DNA of 64,000 nt, taken from the NCBI RefSeq assembly GCF_020103725.1, contig NZ_JAHXBG010000018.1, forward strand, positions 176,266 through 240,265, in the 5' to 3' direction. Positions 1 through 64,000 of the stretch are shown piece by piece; within the stretch, counting starts at the first letter, position 1; every line of letters begins with the position of its first letter. Source of the DNA: Hyalangium gracile. GTDB lineage: Bacteria; Myxococcota; Myxococcia; Myxococcales; Myxococcaceae. The notes beneath the pieces were generated by a model, which was not told the DNA's origin, made no database searches, and saw only the letters and a list, made by a program, of their open reading frames with translations. Position numbers and translations under genes: made by a program.

Positions 1-603
1 ATCCTCACCTCGCTGCGCTCGCGGCTGCCGGACCACAAGAACCGGATGCTGGCCTTCGGGCTGGCGGCGGCGGTGGCCTTCGCGGACCAGCGCGCCACGC
101 GCATGGAGCTGGGCCTGTTGAAGACGATGCAGGCCGCGCTCGGCATCTCCGAGGACGAGGTGGCGCAGATCATCGACATCATCGAGCAGGGCGGCAGCCT
201 GTCCGAGGCCCTGGGCGAGCCGCTGGAGCGGCTGTACGCCGAGGTGATGGTGCTGGTGAGCGCGGCGGACGGCCAGCTCAAGGAGGCCGAGGCGCGGGCG
301 CTGGTGGAGAGCTTCGCGGCCGATCCGCTCTTCCACAACGTGAGCCCGGAGCGGGCCCAGGGCTTCGTGAGCGAGGCGGTGTCCGCGCTCGCCGTCGAGG
401 GCCTGCCGCAGCGGCTGCACGTGCTGGCCCACGGGCTGGCCACGCACCCGCAGCGGCTGAAGGCCTACCGGCTGGCGACGAAGATCGCCCACGCCTCGGG
501 CAAGGCCAGCGTCGCCGAGCAGCGCATCCTGGATCTGCTGCAGGCGACGTTCGGACTGGCGGATGACGAGGTGTCACGCCTCGATCAGGGCGCGGGAGCC
601 TAG
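1..603 (+). CDS. TerB-like protein, 5' end cut by window
   Basis: The reading frame is open from base 1 to a TAG at 601-603, so the gene starts before the window and at least 200 residues are visible. The visible part looks like the end of one all-helical TerB-type domain followed by a second complete one. In the second, a segment with an AADG...E pattern matches the acidic metal-binding helix of TerB/DjlA-like domains. It has no membrane segment or signal peptide in the visible part, so it is probably cytoplasmic. The PhnD-like gene follows after 8 bases, so the two are very likely cotranscribed. TerB-like domains are linked to tellurite and stress systems, but their biochemical role is not settled. 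The family call is moderate; no function is claimed. Confidence 0.6.
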   Translation: MLTSLRSRLPDHKNRMLAFGLAAAVAFADQRATRMELGLLKTMQAALGISEDEVAQIIDIIEQGGSLSEALGEPLERLYAEVMVLVSAADGQLKEAEARALVESFAADPLFHNVSPERAQGFVSEAVSALAVEGLPQRLHVLAHGLATHPQRLKAYRLATKIAHASGKASVAEQRILDLLQATFGLADDEVSRLDQGAGA

Positions 604-611
604 GCGGGCGT

Positions 612-1436
612 ATGTCCGTGAACGTTCCGAACTCGACTCGCAACGCTTTCCGGTTCGTGCTGCCGCCCTCGCTGGGCAGCGAGAACGCCCGGGACCGGGC
701 GGACAAGCTCGTCTCCTTCCTGCAGAACGCGCTGGGCAAGCCGGTGGAGGTGAGCGTGGCGGCCAGCTACGAGGCGCTGGCCAAGGACCTGCTCTCCGGC
801 CGCGCGGACGCGGCGTGGGCGCCGCCCTTCGTGTGCGCGCGCACCGAGGCCATGGGCGTGCGGGTGCTGGTGCGCGGGGTGCGGCTGGGCATGTCCTCGT
901 ACCGGGCCGCGCTGGTGTGCCGGGCCGGCGCGCGGCTCTCGCTGGACCGCCTGAAGGGCACCACCGTGGCCTGGGTGGACCGGGACGCGGTGGCGGGCTA
1001 CCTGCTGCCGGTGGCGTTCCTGAAGGCCCAGGGCGTGGAGCCGTCGCGCGTCTTCACCTCGCAGCTCTTCACCGGCTCGTACCGGGGGGCGCTGGAGGCG
1101 GTGCAGTCGGGGACGGCGGACGTGGCGGGGGTGTTCTGCCCGCCGGCCTCCACGGGGCTCTCCTTCAGCGCGGGCGTGGAGAAGGTGCTGGGGCCCAAGG
1201 CGGGCGACAAGTTCGAGCTCATCGCCTACACGGAGGAGGCGCCCAATGACGGGGTGCCCGTGGCGATGAGCGTGTCGCCCGAGCTGGCGAGCAAGCTGGA
1301 GTCGACGATGCTCGGGCTGGGCGAGTCCGAGGAGGGCAAGCACCTGCTGAAGAACGTCTTCAGCGCGGACCGCTTCGAGCCCGCCCCGCGCATGGGCTAC
1401 CGCGCCCTGTACCGCGTGGCCCTGGCCAGCCTCTGA
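612..1436 (+). CDS. PhnD-like phosphate/phosphonate-type solute-binding domain protein, no signal peptide
   Basis: This 274-residue protein has the two-lobed periplasmic-binding fold of the PhnD/phosphonate ABC substrate-binding family. Features include an early LPPSLG strand, a segment on DLLSGRADAAWAPP (about 57-70) typical of PhnD-like proteins, and a second lobe around VAWVDRDAVAGYLLP. The N-terminus is polar and lacks any signal peptide or lipobox, unlike true transporter subunits. No permease or ATPase gene is nearby. The protein probably stays in the cytoplasm and may act as a ligand sensor for the adjacent TerB-like protein. The start ATG is 8 bases after the upstream stop. The fold is fairly sure; the ligand is unknown. 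Confidence 0.7.
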   Translation: MSVNVPNSTRNAFRFVLPPSLGSENARDRADKLVSFLQNALGKPVEVSVAASYEALAKDLLSGRADAAWAPPFVCARTEAMGVRVLVRGVRLGMSSYRAALVCRAGARLSLDRLKGTTVAWVDRDAVAGYLLPVAFLKAQGVEPSRVFTSQLFTGSYRGALEAVQSGTADVAGVFCPPASTGLSFSAGVEKVLGPKAGDKFELIAYTEEAPNDGVPVAMSVSPELASKLESTMLGLGESEEGKHLLKNVFSADRFEPAPRMGYRALYRVALASL

Positions 1437-1451
1437 GTCCGGGCCAGGGGC

Positions 1452-2639
1452 CTACTTGTCGCCCTTGCCGTGCCGGGGGCCCTTCTTGGAGGTCTCCTTG
1501 GAGGCCTCGCCCTGGCTCTTGGGCGCCGGCGTCACCTTGGGCGCCTTGGGAATCGGGCTGACCGTGGAGGCCGGCTTGGAGGACACCTCCGGCGGGGGCT
1601 GCTTGTGCGAGGGCACCAGCGCCGTCGGCGCGGCGGGATCCACGATGGGCCCGGGCGGCTTGCGGTTCGGCATCCGCGGGTCGTACGCGATGATCGTCGG
1701 CTCGCTGGAGAACTCCTCCTCCAGCTCCTCGGCGTAGATCTCCCGCATGAAGGCGGCCAGGTGCGCCGTGGTGCCGGGCATCTGCTGCTTGAAGAGGAAG
1801 TCCTCGATGGCCAGCTGCAGGTCCCCCGCCGTGGCGAAGCGCTCGTCCCGGTTCTTCGCCAGGGCCTTGAGCACCACCGCGTCCAGCGCCTTGGGGATGC
1901 CCGGCACGACTTCGGAAGGGGGCGTCACCTTCGTGCCCACCACCGCCTTGAGGGTGGCGATCTCCGTATCGCGCTTGAAGAGGCGGGTGTTGGTGAGCAG
2001 CTCGTAGAACACCGTGCCCAGGCCGAACACGTCCGAGCGGTGATCCAGCGGCTCGCCCTTGGCCTGCTCCGGGGACATGTACGCGTGCTTCCCCTTGATC
2101 TGGCCCACGTTCGTCTGGCTGAACTTGTTGGCGGCCTTGGCCACCCCGAAGTCGATGATCTTCACCGCGCCGTTGAAGCCCACCAGCACGTTCTGCGGCG
2201 ACACGTCCCGGTGGATGAGCGCCAGCTTGCGGCCCGAGGGGCTGCGGGCGTGGTGCGCGGCGTCCAGGCCCGCGGCGGCGTCCGAGATGACGCGGCACTT
2301 GAGCGCCAGCGGCATGGAGCCCTTGCGCTGGATGGCCCGCTTGTTCACCTCCGCGATGGCCTCGCCATGCACGTACTCCATGGCGATGTAGTAGATGCCG
2401 TCCACCTCTCCCAGGTCATAGATCTGGGCGATGTTCGGGTGGTTGAGGAGCGCGGCGATGCGCGCCTCATCCAGGAACATCTGGATGAACTCGTCGTCCT
2501 CGGACAGGTGGGGCAGCAGCCGCTTCACCACCAGCAGCTTCTGGAAGCCCACGGGCCCCTTCTGCCGGGCCAGGAACACCTGGCCCATCCCGCCCGCAGC
2601 GAGCTTGCGCAGCAGCTCATAGCGCCCGAAGGTCTCCAC
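1452..2639 (-). CDS. Eukaryotic-like Ser/Thr protein kinase
   Basis: This 395-residue protein has a full Hanks-type kinase domain in its first 290 residues. The glycine loop is AAGGMGQV (about 14-21), the ATP-anchoring lysine is about K39, and the C-helix glutamate is about E58. The catalytic loop is HRDVSPQN (143-150) with D145, followed by DFG (163-165) and SPE in place of APE (189-191). HRDVSPQN instead of HRDLKPEN is common in myxobacterial kinases. The last 85 residues are Pro/Lys-rich and probably disordered. There is no membrane helix or PASTA domain, so it should be cytoplasmic. It converges with the PhnD-like gene and has no obvious substrate nearby. Confidence 0.93.
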   Translation of the reverse strand: METFGRYELLRKLAAGGMGQVFLARQKGPVGFQKLLVVKRLLPHLSEDDEFIQMFLDEARIAALLNHPNIAQIYDLGEVDGIYYIAMEYVHGEAIAEVNKRAIQRKGSMPLALKCRVISDAAAGLDAAHHARSPSGRKLALIHRDVSPQNVLVGFNGAVKIIDFGVAKAANKFSQTNVGQIKGKHAYMSPEQAKGEPLDHRSDVFGLGTVFYELLTNTRLFKRDTEIATLKAVVGTKVTPPSEVVPGIPKALDAVVLKALAKNRDERFATAGDLQLAIEDFLFKQQMPGTTAHLAAFMREIYAEELEEEFSSEPTIIAYDPRMPNRKPPGPIVDPAAPTALVPSHKQPPPEVSSKPASTVSPIPKAPKVTPAPKSQGEASKETSKKGPRHGKGDK

Positions 2640-2789
2640 TCATCGCGACGATAGCCGTGTGAGGCCCGGGATCGGAAGTCCGTCTCGCGGGTTTTCCTGC
2701 CCTGGGAGGGGTATGGTGCCCCGGGGAGGGGCCGGACCGGGTTCACGGTCCGTCCCTGGGCCCGGGGCCCTGCGTGGGGCTCACCGCCT

Positions 2790-5789
2790 TTACGGAGTTG
2801 GCGGGGCCGCGCAGATGCTGCGGTAGCGGATCTGGATGTTCTCGCCCGTCTTCGGTACCGCGGCGGGCTGGAAGACCAGGGCGTTGCGCGCGGCATCGTA
2901 CCGCCAGAGCGAGGGCTCCACCGTCCTGCCCTGGACCCTGACCGACATCTCGGCGGTGCCGGACGGGGTGGCGGTGAGGGGGAAGTCGGCCTGCGGGTCC
3001 CCCGCTCGGCCGATGACCTGGGCCAGGAAGGGCCCGTAGTCCCCCGCGCACACCGAGCCCACCGCGCCGCCCGTGGCCTGGGCCACCGTGGAGAAGCGGG
3101 GCGCGGCCTCCTCCGCCGTGCTGCAGCTGCCGTCGGGCACCAGGGCGTAGAGCTGGGTGCGGTGGGACATGCCCGGGCCCTTGATGGCCTGGAGGAACTG
3201 GATGTAGCTGTCCGTCCCGAAGCCCGAGTGGTCATCCTCGTCCGAGAGCACTACCACCGCCAGGCGCGCCGTCGGCCGCAGGAAGCCGGCGTTGCCGTCG
3301 TTGGGCAGTGGGGTGCGCGGGTCGTCCTGGCTGTCCACCAGGGGCGAGGACAGCGCCTGCCGGGTGGTCTCCAGGCCCTGCACCAGGTTGTGGCAGACGC
3401 CGACGCTCACGTTGGCCTGGAGCGAGGTGGCCGCCTCGGCCGCCATGCTGCTCACCACGCGCTGGCGGTGGCCGTCCACCGGGACCAGGCGCCCGGCCTC
3501 ACCGCCCTGGGCGGGCCCGCCGCACGCCGTCCCACGCGGCACGAGGCCCGTGGTGGTGACGCTCACGCGCATGTCCACGCCCTCCTGGCGGGCGCGCTCC
3601 AGCCACCCGGGGATGGCCGCCTGCAGCCGCTGCTGGAAGGCCTCCATGGTGGTGGTGTTGGACACCACGAAGAGGACGTCGAGCTGGCTGTCCGTGCCCT
3701 GGATGAACTTGTCCAGCTGGATGCCCTCGTGGTTCGTCTCCGCCAGCAGCGGGATGACGAGCGGGGAGGGCTCGTTGTTGGCCTTGACGAAGAGCGGGCT
3801 GTAGTGCTGGCCGTGCACGTTGCGCGCGTACGTCACCTCCAGCTCGAAGCCCGCGCCCGGGGCCAGCTCGCGCGGCATGGTGAGCGGCGTGGTGAGCTGG
3901 AACTGGGGGCTCGTGCCGGTGCCGATCTCCGCCGTGTCCACGGTGATCGGGTACGGGCACTGGTTGGAGACCAGCGTGCGCCGCGGCTCCGTCGCGCAGT
4001 CATAGCGGATGGGCCCGAAGTCCACGTAGTTGGGCGCGGCCACCAGGCACGTGGCCTGGGACATGCCCTTGAGGGGCAGCGTCACCGTGGGGTAGCTCGG
4101 GTTGTTGACCGTCATCTTCAGCTCGCCCGTGTAGGCGCCCGCCGTGGGCGGCCGGAAGGCCACCTGCGTGCTGAAGGCCGTGTCGTACGGCAGCACGCCG
4201 CCCGTGAGCGGACCGCCCGGCATGAAGAAGGCCCCGCCCCCGTCCTTGGAGATGTGGATGTTCTTCACCGCGCACTCGGCCCGGCCCGGGTTGCGCATGT
4301 AGATGCCCAGCACCGCGCCCCGGCCCGGCGGCACGTTGCCAAAGTCCAGCCCCGGCTGCGGCCGCAGCTCGTACACGCACGGGCCGCTGGCGCGCGCCCG
4401 CCCCGTGAGGACGACGGTGCGCTCCGGGGTGAAGGGATCGCTCGAGCGCAGCGTGAGCGTGGCCTGGTGGCTGCCCTCCGCCTGGGGCTCGAAGTAGACG
4501 GTGAGCTCCACGAAGTCATTGGCCGGTGCAATGGCCAGCGAGTCCGCCTCCAGCGCCGGCCAGGTGCCGCCCTTCCACGGGTAGGACTGCGCGCCGCGCT
4601 TGGGCACGCCCACGTCGAAGTGCGCCGATGCCCCGCCGCCGCTCACGCCCAGGAAGAGCAGGTTGCCGTTGCTGCCGCCGTTGGAGATGCGGATGACCTG
4701 GGCCACCTTGCCGCCCACGGGCAGCTCGCCGAAGTCCAGCGCCGCCGGCGCCACCGCGAGCGTGGGCTGCCCGCCCCGAGCGTCCAGCATCACCTGGGAC
4801 TGGCGCTGCTTGTCCGACTGGTAGTGCACGTTCAGCTCGGCCATGTTCGGGCCCGAGCGCCGCGCGGCGAACTGCATCTTCAGCTCCACCGCCTCGCCCG
4901 GGGCCACCGTCTGGCCCGCCAGGCTGTTGAGCGGCGCGAAGGAGTAATCCGTCGTGCTCAGGCTGGCGATCGTCACCGGCCGCCAGGTGATGTTGCGCAC
5001 CTTCGCCCGGCTCTCGGTGCTCTCGTGCACGGGGATGGGCGCGAAGGGCACCGGCGTCGGCTCGAAGACGAAGGCGCTGGCCACCGAGTTGCCCGCCAGC
5101 TGCGCCGTGGTGGGCGTGCACCCCTCGCAGGCCCGCACCTCCACCAGCGCGCCCATCTGGCCCAGGTCGCGCGGCAGGTACTTCGTGCGCACCTCCTGCG
5201 TGCTGAAGGGCGGGATGGTGACGACATCCGTGGAGAACGGATCGGAGCCGTCACCGGCCACCTTCACCGTGAGCGGCAGGTCCACCGGGTTGGTCACGGT
5301 GAGCGTCAGCGTCCGGTCGCTCTCGACCTCCAGCGTCTCGAAGTCCAGCACGGGCGGGGCGATGCGGATGGGCGTCGGAGCGCCCTGGCCGCGCACCCTC
5401 ACGGTGCTCTCGGCGCCGGTGTTGGCGTCCGTCGCCACGCGCAGCTGCTCCTCGATGAGGCCCTCGCGCAGCGGGTGGAAGCGCACCGCCACTTCCTTGG
5501 CCTCGCCCGGCATCACCCGGCCGCCCTCCACCAGCTCCACCTCATAGGAGGCGTTGCCCTCCAGGGCCAGCGCCTCCAGCGCGGAGAAGGGCACGTAGCC
5601 CACGTTGCGGATCAGCACCTTCTGCTCCCGCCACTCCCCGACGGGCACCTCGCCGAAGTCGAGCTGATCCTTGTCGACCACCGCGGCCGCCTGCACCGAG
5701 CGAGTGTTCCCCGGCTCGTGGCACGCCGCCGTCATGGCTGTCAGCACCGCCAGCCCGATGACCCGTCCCCAGCCCCGCCCCTGCCTCAT
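2790..5789 (-). CDS. Choice-of-anchor D lipoprotein with degenerate vWA-like C-terminus
   Basis: The protein of about 999 residues starts at the second in-frame ATG (5789), which gives a normal 22-residue lipoprotein signal ending TAAC; an ATG at 5831 would add 14 Arg-rich residues. The body is a run of about five ASH/choice-of-anchor D modules, each with the LDFGEVPVG-type strand followed by V.I.N.G (examples near mature residues 15, 120, 345, 480 and 590). From about residue 690 a vWA-like domain follows, introduced by LDVLFVVSNTTTM. Active vWA domains have Asp where this has Ser, so the metal site looks lost. Paired cysteines in this part suggest disulfides. It is probably a surface or periplasmic adhesion or assembly protein. 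Confidence 0.8.
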   Translation of the reverse strand: MRQGRGWGRVIGLAVLTAMTAACHEPGNTRSVQAAAVVDKDQLDFGEVPVGEWREQKVLIRNVGYVPFSALEALALEGNASYEVELVEGGRVMPGEAKEVAVRFHPLREGLIEEQLRVATDANTGAESTVRVRGQGAPTPIRIAPPVLDFETLEVESDRTLTLTVTNPVDLPLTVKVAGDGSDPFSTDVVTIPPFSTQEVRTKYLPRDLGQMGALVEVRACEGCTPTTAQLAGNSVASAFVFEPTPVPFAPIPVHESTESRAKVRNITWRPVTIASLSTTDYSFAPLNSLAGQTVAPGEAVELKMQFAARRSGPNMAELNVHYQSDKQRQSQVMLDARGGQPTLAVAPAALDFGELPVGGKVAQVIRISNGGSNGNLLFLGVSGGGASAHFDVGVPKRGAQSYPWKGGTWPALEADSLAIAPANDFVELTVYFEPQAEGSHQATLTLRSSDPFTPERTVVLTGRARASGPCVYELRPQPGLDFGNVPPGRGAVLGIYMRNPGRAECAVKNIHISKDGGGAFFMPGGPLTGGVLPYDTAFSTQVAFRPPTAGAYTGELKMTVNNPSYPTVTLPLKGMSQATCLVAAPNYVDFGPIRYDCATEPRRTLVSNQCPYPITVDTAEIGTGTSPQFQLTTPLTMPRELAPGAGFELEVTYARNVHGQHYSPLFVKANNEPSPLVIPLLAETNHEGIQLDKFIQGTDSQLDVLFVVSNTTTMEAFQQRLQAAIPGWLERARQEGVDMRVSVTTTGLVPRGTACGGPAQGGEAGRLVPVDGHRQRVVSSMAAEAATSLQANVSVGVCHNLVQGLETTRQALSSPLVDSQDDPRTPLPNDGNAGFLRPTARLAVVVLSDEDDHSGFGTDSYIQFLQAIKGPGMSHRTQLYALVPDGSCSTAEEAAPRFSTVAQATGGAVGSVCAGDYGPFLAQVIGRAGDPQADFPLTATPSGTAEMSVRVQGRTVEPSLWRYDAARNALVFQPAAVPKTGENIQIRYRSICAAPPTP

Positions 5790-6002
5790 CGTCGCTCCCG
5801 CCCTTGTCCTTGCCCGCCTGCGCGTGCTCATCCACGCCTGGCTGATCCAAAGGACGTACCAACGCGCGAGCCGCCCCAGCCCCTCGGAAGATCAGGGGCT
5901 TGCGAGGATCAGTCGCCAACCGTTGCCGGGAAGGGAACCGCCTTGCCCTTCGGGGTGGAAAGTCTTTTCCCCACCGGAGGGAGGGTGAGCTGGGTTTTTT
6001 CC

Positions 6003-6875
6003 CTACCCCTGGGGCTGAGCCGAGGCTCCGCGGATGAAGTGCTCCGCCGCGCGAGCCACGGCCTCTGGCTGCTCCAGGTGGACGTGGTGCCCACCGGACA
6101 AGGTGAGCACTTTGGGAGAGCGTAGAGCGAGCAGGCGGGCTTTCGCTCGGGCGTCATCCATGGGGATGCCCTGGCTGCCGTGGATCACCTGCACCGGGCA
6201 GGTGACGGCGGAGGAGACGACGAGCCACTGGGCCTCGTCCCAGCTCACGCCGAAGCGGCGGCGGTGGCGCGGATCGAAGCGGAAGCGGTAGCCGCCCTCG
6301 GAGGACTCGGAGCCGTGGCGGGCCAGGTGGAGCGAGGCGGCCTCGGTGAGCGTGGGGTTGTTCTCCCGGAGCCGGGCCGCGGCGGCCTCCACGGTGGGGT
6401 AGTGCTTGCGGTGCGGCGGGCGTTGCGAGTCATCCAGGAAGGAGCGCAGCCGCTCCAGCGCCTCGTCCGGGTTGCCGCCCCAGGGGCCCAGGCTCTCCAG
6501 CAGGGTGAGGCTCTTCACCCGCGTGGGGCGCGCCGCGGCGTAGGCGGTGCCGACGATGCCGCCGAGCGAGTGCCCGATGATGTGCACCTCGCTCAGCTTG
6601 AGATCGTCCAGGACGGCCTCCACGTCCAGCAGGTAGTCCGGGAAGGAGTAGTGGGCGCCCAGGGGGATGTGCTCGCTGCGCCCCATGCCTCGGAAGTCGA
6701 GCAGGAGGATGCGCCAGGCGTCCGGCAGGTGCTCCAGCACCCAGTCGAAGGTGTGCGAGTGGTCCAGCCAGCCGTGGAGGAACAGCACGGCGGGGGAGCC
6801 CTTCGGGTTGCGCTCGCGAACGTGGACGGCGACGGCCTGGGAGAGAACGGTGAAGGACTCGAAGGATGGGGGCAC
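6003..6875 (-). CDS. Alpha/beta hydrolase
   Basis: This 290-residue alpha/beta-hydrolase-fold protein has the oxyanion-side motif LHGW (33-36), a nucleophile elbow GHSLGG (101-106, Ser103), and a catalytic His in the SGGHHVHLE segment near residue 263. The usual acid position lies around the IHGSQGIPMDD segment, where Asp comes later than in the common GxxD pattern. It has no signal peptide, so it is cytosolic. The substrate is unknown; the family includes esterases, haloperoxidase-like and C-C hydrolases. It starts 32 bases downstream of the helicase stop and is probably the last gene of the three-gene operon. Confidence 0.85.
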   Translation of the reverse strand: MPPSFESFTVLSQAVAVHVRERNPKGSPAVLFLHGWLDHSHTFDWVLEHLPDAWRILLLDFRGMGRSEHIPLGAHYSFPDYLLDVEAVLDDLKLSEVHIIGHSLGGIVGTAYAAARPTRVKSLTLLESLGPWGGNPDEALERLRSFLDDSQRPPHRKHYPTVEAAAARLRENNPTLTEAASLHLARHGSESSEGGYRFRFDPRHRRRFGVSWDEAQWLVVSSAVTCPVQVIHGSQGIPMDDARAKARLLALRSPKVLTLSGGHHVHLEQPEAVARAAEHFIRGASAQPQG

Positions 6876-6907
6876 TCAGGTCTCCTGGGCCCCCGCTTAG
6901 CCTGTTC

Positions 6908-8818
6908 TCAGGGCTCGGGCCACTCCCACGCGGAGCGGTATCCGCCAGAGGCCTGCGTCCCCTCGATGAAGCGGGCGTAGAAGGCGTGGCCGCTGAGTGT
7001 GGCCGAGTCTCCCACCACGAAGAGGTGCCGCCGGGCGCGGGTGAGGGCCACGTTCATGCGGCGCAGATCCGTGAGGAAGCCCAGGTGGCCCTCGGAGTTG
7101 GAGCGGGTGAGGGTGACGAGGATGGCGTCCTTCTCGCGGCCCTGGAAGGCGTCCACCGTGTCCACCTCGACGTCCGGAGAGAGGGCCTCCACGCGCTCGC
7201 GCAGCTGGAAGGCCTGGGCGCTGTAGGGGGTGATGACGGCCAGCTCGCGGGGAGAGAGCCCCGCGGCCAGCAGCTCCTTCACGCGGGCGATGACGAGGTC
7301 CGCCTCGCCGGTGTTGAAGAGGCTCTGGGTGCTCTCCTCCACCTGCTCGTCGAAGCCCTTCCCGGCGGTGTCGAGGAAGAGGACGGGCGGTGCGTCCACC
7401 TGCGCGCCCGGGGAGAGGACGTCGGCCAGGGTGCGCTCCGCCACGCTGGCGTGGGCGCGCAGCTCGCCGCCGTACATCTCGCGCGAGGGGAAGTCCATGA
7501 TGCGGGCGTTCATCCGGTACTGCTCGCGCAGCATGCGCTTCACGCCCTCGCCGTGGTCCTGGAGCAGGCGCTCGAAGAGGCTGGTGCCGAGCCCGGCCTT
7601 GGCAGCCTCCTGGGAGAGGACGGTGGGCGGCAGCTGCTTCGGATCTCCGGCGAGGATGACCTTGGGGGCGCGCAGGAAGCCCAGCAGCGTGAGGGGCTCG
7701 GTGGCCTGGGTGGCCTCGTCGATGAGGGCGAGATCGAAGGACTCGGGGGCGAGCAGGCCGGACTGGAGGCTGGCCAGGGTGACGCAGACGACCTGGGCGC
7801 GCTCGAGCACGGCGCGCACGGCCTTGCGCTCCAGGGCGCGGGCCTCGTCCATGAGCCCCTTGGCCTCGGTGGAGGAGGCGCGGGCGTTGGAGAAGCGCTG
7901 GCGGCTGCGGCCCTGGGTGCGCTGGCGGCGCGCGTAGCCGAACAAGTCGAAGGCCTCGTCGAAGAGCTCGCGCGAGAGGATGCGGTCGGGGTGCTCCTCG
8001 ACGACGATGTCCAGGGTGTGCTCCTGGAGTCGGGCGGCGACGCGGGCCGGGTGGCCCACGCGGATGGCGCGCAGGCCCTGGTTCAGGCACAGCTCCAGCA
8101 GGTGGTCCACGGCGGCGTTGCTGGCGGCGGTGCACAGCAGGCGCTCGCCGCGCGCCACGGCCTGGACGGCCACCTCCGCGAGCACGGTGCTCTTGCCCGT
8201 GCCGGGAGGGCCGTGGACGAGGAAGAAGTCCTCGGCGGCCAGGGCGCGGGCCACGGCATCGGCCTGCTCGGGGTTGAGGGGGCGGGTGGGCTCGAGCTCC
8301 TTCGGCTTGTCGAAGCGCGGCGGCTCGTTGCCGAGGAGCACCTCCCGCTTGCGACGCTCGGCGCCCTTGTCGAGCGCCTTGACGCGATCCAGCCCGGCGC
8401 GCACGCGCTCATAGGTGACGTCGTTGGGGACGATGTCCAGGCGGAGCAGGCCCTCGTGGATGAAGGGCGGTGGGGAGCGGTCGAAGGCGAGCTGGAGGCG
8501 GGTGCGGGTGGCGCGGGAGACGAGCGCGCGAGCGGGCTCCTTGACCTCGGCGCGGCGAGGCATGACGGCGACGAGGTCGCCGTTGTTGAGCGGAGAGGGG
8601 AACGGGGCGCGGTCGGCGCGGGCGAGCGTGAGGAGGATGCGCCCGCCGAGGCCCACCTCTTCCTCGACGCTTTCCAGATCGAGGACGGACAGTCCGTGCT
8701 CCGCGCGCTCGCGCAGGGTCATGCTCTGGGCGAGGGCGGCGGAGCGGGCGCGCTCGGCATCGCGCTCCATGGCGAGGAGCCGGCCGAGCTGGTCGAAGAA
8801 GGAGACGTCGCGAGGCAT
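6908..8818 (-). CDS. Upf1/SMUBP-2-like superfamily 1 helicase
   Basis: The 636-residue protein has the layout of the Upf1/IGHMBP2/Senataxin branch of SF1 helicases. An N-terminal beta-rich part is followed by Walker A GPPGTGKS near residue 204, a Walker B of the DEATQ type near 368, GDPKQLPPT, EQYRM, TVDAFQGRE, and a final NVALTRARR motif near 596. Such enzymes translocate on RNA or DNA. I chose the ATG at 8818, which overlaps the upstream lipoprotein stop as TGATG; the frame remains open further upstream only through that gene. Translational coupling to a lipoprotein gene is odd for a nucleic-acid enzyme, so the pairing may be only organisational. Confidence 0.85.
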   Translation of the reverse strand: MPRDVSFFDQLGRLLAMERDAERARSAALAQSMTLRERAEHGLSVLDLESVEEEVGLGGRILLTLARADRAPFPSPLNNGDLVAVMPRRAEVKEPARALVSRATRTRLQLAFDRSPPPFIHEGLLRLDIVPNDVTYERVRAGLDRVKALDKGAERRKREVLLGNEPPRFDKPKELEPTRPLNPEQADAVARALAAEDFFLVHGPPGTGKSTVLAEVAVQAVARGERLLCTAASNAAVDHLLELCLNQGLRAIRVGHPARVAARLQEHTLDIVVEEHPDRILSRELFDEAFDLFGYARRQRTQGRSRQRFSNARASSTEAKGLMDEARALERKAVRAVLERAQVVCVTLASLQSGLLAPESFDLALIDEATQATEPLTLLGFLRAPKVILAGDPKQLPPTVLSQEAAKAGLGTSLFERLLQDHGEGVKRMLREQYRMNARIMDFPSREMYGGELRAHASVAERTLADVLSPGAQVDAPPVLFLDTAGKGFDEQVEESTQSLFNTGEADLVIARVKELLAAGLSPRELAVITPYSAQAFQLRERVEALSPDVEVDTVDAFQGREKDAILVTLTRSNSEGHLGFLTDLRRMNVALTRARRHLFVVGDSATLSGHAFYARFIEGTQASGGYRSAWEWPEP

Positions 8819-9318
8819 CAGGGAGTGCCCCCATCTTTCCGGCTCTGTTGCGCGATGGACTCCGGGACGAGGACCAGGCTGGGGGAGCCATTGCGCGGCT
8901 CCTGTACGACGAACCGGGCCTCCGCGCGCAAAAACCGTGCGACGGGAGGGAGGATGAAGTCTCCCTTGGCGCGCGGGAAGTGGAGGCTCTTCACGACCTT
9001 CCGCTCGTGCACGAAGACGAGCAGGTTCTCGCTGTCCAGCTGCACATCCCGGGCATCGAGCCACACGAAGCCCAGCTGCTTGTGCATCTCGTCGGCGGCG
9101 GAATAGGGGCCGAAGATGTGGAGCTCGCTCCAGGCGAAGTCGGTCACGTCCTCCATCTTCAGGGGCTGACGGTTCCCGGACGCCGTGCGGATGGCCTGCT
9201 CGAGCTTCCCCTCGAGCGCGTTGCTCCGCTCACAGCCCGCCCACAGCCCGCCGCACACGAGCAGGGCCACCACGACTCCCGGGGGCCACCCGGACTTCCG
9301 AACACTGCGCTCACGCAT
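8818..9318 (-). CDS. Hypothetical lipoprotein
   Basis: This 166-residue protein starts with RK-rich residues, a hydrophobic stretch, and a lipobox LWAGC near residue 29, so it is probably a lipid-anchored protein. The mature part contains no motif I recognise; it is about 135 residues of mixed helix and strand. Its TGA overlaps the ATG of the helicase gene. It is divergent from the small membrane protein gene at 9478, with a shared 159-base control region. Confidence 0.7.
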   Translation of the reverse strand: MRERSVRKSGWPPGVVVALLVCGGLWAGCERSNALEGKLEQAIRTASGNRQPLKMEDVTDFAWSELHIFGPYSAADEMHKQLGFVWLDARDVQLDSENLLVFVHERKVVKSLHFPRAKGDFILPPVARFLRAEARFVVQEPRNGSPSLVLVPESIAQQSRKDGGTP

Positions 9319-9477
9319 GTCTGGAATCTATCGTGTCCGCTGTGGCTGCCGAGCAATCAGGCGCCGGATTCTTGGAGGGCACTCGTGCAGCCGACCCCGG
9401 TCATGCGCTTTCGGGTGCCTGGGCCCCGATCCAGGTCATGCACACCCTCACATCGCTCTCAAAGGGAGGAAGTATCC

Positions 9478-10023
9478 ATGAACGCGATGTGGACTGGCTC
9501 GGCGCTGACGCTGCACAACCTGGGACTGGCGGCGGGCTTCGGTGGATCGCTCTTCGGACAGATGGCGCTGCACCCGGCGGTGCGGACCATCGATGATACG
9601 AAGGAGCGCGGTGAAATCCTGAACAAGGCCTGGATGGGCTTCAGCCCGGTGAATGCCTTCGCGCTCGGGTCCGTGGCGCTGACCTGGGTCATCGGCCGCA
9701 GCGCGCTGTCGGGCGGGGAGATCGACGACGAGACGCGCGGCCTGGTGCTGGCCAAGGATGCGCTGGTGGCGCTCTACACCGTGGCTGGCATCGGCTCGCT
9801 CATCGTCGGGCGGGTGTGGGGCATGCGTGAGCCGCCGGTGGAGTCGGGCAACGAGCCCGCGGCCGAGACGTCCGAAGTGGACGTCAAGGCGCAGAAGGCG
9901 GTGAACTGGCTGGGCCGGGTGAACATCGTCGCGGCCGCGGGCATCATCGCCCTCACCGCGATCCTCAACATCAAGGCCGGGCGCTCCCAGAAGTGGAGCC
10001 TCCTGAGCGCGATCCTCCCGTAG
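9478..10023 (+). CDS. Hypothetical four-helix membrane protein
   Basis: This 181-residue protein has four predicted membrane helices: near residues 8-28, 55-75, 92-113 and 152-170. An acidic cytoplasmic or periplasmic loop lies before the last helix. The ATG at 9478 is preceded by a strong Shine-Dalgarno AGGGAGGA ending about eight bases upstream. The frame is open far upstream, but only this start has a ribosome site. I do not recognise the family. It stands alone between the divergent lipoprotein operon and the kinase/Thg1 pair. Confidence 0.75.
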   Translation: MNAMWTGSALTLHNLGLAAGFGGSLFGQMALHPAVRTIDDTKERGEILNKAWMGFSPVNAFALGSVALTWVIGRSALSGGEIDDETRGLVLAKDALVALYTVAGIGSLIVGRVWGMREPPVESGNEPAAETSEVDVKAQKAVNWLGRVNIVAAAGIIALTAILNIKAGRSQKWSLLSAILP

Positions 10024-10163
10024 GACACGCACTCAGCGTGGTCTCATGACGTGCGCGGAGCGAGGGGCTCTTCCGACGAGGGGCCCCTCCTTCGCGTCTG
10101 CTCCACGGGACAGGCGGGAGAGCGTCAGCCGGGTCAGGATGTCCCGTCTGGAATGGCTCCGCC

Positions 10164-10622
10164 ATGGAACTCGTCCTCTTCATCGGCCTGCAGGGATCTG
10201 GCAAGAGCAGCTTCTACCGGGAGCGCTTCGCCGACTCGCACGTGCTGGTGAGCAAGGATCTCTGGCCGCACGCTCGCAGGCGCGAGGCCCGGCAGCAGCG
10301 CCTCATCTCGGAGGCGCTCGCGGCGGGTCGCTCGGTGGTGGTGGACAACACCAACCCTACTCCGGAAGGGCGTGCTCCCCTCATCGCTGTCGGCAAGGCG
10401 CATGGCGCGCGAGTCGTCGGCTATGCCTTCGAGTCGCGCCTGGAGGACTGCCTGGCACGCAACGCCCGGAGGGAAGGGCGCGCCCGCGTGCCCGAGGTGG
10501 CGCTCTACGCGACCCGGAAGGTGCTCCGCTGGCCGAGCCTCGCCGAGGGCTTCGACGCGCTGTTCTTCGTCCGTTTCACCCCTGAAGGAACCACTGAAGT
10601 CACCGATTGGAGGGAGTCATGA
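10164..10622 (+). CDS. PNKP-like polynucleotide 5'-kinase domain protein
   Basis: This 152-residue P-loop kinase has GLQGSGKS (8-15), an SKD motif with Asp32 and nearby arginines, DNTNPT (61-66) and an Arg-rich lid around RNARREG (99-105). It ends with a PSLAEGF segment. These match, in order, the kinase domain of the T4 Pnk / mammalian PNKP family, including the DNTN motif and the characteristic PxLAEGF end. Such enzymes phosphorylate 5'-OH ends of RNA or DNA. It consists of the kinase domain only, with no phosphatase part. Its TGA overlaps the start of the Thg1-like gene as ATGA, so the two proteins are made together. A generic AAA_33 small-molecule kinase is the alternative. Confidence 0.75.
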   Translation: MELVLFIGLQGSGKSSFYRERFADSHVLVSKDLWPHARRREARQQRLISEALAAGRSVVVDNTNPTPEGRAPLIAVGKAHGARVVGYAFESRLEDCLARNARREGRARVPEVALYATRKVLRWPSLAEGFDALFFVRFTPEGTTEVTDWRES

Positions 10623-11395
10623 ACCCAGATGAGCTCGCGGACCGGATGCGCCAGGGCGAGGTGTTCCACTCGCTGCGCATGCTGCCGGGCGCCTGGGTGG
10701 TGCTCCGCGTGGATGGCCGGGGCTTCTCCCGCCTCACGGAGGAGCGCTACGAGAAGCCCTTCGATGCCCGGTTCCACGAGGTGATGGTGCGCACGGCCAG
10801 CACGCTGCTGGAGGAGCTCCAGGGCATCTACGCCTATACGCAGAGCGATGAGATCTCCGTGCTCTTCCGGCCGGAGTGGTCGCTCTTCGACCGGGAGGTG
10901 GAGAAGCTCGTGTCGATCTCGGCGGGTCTGGCGAGCGCCACGTTCACGCACGGGGCGGGGGCGCCGGCGACCTTCGACGGCCGGGCCTGGCTGGGCGTGG
11001 ATGTGGGGGCGGTGGTGGACTACTTCCGCTGGAGGCAGTCGGACGCCACGCGCTGCGCGCTGAACGGCTGGTGCTACTGGACGTTGCGCAAGGAGGGCTG
11101 GAGCGTGCGCAAGGCCACGAGCGAGCTGGACGGCGGCACGGTGGGGGCCAAGAACGAGCTGCTCTTCCAGCGGGGCATCAACTTCAACGAGCTGCCCCTC
11201 TGGCAGCGGCGCGGCACCGGCATCACCTGGGAGCGCTACGTGAAGGAGGGCGTGGACCCGCGCGATGGCCGGCGGGTGCCCACCGAGCGCCGTCGGCTCA
11301 AGGTGGACTCCTCACTGCCCATGAAGGAGGAGTACGAGGCCTGGATCCGGCGCGTCGTGGAGGACTCGGAGCGCCGGGCGCAGGGCTCGGAGTGA
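10619..11395 (+). CDS. thg1: Thg1-like protein (tRNA 3'-5' nucleotidyltransferase)
   Basis: The 258-residue protein belongs to the tRNA(His) guanylyltransferase family, which adds nucleotides in the 3'-5' direction to RNA 5' ends. The metal-binding residues of the polymerase-like fold are visible: Asp32-Gly33 in LRVDGRGFSR and Asp77-Glu78 in YTQSDEIS. The C-terminal part has the family's RCALNGWCYW and KNELLFQRGINFNELP segments. Bacterial members, known from Myxococcus, are Thg1-like proteins that repair 5'-truncated tRNAs rather than only adding G-1. The ATG at 10619 has GGAGGGAG just upstream; the TTG at 10607 lacks a site. It overlaps the kinase gene by four bases. Confidence 0.93.
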   Translation: MNPDELADRMRQGEVFHSLRMLPGAWVVLRVDGRGFSRLTEERYEKPFDARFHEVMVRTASTLLEELQGIYAYTQSDEISVLFRPEWSLFDREVEKLVSISAGLASATFTHGAGAPATFDGRAWLGVDVGAVVDYFRWRQSDATRCALNGWCYWTLRKEGWSVRKATSELDGGTVGAKNELLFQRGINFNELPLWQRRGTGITWERYVKEGVDPRDGRRVPTERRRLKVDSSLPMKEEYEAWIRRVVEDSERRAQGSE

Positions 11396-11476
11396 AGGAC
11401 TCACCGGGACACGCGGTGGATGCCCCAGCCCTCCTGAAGCCCGGCCGCCAGGCGGACGGGCAGCAGGGGACAGGCC

Positions 11477-12553
11477 TCAGAGCGCGAACTCGATGCCCAG
11501 CGTGAGGCCGAGGCGCAGGCCGGAGGTGCTCCAGTTCTTCTCGAACTGGAGGCCCTCGATGTCCTCGTTCGTGGCGAAGAGGTAGAGCTTCTCGAGCTGG
11601 CCGGACAGGTCCGCGCGCAAGAGGATGTGCTCGCTCATCCGCCGCCGCACTCCCGCCGACAGGCCTCCGAGCCAGCCGGTGCGCGGCACGCTCCACACGC
11701 CGACGCCCTGGACCTGGAGCCGGTCGATCTCCTGGTCGAACTCGCGGCCCGGGAGGAGCAGCGCCAGGCCCACCCGAGCGCCGAACACCACCTCCAGCTG
11801 GTTCGCGACGGGCAGGCCGTACTCACCCGTCACCAGCGCCTGGCCCAGCAGACCGAACCCGAAGGTGCGATCCCCGCCAGCGCTGTAGTTGCCGAACAGC
11901 CGTACGGCTCCGCCGATGCGCGCTCGATCCTTGAAGACGGGCGCCGGGACGCTCATGGAGAGCGTGGCCGACAGGAACGTGGCGCTGCTGTAGTCGAAGG
12001 ACTCGTCCACCCGCGAGGCGTTGATGGCCTGCGAGCCCGTCATCCGCGAGTTCTCGATGAAGAGATCCAGCCCGACACCGATGCGCATCCGCGACTGGGC
12101 CTCGGCTCGCTCCTGCGCCTGGATCTGCGACTGGGGCAGCGGCCGGTCCGGGGCCTTGGGCTGCGCGACGACCTTGTCGGGCGCCTTGGACTTCGGCGGC
12201 GTCTTCGGCTGGGCCGGCGTCTTCGCCTGGGCGGGTGCCTTCTCGGGCGCCTTCTCCGGAGCAGGGGCCTTCTCGGGCTCTTCGAGCTTCTGCGGCGCCG
12301 GCTCCGCGGCCTTCTGGGGAGCCTCCTCCGGAGCCTTCTGCGCCTCCGGTGTCTTCTCGGGCTCCGCGGGCGGAGTCTTGGCCTTGGCCTTGGTCTTCTT
12401 GGACTTCGCCTTCGCCTTGGCCTTCGTCTGCGTCTGCGTCCTGGACTTCGTCTGCGCCTCGGCGTGCATGGGCAGCGAGGAGCACAGCAGCATCAGGACG
12501 GGGAGCGCCTTCCAGAGGGCTTGCGGAACGGGCAGGGAGCGCATACGGGGCAC
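11477..12553 (-). CDS. Exported protein with Ala/Lys/Pro/Glu linker and beta-barrel-like C-terminus
   Basis: This 358-residue protein has a signal peptide (hydrophobic 15-31, cut after AEA). A low-complexity region from about 34 to 150 is built of K-A, K-T-P, E-K-A-P repeats. Residues 155-358 alternate polar and hydrophobic residues and end in EFAL, as in outer-membrane beta barrels. The linker may span the peptidoglycan, as in OprF or TonB-like proteins, but no OmpA motif is present. The function is unknown. The linker codes for many short direct DNA repeats that could drive length variation. Confidence 0.7.
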   Translation of the reverse strand: MPRMRSLPVPQALWKALPVLMLLCSSLPMHAEAQTKSRTQTQTKAKAKAKSKKTKAKAKTPPAEPEKTPEAQKAPEEAPQKAAEPAPQKLEEPEKAPAPEKAPEKAPAQAKTPAQPKTPPKSKAPDKVVAQPKAPDRPLPQSQIQAQERAEAQSRMRIGVGLDLFIENSRMTGSQAINASRVDESFDYSSATFLSATLSMSVPAPVFKDRARIGGAVRLFGNYSAGGDRTFGFGLLGQALVTGEYGLPVANQLEVVFGARVGLALLLPGREFDQEIDRLQVQGVGVWSVPRTGWLGGLSAGVRRRMSEHILLRADLSGQLEKLYLFATNEDIEGLQFEKNWSTSGLRLGLTLGIEFAL

Positions 12554-12710
12554 GCGGAAGTGGGTAGGCGTTGAGCCTAGAACAGAATGCCCACGTTCCG
12601 GTGCCGCTCGTTCCGCGTTCGGGCAGGGCGGAAAAGATCCACCAAGCGGTCATCCCACGGGCCGGGTGGGGTTGGACCTCACCAGCCACACCCGGAGCGT
12701 GAGTGAGCGC

Positions 12711-13001
12711 CTACGCGATGATCGGTGGCTGACCGATGGGGTGCTCCGCGGGGTCGGGCGCCTCGTGGATGCCGGGAGGCTGGGCCTCCGGCTCGGTACG
12801 GCGCTCCGGGTCCTCTACGGACGGGTCTCGCCGAGGTGGTTCAACCTCCGGAGGCTGACGGTTCGGCGGATCGATCTCCGGCTGGTGTCGTCGGGGAGGA
12901 TCGACCTCCGGCGGTCCCCGCTCGGGCTCCTGCTGGGGTGACTTTCGAGGCTCCGGCTCCTTTACGGGCGCGCCGGGGCTCTTGGGCAGTTTCTCAGGCA
13001 T
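12711..13001 (-). CDS. Small Pro-rich repeat protein
   Basis: The 96-residue protein is made almost only of Pro, Glu, Arg, Asp and Gln. Residues 31-70 form four units in exact 10-residue register, PEVDPPRRHQ, PEIDPPNRQP, PEVEPPRRDP and SVEDPERRTE. It has no signal peptide, so it is probably an extended cytoplasmic polyproline-type protein. No function can be given. It sits alone between two minus-strand genes, about 137 bases from the amidohydrolase stop. Confidence 0.55.
   Translation of the reverse strand: MPEKLPKSPGAPVKEPEPRKSPQQEPERGPPEVDPPRRHQPEIDPPNRQPPEVEPPRRDPSVEDPERRTEPEAQPPGIHEAPDPAEHPIGQPPIIA
12792..12911 (-). repeat. Four tandem 30-base units coding Pro-rich decapeptides
   Basis: The stretch encodes residues 31-70 of the small Pro-rich protein as four units of exactly ten codons. 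The consensus is P-E-V/I-D/E-P-P-R/N-R-x-x; the fourth unit is the most diverged. Confidence 0.7.
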
Positions 13002-13138
13002 GTGTCCCCTCCTCCTGACCTGGCAACCTGCTCATCCCGGAGCGGCCCGTGAACCCGCTCGGGGGAGAGGGGCTCTCCTGCCTGCCTGCACGCTGGGTCA
13101 AGCGGCTCGATTCCTGTCAGGCCGGCGAGGCCTTCGCC

Positions 13139-14455
13139 TCAAGGGGCGGCAGAGCCCTTGCCCTGGGGGCCCGAGAGGTAGTCCACCGCGAGGTGAGAGA
13201 GGAGCCGCACGCCCACGGGAAGAGTGCGCTCGTCCACGAAGAAGCGTGGCGAGTGGTTGGCCGGTGCTTCCTCGAGGTCCTTTCCCTCGGGGGTTGCGCC
13301 GATGAAGAGGAACACGCCGGGGACACGAGCCTGGAAGGCGGAGAAGTCCTCGGAGGTGGTGCTCTGCGTGCCGGGAGACATCTTCTGGCCGGCGATCCGC
13401 TCCACGGTGGGACGCATGCGCTCCACGAGCGAGGGATCGTTGTAGGTCACTCCGTTGCCAGTGCTGATCTCCACCTCCGCCGTGGCTCCCGCGCTCTGGG
13501 CAATGCCTTCGGCGAGTCGGCGCACGCGCTCGTGGATCTGCTGGCGCATCGCCTGATCGAAGGTGCGGATGGTCCCCTTCATGGTGACGGCGTCGGGGAT
13601 GATGTTACCGCGCACGCCGCCGGTGATGCTGCCGACCGTGATGATGGCGGGGCTGGCGGTGAGGTCCACCTGGCGGCTCACCACGGTCTGGAGCCCGAGG
13701 ACGATCTGCGACGCGACGACGATGGGATCCACTCCGGCCCAGGGCAGCGCGCCGTGCGTCTGGCGGCCACGCACGATGATGGTGAGCCCGTCGGAGCTGG
13801 CCATGAATCCGCCCGGTCGGTAGACCACGTGGCCTGCGGGATGACCGCCGATGACGTGCACTCCAAAGATGGCGGAGGGTGTGGGGTTCTCGAACGCTCC
13901 ATCACGAAGCATGGCCACGGCGCCACCGGGACCGGTGCCGGAAGCCTCCTCGGCGGGCTGGAAGATGAACTTGACCGTACCCGGGAGGGTAGCGCGCATG
14001 CTGGCGAGTACCTCTGCCGCGCCCATGAGCATGGCCACGTGCGTGTCATGGCCGCACGCGTGCATCACGCCCACCTCCTGGCCGTTGTACTGGGCGCGCA
14101 CGGTGGACTTGAAGGGGAGGTCCACCTGTTCGGTGACCGGGAGCGCGTCCATGTCCGCCCGGAGTGCCACCACGGGACCCGTGCGACCGCCGCGAAGGAT
14201 GCCGACGACGCCTGTGCCTCCGACGCCGGTGCGGACCTCGATACCCAGGCTGCGGAGGTGGTCCGCCACCTTCTGGGCCGTGCGCGTTTCCTGATGGGAG
14301 AGCTCGGGGTGCTGGTGGATGTCGCGTCGCCACTCCACCACCTTGGGGTCCACCTTGGTCGCGTGGCGCTCCACGTCCCGGCTCAGGGCGGACCGAGCAC
14401 TGGCGGGCAGGGAGAGCAGAAGCGTGAGGAACAGGCTCGTGGAGGCGTTGGTCAT
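13139..14455 (-). CDS. Exported M20 family amidohydrolase
   Basis: This 438-residue protein is an M20D-type amidohydrolase related to hippurate, IAA-amino acid and N-acyl-amino acid hydrolases. The metal site is visible in RADMDALP (Asp101), MHACGHDTH (Cys134, His136) and QPAEE (Glu169-Glu170). A later GVHVIGGHPAG segment and an SEDFSAF motif complete the pattern. A dimerisation domain lies between about residues 215 and 330. The N-terminus has a signal peptide (hydrophobic 7-20), so unlike most family members it acts outside the cytoplasm, perhaps on peptides or acylated amino acids. It is divergent from the Mrr-type nuclease gene. Confidence 0.9.
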   Translation of the reverse strand: MTNASTSLFLTLLLSLPASARSALSRDVERHATKVDPKVVEWRRDIHQHPELSHQETRTAQKVADHLRSLGIEVRTGVGGTGVVGILRGGRTGPVVALRADMDALPVTEQVDLPFKSTVRAQYNGQEVGVMHACGHDTHVAMLMGAAEVLASMRATLPGTVKFIFQPAEEASGTGPGGAVAMLRDGAFENPTPSAIFGVHVIGGHPAGHVVYRPGGFMASSDGLTIIVRGRQTHGALPWAGVDPIVVASQIVLGLQTVVSRQVDLTASPAIITVGSITGGVRGNIIPDAVTMKGTIRTFDQAMRQQIHERVRRLAEGIAQSAGATAEVEISTGNGVTYNDPSLVERMRPTVERIAGQKMSPGTQSTTSEDFSAFQARVPGVFLFIGATPEGKDLEEAPANHSPRFFVDERTLPVGVRLLSHLAVDYLSGPQGKGSAAP

Positions 14456-14548
14456 GAGGAGGGAAAGGCGCAGGGCCTGCTTCTTCGAGAGTGTGCGGAG
14501 CCGAGGGGATGAGAGGAGCGACGATACGGCCCTGTAACGCGTTGAGCC

Positions 14549-14626
14549 AGATCAGGATGTTGCAAGGGATCACTCACTCGATTCCTCACCGTGTATCCGC
14601 AAGCTCAGTGAGTGAGGACCTGATCT
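14549..14626. promoter_or_regulatory. Nested inverted repeats in a divergent control region
   Basis: Two inverted repeats are nested here: AGATCAGG (14549-14556) with CCTGATCT (14619-14626), and inside them TCACTCACT (14570-14578) with AGTGAGTGA (14607-14615). All arms are perfect. The inner arms are 28 bases apart, and the two outer gaps are 13 and 3 bases. The block lies 37 bases before the nuclease start and 94 before the amidohydrolase start. It could be a pair of operator sites or a cruciform/hairpin. Confidence 0.5.
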
Positions 14627-14662
14627 TTGCTGCCCTGTTCTGGCACGTGTTAGCGTGAAGCC

Positions 14663-15703
14663 GTGTCCCCGCATCGCCAATCCGATACAGAACCTGGGGC
14701 TCAACGGCTCCACAGAACCGTCGATATTCCTCAAGCGGATCGTCTTGAGAACGTCCGGCAGTTCGCGGCTGCGATCAGGGACGGCATCTATCATCCTGTG
14801 ACGCTCCTCGAGCTACTGGACGTGGATGCGCGGCACTTTGCGTACTATCGGCAGGCCGCGACGATCCTGGGCATGATCACCAGGACCGCGGACAGCCGGG
14901 TGGCTCTTTCCGAGCAGGGTAAGAGTCTCTTGGCAACTCCTGAGCGCTCCGAAGCCGAACGGCTGTGTTTCCGAGAGGCTATTCGCTCGGCACGGGCTCT
15001 CAAGCCGTTTCAGTCCTTCTTTGAAGGAGAAGACATTCCTTTCGAGCAGGTGGCGGATCGTCTGCAGCGCCTGACCGGACTTGCGCCGAGCACGGCGGAG
15101 CGAAGGACGCAGACGCTGTTCCAGTGGAGGAAATACATCCAGGGGGATGCCCACCGGGCGGTAGGGCCACAGGTCCCGGCTCTGACGAGCCAGCTCGAGA
15201 GTCTCATTGCGCGTCACAACGCGCTGGCAAAGCAGAGCTTCCTGGAGTGGATGCAGAAGATGGATCCCACCGCCTTCGAGCATCTGGTGGGAAGGCTGGT
15301 TCAAGCGATGAACCACTTGGAAGTCGTCGTACAGGGTGGCCCGGGTGACGGAGGCGTGGATATCCGAGCCGTGAAGATCGATCAGTGGAACCATCCGACC
15401 CACGTGGCCATCCAGGTCAAGCGCTACAGCGAGACCAACAGCGTGGGACGCAAGCAGGTGGATGAGCTCATTGGCGTGATGACTCGGGAGCGATTGGCCT
15501 CGGGCATTCTGGTGACGACCGCGGACTTCTCGGCCCAGGCGCAAAAGGCTGCCGCTGAGGAGCCGAGGCTCCAGCTCGTGAATGGTGCGAAGTTGGTGGA
15601 CCTGCTGGCCCGCCATGGGGTTGGCGTGAAGTACGGAAAGTACGGCGAGATCGTGCTCGCCTCCGCAAGCGAGCAAGCACGCACGCCGGACTCCGAGCAT
15701 TGA
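14663..15703 (+). CDS. Mrr-type (type IV) restriction endonuclease
   Basis: The 346-residue protein has an Mrr_cat PD-(D/E)XK nuclease domain at about 195-315. The active site is visible as GDGGVD (Asp233) followed by IQVKR (Gln251, Lys253), preceded by FEHLVGRLV (Glu207). Mrr-type enzymes cut modified foreign DNA. The first 170 residues look helical with a winged-helix pattern and may recognise DNA or a partner. The start is a GTG without a clear ribosome site; the next Met (71) would remove the winged-helix part. No methyltransferase is nearby, as expected for a modification-dependent enzyme. Nested inverted repeats lie just upstream. Confidence 0.85.
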   Translation: MSPHRQSDTEPGAQRLHRTVDIPQADRLENVRQFAAAIRDGIYHPVTLLELLDVDARHFAYYRQAATILGMITRTADSRVALSEQGKSLLATPERSEAERLCFREAIRSARALKPFQSFFEGEDIPFEQVADRLQRLTGLAPSTAERRTQTLFQWRKYIQGDAHRAVGPQVPALTSQLESLIARHNALAKQSFLEWMQKMDPTAFEHLVGRLVQAMNHLEVVVQGGPGDGGVDIRAVKIDQWNHPTHVAIQVKRYSETNSVGRKQVDELIGVMTRERLASGILVTTADFSAQAQKAAAEEPRLQLVNGAKLVDLLARHGVGVKYGKYGEIVLASASEQARTPDSEH

Positions 15704-15893
15704 ACGGCGGGGAGCTTGAATGGGCTCGCCTGCTCAATGCTGTTCTTCTTGGGAGAGCGGGACGGCCGGCGCGGGAGGACCCATCCGCTGATGGGGGGAC
15801 CCGCGCCGAGACGAGGGGCCCGCGACCTGTGCGCCCCGAACGTGAGCCCGTAATTGAGGCACCCGAGATCCGGAGTGTTCCACGGGCCAGCAC

Positions 15894-16766
15894 TCAACCC
15901 GAGTCCCGGCTCATTGGCGGCACCACCGTCCACAGGCGGGGCTTGTCGTACCGAGGCGGAATCAGCCCGATCGGCCAGCCCTCGACGCTCACCTCCGCGT
16001 ATCGCCAGGAGCGGCCACCATGGCGCAGCGTGGTGCCGCTGCCCGGGAGCCCGATGCCCACGGCCGCGTGCGCGAGCGGATCCGAGAAGAGCACGACCGC
16101 ATCGATTCCCACCTGGCGCAGCAGCATCACCGCGAGCAGGGCCTTGGAGTCGCAGTCTCCGCTGTTCCTGGCGGGCACCAGCGCTGGCGGAGTGACGCCG
16201 AAGGGGACCTCGAGCTCGGGCAGCTCGTACTTGATGCGCTGCACGAAGCCGATGATGAGCTCCGCCGCCTGGGCCGCGCTGAGCTGGCGAGCGCGGGTGA
16301 ACGCCAGGAAGCGCTCGCCCAGCTCCTCCACCGGCTCGGGGTTCATGCGCATCAGCTCCTCGTAGATGCAGCGCATGTCCACCCGACACTCGGGCGGAGC
16401 TCGGAAGGTGAAGCGGTCCCGGCTGAGCGCGCGGAAGTGCATCCGCCGCCCGAGCGCCTCGTCGTCTTCCTCTATCTTCTCGATGAGAGAGGGCCCCAGC
16501 CCGTACACGACCTGATGCCGGGAGGGCTTCAACCCCTCCACGCTCCAGACGTACGTCTGCGCCTGACCCAGCGGAGTGCCCGGCGGGGCGAGCACCATGC
16601 CCAGGTCCGTGACCGGCGGGGAGGGTGACGATTCGGAGGTGCGAGTGCCCAGGTAGCCCAGGAGGTGCGCCATCCACAGGCAGCAGCAGCCCGCGAGGAG
16701 CACCCACGCGATGCGCCTCAGCCACTTCACCGTCGCGGAGCTGGAAGGGGAGGAGGAAGGATCCAC
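15894..16766 (-). CDS. Membrane-anchored transglutaminase-like protein
   Basis: This 290-residue protein has one membrane helix (17-39) and a papain-like transglutaminase core. The catalytic residues fit Cys205 in NSGDCDSK, His233 in PLAHAAVGIG, and an acid in RYAEVSVEGW near 255. DCDSKA is typical of bacterial transglutaminase-like peptidases. The main domain should face the periplasm. It starts 12 bases after the DUF350 gene and is the last member of the chemosensory-type operon. A role in cell-surface peptide processing is possible but not shown. Confidence 0.75.
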   Translation of the reverse strand: MDPSSSPSSSATVKWLRRIAWVLLAGCCCLWMAHLLGYLGTRTSESSPSPPVTDLGMVLAPPGTPLGQAQTYVWSVEGLKPSRHQVVYGLGPSLIEKIEEDDEALGRRMHFRALSRDRFTFRAPPECRVDMRCIYEELMRMNPEPVEELGERFLAFTRARQLSAAQAAELIIGFVQRIKYELPELEVPFGVTPPALVPARNSGDCDSKALLAVMLLRQVGIDAVVLFSDPLAHAAVGIGLPGSGTTLRHGGRSWRYAEVSVEGWPIGLIPPRYDKPRLWTVVPPMSRDSG

Positions 16767-16778
16767 GCGGCGTCCTCC

Positions 16779-17321
16779 TCACGCGGGCGAGCGCAGCACC
16801 GCGTCGGGGAGCTGCGGGAAGGGGATGAGGCCGTTGAGCGCCGCCTGGAGCCCCGGCGCGGTGAGCAGCGCAATCACCACGAGGATCGCGGACAGCACCA
16901 GGGCCAGCGCGACGTTGCCCTTGCGGACCTCCGCCAGCTCGTCCAGCCCCGGCGTCATCTTGTCGAACAGCACCACGCCCACGGCGAGCACGGCGGTGCC
17001 CACGCCCAGCGACAGCACCACGTGGAGCAGGGCGAACAGCATCAGCTTGCCCACCATCAGCGGCTGGAACGGCGGAGTCCGCAGGGTGAGGTCCATCGCA
17101 TCGAACGTCGCCTGGATGGCATGCTGCACCAGCAGCCCGAGCGCCAGCAGGCTGGACGCGTGGACGATGCCCGCCGCGGTGTTGCCCTTGCGCAAGTCCT
17201 CCACCGCGTCCGTGCCGAGCAGGCGGTTGAGGCCGCGGAACGCGAGCCAGATGCCCAGGGCGGCCACCAGGCCCCCGAAGACGATCTTGACCAGGCCGAC
17301 CGAGACGAGCGTGAGGTTCAT
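16779..17321 (-). CDS. DUF350 family membrane protein
   Basis: The 180-residue protein contains two copies of the DUF350 unit: a membrane helix, then D-L-R-K-G-N-T-A-A-G and E-V-R-K-G-N-V-A-L-A motifs, each followed by another helix. Five to six helices are predicted (about 8-28, 50-70, 90-115, 135-155). DUF350 proteins often sit with transglutaminase-like or spermine-synthase-type genes; here one follows directly. Its ATG is only three bases from the stop of the preceding small gene. The molecular role is unknown. Confidence 0.85.
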   Translation of the reverse strand: MNLTLVSVGLVKIVFGGLVAALGIWLAFRGLNRLLGTDAVEDLRKGNTAAGIVHASSLLALGLLVQHAIQATFDAMDLTLRTPPFQPLMVGKLMLFALLHVVLSLGVGTAVLAVGVVLFDKMTPGLDELAEVRKGNVALALVLSAILVVIALLTAPGLQAALNGLIPFPQLPDAVLRSPA

Positions 17322-17324
17322 TGC

Positions 17325-17633
17325 CTACACACGGTAGCTCTTTACGATGCCAACCACCCGTTCCGTCACCGCCTGGAGCTCCGCGGTGGCCTGGTGCGTG
17401 GAGGCCAGCCGCGCCACCGACTGGCGGGCCAGCGCGTACGCCTCGTCCCCGTCGAGGACCGCGATGTACAGCCAGTCCGAGCCCTGGAAGCTCTCGTTGG
17501 CCGCCCGCTGGAAGCGCCAGGGCGTGCAGCCGCTCCAGGATTCCTGCACCTTGGCCAGGTGGGCACTCTCGGCGCGCGCGGAGGCGCTGGCGGTCAGCAG
17601 GAGCAGGGCGCTTCAGAGCATGAGGCGTCTCAT
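17325..17633 (-). pseudogene. Small exported protein gene with in-frame TGA in the signal peptide
   Basis: An ATG at 17633 overlaps the cheB stop as TGATG. The frame then reads MRRLML, TGA (17615-17613), SALLLLTASASARA and continues open to 17325. Joined across the TGA, the start is a textbook signal peptide cut after ARA, followed by about 80 residues with one Cys and a ...WLYIAVLDGDEAYALARQ segment. The only other start is a GTG at 17549, which would lose the signal. The gene is therefore either newly broken, carries a sequencing error, or is read through. Neighbours on both sides are within four bases, so it is part of the operon. Confidence 0.6.
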
Positions 17634-18673
17634 CAGGAACTCCCGGAGGGGTGAGTCGCGGGCAGCGGGCCCGCGAGCGAGCGCAGCGTGGTGGCCAGCT
17701 CCTCCAAGGAGAGGCTCCAGCGGGTGGCGCCGGCCCGGAGCGCCGCCTTGGGCATGCCGGCGACGACGCAGCTGTCCGGGTCCTGCACGAAGGTGAGGCC
17801 CCCCGCGTCGTGGATGGAGCGCAGGCCCGCCGCGCCATCCCGGCCCATGCCGGTGAGGACGACTCCGCCCGTCAGCGCTCCGAAGGCGCGCGCCAGCGAG
17901 CTGAGGAGCTTGTCCCCCGAGGGGTAGAGCACCTCGGTGGCGGGCTCCAGGGCGAGCTGACCGGTGGGCTCCAGCGTCAGGTGGTGCCGGTCCGGCGGCA
18001 GGTAGACATGGCCCGGCTGAGGCCAGGCTCCCGGGCGCGCCAGCTCCACCGGCAGGTGCGAGGCGTCGGACAGCCAGCGGACCAGGCTGGTGGTGAAGCC
18101 TCCCGAGAGGTGCTGGGCGATGAGCAAGGGGAAGCGCACGCCCGGTCTCAGCAGGGACAGCAGCGTGGCCAGCGCGGGAGGCCCTCCGGTGGAGGCCACC
18201 ACCCCGAAGCCATGCAGCCGCCCGCCCGCCGGGAGCGTCCGCGCGGAGCTCATGCCGCGCCAGGGACGGCGGCGCACGACAGGCACCTCCGCCATCAGCC
18301 GGATGGCTCTGAGCAGCTGCTCGCCGAAGGCATCGAGCCCCGCCGCGGACGTGGGCTTGCGCAGCACCTCCAGCGCGCCGTTCCGCTTCGCATGGAAGGA
18401 GAGGCCCGCCTCCGAGGTGTGCGTCGTCACCAGGATGCGGCAGGGAGCCTCCGTCATGAGCTGGTTGGTGAGGGTGATGCCGTCCAGGTGAGGCAGGAGC
18501 GCATCCAGGATGACGACGTCGGGGTGCTGCGCGTGCACCAGCTCCAGCGCCTCCCTGCCATCGTGGGTGTGGCCCACCAGCTCTAGATCGGGCGCGCGGG
18601 CGATGAGCTCGACGAGCGCCTGCTCCAGCGAGGGCGAGCCTTCCGCGAGGAGGATGCGGATGCGTGGGCTCAT
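17633..18673 (-). CDS. cheB: CheB-type protein-glutamate methylesterase with atypical receiver
   Basis: The 346-residue protein has a receiver domain (1-120) and a CheB catalytic domain (155-340). The phosphoacceptor is Asp57 in VVILDALL, but the usual Asp-Asp acid pair is replaced by Ala10-Glu11, so phosphorylation may be altered. The methylesterase triad is complete: Ser161 (ASTGG), His188 (IAQHLSGG) and Asp279 (TGMGRDG). CheB removes methyl groups from chemoreceptors. No CheR or receptor gene is in the window, so its target must be encoded elsewhere. It overlaps the CheW-REC gene by four bases and the small exported gene by one. Confidence 0.9.
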   Translation of the reverse strand: MSPRIRILLAEGSPSLEQALVELIARAPDLELVGHTHDGREALELVHAQHPDVVILDALLPHLDGITLTNQLMTEAPCRILVTTHTSEAGLSFHAKRNGALEVLRKPTSAAGLDAFGEQLLRAIRLMAEVPVVRRRPWRGMSSARTLPAGGRLHGFGVVASTGGPPALATLLSLLRPGVRFPLLIAQHLSGGFTTSLVRWLSDASHLPVELARPGAWPQPGHVYLPPDRHHLTLEPTGQLALEPATEVLYPSGDKLLSSLARAFGALTGGVVLTGMGRDGAAGLRSIHDAGGLTFVQDPDSCVVAGMPKAALRAGATRWSLSLEELATTLRSLAGPLPATHPSGSS

Positions 18674-19365
18674 GCGCGCACCCAGGGCCGGGCCAGGAGC
18701 TCCTCGACGGCGTCGAGCAGCCGGCCCGCCCGGCACTCGCGCTTGCTGAGGAAGGCATCCGCGCCCGCCTCGAGCCCGGCCTCCTGCTCCGCCAGGGTGT
18801 CCTGCGCGGAGACCAGGAGCACGGGCATGGCCCGCGTCGAGGGCTGGGCCCGGAGCCTGGCCGTGAACGCATGGTCGCTCATCTCCGTCATGCTCACGTC
18901 CGCCACCACCAGATCGAAGGTCGCCCACGAGAGCAGCTGCAGCGCCTGGGCGCCCGAGGCGCTGGTGTGGACGCGGAAGCCTCCCGCCTCCAGCACGGTC
19001 CGGTGGGGGGCGCGAGCGGTGAGCGAGAGCGCCAGCCGCCGCCCTCGCGCCAGCAGGATGACCACGCGCAGCTCGTCCGAGGTGTTGCCGGGCAGCACGT
19101 TCAGGCGCGAGCACAGGTCCACCACGGGCAGCCGCTCTTCGCGGAGCTCCAGGAGACCTGCCGTCAGGGACTCTGGCGCCGCGCTGCAGACGGACTCCAC
19201 CCCGGACAGGGGCAGCCCGAGTCGGTGCTCGCCCGCGCGCACCACGAGCACCGGCGTGGTGCCCAGGTCCGCCACCTCGGGAGGGCGGCGCAGCAGGGCG
19301 GCGCGCTCCTCGAGCTCGGCACGAGCCTCTTCAGGGACTTCGTCGTGCAGGGGCAGGAGCTTCAT
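18670..19365 (-). CDS. Spliced CheW-receiver protein lacking half of each domain
   Basis: This 231-residue protein begins with a CheW-like segment (about 38-112, with VEVS-type ERLPVVDLCSRL) that stops halfway. It continues at SLTARAP (114-120) in what looks like a receiver domain already past its first strand and acid pair. The phosphoacceptor Asp156 (LVVADVSM) and the C-terminal half are intact. A normal receiver would read VLVVDDSLTARA here, so an in-frame deletion probably removed the end of CheW and the start of REC. It may still dock to other proteins, but a phosphorylatable pocket is unlikely. Both ends overlap neighbours by four bases (ATGA). Confidence 0.7.
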   Translation of the reverse strand: MKLLPLHDEVPEEARAELEERAALLRRPPEVADLGTTPVLVVRAGEHRLGLPLSGVESVCSAAPESLTAGLLELREERLPVVDLCSRLNVLPGNTSDELRVVILLARGRRLALSLTARAPHRTVLEAGGFRVHTSASGAQALQLLSWATFDLVVADVSMTEMSDHAFTARLRAQPSTRAMPVLLVSAQDTLAEQEAGLEAGADAFLSKRECRAGRLLDAVEELLARPWVRA

Positions 19366-20231
19366 GACGAGGAGGAGACGGGTGCTCCGGCCTGGGCCGG
19401 GAGCCAGGGCTCATGGAACCGCCCCGGAGCGACGAGCGCCTCGGGAGAGAGCAGGGGAAGGAAACCCTCCGGTGTCTGGAGCAGCGCGTACAGGGCCTCT
19501 CGGAAGGCGGGGGAGGGACTTCCGCCCAGCGCTTCGGTGGGGTGGATGGCGCTGGCGGGGAACTCCTGCGGGTCCTTCACCTCGTCCACGCACAGGGCGA
19601 GCCGCTGGCCGTGCAGCTCCACCACCACGAGCTTGCGTCGCAGGTGCCCCACGCCGTGGGGGACGCCGAAACGGCGGGCCAGGTCCAGCACCCGGATGGG
19701 CTCGCCGTGCAGCTCGATGTACTGGTTGAGGTAGGAGGGGCTGCCCGGAATGGGGCGCGTGGCTGGCAGCAGCAGGACGTTCCGCACGCAGGCCAGGGGC
19801 ACGGCGAGCTGCAGCTCCCCCACGCGCATTGGAAGCACCTGCAGCTCACCCGGCTCCGAAGCGGCGCGGGTGTGGGCGATGACTTGATCCACCGTGCGCA
19901 CGAGCTCATCGGCGCGCAGGGGCTTGGGCAGGAAGGCCACCGCGCCACGTCCCACCAGCGCCTCGCCCCGAGCGCGCTCCGAGGAGACGATGATGACCGG
20001 GAGCGAGGCCCACTCCGGGCTCACCTGAAGCCGGGCAACCACCTCCGCGCCGTCCAGCTCCGGCATGGAGAGGTCCAGCAGCAGCGCGGCGGGTCGCAGC
20101 GTGCTCAGCCGCTCGAGCGCCTCACGCCCGCGGGTGGCGGTGTCCACCTCGTACCAGCGGCCCAGCGCCGCCCGAGAGAAGGCGAGGATGGCTTCGCTGT
20201 CGTCCACGTGCAGTACGCGTGGCCGGGCCAT
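19362..20231 (-). CDS. Receiver-CheW fusion protein
   Basis: The 289-residue protein carries a complete receiver domain (1-120; Asp10, Asp11, phosphoacceptor Asp53, PKP lysine near 103) followed by a CheW domain (about 128-275). This resembles CheV, though CheV has the reverse order (CheW then receiver). It may couple phosphorylation to receptor-kinase scaffolding. It begins six bases after the cheY-like gene and overlaps the next gene by four bases. No CheA kinase lies in the operon, so the phosphate donor must be elsewhere. Confidence 0.85.
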   Translation of the reverse strand: MARPRVLHVDDSEAILAFSRAALGRWYEVDTATRGREALERLSTLRPAALLLDLSMPELDGAEVVARLQVSPEWASLPVIIVSSERARGEALVGRGAVAFLPKPLRADELVRTVDQVIAHTRAASEPGELQVLPMRVGELQLAVPLACVRNVLLLPATRPIPGSPSYLNQYIELHGEPIRVLDLARRFGVPHGVGHLRRKLVVVELHGQRLALCVDEVKDPQEFPASAIHPTEALGGSPSPAFREALYALLQTPEGFLPLLSPEALVAPGRFHEPWLPAQAGAPVSSSS

Positions 20232-20237
20232 GGCACA

Positions 20238-20696
20238 TCACACCCCGACGGACTTGCCCGGCGCCGAGCCGCTCGAGGACGCGGGAGCCGAAGGTGACAC
20301 GAGCTCGTCCTGGACGGGCACGGGGATGTTCAGGGCGTGGCACACCACTTCCGTGAGGGCCATGCTCCCGATGGGCTTGTGGATGAGCGTCGTGGCGCCC
20401 GCCTCCGCGGCCTGGGTCTCCAGGTGGGGTGACTTGTCCGCGGTCAGCAGCATGATGGGCACTCGGCGGACCTCGTCGCGATCGTCCGCGCGCACCCTGC
20501 GGACGAACTCCATGCCGTTCATGCCGGGCATGTTGACGTCCGCGATGACGAGGTCCACGGGGCTGGCTCCCAGGATCCGGAGCGCTCTCTCCGCTCGGTC
20601 CGCATCCAGGAACTCCAGCTTCAGCGTCATCAGATACACCCGGATGATGTATCGGATGGAGTCGCTGTCATCGAGGATGAGCACGGTCCGTCCCAT
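20238..20696 (-). CDS. CheY-like response regulator
   Basis: The 152-residue protein is a single receiver domain with Asp9-Asp10, phosphoacceptor Asp53 in VIADVNMPGMNG, a Thr/Ala switch in LLTADKS, and Lys in IHKP. A 25-residue Pro/Ser-rich tail follows. There is no output domain, so it probably acts by protein binding. It is the first gene of the minus-strand operon, and its promoter should lie in 20697-20830, next to the tail end of the glycosyltransferase gene. Confidence 0.9.
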   Translation of the reverse strand: MGRTVLILDDSDSIRYIIRVYLMTLKLEFLDADRAERALRILGASPVDLVIADVNMPGMNGMEFVRRVRADDRDEVRRVPIMLLTADKSPHLETQAAEAGATTLIHKPIGSMALTEVVCHALNIPVPVQDELVSPSAPASSSGSAPGKSVGV

Positions 20697-20830
20697 GGTC
20701 CCTCCCAGCCCCTGCGTGAGGTACTCATTCCATTGTAGCCAGAGGCACGCGGGTAGGAGCTTCGGCGCTCAGCGAGAAAATGTGCGGTGGGCCACGGCTT
20801 TCAGACAGGGACGCTGCACAAATCCACTCG

Positions 20831-22186
20831 CTACCGAGCGTCGCGAAGTCTCCAGACGAGGAAGGTGTGGACGCGTCGGCCTCGGAAGTCTGCGGGCAGC
20901 TCCACGGGACCCTCGACCGTGGTGAAGCGCGCGGTGAGCTCCTCGGGAGGCTCGCGCCCCTCGGAGTACCAGAGCGCATCCTGCCCTCGAGCCACCTCGG
21001 GCCTCGGCCACAGGTCGTACTGGCTCATGCGTCCGCCGCCCGCCGTGTCCGCCGTCACTCCGGCGTAGCGCACGGCCTGCGAGGCGAGCTGGTAGCTCGG
21101 TGCGTAGACGACGGCGACACTCCGCGCGTCGGTGCCCGGGAAGAGCCGCTCCGGCTCGGCGAGCGCGGAGAGGACGCTCCAGCCGTGGGTGCGCGCCAGC
21201 GGCACGTCCCGCTCGAAGCGCAGCAGGGGGAAGAGCAGGTGCGAGCCCACCGCCAGGATGATGGCGAGCCCGCTGAGCGTCGCCGCGCGGAACCACACGG
21301 GCCGCATCCCCGCCACGCCCACGCAGGCCGCCACGTAGGCCGCCGCGGGCCAGTTGGCCTCGCCCCGCGTGCGCAGCGCCGCGTAGCCGAAGAAGAGCAG
21401 CGGGACCACCGCCGCGGCTCGCAGGAGGAACTGCTCGCGGGGGCCACGGACGGCGTACACCAGCGTCAGGGGGAGCAGCACGGGGCCTCCCAGCGCGAGC
21501 TGGCCGCCGAGGAACTCCGCGAAGGACGCGAGCCCTCCGGTGCCGCCCAGCCCGTGGCGGAGCTGGAAGGCGAAGCCCACCCACTCCCGCTGGGCATTCC
21601 ACAGCACCACGGGCAGGAAGAGCCCGGCGCCCAGCAGCGCCGTCACCCACGCTCCCGCCGGCAGCCGCCGCATGCGCACCGCCGTGGCGAGGAAGGCCAC
21701 CGCGAGCAGCACCCCCGGGTACTTCGACAGCAGCGCGAGCCCCGAGGCCAGCCCCGCCAGCACCCACCGCTCGCGCCACAGCGCCCACAGCGCGAGCGCC
21801 CAGAACAGCAGCAGCGGTGAGTCCGGCGTGGCCCACACCCCGGCCATGGTGCCGGCGGGCACCACGCTCCACAGCGCCGCCGCGCGCCAGGCGGCCTCGC
21901 GGCTGCCGTGCACATCCCTGGCGAGTCCCCACACGGCCGCCACCGTGCCCACGCCACACAGCAGCGCCGCGGGCCGGACGCCGACCGCGGCGATCAGCCA
22001 GGCGATGAGCGGAGGATGATCGTAGTAGCCCCACGCGAGGTGGCGGGCCCACTGCCAGTAGTACGCCTCGTCGAAGTAGATGTCCGTGCCGAGCGCGAGC
22101 ACGAGCCGTGCGCCCACGCCCAGCGCGAGCAGGGCGAGACAGGCTCTCAGGGAGACCGTGGCGGGCTGGGCGACGGGAACGGCCAC
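20831..22186 (-). CDS. ArnT-type glycosyltransferase (GT39/GT83)
   Basis: The membrane protein of about 451 residues has ten or so helices and the early periplasmic loop [25 protein letters not shown] signature (quoted in part) with the catalytic Asp-Glu. This places it with PMT/ArnT-like enzymes that move sugars from lipid-linked donors to lipids or proteins outside the membrane. I chose the GTG at 22186, because an ATG at 22339 or 22303 would run into the divergent DUF255 gene; the Shine-Dalgarno is weak. The acceptor is unknown. The gene ends about 130 bases from the che-type operon start. Confidence 0.8.
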
Positions 22187-22301
22187 GCCCTGGACAAAGC
22201 GCAACCGGAGCCCGTTGGCCAGTGCTCTCTTGTGGCTCTCTCCAGTCGATACCTCCCAGGATGCGCTTGAAAGGGGAGGGTGTGCCTGCTCGCATGCCCT
22301 C

Positions 22302-24395
22302 ATGGCCCATCCGCCCTCGTCCCCGTCCGGCAAGAGCAACCGCCTCGCGAGCGAGCCCTCGCCCTACCTGCGCCAGCACGCCACCAACCCCGTGGAATGG
22401 TACCCCTGGGGAGACGAGGCCCTCGCGCGCGCCCGCACCGAGGACAAGCCCATCCTGCTGTCGGTGGGCTACTCCGCGTGCCACTGGTGCCACGTGATGG
22501 CGCACGAGTCCTTCGAGGACCCCGCCATCGCGCAGCGGATGAACGACTGGTTCATCAACATCAAGGTGGACCGCGAGGAGCGGCCGGACCTCGATCAGAT
22601 CTACCAGGGCGTGGTGCAGCTCATGGGGCAGGGGGGCGGCTGGCCGCTCACGGTGTTCCTCACGCCGGACCTGCGGCCCTTCTATGGAGGTACCTACTTC
22701 CCGCCGATGGACAAGTACGGGCGCCCGGGCTTCCCCAAGCTGCTGGAGGCGCTCCACGACGCGTGGGTGAACCAGCGGGACAAGGTGCTCCAGCAGGCGG
22801 GGGACTTCCACGAGGGGCTGGGCGAGCTGGCCGCCTACGGACTGGACGCCGCCCCCGCGACGCTGGCCGTGGCCGACATGGTGAAGATGGGCGAGCGCAT
22901 GCTGCGCCAGGTGGATCCGGTGAACGGCGGCTTCGGCCGAGCGCCCAAGTTCCCCAACCCCATGGATGTGTCCTTCATGCTGCGCGCGTGGCGGCGCGGG
23001 GGCTCGGGCGCGCTCAAGGACGCGGTGATGCGGACGCTGGAGCGCATGGCGCTGGGCGGCATCTATGACCAGCTCGGGGGCGGCTTCCACCGGTACTCGG
23101 TGGACGAGCGGTGGCTGGTGCCGCACTTCGAGAAGATGCTCTACGACAACGCCCTGCTCCTCCACCTGTACGCGGAGGCGGAGCAGGTGGAGTCGCGGCC
23201 GCTCTGGCGCAAGGTGGTGGAGGAGACGGTGGAGTACGTGCGGCGCGAGATGACGGACGCGCGCGGAGGCTTCTACGCCGCCCAGGACGCGGACAGCGAG
23301 GGCGAGGAGGGGAAGTTCTTCGTCTGGAAGCCGGACGAGCTGAAGGTGCTGCCGCCCACGCAGGCCGACCTGCTGATGCGCCACTTCCGTATCACGCCCC
23401 AGGGAAACTTCGAGCACGGCGCCACGGTACTGGAGGTGGTCGTCCCCATCGCTCAGCTCGCCCAGGAGCGCGGGCTGCCAGTGGAGGCGGTGGAGGCTGA
23501 GCTGGCCGCGGCGCGCAAGGCCCTCTTCGAGCTACGGGAGAAGCGCGTGAAGCCCGGGCGGGACGACAAGCTCCTCGCGGGCTGGAACGGACTGATGATT
23601 CGCGGGCTGGCCTTGGCCTCGCGCGTCTTCGAGCGCCCCGAGTGGGCTCGGCTCGCGGCGGGGGCCGCGGACTTCGTGCTCTCGAAGATGTGGGACGGGA
23701 CGCGGCTGGTGCGCTCGTACGAGGAGGGCGGCAGCCGCATCGACGGCTTCCTGGAGGACTACGGAGATCTCGCCGCTGGCCTCACCGCGCTCTACCAGGT
23801 CACCTTCGACGCCAAGTACCTGGAGGCGGCGGTGGCGCTGGTGAAGCGCGCGGTGACGCTCTTCTGGGACGAGGAGAAGCAGGCCTGGCTCTCCGCGCCG
23901 AAGGGCCAGAAGGATCTGGTGGTGGCCACCTACTCGCTCTTCGACAACGCCTACCCCTCGGGGGCCTCGACGCTCACCGAGGCCCAGGTGGCGCTCGCCG
24001 CGCTCACCGGAGACAAGGCCTGGCTGGAGTCCGCCGAGCGCTACATCACCCGGATGCGCCAGCCGCTCGACGAGAACCCGATGGGCTACGGGTACCTGGC
24101 GCTCGCGGCGGACGCGTTCCTGGATGGGGCCGCGGGCGTCACCTTCTCGGGGACGCGCGAGCAGGTGGCTCCGCTGCTGTCCGCGGCGAACCGCGCCTTC
24201 GCGCCGACCTTCGCCTTCGGTTGGAAGGAGCCCGGCGCCGCGGTGCCCCCACTGCTGAAGGATATCTTCGAGGCGCGCGAGCCCGTGGGCGGCCTGGGCG
24301 CGGCCTACGTCTGTCGCGGCTTCGCCTGCGAGCGGCCCCTCACGGATCCCCAGGCGCTGAGCCAGCGCCTCCAGGCTCCAGCTCATGGAGGCTGA
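22302..24395 (+). CDS. DUF255 thioredoxin-domain protein (YyaL/SSP411-like)
   Basis: The 697-residue protein has an N-terminal thioredoxin-fold DUF255 domain with SACHWCHVM (Cys60 and Cys63), followed by a long alpha/alpha-barrel region related to N-acylglucosamine epimerase and glycoside hydrolase families (about 260-690). [11 protein letters not shown] and [16 protein letters not shown] are diagnostic for YyaL / spermatogenesis-associated protein 20. The reaction is not established in any organism. The ATG at 22302 has a GGGGAGGG stretch more than 20 bases upstream. It is divergent from the glycosyltransferase. Confidence 0.92.
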
Positions 24396-24660
24396 GACTG
24401 GCGGCTGAGCTGCCGAAGAGGGCGCGGATCTCCCACCTGCTGCGCCTGGAGCACGCGTTCAGAGTTGAGCGAAGCGGGAATGCCCACGGGTCTTTCCTGT
24501 TCGGCGGTGATCTCCGGCTCGTTCCGCGGGCTGAGGCGCTGTCCAACGGGCCGGACGCGGGACTTCCCTCCTTGGGAACAGCGCCTACTCTCTGGCCGGC
24601 AACCTCTTCCAGCACGCGCCTGGAAGAGCGGTTACAATCTCGAGCGGGGGCATTTCTTCG

Positions 24661-26136
24661 ATGAGAGTGAGCAGTGCCACGGAGGACCTGCTGGCGGCGT
24701 TCGAGGACAGCAGGGTGCTGCTCGACCGTGGAAGGCCGGTGGCTGTATCCACGCACCATGTCGGTACGCTGGTTCTGACCAGTGGCCGCATCGTCGCGTG
24801 CAACCCGCTGACGTTGCCCCCGCGCCCGCTGCCTGGGGCGCACCTGCTGGCCCTGCTGGCGCTGGACCACCGCGAGCCGTTCTCGCGCACGGTTCGCCCG
24901 GGCCGCTACCCCGTCGTGCTCAGCATCATCCGGTCCGGCCGCGCGGGCTCGCCCACCTCGCACGAGTTCATCGCCATGGCGATGGTCCGCTTCGAGGACG
25001 AGCGCCCGGTGCGCTGGGAGATGGCGGCTCGCGGCGAGCGCAGCCCTCAGGCGCTGCGTCCCAATCAGCGCTATGGGTACCGGGCGGATCCGGACATCAC
25101 CGCGTTCCTCGACGCGGACGTGGTGGAGCGGGTGTCCGACCGGAGCCGCCAGTTCATCGAGACCTTCACGGATGGGGAGACTCCCTCGTGGTCGAGCACG
25201 GTGCTGACGCTCGACGCGAAGTCCGGGGCCAACGTCGTGGCCTTCTCCTCCGGCACGCTCGCGCCTTCGTCCATGGCGCACAGCGCCTACTGCTCGTGGT
25301 GGGGGCTGGCCGAGGATGGTCGGCCGGTGTGCCTCGTCACGGATCTGCAGCACCTGGATCTGCCGCGGCCGGCGCTGCCGGATGACGCGGAGGCCCGTCT
25401 GTCGCGCGTGCGCGAGCTGATGGGACACCTGCGGTACGGCGACGCGGAGATGCGGGGCCGGGCGCTGCGGGAGATTGGCGGCTACGGAGGCGAGGCGCGC
25501 GAGGCGGTGGGAGTGCTCATCGGCCGCATCCTCGCTCCCGAGAGTGACCCGGCCGAGCGGGAGTACTCGGCCGCCGCCATCGCGCGAGTGTGCGCGGAAG
25601 CGCCGGAGCAGGTGGAGCTGCTGGCCCGGGCGCTGGCCTCGGGCGTGAAGGGCGAGCCCCTGGCGGCGCTGCTGCGCGCGGTGGGGAGCATCGCCGTCTG
25701 CTCGAGGGATCCGCAGCGCTTCCAGCCCATCGCCGAGCGCATCCTGGGCGTGCTCATCCAGCGGCTGGAGGACGGAGACCGCAACCTCCAGGCGGCCATC
25801 AAGGGCTTCGTGTGGGATCTGGGCGAGCACCGGCCCGAGGCGTGGGAGCTGCTCGTGCGGCTGCTGCGCACGGGGGACCTGGAGCTGCGCGTGTCCGCGG
25901 CGCTGCGGCTGAGCCACTCGCGCTCGCCGCTGCACCACGAGGCGGCGCTCGAGACGCTGGCGAACATCATCATCGATGAGGCGATGGACCTGGAGCTGCG
26001 GGTGGCGGCGGCCAACTCGCTGAACTCCTTCCCGCTGCTCTCGGTGACGGCCCGTACCGCGCTGTGGCATGCGGCCTCCAGCAAGGAGCCGCTCCTGGCG
26101 TGGTACGCGCGGGATCTGCTGCGCCACCACGCCTGA
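24661..26136 (+). CDS. DUF4241-like / HEAT-repeat protein
   Basis: The 491-residue cytoplasmic protein starts with a beta-rich domain of about 230 residues (GRYPVVLSI and FIAMAMVRFED segments) that resembles DUF4241. From about 250 to 490 it has armadillo/HEAT-like helical repeats such as MRGRALREIGGYGGEAREA and LELRVAAANSLNSF. It may act as a protein-binding scaffold. It stands alone, after a 265-base gap, with a weak TACAAT box 23 bases upstream of the ATG. Confidence 0.65.
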   Translation: MRVSSATEDLLAAFEDSRVLLDRGRPVAVSTHHVGTLVLTSGRIVACNPLTLPPRPLPGAHLLALLALDHREPFSRTVRPGRYPVVLSIIRSGRAGSPTSHEFIAMAMVRFEDERPVRWEMAARGERSPQALRPNQRYGYRADPDITAFLDADVVERVSDRSRQFIETFTDGETPSWSSTVLTLDAKSGANVVAFSSGTLAPSSMAHSAYCSWWGLAEDGRPVCLVTDLQHLDLPRPALPDDAEARLSRVRELMGHLRYGDAEMRGRALREIGGYGGEAREAVGVLIGRILAPESDPAEREYSAAAIARVCAEAPEQVELLARALASGVKGEPLAALLRAVGSIAVCSRDPQRFQPIAERILGVLIQRLEDGDRNLQAAIKGFVWDLGEHRPEAWELLVRLLRTGDLELRVSAALRLSHSRSPLHHEAALETLANIIIDEAMDLELRVAAANSLNSFPLLSVTARTALWHAASSKEPLLAWYARDLLRHHA

Positions 26137-26215
26137 GCCCGGCTGCCTGCTGTCCGGCAGTCCCTGCTTGATTTTCCCAATCCTTTCGCGGCTTTATGGC
26201 CGCCAGTGAGGTGCT

Positions 26216-26241
26216 GGAAACACTTTCCCGGGTGAATCGTA
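26216..26241 (+). promoter_or_regulatory. ECF-type promoter of the sigma / anti-sigma operon
   Basis: A GGAAAC box (26216-26221) is followed after 16 bases by CGTA (26238-26241), which matches the general ECF sigma promoter form GAAAC-N16-CGTA. Transcription should begin near 26248-26250. The operon is therefore likely self-activated. This also argues for the ATG at 26255 as translation start, since the GTG at 26243 would lie upstream of the transcript. Confidence 0.6.
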
Positions 26242-26254
26242 CGTGAGGCAGAGG

Positions 26255-26794
26255 ATGGGGAGCCCTACGGACGAAGAGCTCATGGAACGGTTCTGCGACG
26301 GTGAACACGACGCCTTCGAGGCCCTCTTCGCCCGGCATGCCGGACGGGTGAAGGGGTTCCTGGCTCGGATGGTGCGTGACGGACCGCTCGCGGAGGACCT
26401 GCTGCAGACGACCTTCCTGTCCGTCATCCGGGCGCGGGGGCGCTACGAGCCGGGGACACCGGTGGTGCCCTGGCTGCTGACGATCGCGGCGAACGCGGCG
26501 CGAGACTCACTGCGTCACCATCGGCACGTGGAGGCGTTCTCGAAGGAGCGCCCGCTCGAGGCCTCGGCGGCGCTTCCCGGCGTGGGGGACCCCGGGCTGC
26601 GCAAGCAGCTGGAGGACGCGCTGCAGCAGCTGCCGAGGGATCAGCGGGAAGCCGTCATCCTCAGCAAGGTGGAGGGGTGGTCCTTCGAGGAGATCGCCGC
26701 GCTGCAAGGGGGCAGCGTGGGCGCGGCCCGGCTCCGGGCGCACCGTGGCTACGAGAAGCTCCGGGCGCTGCTGGGCGGACTGGTGGAGGCCTGA
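26255..26794 (+). CDS. ECF RNA polymerase sigma factor
   Basis: The 179-residue protein has sigma-70 region 2 (about 8-75; AEDLLQTTFLSVIRARGRYEPG, quoted in part) and region 4 (about 115-175; LPRDQREAVILSKVEGWSFEEIA type helix-turn-helix). There is no C-terminal extension. It drives transcription of its regulon in response to a membrane signal. An ECF-type promoter lies directly upstream, so autoregulation is likely. Its TGA overlaps the ATG of the anti-sigma gene (TGATG). The GTG at 26243 is a less likely start for the reason given under the promoter. Confidence 0.9.
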   Translation: MGSPTDEELMERFCDGEHDAFEALFARHAGRVKGFLARMVRDGPLAEDLLQTTFLSVIRARGRYEPGTPVVPWLLTIAANAARDSLRHHRHVEAFSKERPLEASAALPGVGDPGLRKQLEDALQQLPRDQREAVILSKVEGWSFEEIAALQGGSVGAARLRAHRGYEKLRALLGGLVEA

Positions 26795-27453
26795 TGCGTC
26801 CCTCGCTCGACAGCCTGCTCACGCAGCCCTATCCGGCGGACGCCGCCTCGCTGGGACGGACGCTGGAGGCGGCTCGCGCGGAGCTGGCGCGCAACCGCAC
26901 GGTGCGCCGCTGGCGCACGCAAGCCGTCTGGGTGTTCACGAGCACGGTGGCCATGGTGGCGCTGGTGGCCTCGGTGCTGCTGGCGCTGCGGCAGATGACG
27001 CTCGACGCGCTGCTGAGCCGCGCGCCGCTCTTCGGGTTGCTGTGGTTCACCGGCGCGGTGTGCGCGTGGGGCGCGCTGTCGCCCCGGGGGAAGTGGCTGC
27101 GGCCCGCGGGCATCGTGCTGGCGATGTTGAGTGCCGCCGCGCTCGTCTTCGCCAGGGGAGAGCCTCACGTGGAGCCGACGCTCCCGGGTTGGGTGTGCAC
27201 GGTCAGCCACCTGGGAGTGGGGCTCGGGCCGCTGGTGGTGTCGCTGTTGGCGCTACGCAGCGCCGCGTTCCGCCCCGTGCGAGCCATGGTGGCGGGGCTC
27301 TCGGTGGGCACGACGGGCGCGCTGGTGGGCGAGCTCGCGTGTTCGCAGGGTTGGTTGCATGTGGCGGGCTACCACCTGTCAGCGTGGGCGCTCATTGCCA
27401 TGGTGGAAGTGGTGGTGTCCCGGTCTCTCAAGTCCAGCTCCTACGCGCCATGA
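26794..27453 (+). CDS. NrsF/DUF1109-like six-helix anti-sigma factor
   Basis: The 219-residue protein has an N-terminal soluble segment of about 45 residues and six predicted membrane helices (near 48-68, 76-94, 100-118, 128-150, 158-180, 190-210). The layout and its coupling to an ECF sigma gene match NrsF-type anti-sigma factors (DUF1109), which hold the sigma factor at the membrane. It contains no zinc-binding anti-sigma motif. It overlaps both neighbours by one and four bases. Confidence 0.7.
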   Translation: MRPSLDSLLTQPYPADAASLGRTLEAARAELARNRTVRRWRTQAVWVFTSTVAMVALVASVLLALRQMTLDALLSRAPLFGLLWFTGAVCAWGALSPRGKWLRPAGIVLAMLSAAALVFARGEPHVEPTLPGWVCTVSHLGVGLGPLVVSLLALRSAAFRPVRAMVAGLSVGTTGALVGELACSQGWLHVAGYHLSAWALIAMVEVVVSRSLKSSSYAP

Positions 27454-27773
27454 TCCAAGATCCAACATTGATCGTTTCCGAGGACGTCGAGGGTGCTCCC
27501 GTGCGGATGGGTGAGCTGGTGCGCATCGTCGACACGTCCGAGGACGGAACCATCGGACAGCGCTTCCTGGGCCACACGGGCATGGTGGTGGGCCTCGTCT
27601 ACGACGACCCGGAGATGCAGTACCCGAGGGATCCGCTCATCCAGGTGCGTGTCCCGGGCGTGGGCGAGGACCTGTTCTTCGTGGGGGAGCTGGAACTGCT
27701 CCCCATCAGCGAGGCCCGAGCGCTGGGCGACGCGGCCGAGGCGGGACTGCTCGCGCGGGGGCCGTGGCGCTGA
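27450..27773 (+). CDS. Small protein with SH3/KOW-like beta segment
   Basis: This 107-residue protein overlaps the anti-sigma gene by four bases (ATGA). Residues 20-80 are beta-rich, with GELVRIVD and GHTGMVVGL segments that look like a KOW or SH3-type barrel. It has no signal peptide. I do not recognise a family. Being third in the sigma operon, it may belong to the same response, but no role can be named. Confidence 0.6.
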   Translation: MIQDPTLIVSEDVEGAPVRMGELVRIVDTSEDGTIGQRFLGHTGMVVGLVYDDPEMQYPRDPLIQVRVPGVGEDLFFVGELELLPISEARALGDAAEAGLLARGPWR

Positions 27774-28008
27774 AGCCCTCCGCGCGAGGAGCTCGCTCCC
27801 GCCGGAGCTCTCACAGGCAATGCTCCACGTACGTGTCCCCGGGCCTGCGCGGAGCCTACGCCATGAGTAGGTCTGCGTCAGCGAGTCGCTGGTAGCCAGG
27901 ACAGGCCAGAGAGGGACAGACCGTCTCCGGTGCGGGACGGAGGTAACGGATGGTGGACGCCTTGTATCTCCGTCTGCCTGCGCGGCAGGGCTGGCCCGTT
28001 TCGTGCTG

Positions 28009-28995
28009 ATGCCGCGCCCTATGTCCGGTCCACATGATCGACTCGTGCGCTTCACCTTCAACCAGCGGGAGAGAGCCGAAGCGGAGCTGCGCGCCGCGCT
28101 GCCGGACCACGTCGTGGTTCAGGTGGACTGGGCGAGCCTGCAGCTGGAGTCAGGCTCGGTAGTGGACCCGGAGCTGCGGGAGACCGAGAGCGACATGCTG
28201 TTCTCGGCCCGCCTTCGCGGCGGCCGGACGGTGCTGTTCTATGTGCTGCTGGAGCACCAGTCGACGGTGAGCCGTTGGATGGCGTTGCGGATGCTGCGCT
28301 ACGTGGTGCGCCAGCTGGAGCATTGGCACCGCGAGCATCCGGGGAGTGAGCTGCTGCCGGTCATCATCCCCTTGGTGATGTACCACGGGCCAGGCGGGGC
28401 CTGGAGCGCACCTCGGAGGGTGGAGGAGCTGTTCGATGTGCCGGGTGAGCACCCGGAGCAGTGGAGAGCGCTGGTGCCACGCTTCGAGTACCTGTTGGAT
28501 GACCTGACCACCGAGAGAGAGGAGGCGCTGAGGGCGCGTCCCGGCCCGCCGCTGGTGCGGTTGGTGCTGCTGGCGCTGGTCTACGGACGCAGGGAGGAAC
28601 TGGCGCAGCGGTTGCCTGGCTGGAGGGTGCTCTTCATCCAGGCGCTCGGGGATGCCCAGGGCATGGAGGACTTGAAGGCGGTCTTCCACTACCTGCTGCT
28701 GGTGGGGGATGAGGATGCGCGGGATGCCACGGTGGACATGTTAAAATCCGTGGTGAGCGCGCAGCACACGGAGGAGCTGATGTCGACCTGGTTCAAGGAA
28801 AAGTTCGAGAAGCTGGAGCAGAAGGGGAGGGCTGCGGGACGTGCAGAGGACGTGCTCCGGGTTCTCACCGTGCGAGGCGTGCCCGTGGACGACGTGGCTC
28901 GCCAACGCATCCTGGCCTGTACGGACCTGCCCACCCTGGATCGCTGGCTCGAGCGGGCAGTGAAAGCCTCTAGCGTGTCCGAGGTGCTGGCCTAG
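28009..28995 (+). CDS. Rpn-family PD-(D/E)XK nuclease (YhgA-like, transposase_31)
   Basis: The protein of about 328 residues fits the Rpn/YhgA family of recombination-promoting nucleases. The core has ESDMLF, then VLFYVLLEHQST (the D...ExQ of the nuclease site) and RMLRYVV. A helical C-terminal part ends in a short repeat on AEDVLRVLTVRGVPV. Related proteins cut DNA and raise recombination. The start could be the GTG at 28003, ATG 28009 or ATG 28021. It stands alone after a 235-base gap. Such genes are often mobile or variable between strains; no flanking repeat was seen. Confidence 0.8.
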   Translation: MPRPMSGPHDRLVRFTFNQRERAEAELRAALPDHVVVQVDWASLQLESGSVVDPELRETESDMLFSARLRGGRTVLFYVLLEHQSTVSRWMALRMLRYVVRQLEHWHREHPGSELLPVIIPLVMYHGPGGAWSAPRRVEELFDVPGEHPEQWRALVPRFEYLLDDLTTEREEALRARPGPPLVRLVLLALVYGRREELAQRLPGWRVLFIQALGDAQGMEDLKAVFHYLLLVGDEDARDATVDMLKSVVSAQHTEELMSTWFKEKFEKLEQKGRAAGRAEDVLRVLTVRGVPVDDVARQRILACTDLPTLDRWLERAVKASSVSEVLA

Positions 28996-29020
28996 CCGGC
29001 CTGGCACTTCCGCTCCGTGC

Positions 29021-30562
29021 TCAGCGGCCCGCAGGAGCCCCGGCGGCCGGCGGCTTGTCGCGAACCTCCACCACCTTGAGCTGCCCGATGAGGGGGGTGA
29101 TCTCCGCGTTGCCCTCCTGGCCCACGCCGAAGTGCGTGGCGTCCGCGACGATCTGGTTGAACGTAGGGTCCATCTGCGTCCACTCGCCCACGTAGGCCTC
29201 GATCCACTCGTGCCAGTAGAAGGCGGGCACCTTGTCCTCGTTCACCATGTAGACGACGCCGTCCACCCGCCGCGCCGGAATGCCCACCGCCCGCAGCAGC
29301 GCCACCGTCAGCAGCGAGTGCTCCGTGCAGTCGCCCTTCATCTGCCGCAGCACGTCCGAGGCTCGATCCGCGCTCGCCCCGTAGTCCTTCACCAGGCTCG
29401 TCGCCACCCAGGTGACGATCTTCTTCGCCACCGTGTACGCATCCTTGTCCGAGCCCGCCAGCTTCTTCGCCAGCTTGCGGATCTCCGCGTTGTCGCTCTC
29501 GACGATGATGGTCGCCTTCAGGTTCTCTCCGCCGTCGGGATCCGCCAGCGGCAGGGGCTTGAGGCTCGGCTGCTTGGGGAAGTCCGCCATCAGCGTCACC
29601 TCCACCCGCCCGTCCGGCAGCTTCACGTACTTCTGCCGGTAGCTGTCCTGCTGGAACTTGTCCGGCAGCCCCGTCATCACCAGCACGGCCCGCCCCGGCA
29701 CGGCCCGCGCCTCCACGGGCAGCGGCTTGGGCAGCACCACGCGCGTGAGCCCGAACACCTCCACCACGTCCAGCCGCTTTGCCACCGCCTCCGACTCGGC
29801 CCGCGCCTGCATCGTCTGGCCGAAGTCCACCTCCACCATCTCTCCCTGCTCCGTGACGTAGGCCGTCACCGGCACCTTCTCCTTCTCGGAGATCGTCTGC
29901 GCCTTGCCCATCCGCACCTTCACCCCGCGCACCATCCGCTCCTCGGGCGGCTCCGTGGTGGTGGTGACCTTGTAACTCGTCAGGTCCGTGCCGTCCGTGA
30001 TGGTGCCCTCCACCCGGGCCTTCCGGTAGAGCGCCACCCGCGCCTGGTCCGCGTCCTCCACCTTCTCCTGGCTGGCCGGCAGCGTGCGTACCTCGTCGGC
30101 CTGGCCAGGGCGCTTGCTCACCACGCGCAGCCCGGTGGGCAGGTTGGTGGCCTCCAGCCGCTGCTCGCCGCCGTCGCCCCGCTGCTGCACCGTGAAGGAC
30201 AGCAGCCGGCCTCCCGGCTTCGCCTCGTAGAGACGCTCCTCGCGGTACAGGCGCTCGGAGAGCTTGTTGCCCACCGTGGCCTTGAAGACCATCTCGTTGA
30301 CGGCGAGCACCTGGTCCTTGCGCCCGGGCACCAGCGACAGGTCCGTGAAGAAGTACCCGACCTTCTTGTCCATCAGGTACAGCCCCAGCCACTCGCCTCC
30401 CTTGGGGCGCGGCGCCTTCAAGGCGTCGGAGACGTCCGAGGCCTTGGGGGCGCCACGAGCGGCGGAAGCGGCGGGAGCGGGAGCCTGGGCCAGCGCCGGC
30501 GTCGCGCAGAGCAGCGCGACGGACAGGCCCAGCAGGGGAGCGCAGAGGCGGGAGCGAGTCAT
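29021..30562 (-). CDS. Exported transglutaminase-like protein
   Basis: The 513-residue protein starts with a signal peptide (cut after ALAQA). The C-terminal 170 residues form a transglutaminase-like domain with Cys in GDCTEHSLL, His in WHEWIEAY and Asp in QMDPTFNQ. The middle part is beta-rich and unassigned. AGGGGGGAG precedes the ATG, which fixes the start. It lies 41 bases after the GNAT gene and is probably the last gene of the ATP-grasp / GNAT operon. The substrate may be a peptide made or modified by the ligase, but this is inference. Confidence 0.85.
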   Translation of the reverse strand: MTRSRLCAPLLGLSVALLCATPALAQAPAPAASAARGAPKASDVSDALKAPRPKGGEWLGLYLMDKKVGYFFTDLSLVPGRKDQVLAVNEMVFKATVGNKLSERLYREERLYEAKPGGRLLSFTVQQRGDGGEQRLEATNLPTGLRVVSKRPGQADEVRTLPASQEKVEDADQARVALYRKARVEGTITDGTDLTSYKVTTTTEPPEERMVRGVKVRMGKAQTISEKEKVPVTAYVTEQGEMVEVDFGQTMQARAESEAVAKRLDVVEVFGLTRVVLPKPLPVEARAVPGRAVLVMTGLPDKFQQDSYRQKYVKLPDGRVEVTLMADFPKQPSLKPLPLADPDGGENLKATIIVESDNAEIRKLAKKLAGSDKDAYTVAKKIVTWVATSLVKDYGASADRASDVLRQMKGDCTEHSLLTVALLRAVGIPARRVDGVVYMVNEDKVPAFYWHEWIEAYVGEWTQMDPTFNQIVADATHFGVGQEGNAEITPLIGQLKVVEVRDKPPAAGAPAGR

Positions 30563-30603
30563 CTCCCCCCTCTTAACGGATGGCGCGGCGTTTTGTTCGC
30601 GGA

Positions 30604-31071
30604 TTACAGCCGCTTGGCCAGGATGATGAGGTCGTCCCCCACCTTGTAGAAGTCCCGGAACCGGGCCTCCTCGGTGTACTTCATGGAGGCGTAGAAGCCA
30701 CGGGTGGGGCCATAGGCCTCCGTGGCGCTCGTCTCCACGCGGATGACCCGGGCGCCCCGGCGGCGCATGTCCGCCTCCATGCCCGCAATCAGCGACGCGC
30801 CCACGCCCTGTCCCCGCACCGTCGGGTCCGAGGCGATCCAGTACAAGTCGAACGTCCCCTCCGTCATCGGCGTGGGGCCGTAGCACACGTACCCCACCAG
30901 CGGGCCGTCCCGGTCCGCCACCAGGATGGTGTAGTCCGGGTTATTCGGCGTGAGCGCGAGATCCACCAGCTCGATGGCGCACTGCACCTCTTCCTGCGAG
31001 AACGTTTCGATTCGCCGGATGAGCGCTGCGAGCGGCTCCCGGTCCTTTTTTTCGAGCGGACGGATTTCCAT
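30604..31071 (-). CDS. GNAT-family N-acetyltransferase
   Basis: The 155-residue protein is a GNAT acetyltransferase: the acetyl-CoA loop is visible as VRGQGVGASL and the final beta-bulge as GFYASMKYTEEARFRDFY. The first residues MEIRPLEKKD are the usual start of the fold, so the ATG at 31071 is well supported. As a result, its start lies 131 bases inside the ATP-grasp ligase gene, in another frame. The substrate is unknown; the context suggests the product of the ligase. Confidence 0.85.
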   Translation of the reverse strand: MEIRPLEKKDREPLAALIRRIETFSQEEVQCAIELVDLALTPNNPDYTILVADRDGPLVGYVCYGPTPMTEGTFDLYWIASDPTVRGQGVGASLIAGMEADMRRRGARVIRVETSATEAYGPTRGFYASMKYTEEARFRDFYKVGDDLIILAKRL

Positions 31072-32065
31072 GGGTTCTCTCGAGGGCGATCTCCACGAGG
31101 CGGGCGGCCAGGGCGGGGTAGTCCATGCCGGCCGCGGCTGCGGCCTTGGCAAACCCCGCGCCCGGGTGGAGATCGCAGTTGGGGTTGATGTCGATGACGT
31201 AAGGTACGCCCTCGGGCGATACACGCAGGTCTACGCGCCCGTAGTCCAGGCAGTCCAGCGCCGTGAACGCCTCGGTGGCGGTGCGCACCAGCCGCGCCTC
31301 CAGCTCGGCGTCCTCCAGCGTGCACGGCACCGAGGGACTGTCCTGGCACTCGGGAGACTCCGCCTCCCACTTCGCCTTGTAGGACACGATGTTCGGCCGG
31401 TTCTCGAAGGCCTTGCCGAAGCGGATCTCGGTGAGCGGCAGGGCTCGACGCGGTGCGTTGCCCAGCAGCGGGACATAGATTTCCCGGCCGGCGATGAACT
31501 GCTCCACCAGGGCGGGCTGCTGGAAGGTGCGCAGCACCTCCTCGGCCACGCGCGCCAGGCCCTGCCTGTCGTGCACCACCGAGTCGAAGTCCACGCCCAC
31601 GCTGGCGTCCTCGCGCGCCGGCTTGACGATGAGCGGGTAGCGCAGGTCCACCGCCATCACGTCCTCCAGGCGCTCCACCACGGCGAAGGGCGGGGTGGAG
31701 ACGCCTCGGGCGCGCAGCAGCTCCTTGGCCTTGGGCTTGTGCAGCGCCAGCCCCAGCGAGAGGGCGGACGAGCCCGTGTAGGGAATCCCGAGCAGGTCCA
31801 GCAGGCAGGGGATGACCATCTCGCCCCGGCTGTCGGCGGCCAGGGACTCACACAGGTTGATGACGAGGTCCGGCTGCACGCGGCGCAGCGTGTCCACGAA
31901 GTCCAGGCGGTCGCCCTCGATGGCGAGCGGCTCGGCGTGCGTCTCTCCTCGGGTGAGGGCCTCCGAGAGGGCGGAGGCGACGCGCACCACATCCTCGCGA
32001 GCCTCCCGTCCTGGATCGTCTTCGAGGAGATCGTGGTCGCGGTTGTGCAGGATGACGATGTGCAT
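30941..32065 (-). CDS. D-alanine-D-alanine ligase-like ATP-grasp protein
   Basis: This 374-residue protein has the ATP-grasp fold of D-Ala-D-Ala ligase: YPLIVKPAREDAS (ATP lysine), LVEQFIAGREI, and a metal end VIDINPNCDLHPG with Asp where most have Glu. These enzymes join amino acids or peptides with ATP. The last 40 residues (RTHGNPSARKKGP onward) are low-complexity and are encoded in the region shared with the GNAT gene. It may form a dipeptide in a secondary pathway rather than cell-wall D-Ala-D-Ala. The ATG at 32065 starts right on the MHIVILHN fold. Confidence 0.82.
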   Translation of the reverse strand: MHIVILHNRDHDLLEDDPGREAREDVVRVASALSEALTRGETHAEPLAIEGDRLDFVDTLRRVQPDLVINLCESLAADSRGEMVIPCLLDLLGIPYTGSSALSLGLALHKPKAKELLRARGVSTPPFAVVERLEDVMAVDLRYPLIVKPAREDASVGVDFDSVVHDRQGLARVAEEVLRTFQQPALVEQFIAGREIYVPLLGNAPRRALPLTEIRFGKAFENRPNIVSYKAKWEAESPECQDSPSVPCTLEDAELEARLVRTATEAFTALDCLDYGRVDLRVSPEGVPYVIDINPNCDLHPGAGFAKAAAAAGMDYPALAARLVEIALERTHGNPSARKKGPGAARSAHPANRNVLAGRGAVRHRAGGSRAHAE

Positions 32066-32198
32066 TCGTATTGGGGAAGAAGGGTTAGCACGTCCCCAGA
32101 GCCGATCCCAGTCCGACGCGAAGGCTTGACCGGCTGGTCGTCCGGTGTTTCTGGGAGTGCTGCCCGGCAGGGGTATCCAGGAGTATGGAAAGGGAACC

Positions 32199-33488
32199 AT
32201 GCGGATTCGCGACCCCATCCACGGCACCATCGCGGTGAGCGACCCGGAGAAGGCCATCATTGACAGCCGGCACTACCAGCGCCTGCGCCATGTGCGGCAG
32301 CTGGGGTTCGGGGACCTGGCCTTTCCGGGAGCCACCCACACGCGGCATGCCCACTCGCTGGGGGCCATGCACGTGGCCTCGCGGCTGTTCGGGGCGGTGG
32401 CCTCGCGGGCGGAGCTGCCGGAGGAGGTGCAGTCCCGCTTCTGCGCGGCCGTCCGGCTGGCGGTGCTCTGCCATGACCTGGGCCACATGCCGCTGTCCCA
32501 CGCCTCGGAGCGCATCGCCCCGCCCCGGGCGCACCTGAAGCTGCCCGCCTGGCTGGACGCCACGGCCGAGGGCCCCCAGGCCACCCACGAGGACTTCACG
32601 GCGAAGATCCTCCTGGACAGCACGCTCACGCCCCTCATCGAGGAGCACTTCGGGCCGCTGGGCATCCGCGCGGACGCGGTGGTGGGGCTGATCACCGGCG
32701 CCAGGCCGCCGAGGGACCCGGGCTTCACGTACCGGGGCGTGGACTGGTCACCGCTGCTGCGGGCCCTGGTGTCCGGCGAGCTGGACGCGGACCGGATGGA
32801 CTACCTGCTGCGCGACTCCTTCTATACGGGCGTCAACTATGGCCGGTACGACTTCGAGTGGATCATCTCGAACCTGAACCCGGCGGTGAAGGACGGGCGG
32901 GCGTACCTGGCGCTGAGCCGGGCGGCGGCGTTCGCCTTCGAGGACTTCCTCCTCAGCCGCTACCACATGTTCGTCTCGGTCTACTACCACCACACCTCGG
33001 TGAACTTCGACCACATGCTCAGGCGCTACTACGAGGAGGCGCCCGGCGAGTTCGAGATTCCCGCGGACCCGGAGGCGTTCCTGCTCTGCGATGACGCGGC
33101 GCTCTGGTACACGCTGCGCCGCTCGAAGAACCGGTGGGCGGAGCGCATCTCCACGCGGCGGGGGTTCAAGCTGCTGGCCCAGTTCACCGAGCGCGACACG
33201 GGGTATGACCTGGACGTGCTGCGTAGCGCGCTGGTGGCCGGTCAGCTCGAGCACTACGTCGTCGAGTCGCAGGGCGTGCTCTCGAAGTACTTCGGCGAGG
33301 GGGCCGGCCCCAGCCTCTTCATCGTGGATGTCTCCACGGGCCGGCTCACGGAGGTGGCGCGCTACACGCCGCTCTACCAGCGCTACAGCGGCTCGGTGCG
33401 GCTGACGCGGGTGTACGTGCGGCCGGACCAGATCGAGACGGCGCGAGGGATGATGGCGCGCCTGCTGGGGCAGGCGGTGCAGTCATGA
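32199..33488 (+). CDS. HD-domain phosphohydrolase (COG1078 dGTPase-like)
   Basis: The 429-residue protein has the HD signature: HTRHAHS (His50), CHDLGH (His92-Asp93) and a later ELDADRMDYLLRD (Asp near 200). The start MRIRDPIHG is typical of the COG1078 group, which includes dNTP triphosphohydrolases and SAMHD1-like enzymes. The ATG at 32199 has GGAAAGGGAA upstream. Its TGA overlaps the next gene by four bases, coupling it to a NUDIX-MBL fusion, another nucleotide or RNA enzyme. Confidence 0.9.
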   Translation: MRIRDPIHGTIAVSDPEKAIIDSRHYQRLRHVRQLGFGDLAFPGATHTRHAHSLGAMHVASRLFGAVASRAELPEEVQSRFCAAVRLAVLCHDLGHMPLSHASERIAPPRAHLKLPAWLDATAEGPQATHEDFTAKILLDSTLTPLIEEHFGPLGIRADAVVGLITGARPPRDPGFTYRGVDWSPLLRALVSGELDADRMDYLLRDSFYTGVNYGRYDFEWIISNLNPAVKDGRAYLALSRAAAFAFEDFLLSRYHMFVSVYYHHTSVNFDHMLRRYYEEAPGEFEIPADPEAFLLCDDAALWYTLRRSKNRWAERISTRRGFKLLAQFTERDTGYDLDVLRSALVAGQLEHYVVESQGVLSKYFGEGAGPSLFIVDVSTGRLTEVARYTPLYQRYSGSVRLTRVYVRPDQIETARGMMARLLGQAVQS

Positions 33489-35005
33489 GCGAGGCCCTCC
33501 CCGGCATGCCGAGGCCGCCTCCGCACTCACCCGTGCAGCCTCGGCCGGCGGCGGTGGTGGTGCTGTACCGGCGGGTGGGCTCGGGCGTGGAGGTGTTCTG
33601 GGTGAAGCGGGAGAAGACGCTCCGGTTCGCGGGCGGCTTCTACGCCTTCCCAGGTGGCAAGGTGGACAAGGAGGACGCGCAGGTGCCGGTGCGCGGGGCG
33701 TCCGGAGAGGAGGCCGCGATCCGCGCGGCCGCCGTGCGAGAGCTCTTCGAGGAGACCGGGGTGCTGATGGCGGAGGGCGCGCAGGCGCTGAGCCCGGAGC
33801 GCCTGAAGGCGCTGCGCCGGGCGCTGCTGGCGGACGAGCGCAAGTGGGGGCAGCTGCTCGCCGAGGAGGGCCTGGCGCTGCGTTCGGAGGACTTCCATCC
33901 CGCCGGCAGGTGGATCACCCCTCCCTATATGCCGATGCGCTTCGACACGCGGTTCTTCCTGGTGGAGGCCCCGCCTCACGCGGTGGCGGAGCTGTGGCCG
34001 GGCGAGCTGACGGAGGCGGCGTGGGTGGCTCCGGCGGAGGCGCTGGGGCGCTGGGGGCAGGGCACCGCGCTGCTGCACTCGCCAGGGTTGTATGTGCTCC
34101 AAGTGTTGGAGCGGTTCGACACACCGGAGGCCGTGCTCGCGCGGCTGGAGGCGCCGCCGCACTGCCCGGAGGGTGTCGCCACGCTCGTGGAGTTCCAGCA
34201 GGGCGTGCGCATCATCCCGATGGTGACGCCGACGCTGCCTCCAGCCACGCACACCAACGGGTACGTGCTGGGAAACGGCGAGCTGCTCCTCGTGGACCCG
34301 GGCGCGGAGGATGAGCGCGAGTACGAGAAGCTGAAGGAGCTGCTGGAGATCCTCGAGGGGCAGGGGATGCGGCCGGTGGCGGTCGTCCTCACCCACCACC
34401 ACTGGGACCACGTCGGCGGAGCGAAGACGGTGAAGGAACGGCTGGGCATTCCGCTGTGGTGCCATGCGCGCACGGCGGACCGGCTGCAGGTGGCCACCGA
34501 CCGGCTGCTGGAGGACGGAGAGGTGCTGGAGCTGGCGGGGAGCCCGCCCCAGCGCTGGAGGGTGCTGCACACGCCGGGGCATGCGCGAGGGCACATCTGC
34601 CTCGTGGACGAGCGGAGCCGAGCGGGAGTGGTCGGCGACATGGTGGCGGGCGTGGGCACCATCGTCATCGATCCGCCCGAGGGGAACATGCGGGACTACC
34701 TGGCGCAGCTCGCGCGGCTGCGGGACTGGCCCGTCACCACGCTGTACCCGGCGCACGGCGGGCCCATCCCGGATGGCCCGGGCAAGCTGCAGGAGTACAT
34801 CGATCACCGCGCCGCCCGGGAGGCGCGGATCCTGGAGGCCGTGCCTCCTTCAGGCGCCACGCTGTCCCAGGTGGTGGAGGTTGCCTACGCGGACACGCCC
34901 ACGTTCCTTCACCCGGTGGCCGAGCGCAGTGCCCTGGCCACGCTGGAGAAGCTGATGGAGGAAGGGCGCGTCCGTGCCGAGCAGGGGAGCTACTTCCCCG
35001 CCTGA
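33485..35005 (+). CDS. NUDIX hydrolase / metallo-beta-lactamase (LACTB2-like) fusion
   Basis: The 506-residue protein has two domains. Residues 20-225 are a NUDIX domain with a Nudix box ending in RELFEETGVL, and an insert before it. Residues 240-470 are a metallo-beta-lactamase domain with THHHWDHVGG near 303-312, later H and D ligands in TPGHARGHICLVD and GDMV, and a LACTB2-type winged C-terminus. NUDIX domains cleave nucleoside diphosphate derivatives; LACTB2 relatives are ribonucleases or thioesterases. Its ATG overlaps the HD gene stop (ATGA). The fusion recurs in bacteria, but the combined reaction is not established. Confidence 0.9.
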   Translation: MSEALPGMPRPPPHSPVQPRPAAVVVLYRRVGSGVEVFWVKREKTLRFAGGFYAFPGGKVDKEDAQVPVRGASGEEAAIRAAAVRELFEETGVLMAEGAQALSPERLKALRRALLADERKWGQLLAEEGLALRSEDFHPAGRWITPPYMPMRFDTRFFLVEAPPHAVAELWPGELTEAAWVAPAEALGRWGQGTALLHSPGLYVLQVLERFDTPEAVLARLEAPPHCPEGVATLVEFQQGVRIIPMVTPTLPPATHTNGYVLGNGELLLVDPGAEDEREYEKLKELLEILEGQGMRPVAVVLTHHHWDHVGGAKTVKERLGIPLWCHARTADRLQVATDRLLEDGEVLELAGSPPQRWRVLHTPGHARGHICLVDERSRAGVVGDMVAGVGTIVIDPPEGNMRDYLAQLARLRDWPVTTLYPAHGGPIPDGPGKLQEYIDHRAAREARILEAVPPSGATLSQVVEVAYADTPTFLHPVAERSALATLEKLMEEGRVRAEQGSYFPA

Positions 35006-35045
35006 CGGGAGGACGGGGAGTCGTGGGCGCGCTCGGGGGCCTACC

Positions 35046-35633
35046 TTAAAAGTCGCCTTCCTTCACGCAGGGGTAGCTCCACAGCGTGAGCTGCAGGAGG
35101 CACGACTTCACCCACGCCGCGTACATCTTCTCGACGTCTTCGCTCGAGTGGCCCTTCTTGGCGAGGAAGGGGCGCAAGGTGAACGTCACTGGGAAGATGA
35201 GCGCGAAGAGATTGCGGAACGGCACGATGTCCGTCGATGGGGCACCATCCGTCTTGTTCTTCTTCGCGCGGTGGTGACGCAGCCCGACCTCGTGCTGATA
35301 GTCGAGCCACTTCTGGTCGTACTCGGCGCGCGCCGTGTCGAGGATCCACTGTCCGAAGCGCCTGCGCACGCCGCCGAGATAATCCCCGAGCGGCTTGCCG
35401 TCCGCCTTGCCGGTGAACGACGCGAGCAGGTGCGGCTGACTCCCAACGAAGCCGTACCAGACGTCGAGGATCTGCTCGACGTAGTCCTTCACGACGTCGT
35501 GAGACAGGCGCAGATACTTCACGTCCTCCTCGCCGAAGAGTGTGCTCGCCTTCATCTGCTCGAAGTCAGCCAGCGTGACGGGCGAGCGCGAAACCGACGC
35601 GGTGCCGAGGGTGTAGCCAGGGATGTTGCTCAT
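35046..35633 (-). CDS. Protoglobin-like heme protein
   Basis: The 195-residue protein has the protoglobin fold: a pre-helix IPGYTLGT, the DFEQMKAST and YLRLSHDVVKDYV helices, and a proximal His in WLDYQHEVGLRHH (near residue 117). It is a single-domain protoglobin with no attached sensor output. Such proteins bind O2, NO or CO. It is transcribed from the same strand as the MarR regulator, 89 bases downstream of it, and may be under its control. Confidence 0.88.
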   Translation of the reverse strand: MSNIPGYTLGTASVSRSPVTLADFEQMKASTLFGEEDVKYLRLSHDVVKDYVEQILDVWYGFVGSQPHLLASFTGKADGKPLGDYLGGVRRRFGQWILDTARAEYDQKWLDYQHEVGLRHHRAKKNKTDGAPSTDIVPFRNLFALIFPVTFTLRPFLAKKGHSSEDVEKMYAAWVKSCLLQLTLWSYPCVKEGDF

Positions 35634-35722
35634 GGGTGTGCCTTCCTTGGAGCAAAGCTCCGCTTGCCGCCAGCCGAGATGGCCGCGGAAGACCGTTGAT
35701 GAGTTGGGGCGCGAGGAGAGCG

Positions 35723-36379
35723 TCAGCCCGGCTTCAGGAACTTCTGCCAGAGCTGCTGACGCACCTCGTCCGGCGCGCGTGCATGCTCGGGGCAGTCGAG
35801 GCGAAGCTGCTCAGCCGCGAGCGGCGCGTCCACGAGCGCGCAGTGATGAGGTGTCGCTCCCTGGCGCACGTTCGGGCGGAAGTGCGTGCACGTGACGCAC
35901 ATCCCGCTGAGCGGGACGAGCCCCTGTTCCTGCAGCGAGCGGATCATCTTCATGACGCCCGCGAAGAACGCGCGCTGCTCGTCGGCGGACAGGTCGCCGA
36001 CGGCGTCCGCCATGAACTCTGGCCACGAGCGCGCGCGGGCTCCCAGCGACGCGCCCTTGTCCGTGGGCGTCAGCAGGCTCGCCCGCGGATGACGAGGATC
36101 CGGCGACCGGGTCACGAGCTGCTTCTCGACGAGGACGCGCACGGAGTCGCTGATGGTGGGAAGCGTCACGCCGAGGCGTTCACTCAGCTCCTTCCCGGTG
36201 AGAGGGCCTTGACCGACCAGCACCGCCAGGATCTGTCCTTGCGTGGCCGAGAGCCCCTCCCCGTTCGCCTGCTGCCAGACCTGCTGCTTCATGGCGAGCC
36301 CGATCTTGTGCAGCCCCGCGGCAATGCGCGTCGGGATCGCCTCGGTGTGCTCCTCGAAGTACGGAAGGTGCCGACTCAT
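35723..36379 (-). CDS. MarR-family regulator with four-cysteine C-terminal tail
   Basis: The 218-residue protein has a MarR winged helix (about 35-110; LTGKELSERLGVTLPTISD, quoted in part, and a wing at DPRHPRAS). An extra C-terminal domain of about 70 residues has Cys161, Cys164, Cys180 and Cys196 in CVTCTHF, HHC and DCPEH contexts, together with His178-179 and His199. This should bind an Fe-S cluster or zinc and could sense redox state or NO. A perfect palindrome starts 15 bases before its ATG, pointing to autoregulation. Its targets may include the protoglobin downstream and DoxX, which lies divergently. Confidence 0.88.
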   Translation of the reverse strand: MSRHLPYFEEHTEAIPTRIAAGLHKIGLAMKQQVWQQANGEGLSATQGQILAVLVGQGPLTGKELSERLGVTLPTISDSVRVLVEKQLVTRSPDPRHPRASLLTPTDKGASLGARARSWPEFMADAVGDLSADEQRAFFAGVMKMIRSLQEQGLVPLSGMCVTCTHFRPNVRQGATPHHCALVDAPLAAEQLRLDCPEHARAPDEVRQQLWQKFLKPG

Positions 36380-36393
36380 GCATGGGTTTATAG

Positions 36394-36408
36394 CTTAGGA
36401 CTCCTAAG
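36394..36408. promoter_or_regulatory. Palindromic operator of the MarR gene
   Basis: The 15-base sequence CTTAGGACTCCTAAG is a perfect 7-1-7 inverted repeat, 15 bases upstream of the MarR start and AT-richer than its surroundings. The arm length and position fit a MarR-dimer operator overlapping the promoter. Confidence 0.7.
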
Positions 36409-36447
36409 TAATCAAGGAGTCGAGCCCTCCGTCGGTTCTGACGAGCG

Positions 36448-36660
36448 TTGAAATTGACTCGCAGAATCAAGCGCGAGCCGCTGCCGCGGATGGCGACGGT
36501 GTTCACCGAGCACTTGAAGCGCAACAAGCAGCGCGGGTTCGCGGCCACGCTCCTGAGGAGCCTGGCCTCGGAGCGCCTGATGGAGATCGGCCTCGAGTAC
36601 GACCACCGCAAGAACCTCTACCGATGTCACAAACTCCATGAGGGCGCCTCCATCTCGCAA
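36448..36660 (+). pseudogene. Remnant of an unidentified gene
   Basis: A plus-strand frame from about 36442 to 36650 shows strong G/C third-position use and reads like a basic helical protein, LTRRIKREPLP, then HLKRNKQRGFAATLL and SERLMEIGLEYD. It has no proper start (a TGA precedes at 36439) and runs out of coding character just before the DoxX ribosome site. It is most likely a decayed fragment. The family is not recognised. Confidence 0.35.
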
Positions 36661-36673
36661 GGAGGAGTCGAAC

Positions 36674-37114
36674 ATGGCGGCAACCGAAGCGGTTCCTGGT
36701 TCAATGACAGGAGGGCTCTCGCGCTCCAAGGCGCTGCACGTCACCCTCTGGGCCGTACAGGCCGTCCTGGCCCTGTCATTCGGCATGGCGGGCGTCATGA
36801 AGCTCACCATGCCCATGGCCGACCTCGCGCAGATGCTGGGCTGGCCAGGTGCGGTGCCTCCCGCGCTCGTGCGATTCATCGGCGCCTCCGAGCTGGCGGG
36901 TGCCATCGGTCTCATTGTCCCCGCCTGGAGCCGCATCAAGCCGGGGCTCACGGCGCTGGCGGGGGCGGGCCTCGCGCTCGTCATGCTCCTGGCCATCGGC
37001 TTCCACGTCTCCCGTGGAGAGCTGGCGGCGCTGCCGGTCAACCTGGTGCTCGGTGGACTTGCGGCGTTCGTCGCGTGGGGACGGGCCAGGAAGGCCCCGA
37101 TCGCTCCCCGCTGA
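36674..37114 (+). CDS. DoxX-family membrane protein
   Basis: This 146-residue protein has four membrane helices (about 20-40, 55-75, 82-103, 110-128) and the family features GVMKL after the first helix and FIGASELAGAIGL in the middle. DoxX relatives are quinol-oxidase-linked or redox-stress membrane proteins. The start ATG has AAGGAGGA eight bases upstream. It is divergent from the redox-type MarR regulator, a frequent pairing, so control by that regulator is likely. Confidence 0.85.
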   Translation: MAATEAVPGSMTGGLSRSKALHVTLWAVQAVLALSFGMAGVMKLTMPMADLAQMLGWPGAVPPALVRFIGASELAGAIGLIVPAWSRIKPGLTALAGAGLALVMLLAIGFHVSRGELAALPVNLVLGGLAAFVAWGRARKAPIAPR

Positions 37115-37126
37115 GACCCGCCCCAC

Positions 37127-37980
37127 GTGGCAAGGCGACGGGGGCTCGGGTGGCTCCACGGCCATGACGTTGACTTCAGACCCCGCGTCGCGCAGGCAGC
37201 CATGTTCTTCGATCTGGGACAGGAGCCAGGCGTGCTCGCGCTCATCGCGCACCGCCGCCGGGCTGCCGCCAGTGAGAGCCCGGTTCACCGATGGGGTCTT
37301 GGCCAGGTGCTTGCCCTTGAGCTTCAGCCCTTCGCACGGAGTCAATTCGTGCTCCGGATGCGCTTGCACGATGGCGCGTGCCTGGGGATCGGGCTGCAGC
37401 CAGCTCGCATAGCTGCGGAGCCGCGCGATGGCCGCGCGCGCCGACTCTGGCCGCTTCGCGGGAGCGACGCTCTCATGCTCCCACGTGTACGACTGCCCCT
37501 CGTATCTGCCCAGGAGGGTGAGCCCGGGGGTGTTGGTGGCCTTGTAGGCCGGCTCGACCCTCATGAACGGTCCCAGCACCTCCAGCCAGCGGGCTACCAG
37601 CGAGGGGGGTAGCCACCCCGAATAGACCGTCGCCGGGTAGCCGCGCCGCACCATCATCTCGCCTGTCCGCCACACGGTGATGGTCTCCTCATGGGCCGCC
37701 AGGGAGAGCCAGTCCTCGCACGTCCTGTTGTTCGGATCGGGGCAGCGCCAGGTCCGTGCAGGGGTGAACGTGGGACTGAACGCCTCCGGCTCTCCCGGCA
37801 CCCACTCCTTGCGCAGGGCCTCCAGCCGAGCTCCACCCGCTTCAGCACCGCGTCCCACGCCGCCGCGCGCCCCTTGCGCACCGCCATGGCCAGCGGGGAG
37901 GGCCCGAGCGAGGGCCCGACGAGGGACAGCTTGCCGGCCGAGCAGCCCCACATCCTCTCCGGCCAGCGATCGCCCCACAC
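37127..37980 (-). pseudogene. Frameshifted gene of unknown function
   Basis: Two minus-strand frames join into one protein. The first, from a GTG at 37980, reads WGDRWPERMWGC to AWDAVLKRVE. The second continues from about 37830 as RLEALRKEWVPGEPEAF and on past RTCEDWLSLAAHEETITVW and LPPSLVARWLEVLGPF. One base is missing after GTGGAG (rc of 37831-37836); adding it restores ...KRVEARLEALRKEW. The second frame then stays open into the antisense of DoxX without a natural stop, so the 3' end is damaged too. The protein family is not recognised. It contains paired Cys and Trp-rich segments, and might have been a secreted toxin-like or conserved hypothetical protein. Confidence 0.5.
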
Positions 37981-38001
37981 GCGTGGCCAGGAGCAACCCG
38001 G

Positions 38002-38132
38002 AGAGCAAGGACCCCTCTTACGCGCTGGGCACTCTCTTCCGCTCCTTCTCCCCGCGTCTCAACTCGGAGATTGGCAAAGTGAAGGACAAGAAGGAGCTCA
38101 TTGCCAGTCTCCAGAAGCAACACGACCCCTGA
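38002..38132 (+). pseudogene. C-terminal remnant of an unidentified plus-strand gene
   Basis: The plus frame ending in TGA at 38130-38132 has coding-type third positions and reads like a real C-terminus (YALGTLFRSFSP, then EIGKVKDKKELIASLQKQ). It has no start codon and merges upstream into the antisense of the frameshifted gene. A perfect hairpin GACCCC-TGAG-GGGGTC (38124-38139) covers the stop codon but lacks a T-run. Confidence 0.3.
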
Positions 38133-38275
38133 GGGGGTCTGAGGCGGCGGATTCCGGGGGCGAGGCATCGAGGCTCGAGCTCATCTCCAGGATGGTTCCA
38201 ATCCAGGAAGGGATGCGCAGTCAGAACAGACCAGATCGTGGCGCCAGCTCCACCGCCCTGGAAGCGGCCCCCGCG

Positions 38276-40045
38276 TCACTCCGTGCCTTTGACCTGCTTC
38301 TGCCAATGCGTGACGCCTTCGATGACCGTCATGTCACTGTCATTCGCGGCCTGCGCCATGACAACCTCGATCTTTTTCAGATCGCTCTCGAGAAAGCCGG
38401 CATGCTCGGTCAGGCCCGTCTGATGAAGCGCCTCTTTTTTCAAGTAGTACCGCGCTACGGTCAGGTCGTACTGCTCGCTGTACAGGTCGAACGACTCCAA
38501 GGAGTCATCAGCGGGGTCCCGCTGCTTGAGCAGGATCTTGTTGGGGTCCAGGCGCTTGGGGCCCCAGGGCGCGACCATGTTGTCACGTAAGGGGCCCTCC
38601 GCCGTCTTGGATGGCTGGCGCAATTGGGTGACGATGAACTTCCCAGTTCGCGACGCAGGCAGGTCAATGACGATCCGATCATATCGTGGGGCCAGGAATT
38701 CCCTGGGGGGAGCCTTCTGGGGATTCGAGCGCCACATCACCATGCGCTTAGCTTCCTTGTTGCCTTTCTCTTCCATGTAGTAGACGCGATGACCAATGAG
38801 CGAGTAGGCCTCGAGGTTGCCACTCCGGAAGCCCAGATGCACCAGCCCCAGGGTGCGCCGGTTGAGGTAGTCGAGCAGCGCGATCTGCGCGATGCGGCTT
38901 TTGATGGGCTTTAGCCTCTCCTCGACACTCAAGGTCATCAGTGAGGATTTCCATTCGAAGCGCTCCCACATCTCCGTGAGATCGATGAAGGTGGAACTCT
39001 TGCTCTCGGTTGCGAGCTTCTCCAGCTTGATCTTCTTGGAATCCAGCCACGCCCGGTCACCGCAGAGAATGACCCCCAGGCCTACTTTCTGGCATAGGGT
39101 GATGAGCTGTTTGAGGCCTCTGTAGCTGGTGTCGTGCTGCGGGTGGGGGCCTCCCTTCTTGCCTGAGAAACGAACCCAGAGAACCGCATAGCGCTTCTTC
39201 CTGAGCAGTTCGTGATCTCGCGTATCCACGCATTTCTGGATGATCTTCTCCGCGAACTTGTCGAACTCGATCAGGCTCAAGCCTTTCATTCCCCACGACT
39301 CACGCATCGCCCCCACGATTTGGCTGCGTTTGGCCTTCTGGACAATCTTCGTGCCCTCGCTCACCTCCGTGAAGTGCTCCTTGGACAGAGGCTCTGACAC
39401 AACCGACGTGGTGGCACTCGTGCCCCCGGACACGCCGGACATCAAGCCGGTTGGGGGAGAGTCCTTCAGGAGGCCCATGGCTTTCTGGGCTCGGGACTTC
39501 TTGTCGTCACGCTCGCCGGTTTCCTTGAGCTTGTATGCATTCAGGGTGACATATTGAATGGCTACCTCGTCACCCTGCGAGACAAGGGGATAGGCAGCGT
39601 TCAGGCTCTTGACTGGAAGCAGGAGGATACGGCCACGCTTCACGGAGGACGACGAGAACAGAGCCACCATCTCCTTGGCCTTGCAGCGACCGTTAGGGTC
39701 CTTCGCGGAGATGTAACTCATGACTGTTGGGAAGGCCTCCCGATACCGCTCCACCTTTTGGGCGAACACTTCCCGGGGGTCCCGCTGCTTTCTCGGCTCC
39801 TTCGCTTTTCCCATCGCATCTGCGCTCACGGTGGTGCTCGCAGGGAGTTGTTGGGGAAGCACAGGGGGTTCTTCGGGAAGCACAATCGGGTGCACTGGCA
39901 CCTGGTCGGTGGCCAGGGCTGAATCGGTAGCGAACTCCACCTCTTCGAGGATCAAGACGCTCAATTCCGGGTCGAGGAGCAGTCCCGCCAGCACCCCAAA
40001 CATGTCGCCCGTCATATTGCCGGCGACCACCAGAAATCGTTTCAT
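38276..40045 (-). CDS. Large hypothetical protein with possible GT-B-like C-terminal half
   Basis: The protein of about 589 residues (603 codons from an ATG at 40084) is Lys-rich and visibly less G/C-biased than its neighbours, which suggests horizontal transfer. It opens with a Rossmann-like strand (MKRFLVVAGNMTGDMFG). A disordered stretch spans about 55-85. The second half shows a nucleotide-sugar transferase-like flow: YRGLKQLITLCQKVGLGVILCGDR, quoted in part, then LGFRSGNLEAYSLIGHRVYYME and RIVIDLPASRTGKF. GxxSGxxEAYSLxGH-type segments occur in GT-B enzymes, so a glycosyltransferase or effector-like toxin is possible. No immunity gene or secretion marker is visible. It is flanked by gene remnants. 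Confidence 0.6.
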   Translation of the reverse strand: MKRFLVVAGNMTGDMFGVLAGLLLDPELSVLILEEVEFATDSALATDQVPVHPIVLPEEPPVLPQQLPASTTVSADAMGKAKEPRKQRDPREVFAQKVERYREAFPTVMSYISAKDPNGRCKAKEMVALFSSSSVKRGRILLLPVKSLNAAYPLVSQGDEVAIQYVTLNAYKLKETGERDDKKSRAQKAMGLLKDSPPTGLMSGVSGGTSATTSVVSEPLSKEHFTEVSEGTKIVQKAKRSQIVGAMRESWGMKGLSLIEFDKFAEKIIQKCVDTRDHELLRKKRYAVLWVRFSGKKGGPHPQHDTSYRGLKQLITLCQKVGLGVILCGDRAWLDSKKIKLEKLATESKSSTFIDLTEMWERFEWKSSLMTLSVEERLKPIKSRIAQIALLDYLNRRTLGLVHLGFRSGNLEAYSLIGHRVYYMEEKGNKEAKRMVMWRSNPQKAPPREFLAPRYDRIVIDLPASRTGKFIVTQLRQPSKTAEGPLRDNMVAPWGPKRLDPNKILLKQRDPADDSLESFDLYSEQYDLTVARYYLKKEALHQTGLTEHAGFLESDLKKIEVVMAQAANDSDMTVIEGVTHWQKQVKGTE

Positions 40046-40267
40046 GCCACCGAGCATAGGCGCGCCATCCGAATGACTCAACATCCCGAGTTCTGGGGTG
40101 GCTCATTGAGGCGTTGGCTCAGTTCCCCTCCACGGCCTCGACCGGAGCTCGGTGTCCAGGCGCACGACGCCCTGCACGGCGGCCTCGGGGTTGGGCTCGT
40201 CGCGAGTCGCAGCAGGCCCGCGTGGACGAACGCCGGCTCGTCCCCGGAGAAGGTGAGAAGGTGAGGG

Positions 40268-41353
40268 TCAGGGTAGTTCCTTTGAATTCCTTTCCTTCCT
40301 CTCGCGCGGCTCCTGCTCCGCGCTCAGCAGGAAGGACTCGCTCCACTGGAGCCCCGCCTTCAAGGCGCTCTCGCGAATCCAATACGCCACCGGAATGGGG
40401 GCGCCCTGGAGCAGCCCCATGACGGGCACGCTCTGCTGCTGCACATAGGGATTCGTGAGGGGATCGCGGAAGGGGTAGGGATCGTTGACGAGGTACCACG
40501 TCTCGGCGGAGCTCTTCAGGTAGCCGGTCACCAGCGCGGCGTGCATGGGCGGGAGGAAGCGATGGAGGCTCGCCGGGAGGGCGGATGGAGCGCCTGGGCT
40601 GAGTCCCACCACGATGGGATTGCCCTGCTCGAGCTCTTGAATCATCTGGCTGGCGGGGAGCACGGGCGCGCCGGCGGCGTAGAGCCTGGGAACCGGGCGA
40701 CCGCTGGCGGCGAGCCTGCGGGGAACACTCGTCAGCATCCCCGCCACCTCGACGGAGCTGCCACCGCTCATGGACTCACAGGGGCTGCAGTTGGACTGAC
40801 ACTGGAACTGCTCGCTGCCCGAGAACAGCGCGCGGACGATGTGGCACTGGGCGGAGGAGTCCACGGTGTCCTTCGCGACGACGACGCCATAGTGGCGGAA
40901 GACCATCTCCCCGACGGTGATCCAGCTCCAGTGGGGCTGCGCCTGGGCCCGGGGCGCGATCGGCAGCGTCTTCAGCTGAAGGTCCGAGAGGCGCTGGAAC
41001 TTCGCGGGGCAGGAGAGCGGCCCCTGGGTCAGGGTGGCCGACCAGGTCGCGCCGTCGAGCGCTCCCGCGAGGACGACCTGATAGTGCTGGGGCACGCTCG
41101 CGGTGACGCGGAGCTGCGCCTCGTTCACCGTGACGGACTTGAGCTCCGCGGAGATTCCCGGCCGCGGCGAGCTCATGAAGCCCTGGAGCCCCTGAGGGCC
41201 TGGGGCCATCAGCACATGGATCGTGAAGATGTTCGGGGGCTGCTCGGGAGCCGAGGAGGGAGGAGGACAGCTCACCTTGCCCTCCCAGTGTCCTTCCACA
41301 GAGGGCGCGGTTGCCACCACCGTGGCGAGCGAGAGGGACAGGAGCAGGCTCAT
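40268..41353 (-). CDS. Exported papain-like (C39/C70-type) protein with Ser for catalytic Cys
   Basis: This 361-residue protein has a signal peptide (1-16) and a beta-rich first domain to about 130. A papain-like domain follows from the QPHWSW motif (139-144). Family members have Q...WCWAA at this place; here Ser143 (codon AGC) replaces the nucleophile. The His region is present as PPMHAALVTGY near 268 and the NDP motif as YLVNDPYPF. Several Cys (170, 185, 189, 192) suggest disulfides. It should be inactive as a cysteine protease, though a Ser nucleophile cannot be excluded. It may bind peptides or act as an inhibitor-like decoy. Confidence 0.78.
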   Translation of the reverse strand: MSLLLSLSLATVVATAPSVEGHWEGKVSCPPPSSAPEQPPNIFTIHVLMAPGPQGLQGFMSSPRPGISAELKSVTVNEAQLRVTASVPQHYQVVLAGALDGATWSATLTQGPLSCPAKFQRLSDLQLKTLPIAPRAQAQPHWSWITVGEMVFRHYGVVVAKDTVDSSAQCHIVRALFSGSEQFQCQSNCSPCESMSGGSSVEVAGMLTSVPRRLAASGRPVPRLYAAGAPVLPASQMIQELEQGNPIVVGLSPGAPSALPASLHRFLPPMHAALVTGYLKSSAETWYLVNDPYPFRDPLTNPYVQQQSVPVMGLLQGAPIPVAYWIRESALKAGLQWSESFLLSAEQEPRERKERNSKELP

Positions 41354-41469
41354 GCGCGGGGGGACATCCTACCCCATCCTCGGAGCTCGAAGCCCTCTGC
41401 GCGAGACAGGCGCGGTGAAAAGGTCCCGCTGCCGCCCCTCGCTGACCGCTGCCGTGTACGGCCGATACC

Positions 41470-41592
41470 ATGTGTGACAACTGGCCCGGTGTGGCCTGCT
41501 TCCCTAACAAGAGCCGGCTGCCCTGCTGCAACGTGGATGGCACGGAGTCCAGCTGCGTCTGCTGGGACGGCCAGTGGAGCTTCCCGCTTTGA
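41470..41592 (+). pseudogene. Short Cys-rich ORF, probable remnant of a secreted protein gene
   Basis: The 40-codon frame from ATG 41470 to TGA has six cysteines (2, 10, 19, 20, 29, 31) and two Trp-rich turns, MCDNWPGVAC and CVCWDGQWSF. The frame opens a little further upstream (PLPCTADT), but a TGA lies at 41443 and no ribosome site is visible. It looks like the C-terminal end of a Cys-rich myxobacterial lipoprotein rather than an intact gene. A free-standing Cys-rich peptide is the alternative. Confidence 0.35.
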
Positions 41593-41652
41593 TGGACTGA
41601 GGCGCGGCCGGGAGGCGGGCGGAGCACCTGCCCGCCGCCTTGCGCATCGCCC

Positions 41653-42462
41653 TCATCGCGTCCAGCCCCCTGCCTCTCTGGGGGCCTCACTGGAGCCGAA
41701 CCGAACGCTCCGAGTGCCCGCACGCTTCAGGAAGGCGCCCGGTGTGAGCCCGATGAGCTCCCGGAAGTCGGCAATGAGGTGCGCCTGGTCGTAATAGCCC
41801 GCGTCCGCGGCGATGCGTCCCCAGTCCTTCGAGGTCGTCGCCATCCGTACGGCACGCTGCAGGCGAACGGTCCGCGCGAAATCCTTCGGCCCGATGCCGA
41901 CGCTCTCCGTGAAGGCGCGGCGAAGATGCCGCGCCGTGACGCCAAGCCGCTCCGCCACGCTCTCCACCCGAACCTCTTCTCCTTCGAACAGGCGAACCGC
42001 GCGGCGAGCAAGCCGCGCCGATGCCGGCTCGAATGCCCGCTGGGTACGCAGGGCGATCACGTGGGAGAGCCGGTCGAGCACCTCCGGCAGGCTTCGCGCC
42101 GCAAGGAGCTCGAGGCAGAGCTCGTCGCTCGAACGGCCCCAGATGTCTTCCAGCGGGACGATCTGGTCCGTCAGCGTGTTCGCTGCCACTCCCAGGAGCG
42201 GCGCCGACCAGCCTGGCTTGAACTGAAGGATGACCGCCCGCGCGACGCCCGTTCCGTTCTTGAACAGCGCCCGCGTTCGCGGGCCCGCGACGCACACATC
42301 CCCTCTTCGACCCTCCTCGAGCACTCGAAAGACAAGGGTCGTTCTTCCGTCGGGCAGCCGCTCGTGACATGTGCGTCCAGCGACTGGCACGACAGTGCGA
42401 ACACCCTCGACGAAGCGGGAGAGTGAGGACGTCGAGGCGGCGGAGTCCAGCGTGCGCGGCAC
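41653..42462 (-). CDS. AraC-family transcriptional regulator
   Basis: The protein of about 269 residues has a cupin-like sensing part (VVPVAGRTCHERLPDGRT, then FKPGWSAPLLG) and a C-terminal double helix-turn-helix (SVAERLGVTARHLRRAF and AADAGYYDQAHLIADFR). I chose the GTG at 42462, with GAGG upstream; an ATG at 42561 would approach the divergent hydrolase gene. It probably controls that hydrolase. AraC proteins of the PGA/Myxo type bind hydrophobic or aromatic effectors. Confidence 0.85.
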   Translation of the reverse strand: MPRTLDSAASTSSLSRFVEGVRTVVPVAGRTCHERLPDGRTTLVFRVLEEGRRGDVCVAGPRTRALFKNGTGVARAVILQFKPGWSAPLLGVAANTLTDQIVPLEDIWGRSSDELCLELLAARSLPEVLDRLSHVIALRTQRAFEPASARLARRAVRLFEGEEVRVESVAERLGVTARHLRRAFTESVGIGPKDFARTVRLQRAVRMATTSKDWGRIAADAGYYDQAHLIADFRELIGLTPGAFLKRAGTRSVRFGSSEAPREAGGWTR

Positions 42463-42623
42463 CCTCGTATCCTCACGCGTCCACCGTGGCCGTTCAAGCC
42501 TGCGCGGAAGGAACGATGAAATGTCCGGTCCTTCCAATCCCTGGGTCGCGCCGCGCGGCATGGTTCGCGCGCTTGCCTCCGGACGTCTTCACGGGGCCAG
42601 GCCCACGAAAGGAAATCAACATC

Positions 42624-43580
42624 ATGAGCGCACGGACTCCCGCGGCCAAAACCCCCAGCGCCCCCATGCCGGTCCTCTCGGTCAGCCCAGTCGTGCTGCC
42701 AGCTCCCGGCCGCGCCGTCGATCTCCAGGTGCGAGTCTCCGCGCCTATGACCGGAGGCGAGCTGCCCATCATCTTGCTCTCGCACGGCCATGGCCGCTCC
42801 AACCACCTCTCCTCATTGAACGGCTACGCCCCGCTCGCCAATTACCTGGCGGCACACGGCTTCGTCGTGATCCAGCCGACCCATCTCGACTCGAGGACGC
42901 TCAACCTCGGCTCCGAGGATCCGGATGCGCCGCTGTACTGGCGATCGCGGGCCCAGGACATGAAGCGCATCCTCGATCAGCTCGACGCCATCGAGCGTGC
43001 CGTCGCCGCGCTCGCCGGGCGCCTGGACCGAGGCAAGGTGGCCGTCATCGGGCACTCGCTGGGCGGGCACACCGCGAGCCTGTTGCTGGGCGCGCGGCAC
43101 GAGGATCTCCGCGACGGAACGGAAGTGAACCTCGCCGAGCCCCGGATCAAGGCGGGCGTGCTGCTCGCCGCGCCCGGCAGAGGCGACGCCCTCAGCAAGT
43201 TCGCAGCCGAGAACTACCCCTTCTTCTCGACCATCGACTTCTCCAGGATGACGACGCCCGCGCTCGTGATCGCCGGCGACAAGGACGACTCTCCACACCT
43301 GACGGTCGCAGGCGCCGACTGGCACGCCGATCCATACTTCCTCTCCCCAAGCCCCAAGTCCCTGGTCACCCTGTTCGACGCAGGGCACGGGCTGGGCGGA
43401 GTCTCGGGATATGACGTCGCCGAGACCACGGACGAGAACCCCGAGCGAGTGGTTGCCGTCCAGCTTCTCACCTGGGCCTATCTCCGCACCGCGCTCTACC
43501 CCGGAGACTCCGCCTGGCAGGAAGCGCGAAGCGCGCTGACTGGAGCCGCCAGGCCGCTCGGACGGGTCGAGTCCAAGTAG
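42624..43580 (+). CDS. Alpha/beta hydrolase, dienelactone-hydrolase/chlorophyllase-like
   Basis: This 318-residue protein has a LSHGHGRSNH oxyanion segment, a nucleophile elbow GHSLGGH near residue 149, an acid around ALVIAGDKDDSP and a His in FDAGHGLGG. The layout fits PAF-acetylhydrolase/chlorophyllase-like alpha-beta hydrolases. It has no signal peptide. The ATG at 42624 has AAAGGAA upstream. It is divergent from the AraC regulator and likely regulated by it. The substrate is unknown. Confidence 0.85.
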   Translation: MSARTPAAKTPSAPMPVLSVSPVVLPAPGRAVDLQVRVSAPMTGGELPIILLSHGHGRSNHLSSLNGYAPLANYLAAHGFVVIQPTHLDSRTLNLGSEDPDAPLYWRSRAQDMKRILDQLDAIERAVAALAGRLDRGKVAVIGHSLGGHTASLLLGARHEDLRDGTEVNLAEPRIKAGVLLAAPGRGDALSKFAAENYPFFSTIDFSRMTTPALVIAGDKDDSPHLTVAGADWHADPYFLSPSPKSLVTLFDAGHGLGGVSGYDVAETTDENPERVVAVQLLTWAYLRTALYPGDSAWQEARSALTGAARPLGRVESK

Positions 43581-43749
43581 GCCGCGCACCAGGAGCGGGC
43601 GAGGCTCGAAGGGCCTCAGAGATCTGTGATGCTCGAGGGTAGGGCTCCGGACTTCCGAGAGCGCCTCCCGTGCAACCCTCCGAGAAGACGGGGGATGAAG
43701 CTGGCCCGGCGGCTGCATCGGGGCCAGGGTCATGCTGAGGAGGACACAC

Positions 43750-44175
43750 GTGCGTCTCACACTTCCGTTGCTAGCCCTCGCCTCGCTCCTGATGGCTTGT
43801 GGGGAGATCGAGGTCTCACTCACCACGGACGCCACCGAGTATGAGCCCGGTGACACCGTACAGCTCGTGCTTCAGAACCAGGGCCTGCGGAAGGTGGGCT
43901 ACAACCTCTGCACCGTCCGGGTCGAGCGCCGGCAGGGCATCGAGTGGGCCTACGCTCCGCACCTCGGCGAGGCCGAGGCTTGCGAGCTCATGCTCCACAC
44001 GCTGGAGGGCGGCGAACAGGCCCAGGGCACGCTGCGGCTCCCCGCGCAGCTGCAGGCTGGCGAGTACCGCATCGTGCACGATGTAGACACCCTGCGGACC
44101 GACTCCCAGGGGCGGACCATCCAGGAGCCGGTGATCAGCAACACCTTCCGCGTCGGCGCGGGAGGGGCGCCGTAG
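43750..44175 (+). CDS. Small lipoprotein with Ig-like fold
   Basis: The 141-residue protein starts with a short signal and lipobox LLMAC (Cys17), followed by a single beta-sandwich domain; TEYEPGDTVQLVLQNQG is typical of Ig-like/DUF-type intake domains. The GTG at 43750 follows AGGAGG by six bases and is preferred to the ATG at 43732, which overlaps that site. It has two further cysteines (in LCTV and ACEL). It lies 148 bases before the peptide gene and may or may not belong to that operon. Confidence 0.75.
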   Translation: MRLTLPLLALASLLMACGEIEVSLTTDATEYEPGDTVQLVLQNQGLRKVGYNLCTVRVERRQGIEWAYAPHLGEAEACELMLHTLEGGEQAQGTLRLPAQLQAGEYRIVHDVDTLRTDSQGRTIQEPVISNTFRVGAGGAP

Positions 44176-44323
44176 CACGGGCTGGAGCCGGCCCATCCGC
44201 GGTGATCCGGGCTGGCGCATGAGGACAATGAATCTGGCGTGTGCGGTCAATGCGCGCGCACGCCAGCTCGTGCGACGGTCTCTCCAGGCGCGGCCCTCCC
44301 GCGCTCAAACCCCGGAGCACACC

Positions 44324-44497
44324 ATGGATAAGCGTCCCCTCGTCCTCGAAGAGCTCGAGCACCCTGTCGCACCGCCCACCGCCGACGTCGCAGCGCTCGC
44401 ATCGGTGAGCGTCGGGAGTCCCTCCACCGCGGTCATCGTCCTCAAGGCCACCGCGGTGAGCGTCCCCATTGCGGCCACTTCCCAGCTCATCGGCTAG
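44324..44497 (+). CDS. 57-residue peptide, candidate precursor of a modified peptide
   Basis: A 57-codon gene with strong G/C third-position use starts at ATG 44324, seven bases after GGAG. The N-terminal half is charged (MDKRPLVLEELEHP) and reads like a leader. The C-terminal half (about 25-57) is almost only Val, Ala, Ser, Thr, Ile and Gly, with one Lys and no Cys. Hydroxylatable or dehydratable Ser/Thr and Val residues abound. Two cupin-HEAT proteins follow in the same direction after 61 bases. This layout is that of a RiPP precursor and its tailoring enzymes, but no known RiPP maturase is nearby. A longer ATG start at 44219 is possible but has no ribosome site. Confidence 0.55.
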   Translation: MDKRPLVLEELEHPVAPPTADVAALASVSVGSPSTAVIVLKATAVSVPIAATSQLIG

Positions 44498-44558
44498 GAG
44501 AAGCGCGGGCGCTGGCCCGAGCCACCTCCAGGCCGGGCCAGCGTCCCTCGAGGACGCC

Positions 44559-45395
44559 ATGCGAGCCACTCCCCATGACGACGCGCTCGCCGGCTTCAGC
44601 CAGGCCTGCGAGCGCCAGACCCGAGATGACGCCGAAGGCATCCTTGGATGCGCCGGTGCGCTCTCGGCGCTCCTGGGCCATGGCGTCTTGGAGGGCTTTC
44701 TGGCCGGTGGGCTCGAGCGCCTGCTCTCCGAGCCCGAGTTCGTGCCCGCCTCCGTGGGCGGTGCACTCGTGCTCGCGCGGGGCCGTCGCTGGCGGCTGGC
44801 GCTCCAGGTGCTCTCACCGGGAGCCAGGCCCGCCACCGTGGAAGGGCCCGCCGAGCACCTGCTCGTTGGAGCCATGGGGCCCGCGCCGCTGGAGGTCGAG
44901 CGCCATACCGAGGAGCCGGTCGCGCGTGATGATGTCTTCGACCCCGGGCGGCGGCTCCTCCCCGAGGCGTCTCGGACGCTGCTGCGAGGAGACGTCCTCG
45001 TGCTCGCGGCTGGGCGCGACGTGTGCGTGCCCAGACCCACGGCCCCGACGGTGATCGTCTCCGTGAGCGCCGGGCCGGTGAGACCGCTGCGGTGGTTCTA
45101 CGACGGCACGACGTGTCGCGCCGTGCGGGCCGTCGCGGGCGATCCGACGGCCTCACGCCTCGAGCTGACAGCCGAGCTCCTGGCCGAGCTGGGCGGCGCG
45201 GCGGCGGCTCCCACCCTCATCCAACTGACCGAGCACCCGGCGCATCACGTGCGCTGGAGCGCCCTGCGCGCACTCTCACGGGTCGATACAGGCGCGGCAC
45301 AGGATCGGCTCCAGCTCGCCGCCGACGACCCGCATCCCCACATCCGCACGGCGGCCCGTCGCACGCTCGCCCGGCTCGCGGAGTCGCTCACATGA
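44559..45395 (+). CDS. Cupin-like/HEAT-repeat protein 1 (metal ligands not evident)
   Basis: This 278-residue protein is a distant paralogue of the next gene's product. A helical N-terminal part is followed by a beta-rich, cupin-like region (ALVLARGRRWRLALQVL, then RTLLRGDVLVLAAGRD), and the end has HEAT-like repeats (LTEHPAHHVRWSALRALSRVD, quoted in part, and DPHPHIRTAARRTLARL). The H-x-H metal motif seen in its partner is absent, so it may be a non-catalytic subunit. GAGGA lies upstream of the ATG, and its stop overlaps the next start (ATGA). The HEAT part could hold the peptide encoded upstream. Confidence 0.55.
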   Translation: MRATPHDDALAGFSQACERQTRDDAEGILGCAGALSALLGHGVLEGFLAGGLERLLSEPEFVPASVGGALVLARGRRWRLALQVLSPGARPATVEGPAEHLLVGAMGPAPLEVERHTEEPVARDDVFDPGRRLLPEASRTLLRGDVLVLAAGRDVCVPRPTAPTVIVSVSAGPVRPLRWFYDGTTCRAVRAVAGDPTASRLELTAELLAELGGAAAAPTLIQLTEHPAHHVRWSALRALSRVDTGAAQDRLQLAADDPHPHIRTAARRTLARLAESLT

Positions 45396-46204
45396 GCCAG
45401 CTCAGCCCCCACGCCACCGACGCGGTGCTCGGCCTGGAGGACTTCCTCGAGCGTGTCGAGCGCGAGATCGACTTCGATGCGCCGGACGGCCTGCTCGCCG
45501 CCACGCCGCTGCTCTCCGCGCTGGCCAATGATCGCCACTTCCTCGTCGAGCGTCTGAACGCCGAGCTCGCCTCCGGTGACTTCCAGCCCGGCAACGAGGC
45601 CACCGCCGCCACGCTGCACCTGGCGACGCGAGCTCGCTTCTTCGTGCGCGCCAACATCTGGATGCCCTGGGCCGCCTCGGGTCCCGCCCGGGACTGGCAG
45701 CAGCAGCTCTTCTTCTACGACGTGCCGCACGACCATGACCTCGACTTCCTCACGGTGGGCTACCACGGCCCCGGCTACGAGACCGACCTGTGGGAGTACG
45801 AGCGCGCCTCCATCGTCGGGCGGCCCGGAGAGCCGGTGGTACTCACACCGCGCGGGCGCTTCCGCCTCTCGAGGGGCACGGTGATGCACTACCGCGCGCA
45901 CGTGGATGTGCACACCCAGTGGCCGCCCGAGGCGCTCTCCGTATCCATCAACCTGGTGTCTCGAACGCGGCGCCATCGCTGGGAGCAGCTGCTGTTCGAC
46001 GTGGAGCAGGGGAGTGTCCGAGCGCCGGTCGAGGGGGCGAGCCGAGCCCGCGCGACCCTCTGCATGGCGGCGGCACAGCTCGGAGATGCCCGGACGGCGG
46101 CCCTGCTGGAGCGTGTCGCGTACGAGCGCCCCTGTGAAACGACACGCCTCGCGGCGCTCGACGGGCTCGCGAACCTGGAACCGAGCCACGGCGAGCGCCT
46201 CTGA
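45392..46204 (+). CDS. Cupin-type (probable metal-dependent oxygenase) HEAT protein 2
   Basis: The 270-residue protein has a cupin core with HDHD at 113-116, followed by LTVGYHGPGYETDLWEY. The second beta half has VMHYRAHVDVHTQWPPEALS (quoted in part), giving His113, His115, Glu130 or Asp132, and His166, His170 or His174 as metal ligands. This fits a cupin oxygenase or hydroxylase, although it could be a sensor. The C-terminus shows HEAT-like helices (LGDARTAALLERVAYERP). It overlaps the upstream paralogue by four bases. The two proteins are probably a complex that acts on the small peptide. Confidence 0.6.
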   Translation: MSQLSPHATDAVLGLEDFLERVEREIDFDAPDGLLAATPLLSALANDRHFLVERLNAELASGDFQPGNEATAATLHLATRARFFVRANIWMPWAASGPARDWQQQLFFYDVPHDHDLDFLTVGYHGPGYETDLWEYERASIVGRPGEPVVLTPRGRFRLSRGTVMHYRAHVDVHTQWPPEALSVSINLVSRTRRHRWEQLLFDVEQGSVRAPVEGASRARATLCMAAAQLGDARTAALLERVAYERPCETTRLAALDGLANLEPSHGERL

Positions 46205-46237
46205 GCACGTGCCATACCGATCAGCAGGAGCGATGGG

Positions 46238-47161
46238 CTACAGCCGATAGGCCGCTCCGATGGCGTCCATGCGCGCGCTCTGGCCAGGGGTGAAGCCCGT
46301 CTTGCAGGAGTCGTCCGTGGAGTCCATGTAGTTGCGGATGGGGTCCGTGCCGCCGCCGGGGCAGCTGTCCCGGTTGACGGGGCAGCCGAAAGCGGGGCTG
46401 GCCTCCGCGGCCGTGTCCGCCACGCCATCGCTTCCCGTGCACCCCGCCTCATACGTGTGCAGCACTCCGAACCAGTGCCCGACCATGTGGACGAGCGTCG
46501 CTCCCCGGTTGAAGGGGGCCTCGGCGCCACCCGGCAGGGACGCGTAGCTCACGACCACGCCATCCATGGTGGGCCGGGCGGAGAGCTCCCAGGGGTAGCT
46601 CGACCAGCCCAGGCTCCCGTCCTGCGGGGCCATGGTGTAGATGTTCAACGACCCCGGGCCTCCCTTCTTCAAGGTGTGCTTCATGGTGGCCTCATTGCCA
46701 GTGCCCTTGAGCAGCCTGAACCACGACGGGTTCGTCGTGCGATCCAGCCAGACCAGGTCGAACCGATAGGGGGTGTTGGCGAAGGCGGTGTTCAGCACGG
46801 CCATCTGGTCGTAGACCTGCTTCAGGGTGACCTCTCCGTTGTAGGACTCCAGGCCTTGCCGGATGACGTGGAAGTAGACAGGGACGGTGACGGAGCCGTT
46901 GGCCCGCGCCGCGCGCAGCACGCGGAGCTGCTGGTATTCGTCCTCCAGCTTCGCGAACTCCTCCGAGGTGAAGTCCGGCGCGTCGCAGAGATCGTCTCCC
47001 TCCTGCATGCGCCGCGCGATCCCTGACACCTCGACCGCCTCGTCCTCGGGAGCACCTTCGGGCGAGAGGAGCGTTGCGTCACATCCCGTCATCAAAAGCG
47101 CGGACGCCAGCGCCATCATCAGGGAGTGCTTGAAGAAACACGTATCTCGATACACTTGCAT
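46238..47161 (-). CDS. M43-like metalloprotease lipoprotein with lost catalytic Glu
   Basis: The 307-residue protein has a lipobox LLMTGC and a pappalysin (M43) type protease domain. The zinc motif is HMVGHWFGVLH near residues 224-234, where M43 enzymes have HExxHxxGxxH. The catalytic Glu is thus Met (codon ATG), while all three His are intact. The Met-turn region NYMDSTDD and conserved cysteines are present. The protein should still bind zinc but not cleave peptides. GGAGAGATCG precedes the ATG. It converges with the cupin operon and is divergent from the sigma operon. Confidence 0.82.
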   Translation of the reverse strand: MQVYRDTCFFKHSLMMALASALLMTGCDATLLSPEGAPEDEAVEVSGIARRMQEGDDLCDAPDFTSEEFAKLEDEYQQLRVLRAARANGSVTVPVYFHVIRQGLESYNGEVTLKQVYDQMAVLNTAFANTPYRFDLVWLDRTTNPSWFRLLKGTGNEATMKHTLKKGGPGSLNIYTMAPQDGSLGWSSYPWELSARPTMDGVVVSYASLPGGAEAPFNRGATLVHMVGHWFGVLHTYEAGCTGSDGVADTAAEASPAFGCPVNRDSCPGGGTDPIRNYMDSTDDSCKTGFTPGQSARMDAIGAAYRL

Positions 47162-47486
47162 CGATCTCTCCAGGGGCCAGGGGTGATGGAAAATCAGTAA
47201 TCCGTAGGGGTGTGGTTTCAATATTTTTATGTATTTGTTGCATGGTGCACCTCTCCTCACGGGCGGACCTCGGCACCGTCGCGATTTGCGACACATCGTC
47301 GCTCTCGTCGCCAATCCCAAGCGAAGACCCTGTGCTTCAGGCCAGTGCGCAATCCCTGGCGTGAAATATCCAGGGCTGTATCGACACCTCATGCCCTGGC
47401 GAGCCATCCACAGGGCCTCGTGGGGCCCCTGTTCCCATTTCAGGCCCTCCGCGGGTATATCCCCCGAGGAGTGAACTGACAGGAAC
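47162..47486. other. 325-base divergent control region
   Basis: The gap between the M43-like gene and the ECF sigma gene contains an AT-rich patch (about 47185-47245), unusual for this genome, with the candidate minus-strand promoter. On the plus side I could not find a convincing ECF-type promoter for the sigma gene. A minus-strand ORF inside the gap uses unbiased codons and is not called. Confidence 0.5.
47194..47221 (-). promoter_or_regulatory. Possible sigma-70-type promoter of the M43-like gene
   Basis: On the minus strand a TTGAAA box (47221-47216) is followed after 16 bases by TACTGA (47199-47194). This would start transcription about 25 bases before the M43-like ATG. The -10 box is weak. 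Confidence 0.3.
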
Positions 47487-48002
47487 GTGGGTCCCGAGGA
47501 ACTCTCAGCGCTGTACGACAAGTACGGCTATTGCCTTCACCAGCGCTGTTTGCTCCTCCTGGGCAACCGAGCGGATGCGGAGGATGCCGTCCAGGATGTC
47601 TTCGTGCGCGTGCGCAGCTACCAGAGCTCGCTCAAGGCGCCCGTCACCCTGGCCTGGCTCCATGCCATCGCCAACCATGTCTGCTTCGACCGGGCGAAGC
47701 GCCGGGCCCGGGAAGAGCCCCGTGAGCCCCCCGAGCTGGCCGAGCTGGACCCCCGACGACTGGGCGCTCCGGAGGATGCGGACCGCCGTGCCCTCGTCTC
47801 CTCCGTGATGGGGCAGCTCGACCGCCGCATGCGAGACATCGTCATCCTCCACCACATCGAGGGGTGGACCCAGGAGGAGATCGCGGCCCAGACAGGCTAC
47901 TCGCGCCGCACCGTGGGCAAGAAGCTCGCGAGCTTCGCCGAGCTGCTGCGCGAGCGGTGGCGGAAGTTTCGGAAACTGTCATCCCCGGAGGTGACGCCAT
48001 GA
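47487..48002 (+). CDS. ECF RNA polymerase sigma factor (second)
   Basis: The 171-residue protein has region 2 (about 5-72, with AEDAVQDVFVRVRSY) and region 4 (115-165, with RMRDIVILHHIEGWTQEEIA, quoted in part). The GTG at 47487 has AGGA just upstream. Its TGA overlaps the anti-sigma ATG (ATGA). The operon continues through a caspase-barrel protein, so the sigma factor may control a proteolytic or death-like response. Confidence 0.9.
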   Translation: MGPEELSALYDKYGYCLHQRCLLLLGNRADAEDAVQDVFVRVRSYQSSLKAPVTLAWLHAIANHVCFDRAKRRAREEPREPPELAELDPRRLGAPEDADRRALVSSVMGQLDRRMRDIVILHHIEGWTQEEIAAQTGYSRRTVGKKLASFAELLRERWRKFRKLSSPEVTP

Positions 48003-48739
48003 AGCCCTTGCCCGCTCCGCCCCGTGGCCCCGGCTGTCCTCCCGTGGTGGTGCTCGAGTACATGGCCGCGGGAGACGCCATCGAGCCCGGCATTGCGGAG
48101 CACGTTGCCTCGTGCGCGGCGTGCACGGAGCACCTCCACGCCCTCACGCAGGCGAGCGAGGCGTACCGCCGCTCCCATCCTCCCGAGCAGTTCTTGCGCA
48201 AGCTGGATGCTCGCCGGAGTCCCGCGCCAGCCTGGAGACGCTGGCTGTTCGCCCCCGTCGCTGCAGGTGCCTGCATGGTGCTCCTGGCGGTCCTGTTCAT
48301 GCCGGGGAGCAACGAGGTCCGCTTGAAGGGACGGACGGAGTTCGGTGTGTATGTGAAGCGCCCAGGGGAAGCCTCGCCCCAACCGCTGGCCTCCGGTGCG
48401 AAGGTCCGCGCGGGCGAGGTGCTGCGCTTCCACTACCAGCCTCCGAGCGATGGCTGGCTCCTGCTCATCAGCGTCGATGGAACGGGGCGGCTCACCGTCT
48501 TCCATCCCTACCAGGGCAGCGCCGCGGCACGGGTGGCTGGCGGCACCCTCTCGGTGCTGGAAGAGAGCATCGCGCTCGATGACGCCCCAGGGCCCGAGCG
48601 TCTCGCTGCCATCTTCAGCCCGGAGCCCTTCACCGTGGAGGAACTCCGGGCCTGGCTGAGCAGCCCCTCCTCTGGCGCGCCGCGCATCGACTGCCCGCGC
48701 TGCCAGGTGGACTGGGTCGTCCTCGAGAAGAGCCCATGA
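47999..48739 (+). CDS. Zinc-finger anti-sigma factor with periplasmic DUF4384-like domain
   Basis: The 246-residue protein has a zinc-binding anti-sigma motif HVASCAAC (His35, Cys39, Cys42), one membrane helix (about 83-103), and a periplasmic domain. That domain has a DUF4384-like flow (GEVLRFHYQPPSDGWLLLISVDGTGRL, quoted in part, then FHPYQG), often found with caspase-like proteins. A CPRCQVDW motif lies near the end. It should hold the sigma factor and sense envelope stress. It overlaps both neighbours by four bases. Confidence 0.88.
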   Translation: MKPLPAPPRGPGCPPVVVLEYMAAGDAIEPGIAEHVASCAACTEHLHALTQASEAYRRSHPPEQFLRKLDARRSPAPAWRRWLFAPVAAGACMVLLAVLFMPGSNEVRLKGRTEFGVYVKRPGEASPQPLASGAKVRAGEVLRFHYQPPSDGWLLLISVDGTGRLTVFHPYQGSAAARVAGGTLSVLEESIALDDAPGPERLAAIFSPEPFTVEELRAWLSSPSSGAPRIDCPRCQVDWVVLEKSP

Positions 48740-50304
48740 AGCTGCCGGGATTGGTGGTGATCCTCGCGGTGCTGCTCGCGGGCGAGGCGTGGGCGGCCCC
48801 GGTGCGCTTGCTGGTGTCCATCGGCAACAACGTGGGAGACCCCACCGACGTGCCGCTGCGCTATGCCAACGCGGACGCCCGCCGCTTCCACGAGGTGATG
48901 CTGGAGCTGGGGCAGGTGCAGTCGACGCGGGCCTATCTGCTCGAGGGCGCCACGGTGGAGCAGGTTCGCGCCGCGTTCACCGAGGTGCGCGGGCGGGCGG
49001 CCGAGCTCGCCGCCTCGGGCGCGGAGGTCACGCTCTTCATCTATGTGTCGGCCCACGCTCGAGCGGGCCAGGTGCACCTGGGCGGGGGCCACCTGCCGCT
49101 GGCGGAGCTGCGCGAGCTGGCGAGGCGGGTGGCCGCGCCGCTGCGGGTCCTCATCCTCGACACGTGCGAGAGCGGCATCGTCGCGCGGCGGAAGGGGGGC
49201 AGGCTCGTCTCCGGCTACGAGCTGAGCCTGGAGCGGTTGCCTCTCAGGGGCGAGGTGCTCATCTCCTCCAGCGGGCCTGCGGAGTCCTCGGAGGAGTGGG
49301 AGTCGCTGGCGGGCTCGCTCTTCACCCACCACCTGCTGACGGGCCTGCGAGGCGACGCGGATGTGAACGGGGACGGCCAGATCACGCTGGCCGAGGCCTA
49401 CAGCTACTCGTACCGGCGTACCGTGTCCGCCGCGGCCCGGGGCTCGCAGCACCCCGTGGCGGACATCGATCTGAGCGGCGCGGGAGAGGTCGTCCTGACC
49501 GAGCCGCTGCGCCACCGGAGCGCGGTGATCTTCCCGCCTGCCTCGGAGGGCTCCTTCACCGTGTCGAGCCAGCCCGAGCCGGATGTGCTGCTCGAGGTGG
49601 ACAAGCGGGCAGGGCGCGTGCTGCGCCTGGCGGTACCGCCGGGACGGTACGTGGTGCGCAAGCGCCTGGGCTCGCGCGTGGCGGTGGCCACCTTGGAGCT
49701 GCCGTATGGAGGAGAGCTCACCGTGGACGAGCGGGCCATGGTGGAGCGCGGCTGGATCGAGGTGGCGGTGAAGGGAGGCTATGTCGACCTGCGCGCCTCC
49801 ACGCTCCTGCTCGTGGGAGGGTTCCAGTCGGGGCCCATCCCCCAGACGGGAGCCCGGTGGCGAGCAGGCGTCGGGTACCGCCACACCTTCGGTGAGTGGT
49901 GGTGGAAGGCGGGTGTCTCGGCACAGCGCGCCACCTATGCCGGCGTGGGCCTGGACATCTCCGAGCAGAGCCTGCTCGCCCAGGTGAGCTTCGGCTGGCG
50001 GTACCTGGGCTGGCCGCTCGCTCCGTATGGGGGACTGGGTTTGCGCTCGCTGACGCTGCGCCAGAGCTTCACGCGAGCCCAGGAGGAGCGCATCCAACGC
50101 GCCTTCGGGGTGAAGGCCCTGCCTGAGCGATGGGGCCAGGGCCTGGGGCCCGTGGGGGTGGCCGGTGTGGAGATCCCTCTGGCGGGCAACGCCCTGGCGC
50201 TGCTCGAGGCCAGCGCCGAGCTGCGCTACCTCCCGCTGGAAGGTGACGCCTCGCCCTGGAGGACGGGGGCCGGCGTCGAGGCGGCGGTGGGGTGGCGATT
50301 CTGA
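48736..50304 (+). CDS. Exported caspase-fold protease with C-terminal beta-barrel
   Basis: The 522-residue protein has a signal peptide cut after AWA (20). A peptidase C14/metacaspase-like domain spans 24-240, with the dyad His107 (YVSAHARAG) and Cys144 (ILDTCESG). An EF-hand-like loop DVNGDGQITLAEAY lies near 207-220, suggesting calcium control. A beta-rich PEGA-like part (about 270-345) and an OmpA-like barrel (350-522, ending VGWRF) follow. The protein should sit in the outer membrane with its protease part in the periplasm. It is coupled to the anti-sigma gene by ATGA. SAHA in place of SGHG is a mild deviation; the dyad is intact. Confidence 0.88.
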   Translation: MKLPGLVVILAVLLAGEAWAAPVRLLVSIGNNVGDPTDVPLRYANADARRFHEVMLELGQVQSTRAYLLEGATVEQVRAAFTEVRGRAAELAASGAEVTLFIYVSAHARAGQVHLGGGHLPLAELRELARRVAAPLRVLILDTCESGIVARRKGGRLVSGYELSLERLPLRGEVLISSSGPAESSEEWESLAGSLFTHHLLTGLRGDADVNGDGQITLAEAYSYSYRRTVSAAARGSQHPVADIDLSGAGEVVLTEPLRHRSAVIFPPASEGSFTVSSQPEPDVLLEVDKRAGRVLRLAVPPGRYVVRKRLGSRVAVATLELPYGGELTVDERAMVERGWIEVAVKGGYVDLRASTLLLVGGFQSGPIPQTGARWRAGVGYRHTFGEWWWKAGVSAQRATYAGVGLDISEQSLLAQVSFGWRYLGWPLAPYGGLGLRSLTLRQSFTRAQEERIQRAFGVKALPERWGQGLGPVGVAGVEIPLAGNALALLEASAELRYLPLEGDASPWRTGAGVEAAVGWRF

Positions 50305-50382
50305 CAGTTCCCATTTTCACGGCCTCCCTCGGTACAGGGAGTGGAGGTGGAGATGTGCTCCACCCGAACCTGGGAAGGCCGC

Positions 50383-51675
50383 ATGAAGGAGTTTCTTCGC
50401 GCGAGCATGGGAGCGCTCACCGCCGCCATGCTGATGATGGGATGTGGAGAGGGGGCGCCGGTGCAGCCGGACTATCGCGGCGAGCCGCTGGTGACACTGG
50501 AGGGCCAGCTGCTCCTGGCGGACCGCGTCCAGGTCGATGAGCCGGTGCGGCTGGCGCTCGTCTGGTACAAGTCCCGCACGGACCCATCGCAGCCCCGGGA
50601 GATCGTCACCGAGGACATCGCCTACGAGCCCTCGTTCCCCATCGACTTCACCTTCCACCTCTACGCGCCTCCCCCTCCCGAGGCGCTGACGGAGAGCGCG
50701 GCGGGCCGCTTCGGGCAGGCGATCCTCGTTGCGTACCGGGACGGCAACCACAACGGCAGGCTGGATCCCATCCCCGCCGGTGAAGTCCCCCAGGACGAGG
50801 TGCTCGGCGCCACGCTCTCGTTCTTCGACCCGCAAGCACCCGGCTACGCCCTGAGCTACTGGGAGGACGCAGGATGTCAGAACGGGCGCTTCATCCTCTC
50901 TCACGTCCCCGGAGGGGACGCTCTCTCCGGGGCGGAGCCTGTACCCCTGGACACTCCCATCCCGCTGACGCTCACCGGAGAGGAGGAGCTCGCCGCGCTG
51001 GTGTGCGTGGCGACGATGACACCCGAGGCCGCGGGCTCACCCAACCCGCTGGAGTTCTGTGGACTCCCGGCGACGCCTGGCATCCTCCGGGTGAGCGCGT
51101 CCTTCGTCCTGCGGATCGAGGAGACCTCCACCGGGGAGAGCGTCCGGGAGCAGGCGCTCGTGCGCGTCAGCGACGGGAGCCGGTGGCTCACGGCCGCGGA
51201 TGCCACGGCCACCCTCAACGGTCATCCAATCCCCATCGGCAGCGTGGACACCACGCCCGGCGTCTTCCCGACTCCGGGCGCCGTGAGCACGTTGATCGTC
51301 TCAGCTCCGGGCCTGTCCTCCGCGACGTACGAGATCAGAGCCCCTGGAGTTCCGCGCCCGAGCAGCCCGGCGAGTGGAGCCACCTTCCCCTCGGGCTCGT
51401 CCCTGCGCTTCGCCTGGTCCCCAGGCCCCTTCAACGAGAGCTCATGGGTGGATCTCACGGCAGGTGCTGAGTCGACAACCCTCTGGTCTCAGGGCGGGGT
51501 ACTCGGTCCGTCGAGCGAGCCACCGCCTTCCCCATTCGACATCACCACCAGCCCCATCGCATACACAGGAGACGCCTCCGCGAGATGGGTCGTGTTCAGC
51601 ATGGGCTACTCGCGGCATGGGAGCCGCACGTGGTCGCAGGTGGAATACACGCGCCGGGTCACCTTCACCCCCTGA
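50383..51675 (+). CDS. Hypothetical lipoprotein with Ig-like C-terminal module
   Basis: This 430-residue protein starts at ATG 50383 (GGAAGG upstream) with a signal and lipobox LMMGC. It has a DGNHNGRLD calcium-type loop near 110-118 and a final Ig-like module with SPASGATFPSGSSLRFAWSPG (quoted in part). No enzyme motif is visible. It lies 78 bases after the caspase gene and is probably the last gene of the sigma operon. Confidence 0.7.
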   Translation: MKEFLRASMGALTAAMLMMGCGEGAPVQPDYRGEPLVTLEGQLLLADRVQVDEPVRLALVWYKSRTDPSQPREIVTEDIAYEPSFPIDFTFHLYAPPPPEALTESAAGRFGQAILVAYRDGNHNGRLDPIPAGEVPQDEVLGATLSFFDPQAPGYALSYWEDAGCQNGRFILSHVPGGDALSGAEPVPLDTPIPLTLTGEEELAALVCVATMTPEAAGSPNPLEFCGLPATPGILRVSASFVLRIEETSTGESVREQALVRVSDGSRWLTAADATATLNGHPIPIGSVDTTPGVFPTPGAVSTLIVSAPGLSSATYEIRAPGVPRPSSPASGATFPSGSSLRFAWSPGPFNESSWVDLTAGAESTTLWSQGGVLGPSSEPPPSPFDITTSPIAYTGDASARWVVFSMGYSRHGSRTWSQVEYTRRVTFTP

Positions 51676-51702
51676 CGCGCGGGCCCGTGGCGAGAGCGAA
51701 CC

Positions 51703-53199
51703 TCAAACAGGGGGTGGCAGGGAGGTGGCGCGCAGCGAGAGGCGCAGACAGGCTCCTCCCTCGGCGCGGTTCTCCGCCACCAGCGAGCCGCCAAAGCCCT
51801 CCACCATGCTCCGGGACAGGGCCAGGCCCAGGCCTGTCCCCTTCTCGGGGCCCTTGGTGGTGAAGAAGGGTTCGAAGAGGCGCTCGAGGACCTTGGGGGG
51901 GATGCCGGGGCCATTGTCCTCCACCAGCAGCACCACCTGGTCTTCCTGGTGCAGGGCTCGCACGCGGATCTCTCCCTGCTTGATGTCCGCCTGCTCCAGG
52001 GCGTCCGCTGCATTCACCATCAGGTTGACGAGCACCTGGGCCAGCTTACGTGGGCTGGCCCGTACCTCGGGGAGCGCCTCGGGCAGATGCACCTGCAGCT
52101 GTGCCACGTGCTTGAGGCGCAGCCGCGCGATGCGGCTGGCGTCCTGTACCGCCTCCTTCACGGTACACTGCTCCGGCTCAGTGCCCTCCACGAGCGAGAA
52201 GCCGCGCAGATCCGACACGATCTCCTGGATGCGCTCCAGGCCGTGCAAGGCGTCGTGAAAGGCCTCGGCCCGCTCCGCGGAGGGCTGTTGCGGTGGCGAC
52301 AGCACGTCCTCCTGGAGGAAGCGGATGCTGGAGCGCGCGTAGGCCAGCGGGTTGTTGAGCTCGTGCACCACGTTGGCGGCCAGCCGACCGAGCATGACCA
52401 TCTTCTCGGACTGGATGCGCTGATAGCTGGCCAGGGCGAGCTGCTCCAACAGCTCGCGGCGCTCGCGCTCCATGCGGGCCTGGGCCTCGGCCTCGAGCAT
52501 CCGGCGGGCCTGAGCGCTGGCGCGGATGCCAAAGAAGGTGGCGCCGCCGGTGAGCAGTACCCACAGGAGCAGCTTCAGCAGAGGGACGTCGTCGCTCAGG
52601 CCCAGGACGACATGGCCCAGCGCCGCCGTCACGCCGCTGCCCAGGACGGCCCGAGGGGCGAGGGGGTAGGTGAGCGAGTGGATGATGGGGAAGACGAAGA
52701 GGAAGCTGAAGAAGGGGCTGGAGGTGGCTCCTAGAAGGGCGATGAGGCCGATGAAGAAGAGCTGATCCCCCACGCAGATGAGGGTCAGGTAGCGGGAGTG
52801 GCTGGCGAGGGAGATGCGAGGGAAGACCCAGCGCTGGGAGACGATGGCGAGAGCCCAGGCCAGCCTCAGCGCGAGCGTCTCGAGGCTGAAGCGCCCCAGC
52901 AGGAGGACATCCAGCGGGTAGAAGACGAGCAGGGCGGCGGCAAAGGCGAGGGGGTGTCCCGGGAACGGGGGCGAAGGCTCTGCGGGAGCGGTCGTATCCA
53001 GACGAACCTCCAGGCAGAGGGCTGGCTGACTCGTGGGACCGAGGACTCTAGTGGAGGGCTCCAGAGGCTCTGTATGTACGGAAGGGCAGGTCGCCTGGGG
53101 CTCACCATTCCGCGGGGCCGCGCCTGTTGCGTTCGAGCTGGCGCTGCACCCAGGCGACCCTCTCCAGCGCGGGCACGACTCCCGCGCTGGAGAAGGCAT
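51703..53199 (-). CDS. Membrane sensor histidine kinase
   Basis: The protein (498 residues from the only in-frame ATG) has five to six membrane helices between about 85 and 225, a short linker, then HisKA (ANVVHELNNPLAY, His about 277) and HATPase_c (LVNLMVNAADAL N-box, VEDNGPGIPP, GTGLGLALS). No periplasmic domain or PAS domain is seen, so sensing is probably within the membrane. No response regulator is adjacent. The first 65 residues are Pro/Ser-rich and unlike a real N-terminus; the true start may be a rarer codon further in. It lies 15 bases after the lipoprotein gene upstream. Confidence 0.85.
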   Translation of the reverse strand: MPSPARESCPRWRGSPGCSASSNATGAAPRNGEPQATCPSVHTEPLEPSTRVLGPTSQPALCLEVRLDTTAPAEPSPPFPGHPLAFAAALLVFYPLDVLLLGRFSLETLALRLAWALAIVSQRWVFPRISLASHSRYLTLICVGDQLFFIGLIALLGATSSPFFSFLFVFPIIHSLTYPLAPRAVLGSGVTAALGHVVLGLSDDVPLLKLLLWVLLTGGATFFGIRASAQARRMLEAEAQARMERERRELLEQLALASYQRIQSEKMVMLGRLAANVVHELNNPLAYARSSIRFLQEDVLSPPQQPSAERAEAFHDALHGLERIQEIVSDLRGFSLVEGTEPEQCTVKEAVQDASRIARLRLKHVAQLQVHLPEALPEVRASPRKLAQVLVNLMVNAADALEQADIKQGEIRVRALHQEDQVVLLVEDNGPGIPPKVLERLFEPFFTTKGPEKGTGLGLALSRSMVEGFGGSLVAENRAEGGACLRLSLRATSLPPPV

Positions 53200-53214
53200 G
53201 CGCGCTTCAGGAGG

Positions 53215-54687
53215 CTACGGGCCGCGGAAGGAGCCGGACTGCGCGCTCGCGCTTCCGAAGCTGTCTCCGCTCTGCCCCATGGCGGTGATGACGGCGTAGT
53301 GGGTGTTGCCGGCCCTTAGCTCGACGGGGACGACGAGCTCCGTCGATGTGGTGAAGAACCGTCCGAGCAGGTAGTTGCTGCCATCGACGTACCAGACCTC
53401 CACCTTGTACGAGGAGGCCGTGCCAGTGGCAGGGGGAGACCAGCTCAGGCGCGCCGGTCCGGAGACCGTGGTGACTCCTCCCTGCTCGGTGCCCTGGACG
53501 CGAATGGCGCGCGGAGCGGAGACCACCGGCGTCAGGGTCCAGCTCCCACTGGCCTGAACCAGGCGGTGGGTATGCACCTGGAGCGAGCGCCCGGTGGGGG
53601 AGGCCGTGGTGTAGATGGCCTGCACGAACCTGCGGGCGTTGGCCGGGAGCACGTCCGCGTAGGAGGTGTCCCAGGTGAAGGCGGTCGTGGGCGCCGCACC
53701 GAGGTCCTTGTAGCGCGTCAACATCCGCTTCTCGACGAGCGGGGGCTCGGCGTGCCAGGTCTCGTAGGCTCCGGCGGGAGCGGGCTGGTGGGCCTCCACC
53801 AGGTATTGCACCTGGAGGGAGCGAGTCGAGGTGGACGGCTGCTCCGCCGCGGTCTCGAAGGCGGGAGCATCCACGCTGAGACTCACGGAGCGCTTGGGCG
53901 CGGAGCTCATGTCCAGGTTGCGCTGCGCGCCGCCCGGGCTCGGCAGGCTGAGATCCGAGATCGTCGCTCCGGAGATGACCCGCTGGGAGCTGTCCTGGAG
54001 CGAGGGCGTGCTCGCCGAGGTGCTCTCGAGCTGGAGGACATGGATCCGATCGCCCAGGGAGACGTCGAGCTGCGTGGAGATGAGCTGGTTGGTCGCGATG
54101 CTCGAGGAGCCGGACGTCGCTCCGGCCGTGAAGCCCGTGGCGAGGCTGTTCGGGCGCTCGAGGGTGCGATTGTGGCTGGGGATGTGAAGCTCGAACCACT
54201 GGGAGCCTGGCGTCCACGGCTGGAGCTGGGTGTAGTTCAGCGTGAGGGTGTCCGTGCCGGAGGAGCCCTGCAGGCCCATGCGCGCCAGGTTCGCCAGGGA
54301 GAAGTCCGCGGAGGAGCCGGTCACCGGGCGCCAGGCACCGTCGATGAGGAGCCAGACGGGCCGCGCGCTCGAGGGGATGTTCGTGTACTTCACCTGGCCC
54401 TCCGCGACGAGCTCTCCCCGCTCGGAGGTGAACCCGCCCGAGCCATTGGGAACGAGGGCATTGGGAATCGTCCCGTCCGAGCCGCCGAACGCGCGAGGCC
54501 GCTGCTCGATGGTCGATCCGCCGAGATAGTAGGTCGTCCCGGTGATGGTGATGTCCTGGGGGAGGTTCTGGGTGCCACCATCCGGGGGAGGGGTGCCACC
54601 ATCTCCGCCTCCGCCATCTGGGGTGGTCTCGCCATCGCAGGCGATGAGGCTGAGGGTGCAGAGCGCTACACAGAAGAGTCGACGCAT
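53215..54687 (-). CDS. Hypothetical lipoprotein with C-terminal Fn3-like module
   Basis: The protein of about 490 residues starts at the ATG 54687, giving a lipobox SLIAC. A Gly/Asp-rich linker follows, and the last 100 residues form an Fn3-like module (RLSWSPPATGTASSYKVEVW type). It is beta-rich, Ser/Thr-rich and lacks enzyme motifs. It is just upstream of the histidine kinase and may be its sensory partner, though nothing proves this. Confidence 0.7.
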   Translation of the reverse strand: MRRLFCVALCTLSLIACDGETTPDGGGGDGGTPPPDGGTQNLPQDITITGTTYYLGGSTIEQRPRAFGGSDGTIPNALVPNGSGGFTSERGELVAEGQVKYTNIPSSARPVWLLIDGAWRPVTGSSADFSLANLARMGLQGSSGTDTLTLNYTQLQPWTPGSQWFELHIPSHNRTLERPNSLATGFTAGATSGSSSIATNQLISTQLDVSLGDRIHVLQLESTSASTPSLQDSSQRVISGATISDLSLPSPGGAQRNLDMSSAPKRSVSLSVDAPAFETAAEQPSTSTRSLQVQYLVEAHQPAPAGAYETWHAEPPLVEKRMLTRYKDLGAAPTTAFTWDTSYADVLPANARRFVQAIYTTASPTGRSLQVHTHRLVQASGSWTLTPVVSAPRAIRVQGTEQGGVTTVSGPARLSWSPPATGTASSYKVEVWYVDGSNYLLGRFFTTSTELVVPVELRAGNTHYAVITAMGQSGDSFGSASAQSGSFRGP

Positions 54688-55076
54688 GGGGGGAACAGGC
54701 TCCGGGAGAGGGTGATGCGCCCGCGCTCTTCGTGGTTCATGAGCGCGGGGCGGCCCATTCCACGGAGGCGGCTCCCGGATATTCACTCACCGCACGACGG
54801 AGAGGTCGTGCCCCTGCGGTAAGGGACGCATTCCGTGTCCGACGAGCAGCGCACTCCCTGGCAGTACGCGCTCCGGGAGCCTGCCTTGGCACCCTGATGG
54901 ACCCCAGAGGGTGGTGCCCTGTCGGCGGACCGGCAGCGAACTGGTATGACAAGCAGACCAGTTCGCACAGGTTTCGCCCGGAAGGGGGACCGGACGCGGG
55001 GCGGGCTCGGGCCCTCTACCTGTTTCAGGTTGTGCGGACTCTTACAGGGGGCATGAAAAGACTTCTTCGGACCCAC
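54688..55076. other. 389-base gap without a supported gene
   Basis: No frame here has a start with a ribosome site and consistent codon bias. The promoter of the minus-strand lipoprotein gene is expected near 54690-54790. No strong hairpin or repeat was seen. Confidence 0.5.
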
Positions 55077-55427
55077 TTAGCGCCGGCTCGTCTTGCGCTT
55101 CGCTGCGGTCCGCTTGGCCGCCACGCTGCGCTTGAGCGACTTGCGCTGGCGGGTGGCTGCCGCCTTCTTCGCCGCGCGGGAGCGCTGCGCGTGCGTGCGA
55201 GAGGCCTGACTGCGCTGGCCGCCGCGACGGGACGACTGGTGGGTCTCGGGCTGCCCGTACCCCGAGCCGCCAGGCTTCTCTCCGCCATGGGACTCGGCGT
55301 TCACCGTGGCCCACGCGCGCCGCTTCGCCTCCTTCTCGCTCTTTCCACGAGAGGTGTAGCTCTCGGCGATGTGCTCGGCGCGGCGCTTCTGTTTATCCGT
55401 GTACTTGCTCTTGTCTCCACGAGGCAT
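55077..55427 (-). CDS. Small basic protein of the 'plasmid stabilization' type with histone-H1-like tail
   Basis: The 116-residue protein starts MPRGDKSKYTDKQKRRAEHI, quoted in part, and carries RAWATVN. This conserved N-terminal 50 residues is often annotated as a plasmid stabilization protein. The C-terminal half is a Lys/Arg/Ala tail (AAKKAAATR, KRTAAKRKTSRR) like histone H1 or AlgP, so it very likely binds DNA or RNA. The ATG at 55427 is chosen because the family starts there. No plasmid feature is nearby. Confidence 0.75.
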   Translation of the reverse strand: MPRGDKSKYTDKQKRRAEHIAESYTSRGKSEKEAKRRAWATVNAESHGGEKPGGSGYGQPETHQSSRRGGQRSQASRTHAQRSRAAKKAAATRQRKSLKRSVAAKRTAAKRKTSRR

Positions 55428-55596
55428 GGTGCGCCCTCCGTAGAGGCAAGGTCTGCATCGGCAGCCCCCTTGTGCAACCACATCCTCGCCGCCCATCCCG
55501 CCAGCAGGGGAGGCCAGCAAGCATTGTTTCGGGCAGGGCGAGCGGCCTCCTATAAACCTCGTGCCCGTGGCCGGACGGGAAACGAGGTCTCTGGAG

Positions 55597-57828
55597 ATGA
55601 TGGGTACTCAACTGGTGAGGGCGGGGACGCGTGGGGACCGCGCGTCACGGGTGGCTTCACTCCTGGTAGGGATTGTCCTCCTGGCCGCGACGGCCTGCTC
55701 TGAGGAGGCTGCTCCGGGGCCGGCTCCGGTGCCCACGCCGGACGGCCCGGCGGAGGACTGGTGCGAGCGCGTGGCCGCGGGGCCCGTGGGGGCGACTCCC
55801 GGTCCTGTCGCGATGTCCGAGGCCCATGCGCTGATGCGCTTCTTCGGAGTGGGGTCCAGCTACGCCGAGGTGGATCAGGCGCTGGCCCTCGCGCTGATAG
55901 GCGACACCGTCGACTGGGACGCGGCGGCGGTCTCGTATGCCGAGCAATTGCAGCCGGTCTGTGCCCTCGACGCTGTGCCGCGGCCGCTGCCCGTCGCACG
56001 GGTGGAGCAGGTCGGCGGCGTCGCGGTCATCCACCCCGGTACGGGGGAGCTCGTCCTGCCGGACTCCGTCCAGGCCGTGGCCATCGATCTCCGAGGACTC
56101 CCGGCGGATCCGCTGCTGGAGCAGGCCCTGGCCCGGGCCATCGCCGTGGCGAGCACCCAGCCCGTCCCTCGCGTTGCCACCCGAGTCCGGGCGCACCAGG
56201 GCATGACGGACGAGCGCGCGGTCCGGGCCGGCGTTTACTCCAATGATCTCGTGAAGCGGGTCTCTCCGCCCTTCGAGCCCGCGGGGAAGAGGGAGCTGCC
56301 CGTGGCGCTGCTCACCGGCTCCACCCTGGCGCCCGTCGCCGCCCGGTTCGCCGTGGATCTCCGACTGGCGCAGCGGGCCTGGATCTTCGGCGAGTCCCTC
56401 CCCACGGCGGTGGCGGAGTACCGCTGGGCTCCGGTGGGGACGAGGGGGCTCGCCATCCGGACCGAGGTGCTCGTGGACGATCGGGGCACGCTGCCAGATG
56501 TCATCGCCGCGGATCGCCCGCTCGGAGACAGCCTGGAGGCGCTCCTCGGCGAGCTGGCGAACCTGGGCACTGCCCCGGCCGTGGCACGCGACGCCAAGGT
56601 CACCCGCCCCGCCCTGACTGGGAGGAGTGGCTCCGACTCACCCACGCCTCCCATGGAGGCCTCGCCCGGTGTCGCGCGTGCCGACCTCCTCATCGCCCAT
56701 AGCGCCCTGCGGCGGTTCTTCCCCTACTTCCACGTCGTGGGAGACGGCATCGACGAGCGGCTGCGCCAGAGCCTCGCCGAGGTGGATGCCGGGCCGATGG
56801 ACTGGAGGCGGCTCGGCCACGTGCTCCAGCGCTTTGGCGAGGTCCTCCACGATGGACACGTCTCCGTGGGCCTCCGGGAGAGCATCTACGCTGGCTACTT
56901 CCTCGTCGTCCCAGAGAGTGTCGGGGGAGAGGTGGTGGTCCGGCGCTCCGCGGTCCCGCAGGTGAAGCCGGGCGACACCCTGGTGAGCATCAACGGGCGC
57001 CCGGTGGCCGAGTGGCTTGCGGAAGAAGTCCCCCGGACGTCCGGTTCCCACCCGGGTGCCCAGCTCTCCCGGGCCCTGCAGCGGCTGACCTGGCTCGATG
57101 GGCCCACGCAGTTTGGAGTCCGTGCGCTCGATGGCTCCACCTCCTCCGTGCTGGTGTCGCCCTCCTCGCTGGCGTCCCGAACGGAGTTCGGCTCAGCTCC
57201 CTCGGCTCGACGGGCGGGGAGGCTCACCGACCTGGGCGTGCCAGGGATCGCCTACATCAACCTGGCGGACTCGGTGCTCTCGGATCTGGAGGTGTTCCGT
57301 CAGAGCGTCCAGGAGGCCGTTGGCGCCAGGGGGCTGATCCTGGACATGCGCGGCTACCCGGGCGTCGATCCCTACCATGCCCTGCGGCACCTCATCCCAC
57401 AGGCCTTCAAGAGTCCCTTCTTCCGCGTCCCGCACTGGAGTGGGCCGGACCATCTGGAGATGACGGAGGACCAGTACTCGCTGACTCCCGACTCGAGGCT
57501 CTTGTTCGAACAGCCCATCGTGTTGCTCACGGGGCCGGGAGCCGTGTCCGCGGCGGAGAACCTCTCGATGATGCTCGTGGGCGCCAAGAGGGTGCGCGTG
57601 GTCGGCCGCCGCAGCGTGGGGACCAACGGCAACATCACCCGGCTGTGGCTGCCGGGAGGCGTCACGTTCGTCTTCACGGGGATGGAGGTGCTGTTCCCGG
57701 ATCGCTCCCCACTGCATGGCGTGGGGATCGTCCCCGACGTGGAGGTGCAGCCCACCGCCGAGGACTTCGCCGCGGGGCGCGATCCGGAGCTCCTGAAGGC
57801 CATCGAGCTGCTGGTCACGGAGGGGTAG
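55597..57828 (+). CDS. S41-family peptidase lipoprotein
   Basis: The protein of about 743 residues has a lipobox LLAATAC. The C-terminal half is an S41 (C-terminal-processing-like) peptidase: HDGHVSV near 418-424, a PDZ-like part with VKPGDTLVSINGRPV, and the nucleophile in GPGAVSAAEN (Ser about 651), followed by VGRRSVGTNGN. The N-terminal 350 residues are unassigned. The start may be the ATG at 55597 or 55600, or the GTG at 55561; none has a good ribosome site. Its end overlaps the convergent LysR gene by 14 bases. It probably acts in the periplasm or at the surface. Confidence 0.85.
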   Translation: MMGTQLVRAGTRGDRASRVASLLVGIVLLAATACSEEAAPGPAPVPTPDGPAEDWCERVAAGPVGATPGPVAMSEAHALMRFFGVGSSYAEVDQALALALIGDTVDWDAAAVSYAEQLQPVCALDAVPRPLPVARVEQVGGVAVIHPGTGELVLPDSVQAVAIDLRGLPADPLLEQALARAIAVASTQPVPRVATRVRAHQGMTDERAVRAGVYSNDLVKRVSPPFEPAGKRELPVALLTGSTLAPVAARFAVDLRLAQRAWIFGESLPTAVAEYRWAPVGTRGLAIRTEVLVDDRGTLPDVIAADRPLGDSLEALLGELANLGTAPAVARDAKVTRPALTGRSGSDSPTPPMEASPGVARADLLIAHSALRRFFPYFHVVGDGIDERLRQSLAEVDAGPMDWRRLGHVLQRFGEVLHDGHVSVGLRESIYAGYFLVVPESVGGEVVVRRSAVPQVKPGDTLVSINGRPVAEWLAEEVPRTSGSHPGAQLSRALQRLTWLDGPTQFGVRALDGSTSSVLVSPSSLASRTEFGSAPSARRAGRLTDLGVPGIAYINLADSVLSDLEVFRQSVQEAVGARGLILDMRGYPGVDPYHALRHLIPQAFKSPFFRVPHWSGPDHLEMTEDQYSLTPDSRLLFEQPIVLLTGPGAVSAAENLSMMLVGAKRVRVVGRRSVGTNGNITRLWLPGGVTFVFTGMEVLFPDRSPLHGVGIVPDVEVQPTAEDFAAGRDPELLKAIELLVTEG

Positions 57829-58708
57829 GAAGCTCCACGCCCGTGAGCGCCTGCACGACGCGGCTGGCCGCCCGGCCCAGGCGCACACCCGCCCGGTGGT
57901 GCAGGGATGGGTGGAAGAGGTGGGTGGCGCCGGATGCGAGCTTCAGCGCCTTGAGCTCACCCCGGCGCAGCTCGCGCTTCATCAGGTGCTCCGGCAGCCA
58001 CCCGTAGCCCAGCCCCTCGAGGATGGCCGCCTTCTTGGCGGCGAAGTCGTTGAGGTGCACCGTGGAGCGTCCCTCCAGCGCTCCCGTGCTGAGCTGCAGG
58101 CGGGGATCCGAGCCGCGCACCGTGAGCAGCAGGTGTCGGGCCAGCTCCTCGTCCTTCAGCGGACCGCGCTGTGTCGCCAGCGGGTGGGAGCGGTGGGCCA
58201 CCAGGACCGCCTTCAGGTCCGCCAGCCGGTAGGAGCGCAGGTCCGGCAGGGTGGGGGGGAGGACCGAGACCATCAGGTCCGCCTCGTCCCGCGTGAACGC
58301 CGCCTCGACACCGGCCAGGAACTCCGCCGAGACGTGGAAGCGGGTGCCAGCGCCTTCGGCTCGGAGCTGCTTCACCACGCGCAGCAGCGGCTCGGCGGGG
58401 AAGATGCCGTCGAAGATGATGCGCAAGGTGGGCTCCCAGCCCGCGCGGATCTCCGCGCACGCGGCCTCCAGCTCCCGCTCGGCCTCCAGCAGCTTGCGGC
58501 AGTGCTCGAGCACCCGCTCGCCCGCTGGCGTCAGTCGGGTCCGGTAGCCGCGCCGGTCCAGCAGCACCAGCTCGGTCTGCTCCTCCAGCGTGCGCAGCGC
58601 GTAGAGCACCGCGGTGTGCCCCTTGTGCAGCGCCTTCGCCGCGGCCGCGAACGTGCCCTGTCGGGCGAGCGCGTCGAGGGCCCGGGCCTGCTCCAGCGTG
58701 ACGTTCAT
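57815..58708 (-). CDS. LysR-family regulator, divergent from tyrosine-catabolism genes
   Basis: This 297-residue protein has an N-terminal LysR helix-turn-helix (1-60; GTFAAAAKALHKGHTAVLYALRTLE, quoted in part) and a C-terminal effector-binding domain. It is divergent from the homogentisate dioxygenase gene, so it likely controls the homogentisate pathway, with an aromatic acid as effector. A 19-base imperfect inverted repeat lies between them. Confidence 0.88.
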   Translation of the reverse strand: MNVTLEQARALDALARQGTFAAAAKALHKGHTAVLYALRTLEEQTELVLLDRRGYRTRLTPAGERVLEHCRKLLEAERELEAACAEIRAGWEPTLRIIFDGIFPAEPLLRVVKQLRAEGAGTRFHVSAEFLAGVEAAFTRDEADLMVSVLPPTLPDLRSYRLADLKAVLVAHRSHPLATQRGPLKDEELARHLLLTVRGSDPRLQLSTGALEGRSTVHLNDFAAKKAAILEGLGYGWLPEHLMKRELRRGELKALKLASGATHLFHPSLHHRAGVRLGRAASRVVQALTGVELPTPP

Positions 58709-58727
58709 GAGGGAGATTGTGCATGGG

Positions 58728-58746
58728 ACTGACAGTCTCTGGCAGT
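58728..58746. promoter_or_regulatory. Candidate LysR operator
   Basis: ACTGACAG and CTGGCAGT form an inverted repeat with one mismatch around a TCT centre. It lies 20 bases before the LysR start and 47 before the hmgA-like start, as expected for a shared LysR site. Confidence 0.45.
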
Positions 58747-58792
58747 GCTTTGTGCTTTCTTCCGTCCAGGCCCATCCCTAGCTTGGCGAGGT

Positions 58793-59911
58793 ATGGACAT
58801 CCCGTACGTTCGTGGCCGGGTGGCGGCTCAGGCGCATGTAGGGCTCCCGGAAGGGACGGTGGAGGAGGAGTACGCGCGCAACGGCTTCTTCGGCCGCTAC
58901 GCCCACCTCTATCGCCGCAACCCGCCCGTGGGCTGGACGCGCATCGAAGGCCCGCTGCGTCCCCGCGCCTATGACTTGCGGCGCCTGCCCGGCGACACGG
59001 GCGGAGACTGGGTCGCCGCGCGCCGGGCCCTGCTGGCCAACGACGATGTGCGCCTGTCCTACGCCACCCTCTCCTCGCCCATGCCCTACCTCTTCCGCAA
59101 CGCGGACGCGGACGAGGTGCTCTTCATCCACGCCGGCGCGGGGAGGCTGGAGACGGACTTCGGCCCGCTCTCCTATGAGCCGGGGGACTACGTGGTGCTG
59201 CCGCGCGGCACGGCCCACCGCCTGGCGCCCACGTCCCCCACCCAGGTCCTGGTGGTGGAGGCCTTCAGCGAGGTGGGCTTCCCGGAGAAGGGGATGCTCG
59301 GCCAGCACGCGCTGTTCGATCCCGCGGTGATTCGCGTCCCCTCGCCAGAGGAGGGCTCCTCGCTCGATGCGAACGCCGAGGGCGAGTGGGAGCTGCAGGT
59401 GCTGCGCGAGGGCGAGGTGACCCAGATCTTCTACCCGTACTGCCCGCTGGACGTGGTGGGCTGGAAGGGAACGCTGGCGCCGCTGCAGCTCAACGTGCGC
59501 GACATCCGCCCGGTGGTGTCCGAGCGCTACCACCTGCCGCCCTCGGCCCACACCACCTTCGTCATGCGCAACGCGGTGATCTGCACCTTCCTCCCGCGCC
59601 CGCTGGAGAACGGGGACCCGCGCGCGATGAAGGTGCCCTTCTTCCACTCCAACATCGACTTCGACGAGGTGCTCTTCTACCACAGCGGCCAGTTCTTCAG
59701 CCGCGAGGGCATCGCGCCCGGGATGCTCACCTTCCACCCTCAGGGCATCCACCACGGCCCCCAGGCGGGGGCAGAAGCGCGCGCCGCGAACGCCACCCGC
59801 ACCGAGGAGGTGGCGGTGATGCTCGACACGCGACGCCCGCTCCGCGCGCAGTCGGCCATCGGCCCCGCGGAGCTCACGGACTACTGGAAGAGCTGGCAGC
59901 CGAAGCGCTGA
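58793..59911 (+). CDS. hmgA: Homogentisate 1,2-dioxygenase
   Basis: The 372-residue protein belongs to the homogentisate dioxygenase family, which opens the ring of homogentisate to maleylacetoacetate. The iron site fits His and Glu in PFFHSNIDFDEVLFYHSGQF (quoted in part) and His in HPQGIHHGPQ, in the same order as in known enzymes. It is shorter than the typical 430-445 residues. The ATG follows GCGAGG. It is followed after 33 bases by hpd, so the two steps from 4-hydroxyphenylpyruvate are in one operon. Fumarylacetoacetase is not in the window. Confidence 0.88.
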   Translation: MDIPYVRGRVAAQAHVGLPEGTVEEEYARNGFFGRYAHLYRRNPPVGWTRIEGPLRPRAYDLRRLPGDTGGDWVAARRALLANDDVRLSYATLSSPMPYLFRNADADEVLFIHAGAGRLETDFGPLSYEPGDYVVLPRGTAHRLAPTSPTQVLVVEAFSEVGFPEKGMLGQHALFDPAVIRVPSPEEGSSLDANAEGEWELQVLREGEVTQIFYPYCPLDVVGWKGTLAPLQLNVRDIRPVVSERYHLPPSAHTTFVMRNAVICTFLPRPLENGDPRAMKVPFFHSNIDFDEVLFYHSGQFFSREGIAPGMLTFHPQGIHHGPQAGAEARAANATRTEEVAVMLDTRRPLRAQSAIGPAELTDYWKSWQPKR

Positions 59912-59944
59912 CGCTCTGTCCTTTCGCATCAGGAGACCCTACGA

Positions 59945-61003
59945 ATGAGCCTCAACCCTGTTGGCCTGCAAGGCATCGACTTCATCGAGTTCGTTTCGCC
60001 CGAGCCGGAGCGGCTCGATCGCCTCTTCCAGGCGTTCGGCTTCTCGCGAACCCTGCATCACCCGGCCCGCCGCATCGATCTGTACGAGCAGGGAGAGATC
60101 CGGCTGCTGCTCAACCGGGGGAGTGCCTCGTTCGCCTCGGGCTTCGCCTCCCTGCATGGCCCCTCCATCTGCGCCATGGGCTGGCGCGTGCATGACGGCC
60201 GCAAGGCGCTGGAGGCGGCGGTGGCGCGTGGGGCCCGCTCGCGGGGCGAGGGAGACCTGTTCTTCCGCGATGGCAAGCCGGTGCCGGCGGTCTACGGAAT
60301 CGGCGACAGCCTCATCTATCTGGTGGACGGCGCCACGGATGCGAACAAGTGGGAGCGGCTCGGCTTCGTGGCCCACCCGGAGCCCGTGCGCGTGCCCTCC
60401 AAGGGCTTCACGCACCTGGACCACCTGACCAACAACGTGGAGAAGGGGACGATGGGGCGGTGGGCCTCCTTCTACAAGGACCTCTTCGGCTTCACCGAGG
60501 TCCGTTACTTCGACATCCGCGGCGTCAAGACGGGGCTCACCTCGTACGCGCTGCGCTCGCCCTGCGGCACCTTCTGCATCCCCATCAACGAGGCGGACGA
60601 GAAGAAGAGCCAGATCAACGAGTACCTCGAGGAGTACAAGGGGCCGGGCGTCCAGCACCTGGCGTTCCTCACCAACGACATCCTCGGCTCGCTGCGCGCC
60701 CTGGAGGGCACCGGCATCGAGATGCTCGACATGGATGACGACTACTACCGCGAGGTCTTCCAGCGCGTGCCGCAGGTGACCGAGGACCGCGAGGAGATCC
60801 GCCGCCGCCAGGTGCTCGTGGATGGCGACGAGGAAGGGTACCTGCTGCAGATCTTCACCAAGAACATCATCGGGCCCATCTTCATCGAGATCATCCAGCG
60901 CAAGAACCACCTCTCCTTCGGGGAGGGGAACTTCTCCGCGCTCTTCCGCTCCATCGAGCGGGACCAGGCCCGGCGGGGAGTGTTCGACGACACGCGGCGC
61001 TGA
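59945..61003 (+). CDS. hpd: 4-hydroxyphenylpyruvate dioxygenase
   Basis: The 352-residue enzyme converts 4-hydroxyphenylpyruvate to homogentisate. It has two vicinal-oxygen-chelate halves; the iron ligands fit THLDHLTNN (near 156), VQHLAFLTND (near 238) and IFIEIIQRK (Glu near 318). The C-terminal FGEGNFSALFRSIERDQ, quoted in part, is a family hallmark. AGGAG lies upstream of the ATG. It supplies the substrate for the upstream homogentisate dioxygenase. Confidence 0.96.
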   Translation: MSLNPVGLQGIDFIEFVSPEPERLDRLFQAFGFSRTLHHPARRIDLYEQGEIRLLLNRGSASFASGFASLHGPSICAMGWRVHDGRKALEAAVARGARSRGEGDLFFRDGKPVPAVYGIGDSLIYLVDGATDANKWERLGFVAHPEPVRVPSKGFTHLDHLTNNVEKGTMGRWASFYKDLFGFTEVRYFDIRGVKTGLTSYALRSPCGTFCIPINEADEKKSQINEYLEEYKGPGVQHLAFLTNDILGSLRALEGTGIEMLDMDDDYYREVFQRVPQVTEDREEIRRRQVLVDGDEEGYLLQIFTKNIIGPIFIEIIQRKNHLSFGEGNFSALFRSIERDQARRGVFDDTRR

Positions 61004-61015
61004 GCTTGGTGCTGC

Positions 61016-63859
61016 TCAGGGGCGGAGGAGGGCTCCGACACTCTCGGTAGGCATCTCGAGCCGGTGAACCTGTCCCGGCGGGAGCGTGTACCGGGAGGAG
61101 GGGCCCCGGGTGCCGCACCACTGCACCTCCACCTCCACCGTGGCGCCTGGGGCGAGGGTCCCCAGGCCGAAGTGCAGGCGGCGGTCTCCCTGGGCCGCGA
61201 GCCCCGTGACGGCCTGTTTCTGCTGCACCTGCCGCCGGCCATCGGGTGAGGTGAGGCGCACCTGGCTGCCCAGCGCCTCCCGGTTGCACCGCTTGCCGTC
61301 TCCGATGAGATCCACCGCCACCCAGGCGTTCTGGCGACTCTCCTCGGGCATGTTGAGGAAGAGGGAGGGCGGTCCGAGCTGGTTCGCCATCGCGACGTCC
61401 AGCCTCCCATCTCCATCCAGGTCGACGAGCGCCACGCCTCGGGTGTTCTCTCCGGAGCGCAGGCCCACCGGGTCGCGCGCATCGACGAACTGGGGCCGGG
61501 CCTCCGGGCCCCGGTTGAGGAACACGCGGCGTCGCTCGTTCTCGAAGATGCAGTAGCCGCGCAGGTCGGCCCACGCGTCCGCGTACGTGTGGATGTCGGG
61601 CCCGGACTGCGCGAACTTGTGGTGGGTGTACCAGAAGGAGGGGCAGCGCTCGCTCACGCGGCCCGTGCCCGTCTCGAAGCGGTCATCGAGATAGCCGTTC
61701 CCCTGGACGACGTCCGGGAAGCCATCGTCGTCCAGGTCGCCGATGCCAGCGCCCCAGCCGAAGTGGTTCTCGTTCAGCAGGCCGCGCCGGCTGGCCTCGT
61801 CGGTGAAGCGCACCTGTCCCGTGTCGGGATCCACGCCGCCGTTCACCCACAGCAGGGAGCCCTCGGCCAGGATGGGCACATGGGCGTTCGACACGTAGAG
61901 GTCCAACCGCCCGTCCCCGGTGAGGTCGAACGCGGTGCTGTTCATGCCCTTGTAGGTGTCTCGGCCGATCTCTCCGAAGAAGCGCCCCTCCACGTGCGTG
62001 AAGCGCGGCTCCGTCGGGCTGCCGGTGTTCAGGTACAGATCATCCGGCCCGAAGTCGTTGGCGAAGTAGAGGTCCTCATCTCCGTCCCCGTCGAGGTCGG
62101 CCGCCGAGAGCGCCAGCGTCCAGTGGGTGGCGGTGAGGCCGAGCGCTCGGGCGTCGAGCCGCTCGAAGCGGCCTCCTCCGAGGTTGCGCAGCACCTCCGT
62201 GGGCCCTCCGTTGTCGGCCTTGTGCCAGGAGCTGTGCAGGAAGGCGAACATGCGTCGGTCGCCCTCGTACTCGGGCTGGGGCAGGTGGAAGACGTTGATC
62301 CTGCGGCCCGCGTCGTCTTCCCGGCGCACGGTCGAGCGGATGAGCACGTCCAGCCGCCCGTCCGCGTCCAGATCGACCACCGTGCTGGCGTAGCCCGTGA
62401 CGTAGAGTGACTCCAGGCCCGAGCCCTCCGTGGCATCGGTGAAGCCTGGCGTTCCTTCCTCGGTCAGCCGGTTCAGCAGCAGGCGCGGCGGCCCGAACGC
62501 CACGGGCAGGAGGATGTCGAGGTCCCCATCGTTGTCGCTGTCGAAGAACAGCCCCATGCCGGCGAAGCCGTTCTTCGTCGCGTCGCGATCGATGGGCTCG
62601 GTGGGCAGCGGGATGCGCTCGAAGCGCAGGTGTCCCGGCTCGGAGGCGTTGCGGAACAGGGCCACGCGGTGGCCCTCGGCGGCGAGGGGCGAGATGAAGA
62701 GCAGGTCGCTCCGGCCATCCCGGTCGATGTCGCCGGTGGCCACCGCCGCGCCGACGCTGAGGATCCACTTGGCGACGTGTGCCAGGCGCGGGTCCAGCTG
62801 CGTCAGCAGGCTCCCGTCGTGGGGGAGGCGGATGCCCGCGTCCGCCTGGGCGACCTCCGTGAGCTGGAACGTGGCGCGCGCCTCCTCCGCCGCGGGCCTG
62901 AGCACGAGGCGCCAGGCCAGGACCGCGGGGACGACCAGCAGCGCGGCCACGGCGACACGGCGCGCGAGGCCCAGGTCGAAGGTACCGCGCGCCCAGACCG
63001 CCAGCCCCTGGGAGCGCAGCCGCCGGGCGTGCTGTAGCAGGAAGCGACCGGACTGCACGGTGAAGGCCGCGTAGAAGAACGTGAAGAGGCTCTGGCCGGC
63101 GTGGAAGAGCAGATCGAGGAACGCGACGAGGAAGGCCGCGAGCACCTGCCCGCGCACCGTGGGAGGCGAGGTGCGCGGGTCGGTCATCATGAAGAACGTG
63201 AACAGGTAGAACGGAGGCGTGGTGAGGCTGCCGACGATGAGCACCTCGGGCGGGGTGTGGTGGCGCACCAGCCACGCACGCAGCAGGAGGAACAGGAAGT
63301 AGAAGCCGAGGAAGGAGAGGACGAGCGCGTGGCGCTCCACTCGGAAGAGGAAGAGCAGCAGCGCCGTGAGGATGATGACCCCGGACATGACGCCGCTGCC
63401 GCCCCACTGGTAGGCGGGCGAGCTGGTGATGAGGTCCCCGAAGAAGAGCAGCGTGGTGGCCACGCCGAAGAGCGAGGGGTTGATGACGTGACGGCCCTCG
63501 ACGGTGAGCAGGTGCTTGGAGGCCACGGCGAGGAACACCGGCACCAGCATCAGCAGCGGGTCGTGCGCGTAGTTGAGCAGCAGCGCCAGCGACAGCGAGG
63601 AGATGACCGCGGAGAGCGGGAAGAGCAGCCGCCGCTTCAGGAGCAGGTGGAGGAGGACATCCAGCCCCGCCGCCGCGAGGACGGTGGTGAGGATCTGCCC
63701 CGGGCTGCGGTTGAAGCCGAGCACCGTGGTGCCCAGCACGGCGAAGGAGGCGAGCAGCAGCGCGAAGGGGATTCGCGCATCGCCCCTCGACGGCAGGCCG
63801 TCCACGGCGAGCTCATGGCCGAGGACGCGGGCCTGCACGGTCAACGGAGCCGAGATCAT
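61016..63859 (-). CDS. RnfD/NqrB-like membrane domain fused to FG-GAP/UnbV repeat protein
   Basis: The 947-residue protein begins with about nine membrane helices (30-300) that carry RnfD/NqrB-type signatures: INPSLFGV near 125-133 and TDPRTSPPTVRGQ near 227-239. Residues 365-800 are FG-GAP/VCBS repeats with calcium loops of the DxDxDGxxD type (DIDRDGRSD, DSDNDGDLD, DLDGDGDED, DLDDDGFPD, DLDGDGRLD). The end is an ASPIC/UnbV module (LGSQVRLTSPDGRR). Repeat proteins of this CRTAC1 kind are normally exported; here the propeller is tied to a membrane domain usually found in ion-pumping redox complexes. No other rnf or nqr gene is present. Confidence 0.82.
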   Translation of the reverse strand: MISAPLTVQARVLGHELAVDGLPSRGDARIPFALLLASFAVLGTTVLGFNRSPGQILTTVLAAAGLDVLLHLLLKRRLLFPLSAVISSLSLALLLNYAHDPLLMLVPVFLAVASKHLLTVEGRHVINPSLFGVATTLLFFGDLITSSPAYQWGGSGVMSGVIILTALLLFLFRVERHALVLSFLGFYFLFLLLRAWLVRHHTPPEVLIVGSLTTPPFYLFTFFMMTDPRTSPPTVRGQVLAAFLVAFLDLLFHAGQSLFTFFYAAFTVQSGRFLLQHARRLRSQGLAVWARGTFDLGLARRVAVAALLVVPAVLAWRLVLRPAAEEARATFQLTEVAQADAGIRLPHDGSLLTQLDPRLAHVAKWILSVGAAVATGDIDRDGRSDLLFISPLAAEGHRVALFRNASEPGHLRFERIPLPTEPIDRDATKNGFAGMGLFFDSDNDGDLDILLPVAFGPPRLLLNRLTEEGTPGFTDATEGSGLESLYVTGYASTVVDLDADGRLDVLIRSTVRREDDAGRRINVFHLPQPEYEGDRRMFAFLHSSWHKADNGGPTEVLRNLGGGRFERLDARALGLTATHWTLALSAADLDGDGDEDLYFANDFGPDDLYLNTGSPTEPRFTHVEGRFFGEIGRDTYKGMNSTAFDLTGDGRLDLYVSNAHVPILAEGSLLWVNGGVDPDTGQVRFTDEASRRGLLNENHFGWGAGIGDLDDDGFPDVVQGNGYLDDRFETGTGRVSERCPSFWYTHHKFAQSGPDIHTYADAWADLRGYCIFENERRRVFLNRGPEARPQFVDARDPVGLRSGENTRGVALVDLDGDGRLDVAMANQLGPPSLFLNMPEESRQNAWVAVDLIGDGKRCNREALGSQVRLTSPDGRRQVQQKQAVTGLAAQGDRRLHFGLGTLAPGATVEVEVQWCGTRGPSSRYTLPPGQVHRLEMPTESVGALLRP

Positions 63860-63923
63860 ACCGGGAGGTTACCGCAGCCCGCGTGCGCAGGCGCGGTGTG
63901 CCTCCGGAACACCGTACCCCGGG

Positions 63924-64000
63924 CTACAAGCCGACCCGGACCATGAACTCGATCTCGCGCTCGGCGCTCGAGGGGTCATCGGTCTCACGGCACACGGCGG
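63924..64000 (-). CDS. C-terminal end of a protein, cut by window
   Basis: A minus-strand frame is open from base 64000 to a TAG at 63926-63924 and ends ...EREIEFMVRVGL. It has normal codon bias for this genome. Only 25 residues are visible; an outer-membrane-type end is possible but cannot be shown. Confidence 0.4.
   Translation of the reverse strand, partial: AVCRETDDPSSAEREIEFMVRVGL

Follow-up and report, generated by a model that had tools for sequence, protein, structure and literature searches.

The locus described here poses a plain question: what does a very short gene do directly in front of two longer ones whose products are related to each other? It lies in a stretch of 64,000 nucleotides from Hyalangium gracile, called the window throughout, and the original prediction had read it, from the letters, as a RiPP-like system. 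The three genes, A, B and C, share one strand and form a tight operon for proteins of 57, 278 and 270 residues, with a 4-nt overlap between the stop codon of B and the start codon of C (ATGA). The features are as follows, residue counts referring to the alignments of 53 peptides, 64 B proteins and 97 C proteins introduced below.

44314..44317, + strand: GGAG, candidate ribosome-binding site for A, seen in the sequence 6 nt before the ATG
44324..44497, + strand: gene A, 57-aa precursor-like peptide (P0001), an ORF with leader-PSSM rank 1 and coding-like GC
44333..44389, + strand: leader-motif block of A, residues 4-22 (RPLVLEELEHPVAPPTADV), with every motif position except the Gly, from the alignment and column counts of 53 peptides
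44390..44494, + strand: putative core of A, residues 23-57, Val/Ala/Ser/Thr-rich and free of Cys, behind a putative leader/core border
44559..45395, + strand: gene B (P0002), 278 aa, catalytically degenerate protein of predicted thiol-dioxygenase fold that ends in a HEAT segment
45144..45389, + strand: HEAT part of B, residues 196-277, with R232 in 64/64 and W233 in 63/64 B proteins
45392..46204, + strand: gene C (P0003), 270 aa, cupin of predicted thiol-dioxygenase fold with three histidines and a short HEAT segment at its C-terminus
45728..45736, + strand: H113-D114-H115 of C, H113 and H115 being predicted metal ligands, both His in 97/97 C proteins
45911..45913, + strand: H174 of C, predicted third metal ligand, 97/97 C proteins
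46037..46177, + strand: HEAT helices of C, residues 216-262, from DSSP on the model, with HEAT_2 in 14 of 21 C relatives at E <= 0.1

The ORF of A is present as claimed, with a charged front half and a back half rich in Val, Ala, Ser and Thr that lacks Cys, and its GC by codon position (0.72/0.51/0.82) resembles that of the neighbouring genes. A search of A against 5.8 billion proteins returned a single candidate, A itself, hence the small ORFs in relatives were read from DNA. As this left A without a close relative, pN/pS was computed on related peptides and not on A itself. Upstream of the trio lies an ORF with a Big_14 domain, and no exporter or maturation protease is evident among the neighbouring ORFs scanned beside it. 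Downstream of C, and convergent with it, is a Peptidase_M43 (pappalysin-like) gene (window 46238-47146, - strand). From 1.3 kb beyond the trio, positions 47487-50304 (+ strand) encode consecutively an ECF-type sigma factor, a sub-cut-off DUF4384 protein and a caspase-domain (Peptidase_C14) protein, and two further ORFs of the window, 38276-40084 (- strand, 602 aa) and 40268-41353 (- strand, 361 aa), have no Pfam match at E <= 0.001.

That the peptide is followed by two related proteins is borne out by profile-profile comparison, where B and C match over most of their length with probabilities of 98.6 (local) and 99.3 (global); on this sequence evidence they are paralogues. Each had been predicted to combine a cupin-like core with HEAT repeats, and both proteins are modelled with both parts, but the description needs refinement, as the cupins are specifically of a predicted thiol-dioxygenase fold and yet lack the catalytic triad of these enzymes. 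The predicted models of B and C are confident and present a cysteine-dioxygenase-fold (thiol dioxygenase) cupin including the N-terminal helices, the 50 structural matches listed being thiol dioxygenases and their kin. HEAT repeats are detected in B by PF13646 at an E-value of 1.8e-8 and in C at 0.087 only. Sequence families say less about the cupin: C stays below every Pfam cut-off and has no NCBIfam match at E <= 1, while the CDO_I and PCO_ADO Pfam families are absent for P0002 and P0003 at E <= 1 and for 21 C proteins at E <= 0.1. When the sequences of the PDB were searched with the C profile, matches up to E 0.15 fell on the HEAT part and the three weakest (E 0.67-0.95) outside it. Comparison with the CDO profile yields a probability of 95.5 for B and 13.6 for C; since the latter match is weak, the ligand mapping of C rests on fold and conservation. 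It should be noted that sources label some sphingomonad members 'transposase', a label that nothing in the model supports.

The division of labour between the two proteins is read from their conserved residues. A protein search finds 340 C relatives, and the C alignment has 97 rows taken from at least 120 listed of these homologues; the B alignment contains 64 proteins chosen from 78, with some B starts set by length. H113, H115 and H174 are present in 97/97 C proteins, together with the further invariant residues R86, W90, G128, Y129, D172, Q176, N187 and Q199. Conversely, HxH occurs in the matching region of only 1/64 B proteins (that of locus L014), and the B column aligned to H174 holds a His in 4/64, hence the claims that only the second protein keeps the HxH motif, and that an active second protein stands beside an inactive first one, are supported by residue conservation. 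The mean top-residue fraction is 0.59 in the cupin of C vs 0.49 in its HEAT part, and 0.43 in the HEAT part of B vs 0.31 in its cupin, a pattern that would suit catalysis by C and recognition by B. C nevertheless departs from canonical thiol dioxygenases: S-x-H-x-Y, their catalytic triad, was found within 60 residues after H174 in 0/97 C proteins and in 6/6 CDO proteins of the window's phylum (6 of 12 CDO loci in its genomes), and the alignment to the CDO profile is, as said, weak. In MDO the triad is Ser155/His157/Tyr159, according to PMC10966181.

Of 378 pattern matches in a genome scan, 360 encode C relatives, and the best 80 of these 360 loci were used below. They come from Nevskia, Xanthomonas, Dyella, Lysobacter, many Sphingomonadales, Bradyrhizobium, Chromobacterium and Alteromonas, further from Streptomyces, Mucilaginibacter, Dyadobacter, Flavobacterium, Hymenobacter and Blastopirellula, and include MAGs titled Acidobacteria, Verrucomicrobia and Eremiobacterota. 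B stands beside C in 78 of the best 80 loci, across several phyla; 76 were seen by profile, L002 has its B within a longer ORF that lies some 0.3 kb upstream of C, and L020 shows it by tblastn only. Neither profile nor tblastn detects B in L034 and L042. The B profile matches 49/50 held-out ORFs and 4/2172 other ORFs, of which one is the B of L002 and three are additional copies in L071 and L076, and the latter two loci, apart from their extra B-type copies, also contain a second C-like tblastn match. Outside these 80 loci, a metagenomic C (P0004) is 87% identical to that of the window, two plasmid records match C, and the search in phage records gave no match. Among close relatives C is found in 1/59 genomes, the window's own; a scan of 195 genomes of the phylum, with 12 candidates per genome scored, gave matches in 16, full length in the window's own only and restricted to profile positions 208-295 (the HEAT part) in the other 15. 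Since full-length C is thus found in 1/195 phylum genomes, it was probably acquired horizontally, judging by this sequence distribution.

The search for triplets shows that a homologous small ORF does recur: a peptide with a common motif is found at the B-C pair in 71 of the best 80 loci, 52 by inspection, 18 of the 28 remaining ones by PSSM, and L057. In 67 loci it lies before B on the same strand. The leader motif is [LIV]-x-x-L-[DE]-x-x-[VT]-[AG]-x-x-G-[SA], followed by a variable hydrophobic tail, and in 53 aligned peptides its columns hold L in 48, V/T in 46, G/A in 43 and G in 44. These 53, the seeds of the PSSM, are 52 relatives and the window peptide, picked by eye and partly on position and look, while 28 loci were kept out of training; the 18 matches in these untrained loci include near-copies of seeds (e.g. 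L063, L067, L046 and L059). No motif peptide was found by PSSM and recheck in 9/80 loci (L020, L034, L036, L040, L042, L044, L052, L060 and L062), nor by PSSM in the two plasmid loci, although L112 does have small hydrophobic-tailed ORFs. In the other plasmid locus, from Vibrio (L113, 5063-6619, + strand), the 59-aa peptide that follows a shortened B-C pair (C of 225 aa) differs in its C-terminal half (GRCGGATLRW); the locus may represent a variant without HEAT that goes with a different kind of peptide. The record titled Bacillus sp. 2B10 (L072) has almost the same peptide as Sphingomonas L080 and L058, and may be mislabelled or contaminated.

How far the choice by eye can be trusted is seen from a leave-one-out PSSM, which excludes anything at least 50% identical to the tested peptide. 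The chosen ORF ranks first among its six-frame competitors (median 71) in 48/53 cases, and 47/53 exceed their shuffles at p <= 0.01. First rank is missed by L005 (rank 4, p 0.19), L070 (rank 2), and L024, L025 and L076 (rank 2), and in the last three the winning ORF holds another motif peptide. The p threshold is missed by L005, L026, L028, L037, L043 and L069, the weak peptides being L005 and L026 (p 0.08), with four more at p 0.014-0.024. For the window, where the PSSM was trained solely on sequences less than 50% identical to A, the ORF ranks 1/63 among six-frame ORFs within 4 kb with a shuffle p of 0.005, hence the peptide is more than a chance occurrence. Scores of at least 20, from the PSSM that includes the 53 seeds, are reached by 69/1589 same-strand ORFs near the pair vs 2/12193 elsewhere, and these two (in L002 and L023) also resemble motif peptides. 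All 16 close peptide pairs tested have pN/pS of 0.00-0.22, therefore the related peptides concerned are translated and under purifying selection. The condition named as refuting the original prediction, no homologous small ORF beside such pairs or a frame that is not conserved, thus does not hold: the peptides show a conserved leader motif, a variable hydrophobic tail and, in the related ones, a frame under purifying selection.

The peptides measure 39-63 aa (5th-95th percentile). Their tails have a mean GRAVY of 0.79 vs 0.11 on the leader side and are the more hydrophobic side in 54/73 peptides, the best 12-residue stretch of the core reaching a median of 2.36. Ala (71 of 73 cores), Val (67), Leu (67) and Ile (64) come close to being universal, Ser is found in 57, Tyr in 42 and Cys in 24, and no residue type is common to all 73; a subset of peptides shows a V-G-G-x-x-C motif ahead of the hydrophobic run. 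Core identity is 0.32 at 40-60% leader identity (with an optimistic aligner), 0.47 at 60-80% and 0.77 at 80-95%, i.e. nearly identical leaders come with similar cores. Several loci depart from one peptide before one pair: L017, L024, L025 and L076 have more than one, two Xanthomonas loci (L013/L027, +971) and L002 (+3317) have it downstream, and Dyella monticola (L023) has it on the opposite strand. Such multicopy, downstream and other-strand peptides are as expected of a precursor on which enzymes act in trans, and do not suit a uORF that regulates in cis.

We therefore return to the RiPP-like system of the original prediction. It is favoured by the precursor-like peptide at 71/80 pairs, the leader and tail anatomy and the purifying selection on related peptides, while the type of cupin has to be changed. 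We assign a probability of about 0.62 to a RiPP-like reading of the trio, with C proposed to oxidise the peptide and B to help in recognising the precursor. The proposed mechanism would run as follows. B and C would form a complex and act jointly on A, whose leader, [LIV]xxL[DE]xx[VT][AG]xxG[SA], would be recognised, perhaps via the HEAT part of B. Iron would be held at the three His of C, which would use O2 to oxidise a position other than a thiol, within the hydrophobic core or close to it; the product would be cleaved and exported by ABC-type exporters where these are adjacent. Hydroxylation of the core, as in the original prediction, would be a speculative form of this step. Simple thiol oxygenation is disfavoured because cores have no common residue, the window core is Cys-free and S-x-H-x-Y is absent. 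Since no residue type is universal in the cores, the modified site is unreadable from sequence; oxidation may fall on aliphatic residues or on the backbone, the chemistry may vary by subfamily, or it may be non-oxidative.

Exporters of this kind are usual for peptide natural products. Near the pair we find HlyD, ABC and MacB/FtsX genes before it and ABC plus an ABC-2 permease after it on an Alteromonas plasmid (L112), ABC plus HlyD in Dyadobacter (L033), HlyD in Xanthomonas (L027) and in L023 and L076, ABC in L024 and L066, and C39-ABC in Bradyrhizobium (L052), a locus where, however, no motif peptide was found. These exporter loci (within 9 kb) were picked for showing such genes, without a background rate. 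In 22/81 loci (the 80 and the window) ORFs that cluster with ABC ATPases are present at a distance of up to about 9 kb, weak evidence, as the cluster includes doubtful ORFs and has no background rate. It had also been claimed that no known RiPP maturase is present, which holds for the ORFs scanned beside the window trio but not for Mucilaginibacter (L004), where LanC-like, MacB/FtsX and C39-ABC genes are near the pair. In that locus the LanC-like gene and the B-C pair flank a 60-aa ORF (8542-8724, + strand) whose product ends in CTGFLCCDPNPPTPITSELCP and is possibly a lanthipeptide-type precursor sharing the locus. Directly 3' of the pair in L028 (10886-12076, + strand) is a gene whose flavin amine-oxidase-like product (PF01593) might serve as a second tailoring enzyme.

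The explanation that competes best retains a metal centre and drops the oxidation: C would need its metal for a reaction other than oxidation, as an isomerase, lyase or hydrolase, or the B-C pair would be a peptide carrier with bound metal, any modification of the peptide proceeding without O2. Cupins as a class catalyse many reactions and the triad is absent from 97/97 C proteins, both in line with this idea, but the 50 structural matches listed are O2 users, and we regard it as rather unlikely. Somewhat less probable still is that the small ORF encodes a hydrophobic toxin or a peptide akin to bacteriocins, with B and C as immunity, antitoxin or chaperone proteins and not maturases. The hydrophobic tails, with the GRAVY values given above, do look membrane-active, and exporter-type genes lie near some loci; however, immunity proteins usually diverge fast, whereas the three His together with R86, W90, Y129, D172, Q176, N187 and Q199 are invariant in 97 C proteins, which argues for catalysis, and one B-C pair can serve several peptides.

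Very improbable is the view that C acts on the peptide as a thiol dioxygenase and converts a Cys of the core to the sulfinate. The predicted fold would suit it, enzymes with that fold (ADO and the plant cysteine oxidases) are reported to use the N-terminal Cys of proteins as substrate, and VGGxxC recurs in a peptide subset; yet Cys is found in 24/73 cores only and not in the window peptide, and the triad is lost. As a general rule Cys oxygenation is refuted by the Cys-free cores, while it could hold for the VGGxxC subset. Finally, a role of the ORF as attenuator, its leader peptide regulating the B-C operon, is hardly credible, for although a short ORF does lie directly upstream of the operon in the window, the amino-acid motif is conserved across phyla with purifying selection on related peptides, and cis action does not allow peptides that are multicopy (four loci), downstream (L013/L027, L002) or on the other strand (L023).

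The RiPP-like reading may also be set against known systems. With thiol dioxygenases (CDO, 3-mercaptopropionate and mercaptosuccinate dioxygenase, ADO/PCO) B and C share the predicted fold, N-terminal helices included, and C has three invariant His whose alignment near those of CDO is weak (13.6). They differ in that C has neither S-x-H-x-Y (0/97 vs 6/6 in CDO) nor a CDO_I match, and that the trio adds a HEAT tail, a recurring active/inactive pair and an adjoining peptide gene. Crocagin, whose producer is a myxobacterium, is by analogy the nearest in logic, its biosynthesis using paired homologous peptide-binding proteins beside the precursor. These are CgnB, with a metal centre, and CgnE, in which no iron was detected; encoded next to the RiPP precursor, both work with CgnC, a predicted dioxygenase (PMC10070186). 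CgnB and CgnE differ from B and C in their similarity to aminopeptidase T; they had no Pfam match in that study, a separate protein serves as the oxidase, and the text, which names neither cupin nor HEAT, discusses oxidation at core Tyr and Trp, not at aliphatic residues (PMC10070186). A homology of CgnB/CgnE to B/C was dropped, given the other fold described there (PMC10070186). An aminopeptidase-T-like fold is not among the 50 structural matches listed for the B or C model.

MNIO (DUF692) enzymes have a fold other than that of B and C. Their systems resemble the trio in that an iron enzyme with a dedicated partner works on a precursor peptide, as in Pbs (PMC12257519) and TglHI (PMC10880893), but Pbs (PMC12257519) and Tgl (PMC10880893) act on defined aromatic or Cys residues, whereas B-C cores show no fixed residue. 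PbsQ, a cupin-like RiPP hydroxylase related to the JmjC-domain BpmG, offers a cupin-type hydroxylation of a precursor side chain (Orn), as described in PMC12257519. C differs from PbsQ and JmjC proteins by its three His, its thiol-dioxygenase fold and its pseudoenzyme partner. JmjC enzymes have HxD...H and use 2-oxoglutarate. Among the titles and abstract openings of the literature matches listed, with subscription papers outside, no HEAT/cupin or HEAT/thiol-dioxygenase pair with a precursor peptide is described.

The trio is likely an undescribed route of chemically finishing a peptide before its use outside the cell. A bolder version, which we put forward only tentatively, is that of a new and widespread RiPP class in which an active/inactive thiol-dioxygenase-fold heterodimer with HEAT tails oxidises unactivated aliphatic positions of hydrophobic precursors, a thiol dioxygenase having been turned, in this proposal, into a non-thiol peptide oxygenase. 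Its interest would lie in a testable case, namely a thiol-dioxygenase fold that has lost the triad and faces Cys-free peptides, with the pseudoenzyme partner and the HEAT tail as candidate recognition parts. If true, the RiPP class would be recognisable by one gene pair, B-C, found among the best 80 of 360 loci in Pseudomonadota, Bacteroidota, Streptomyces, Acidobacteria and other records, and a few hundred clusters would become minable at once.
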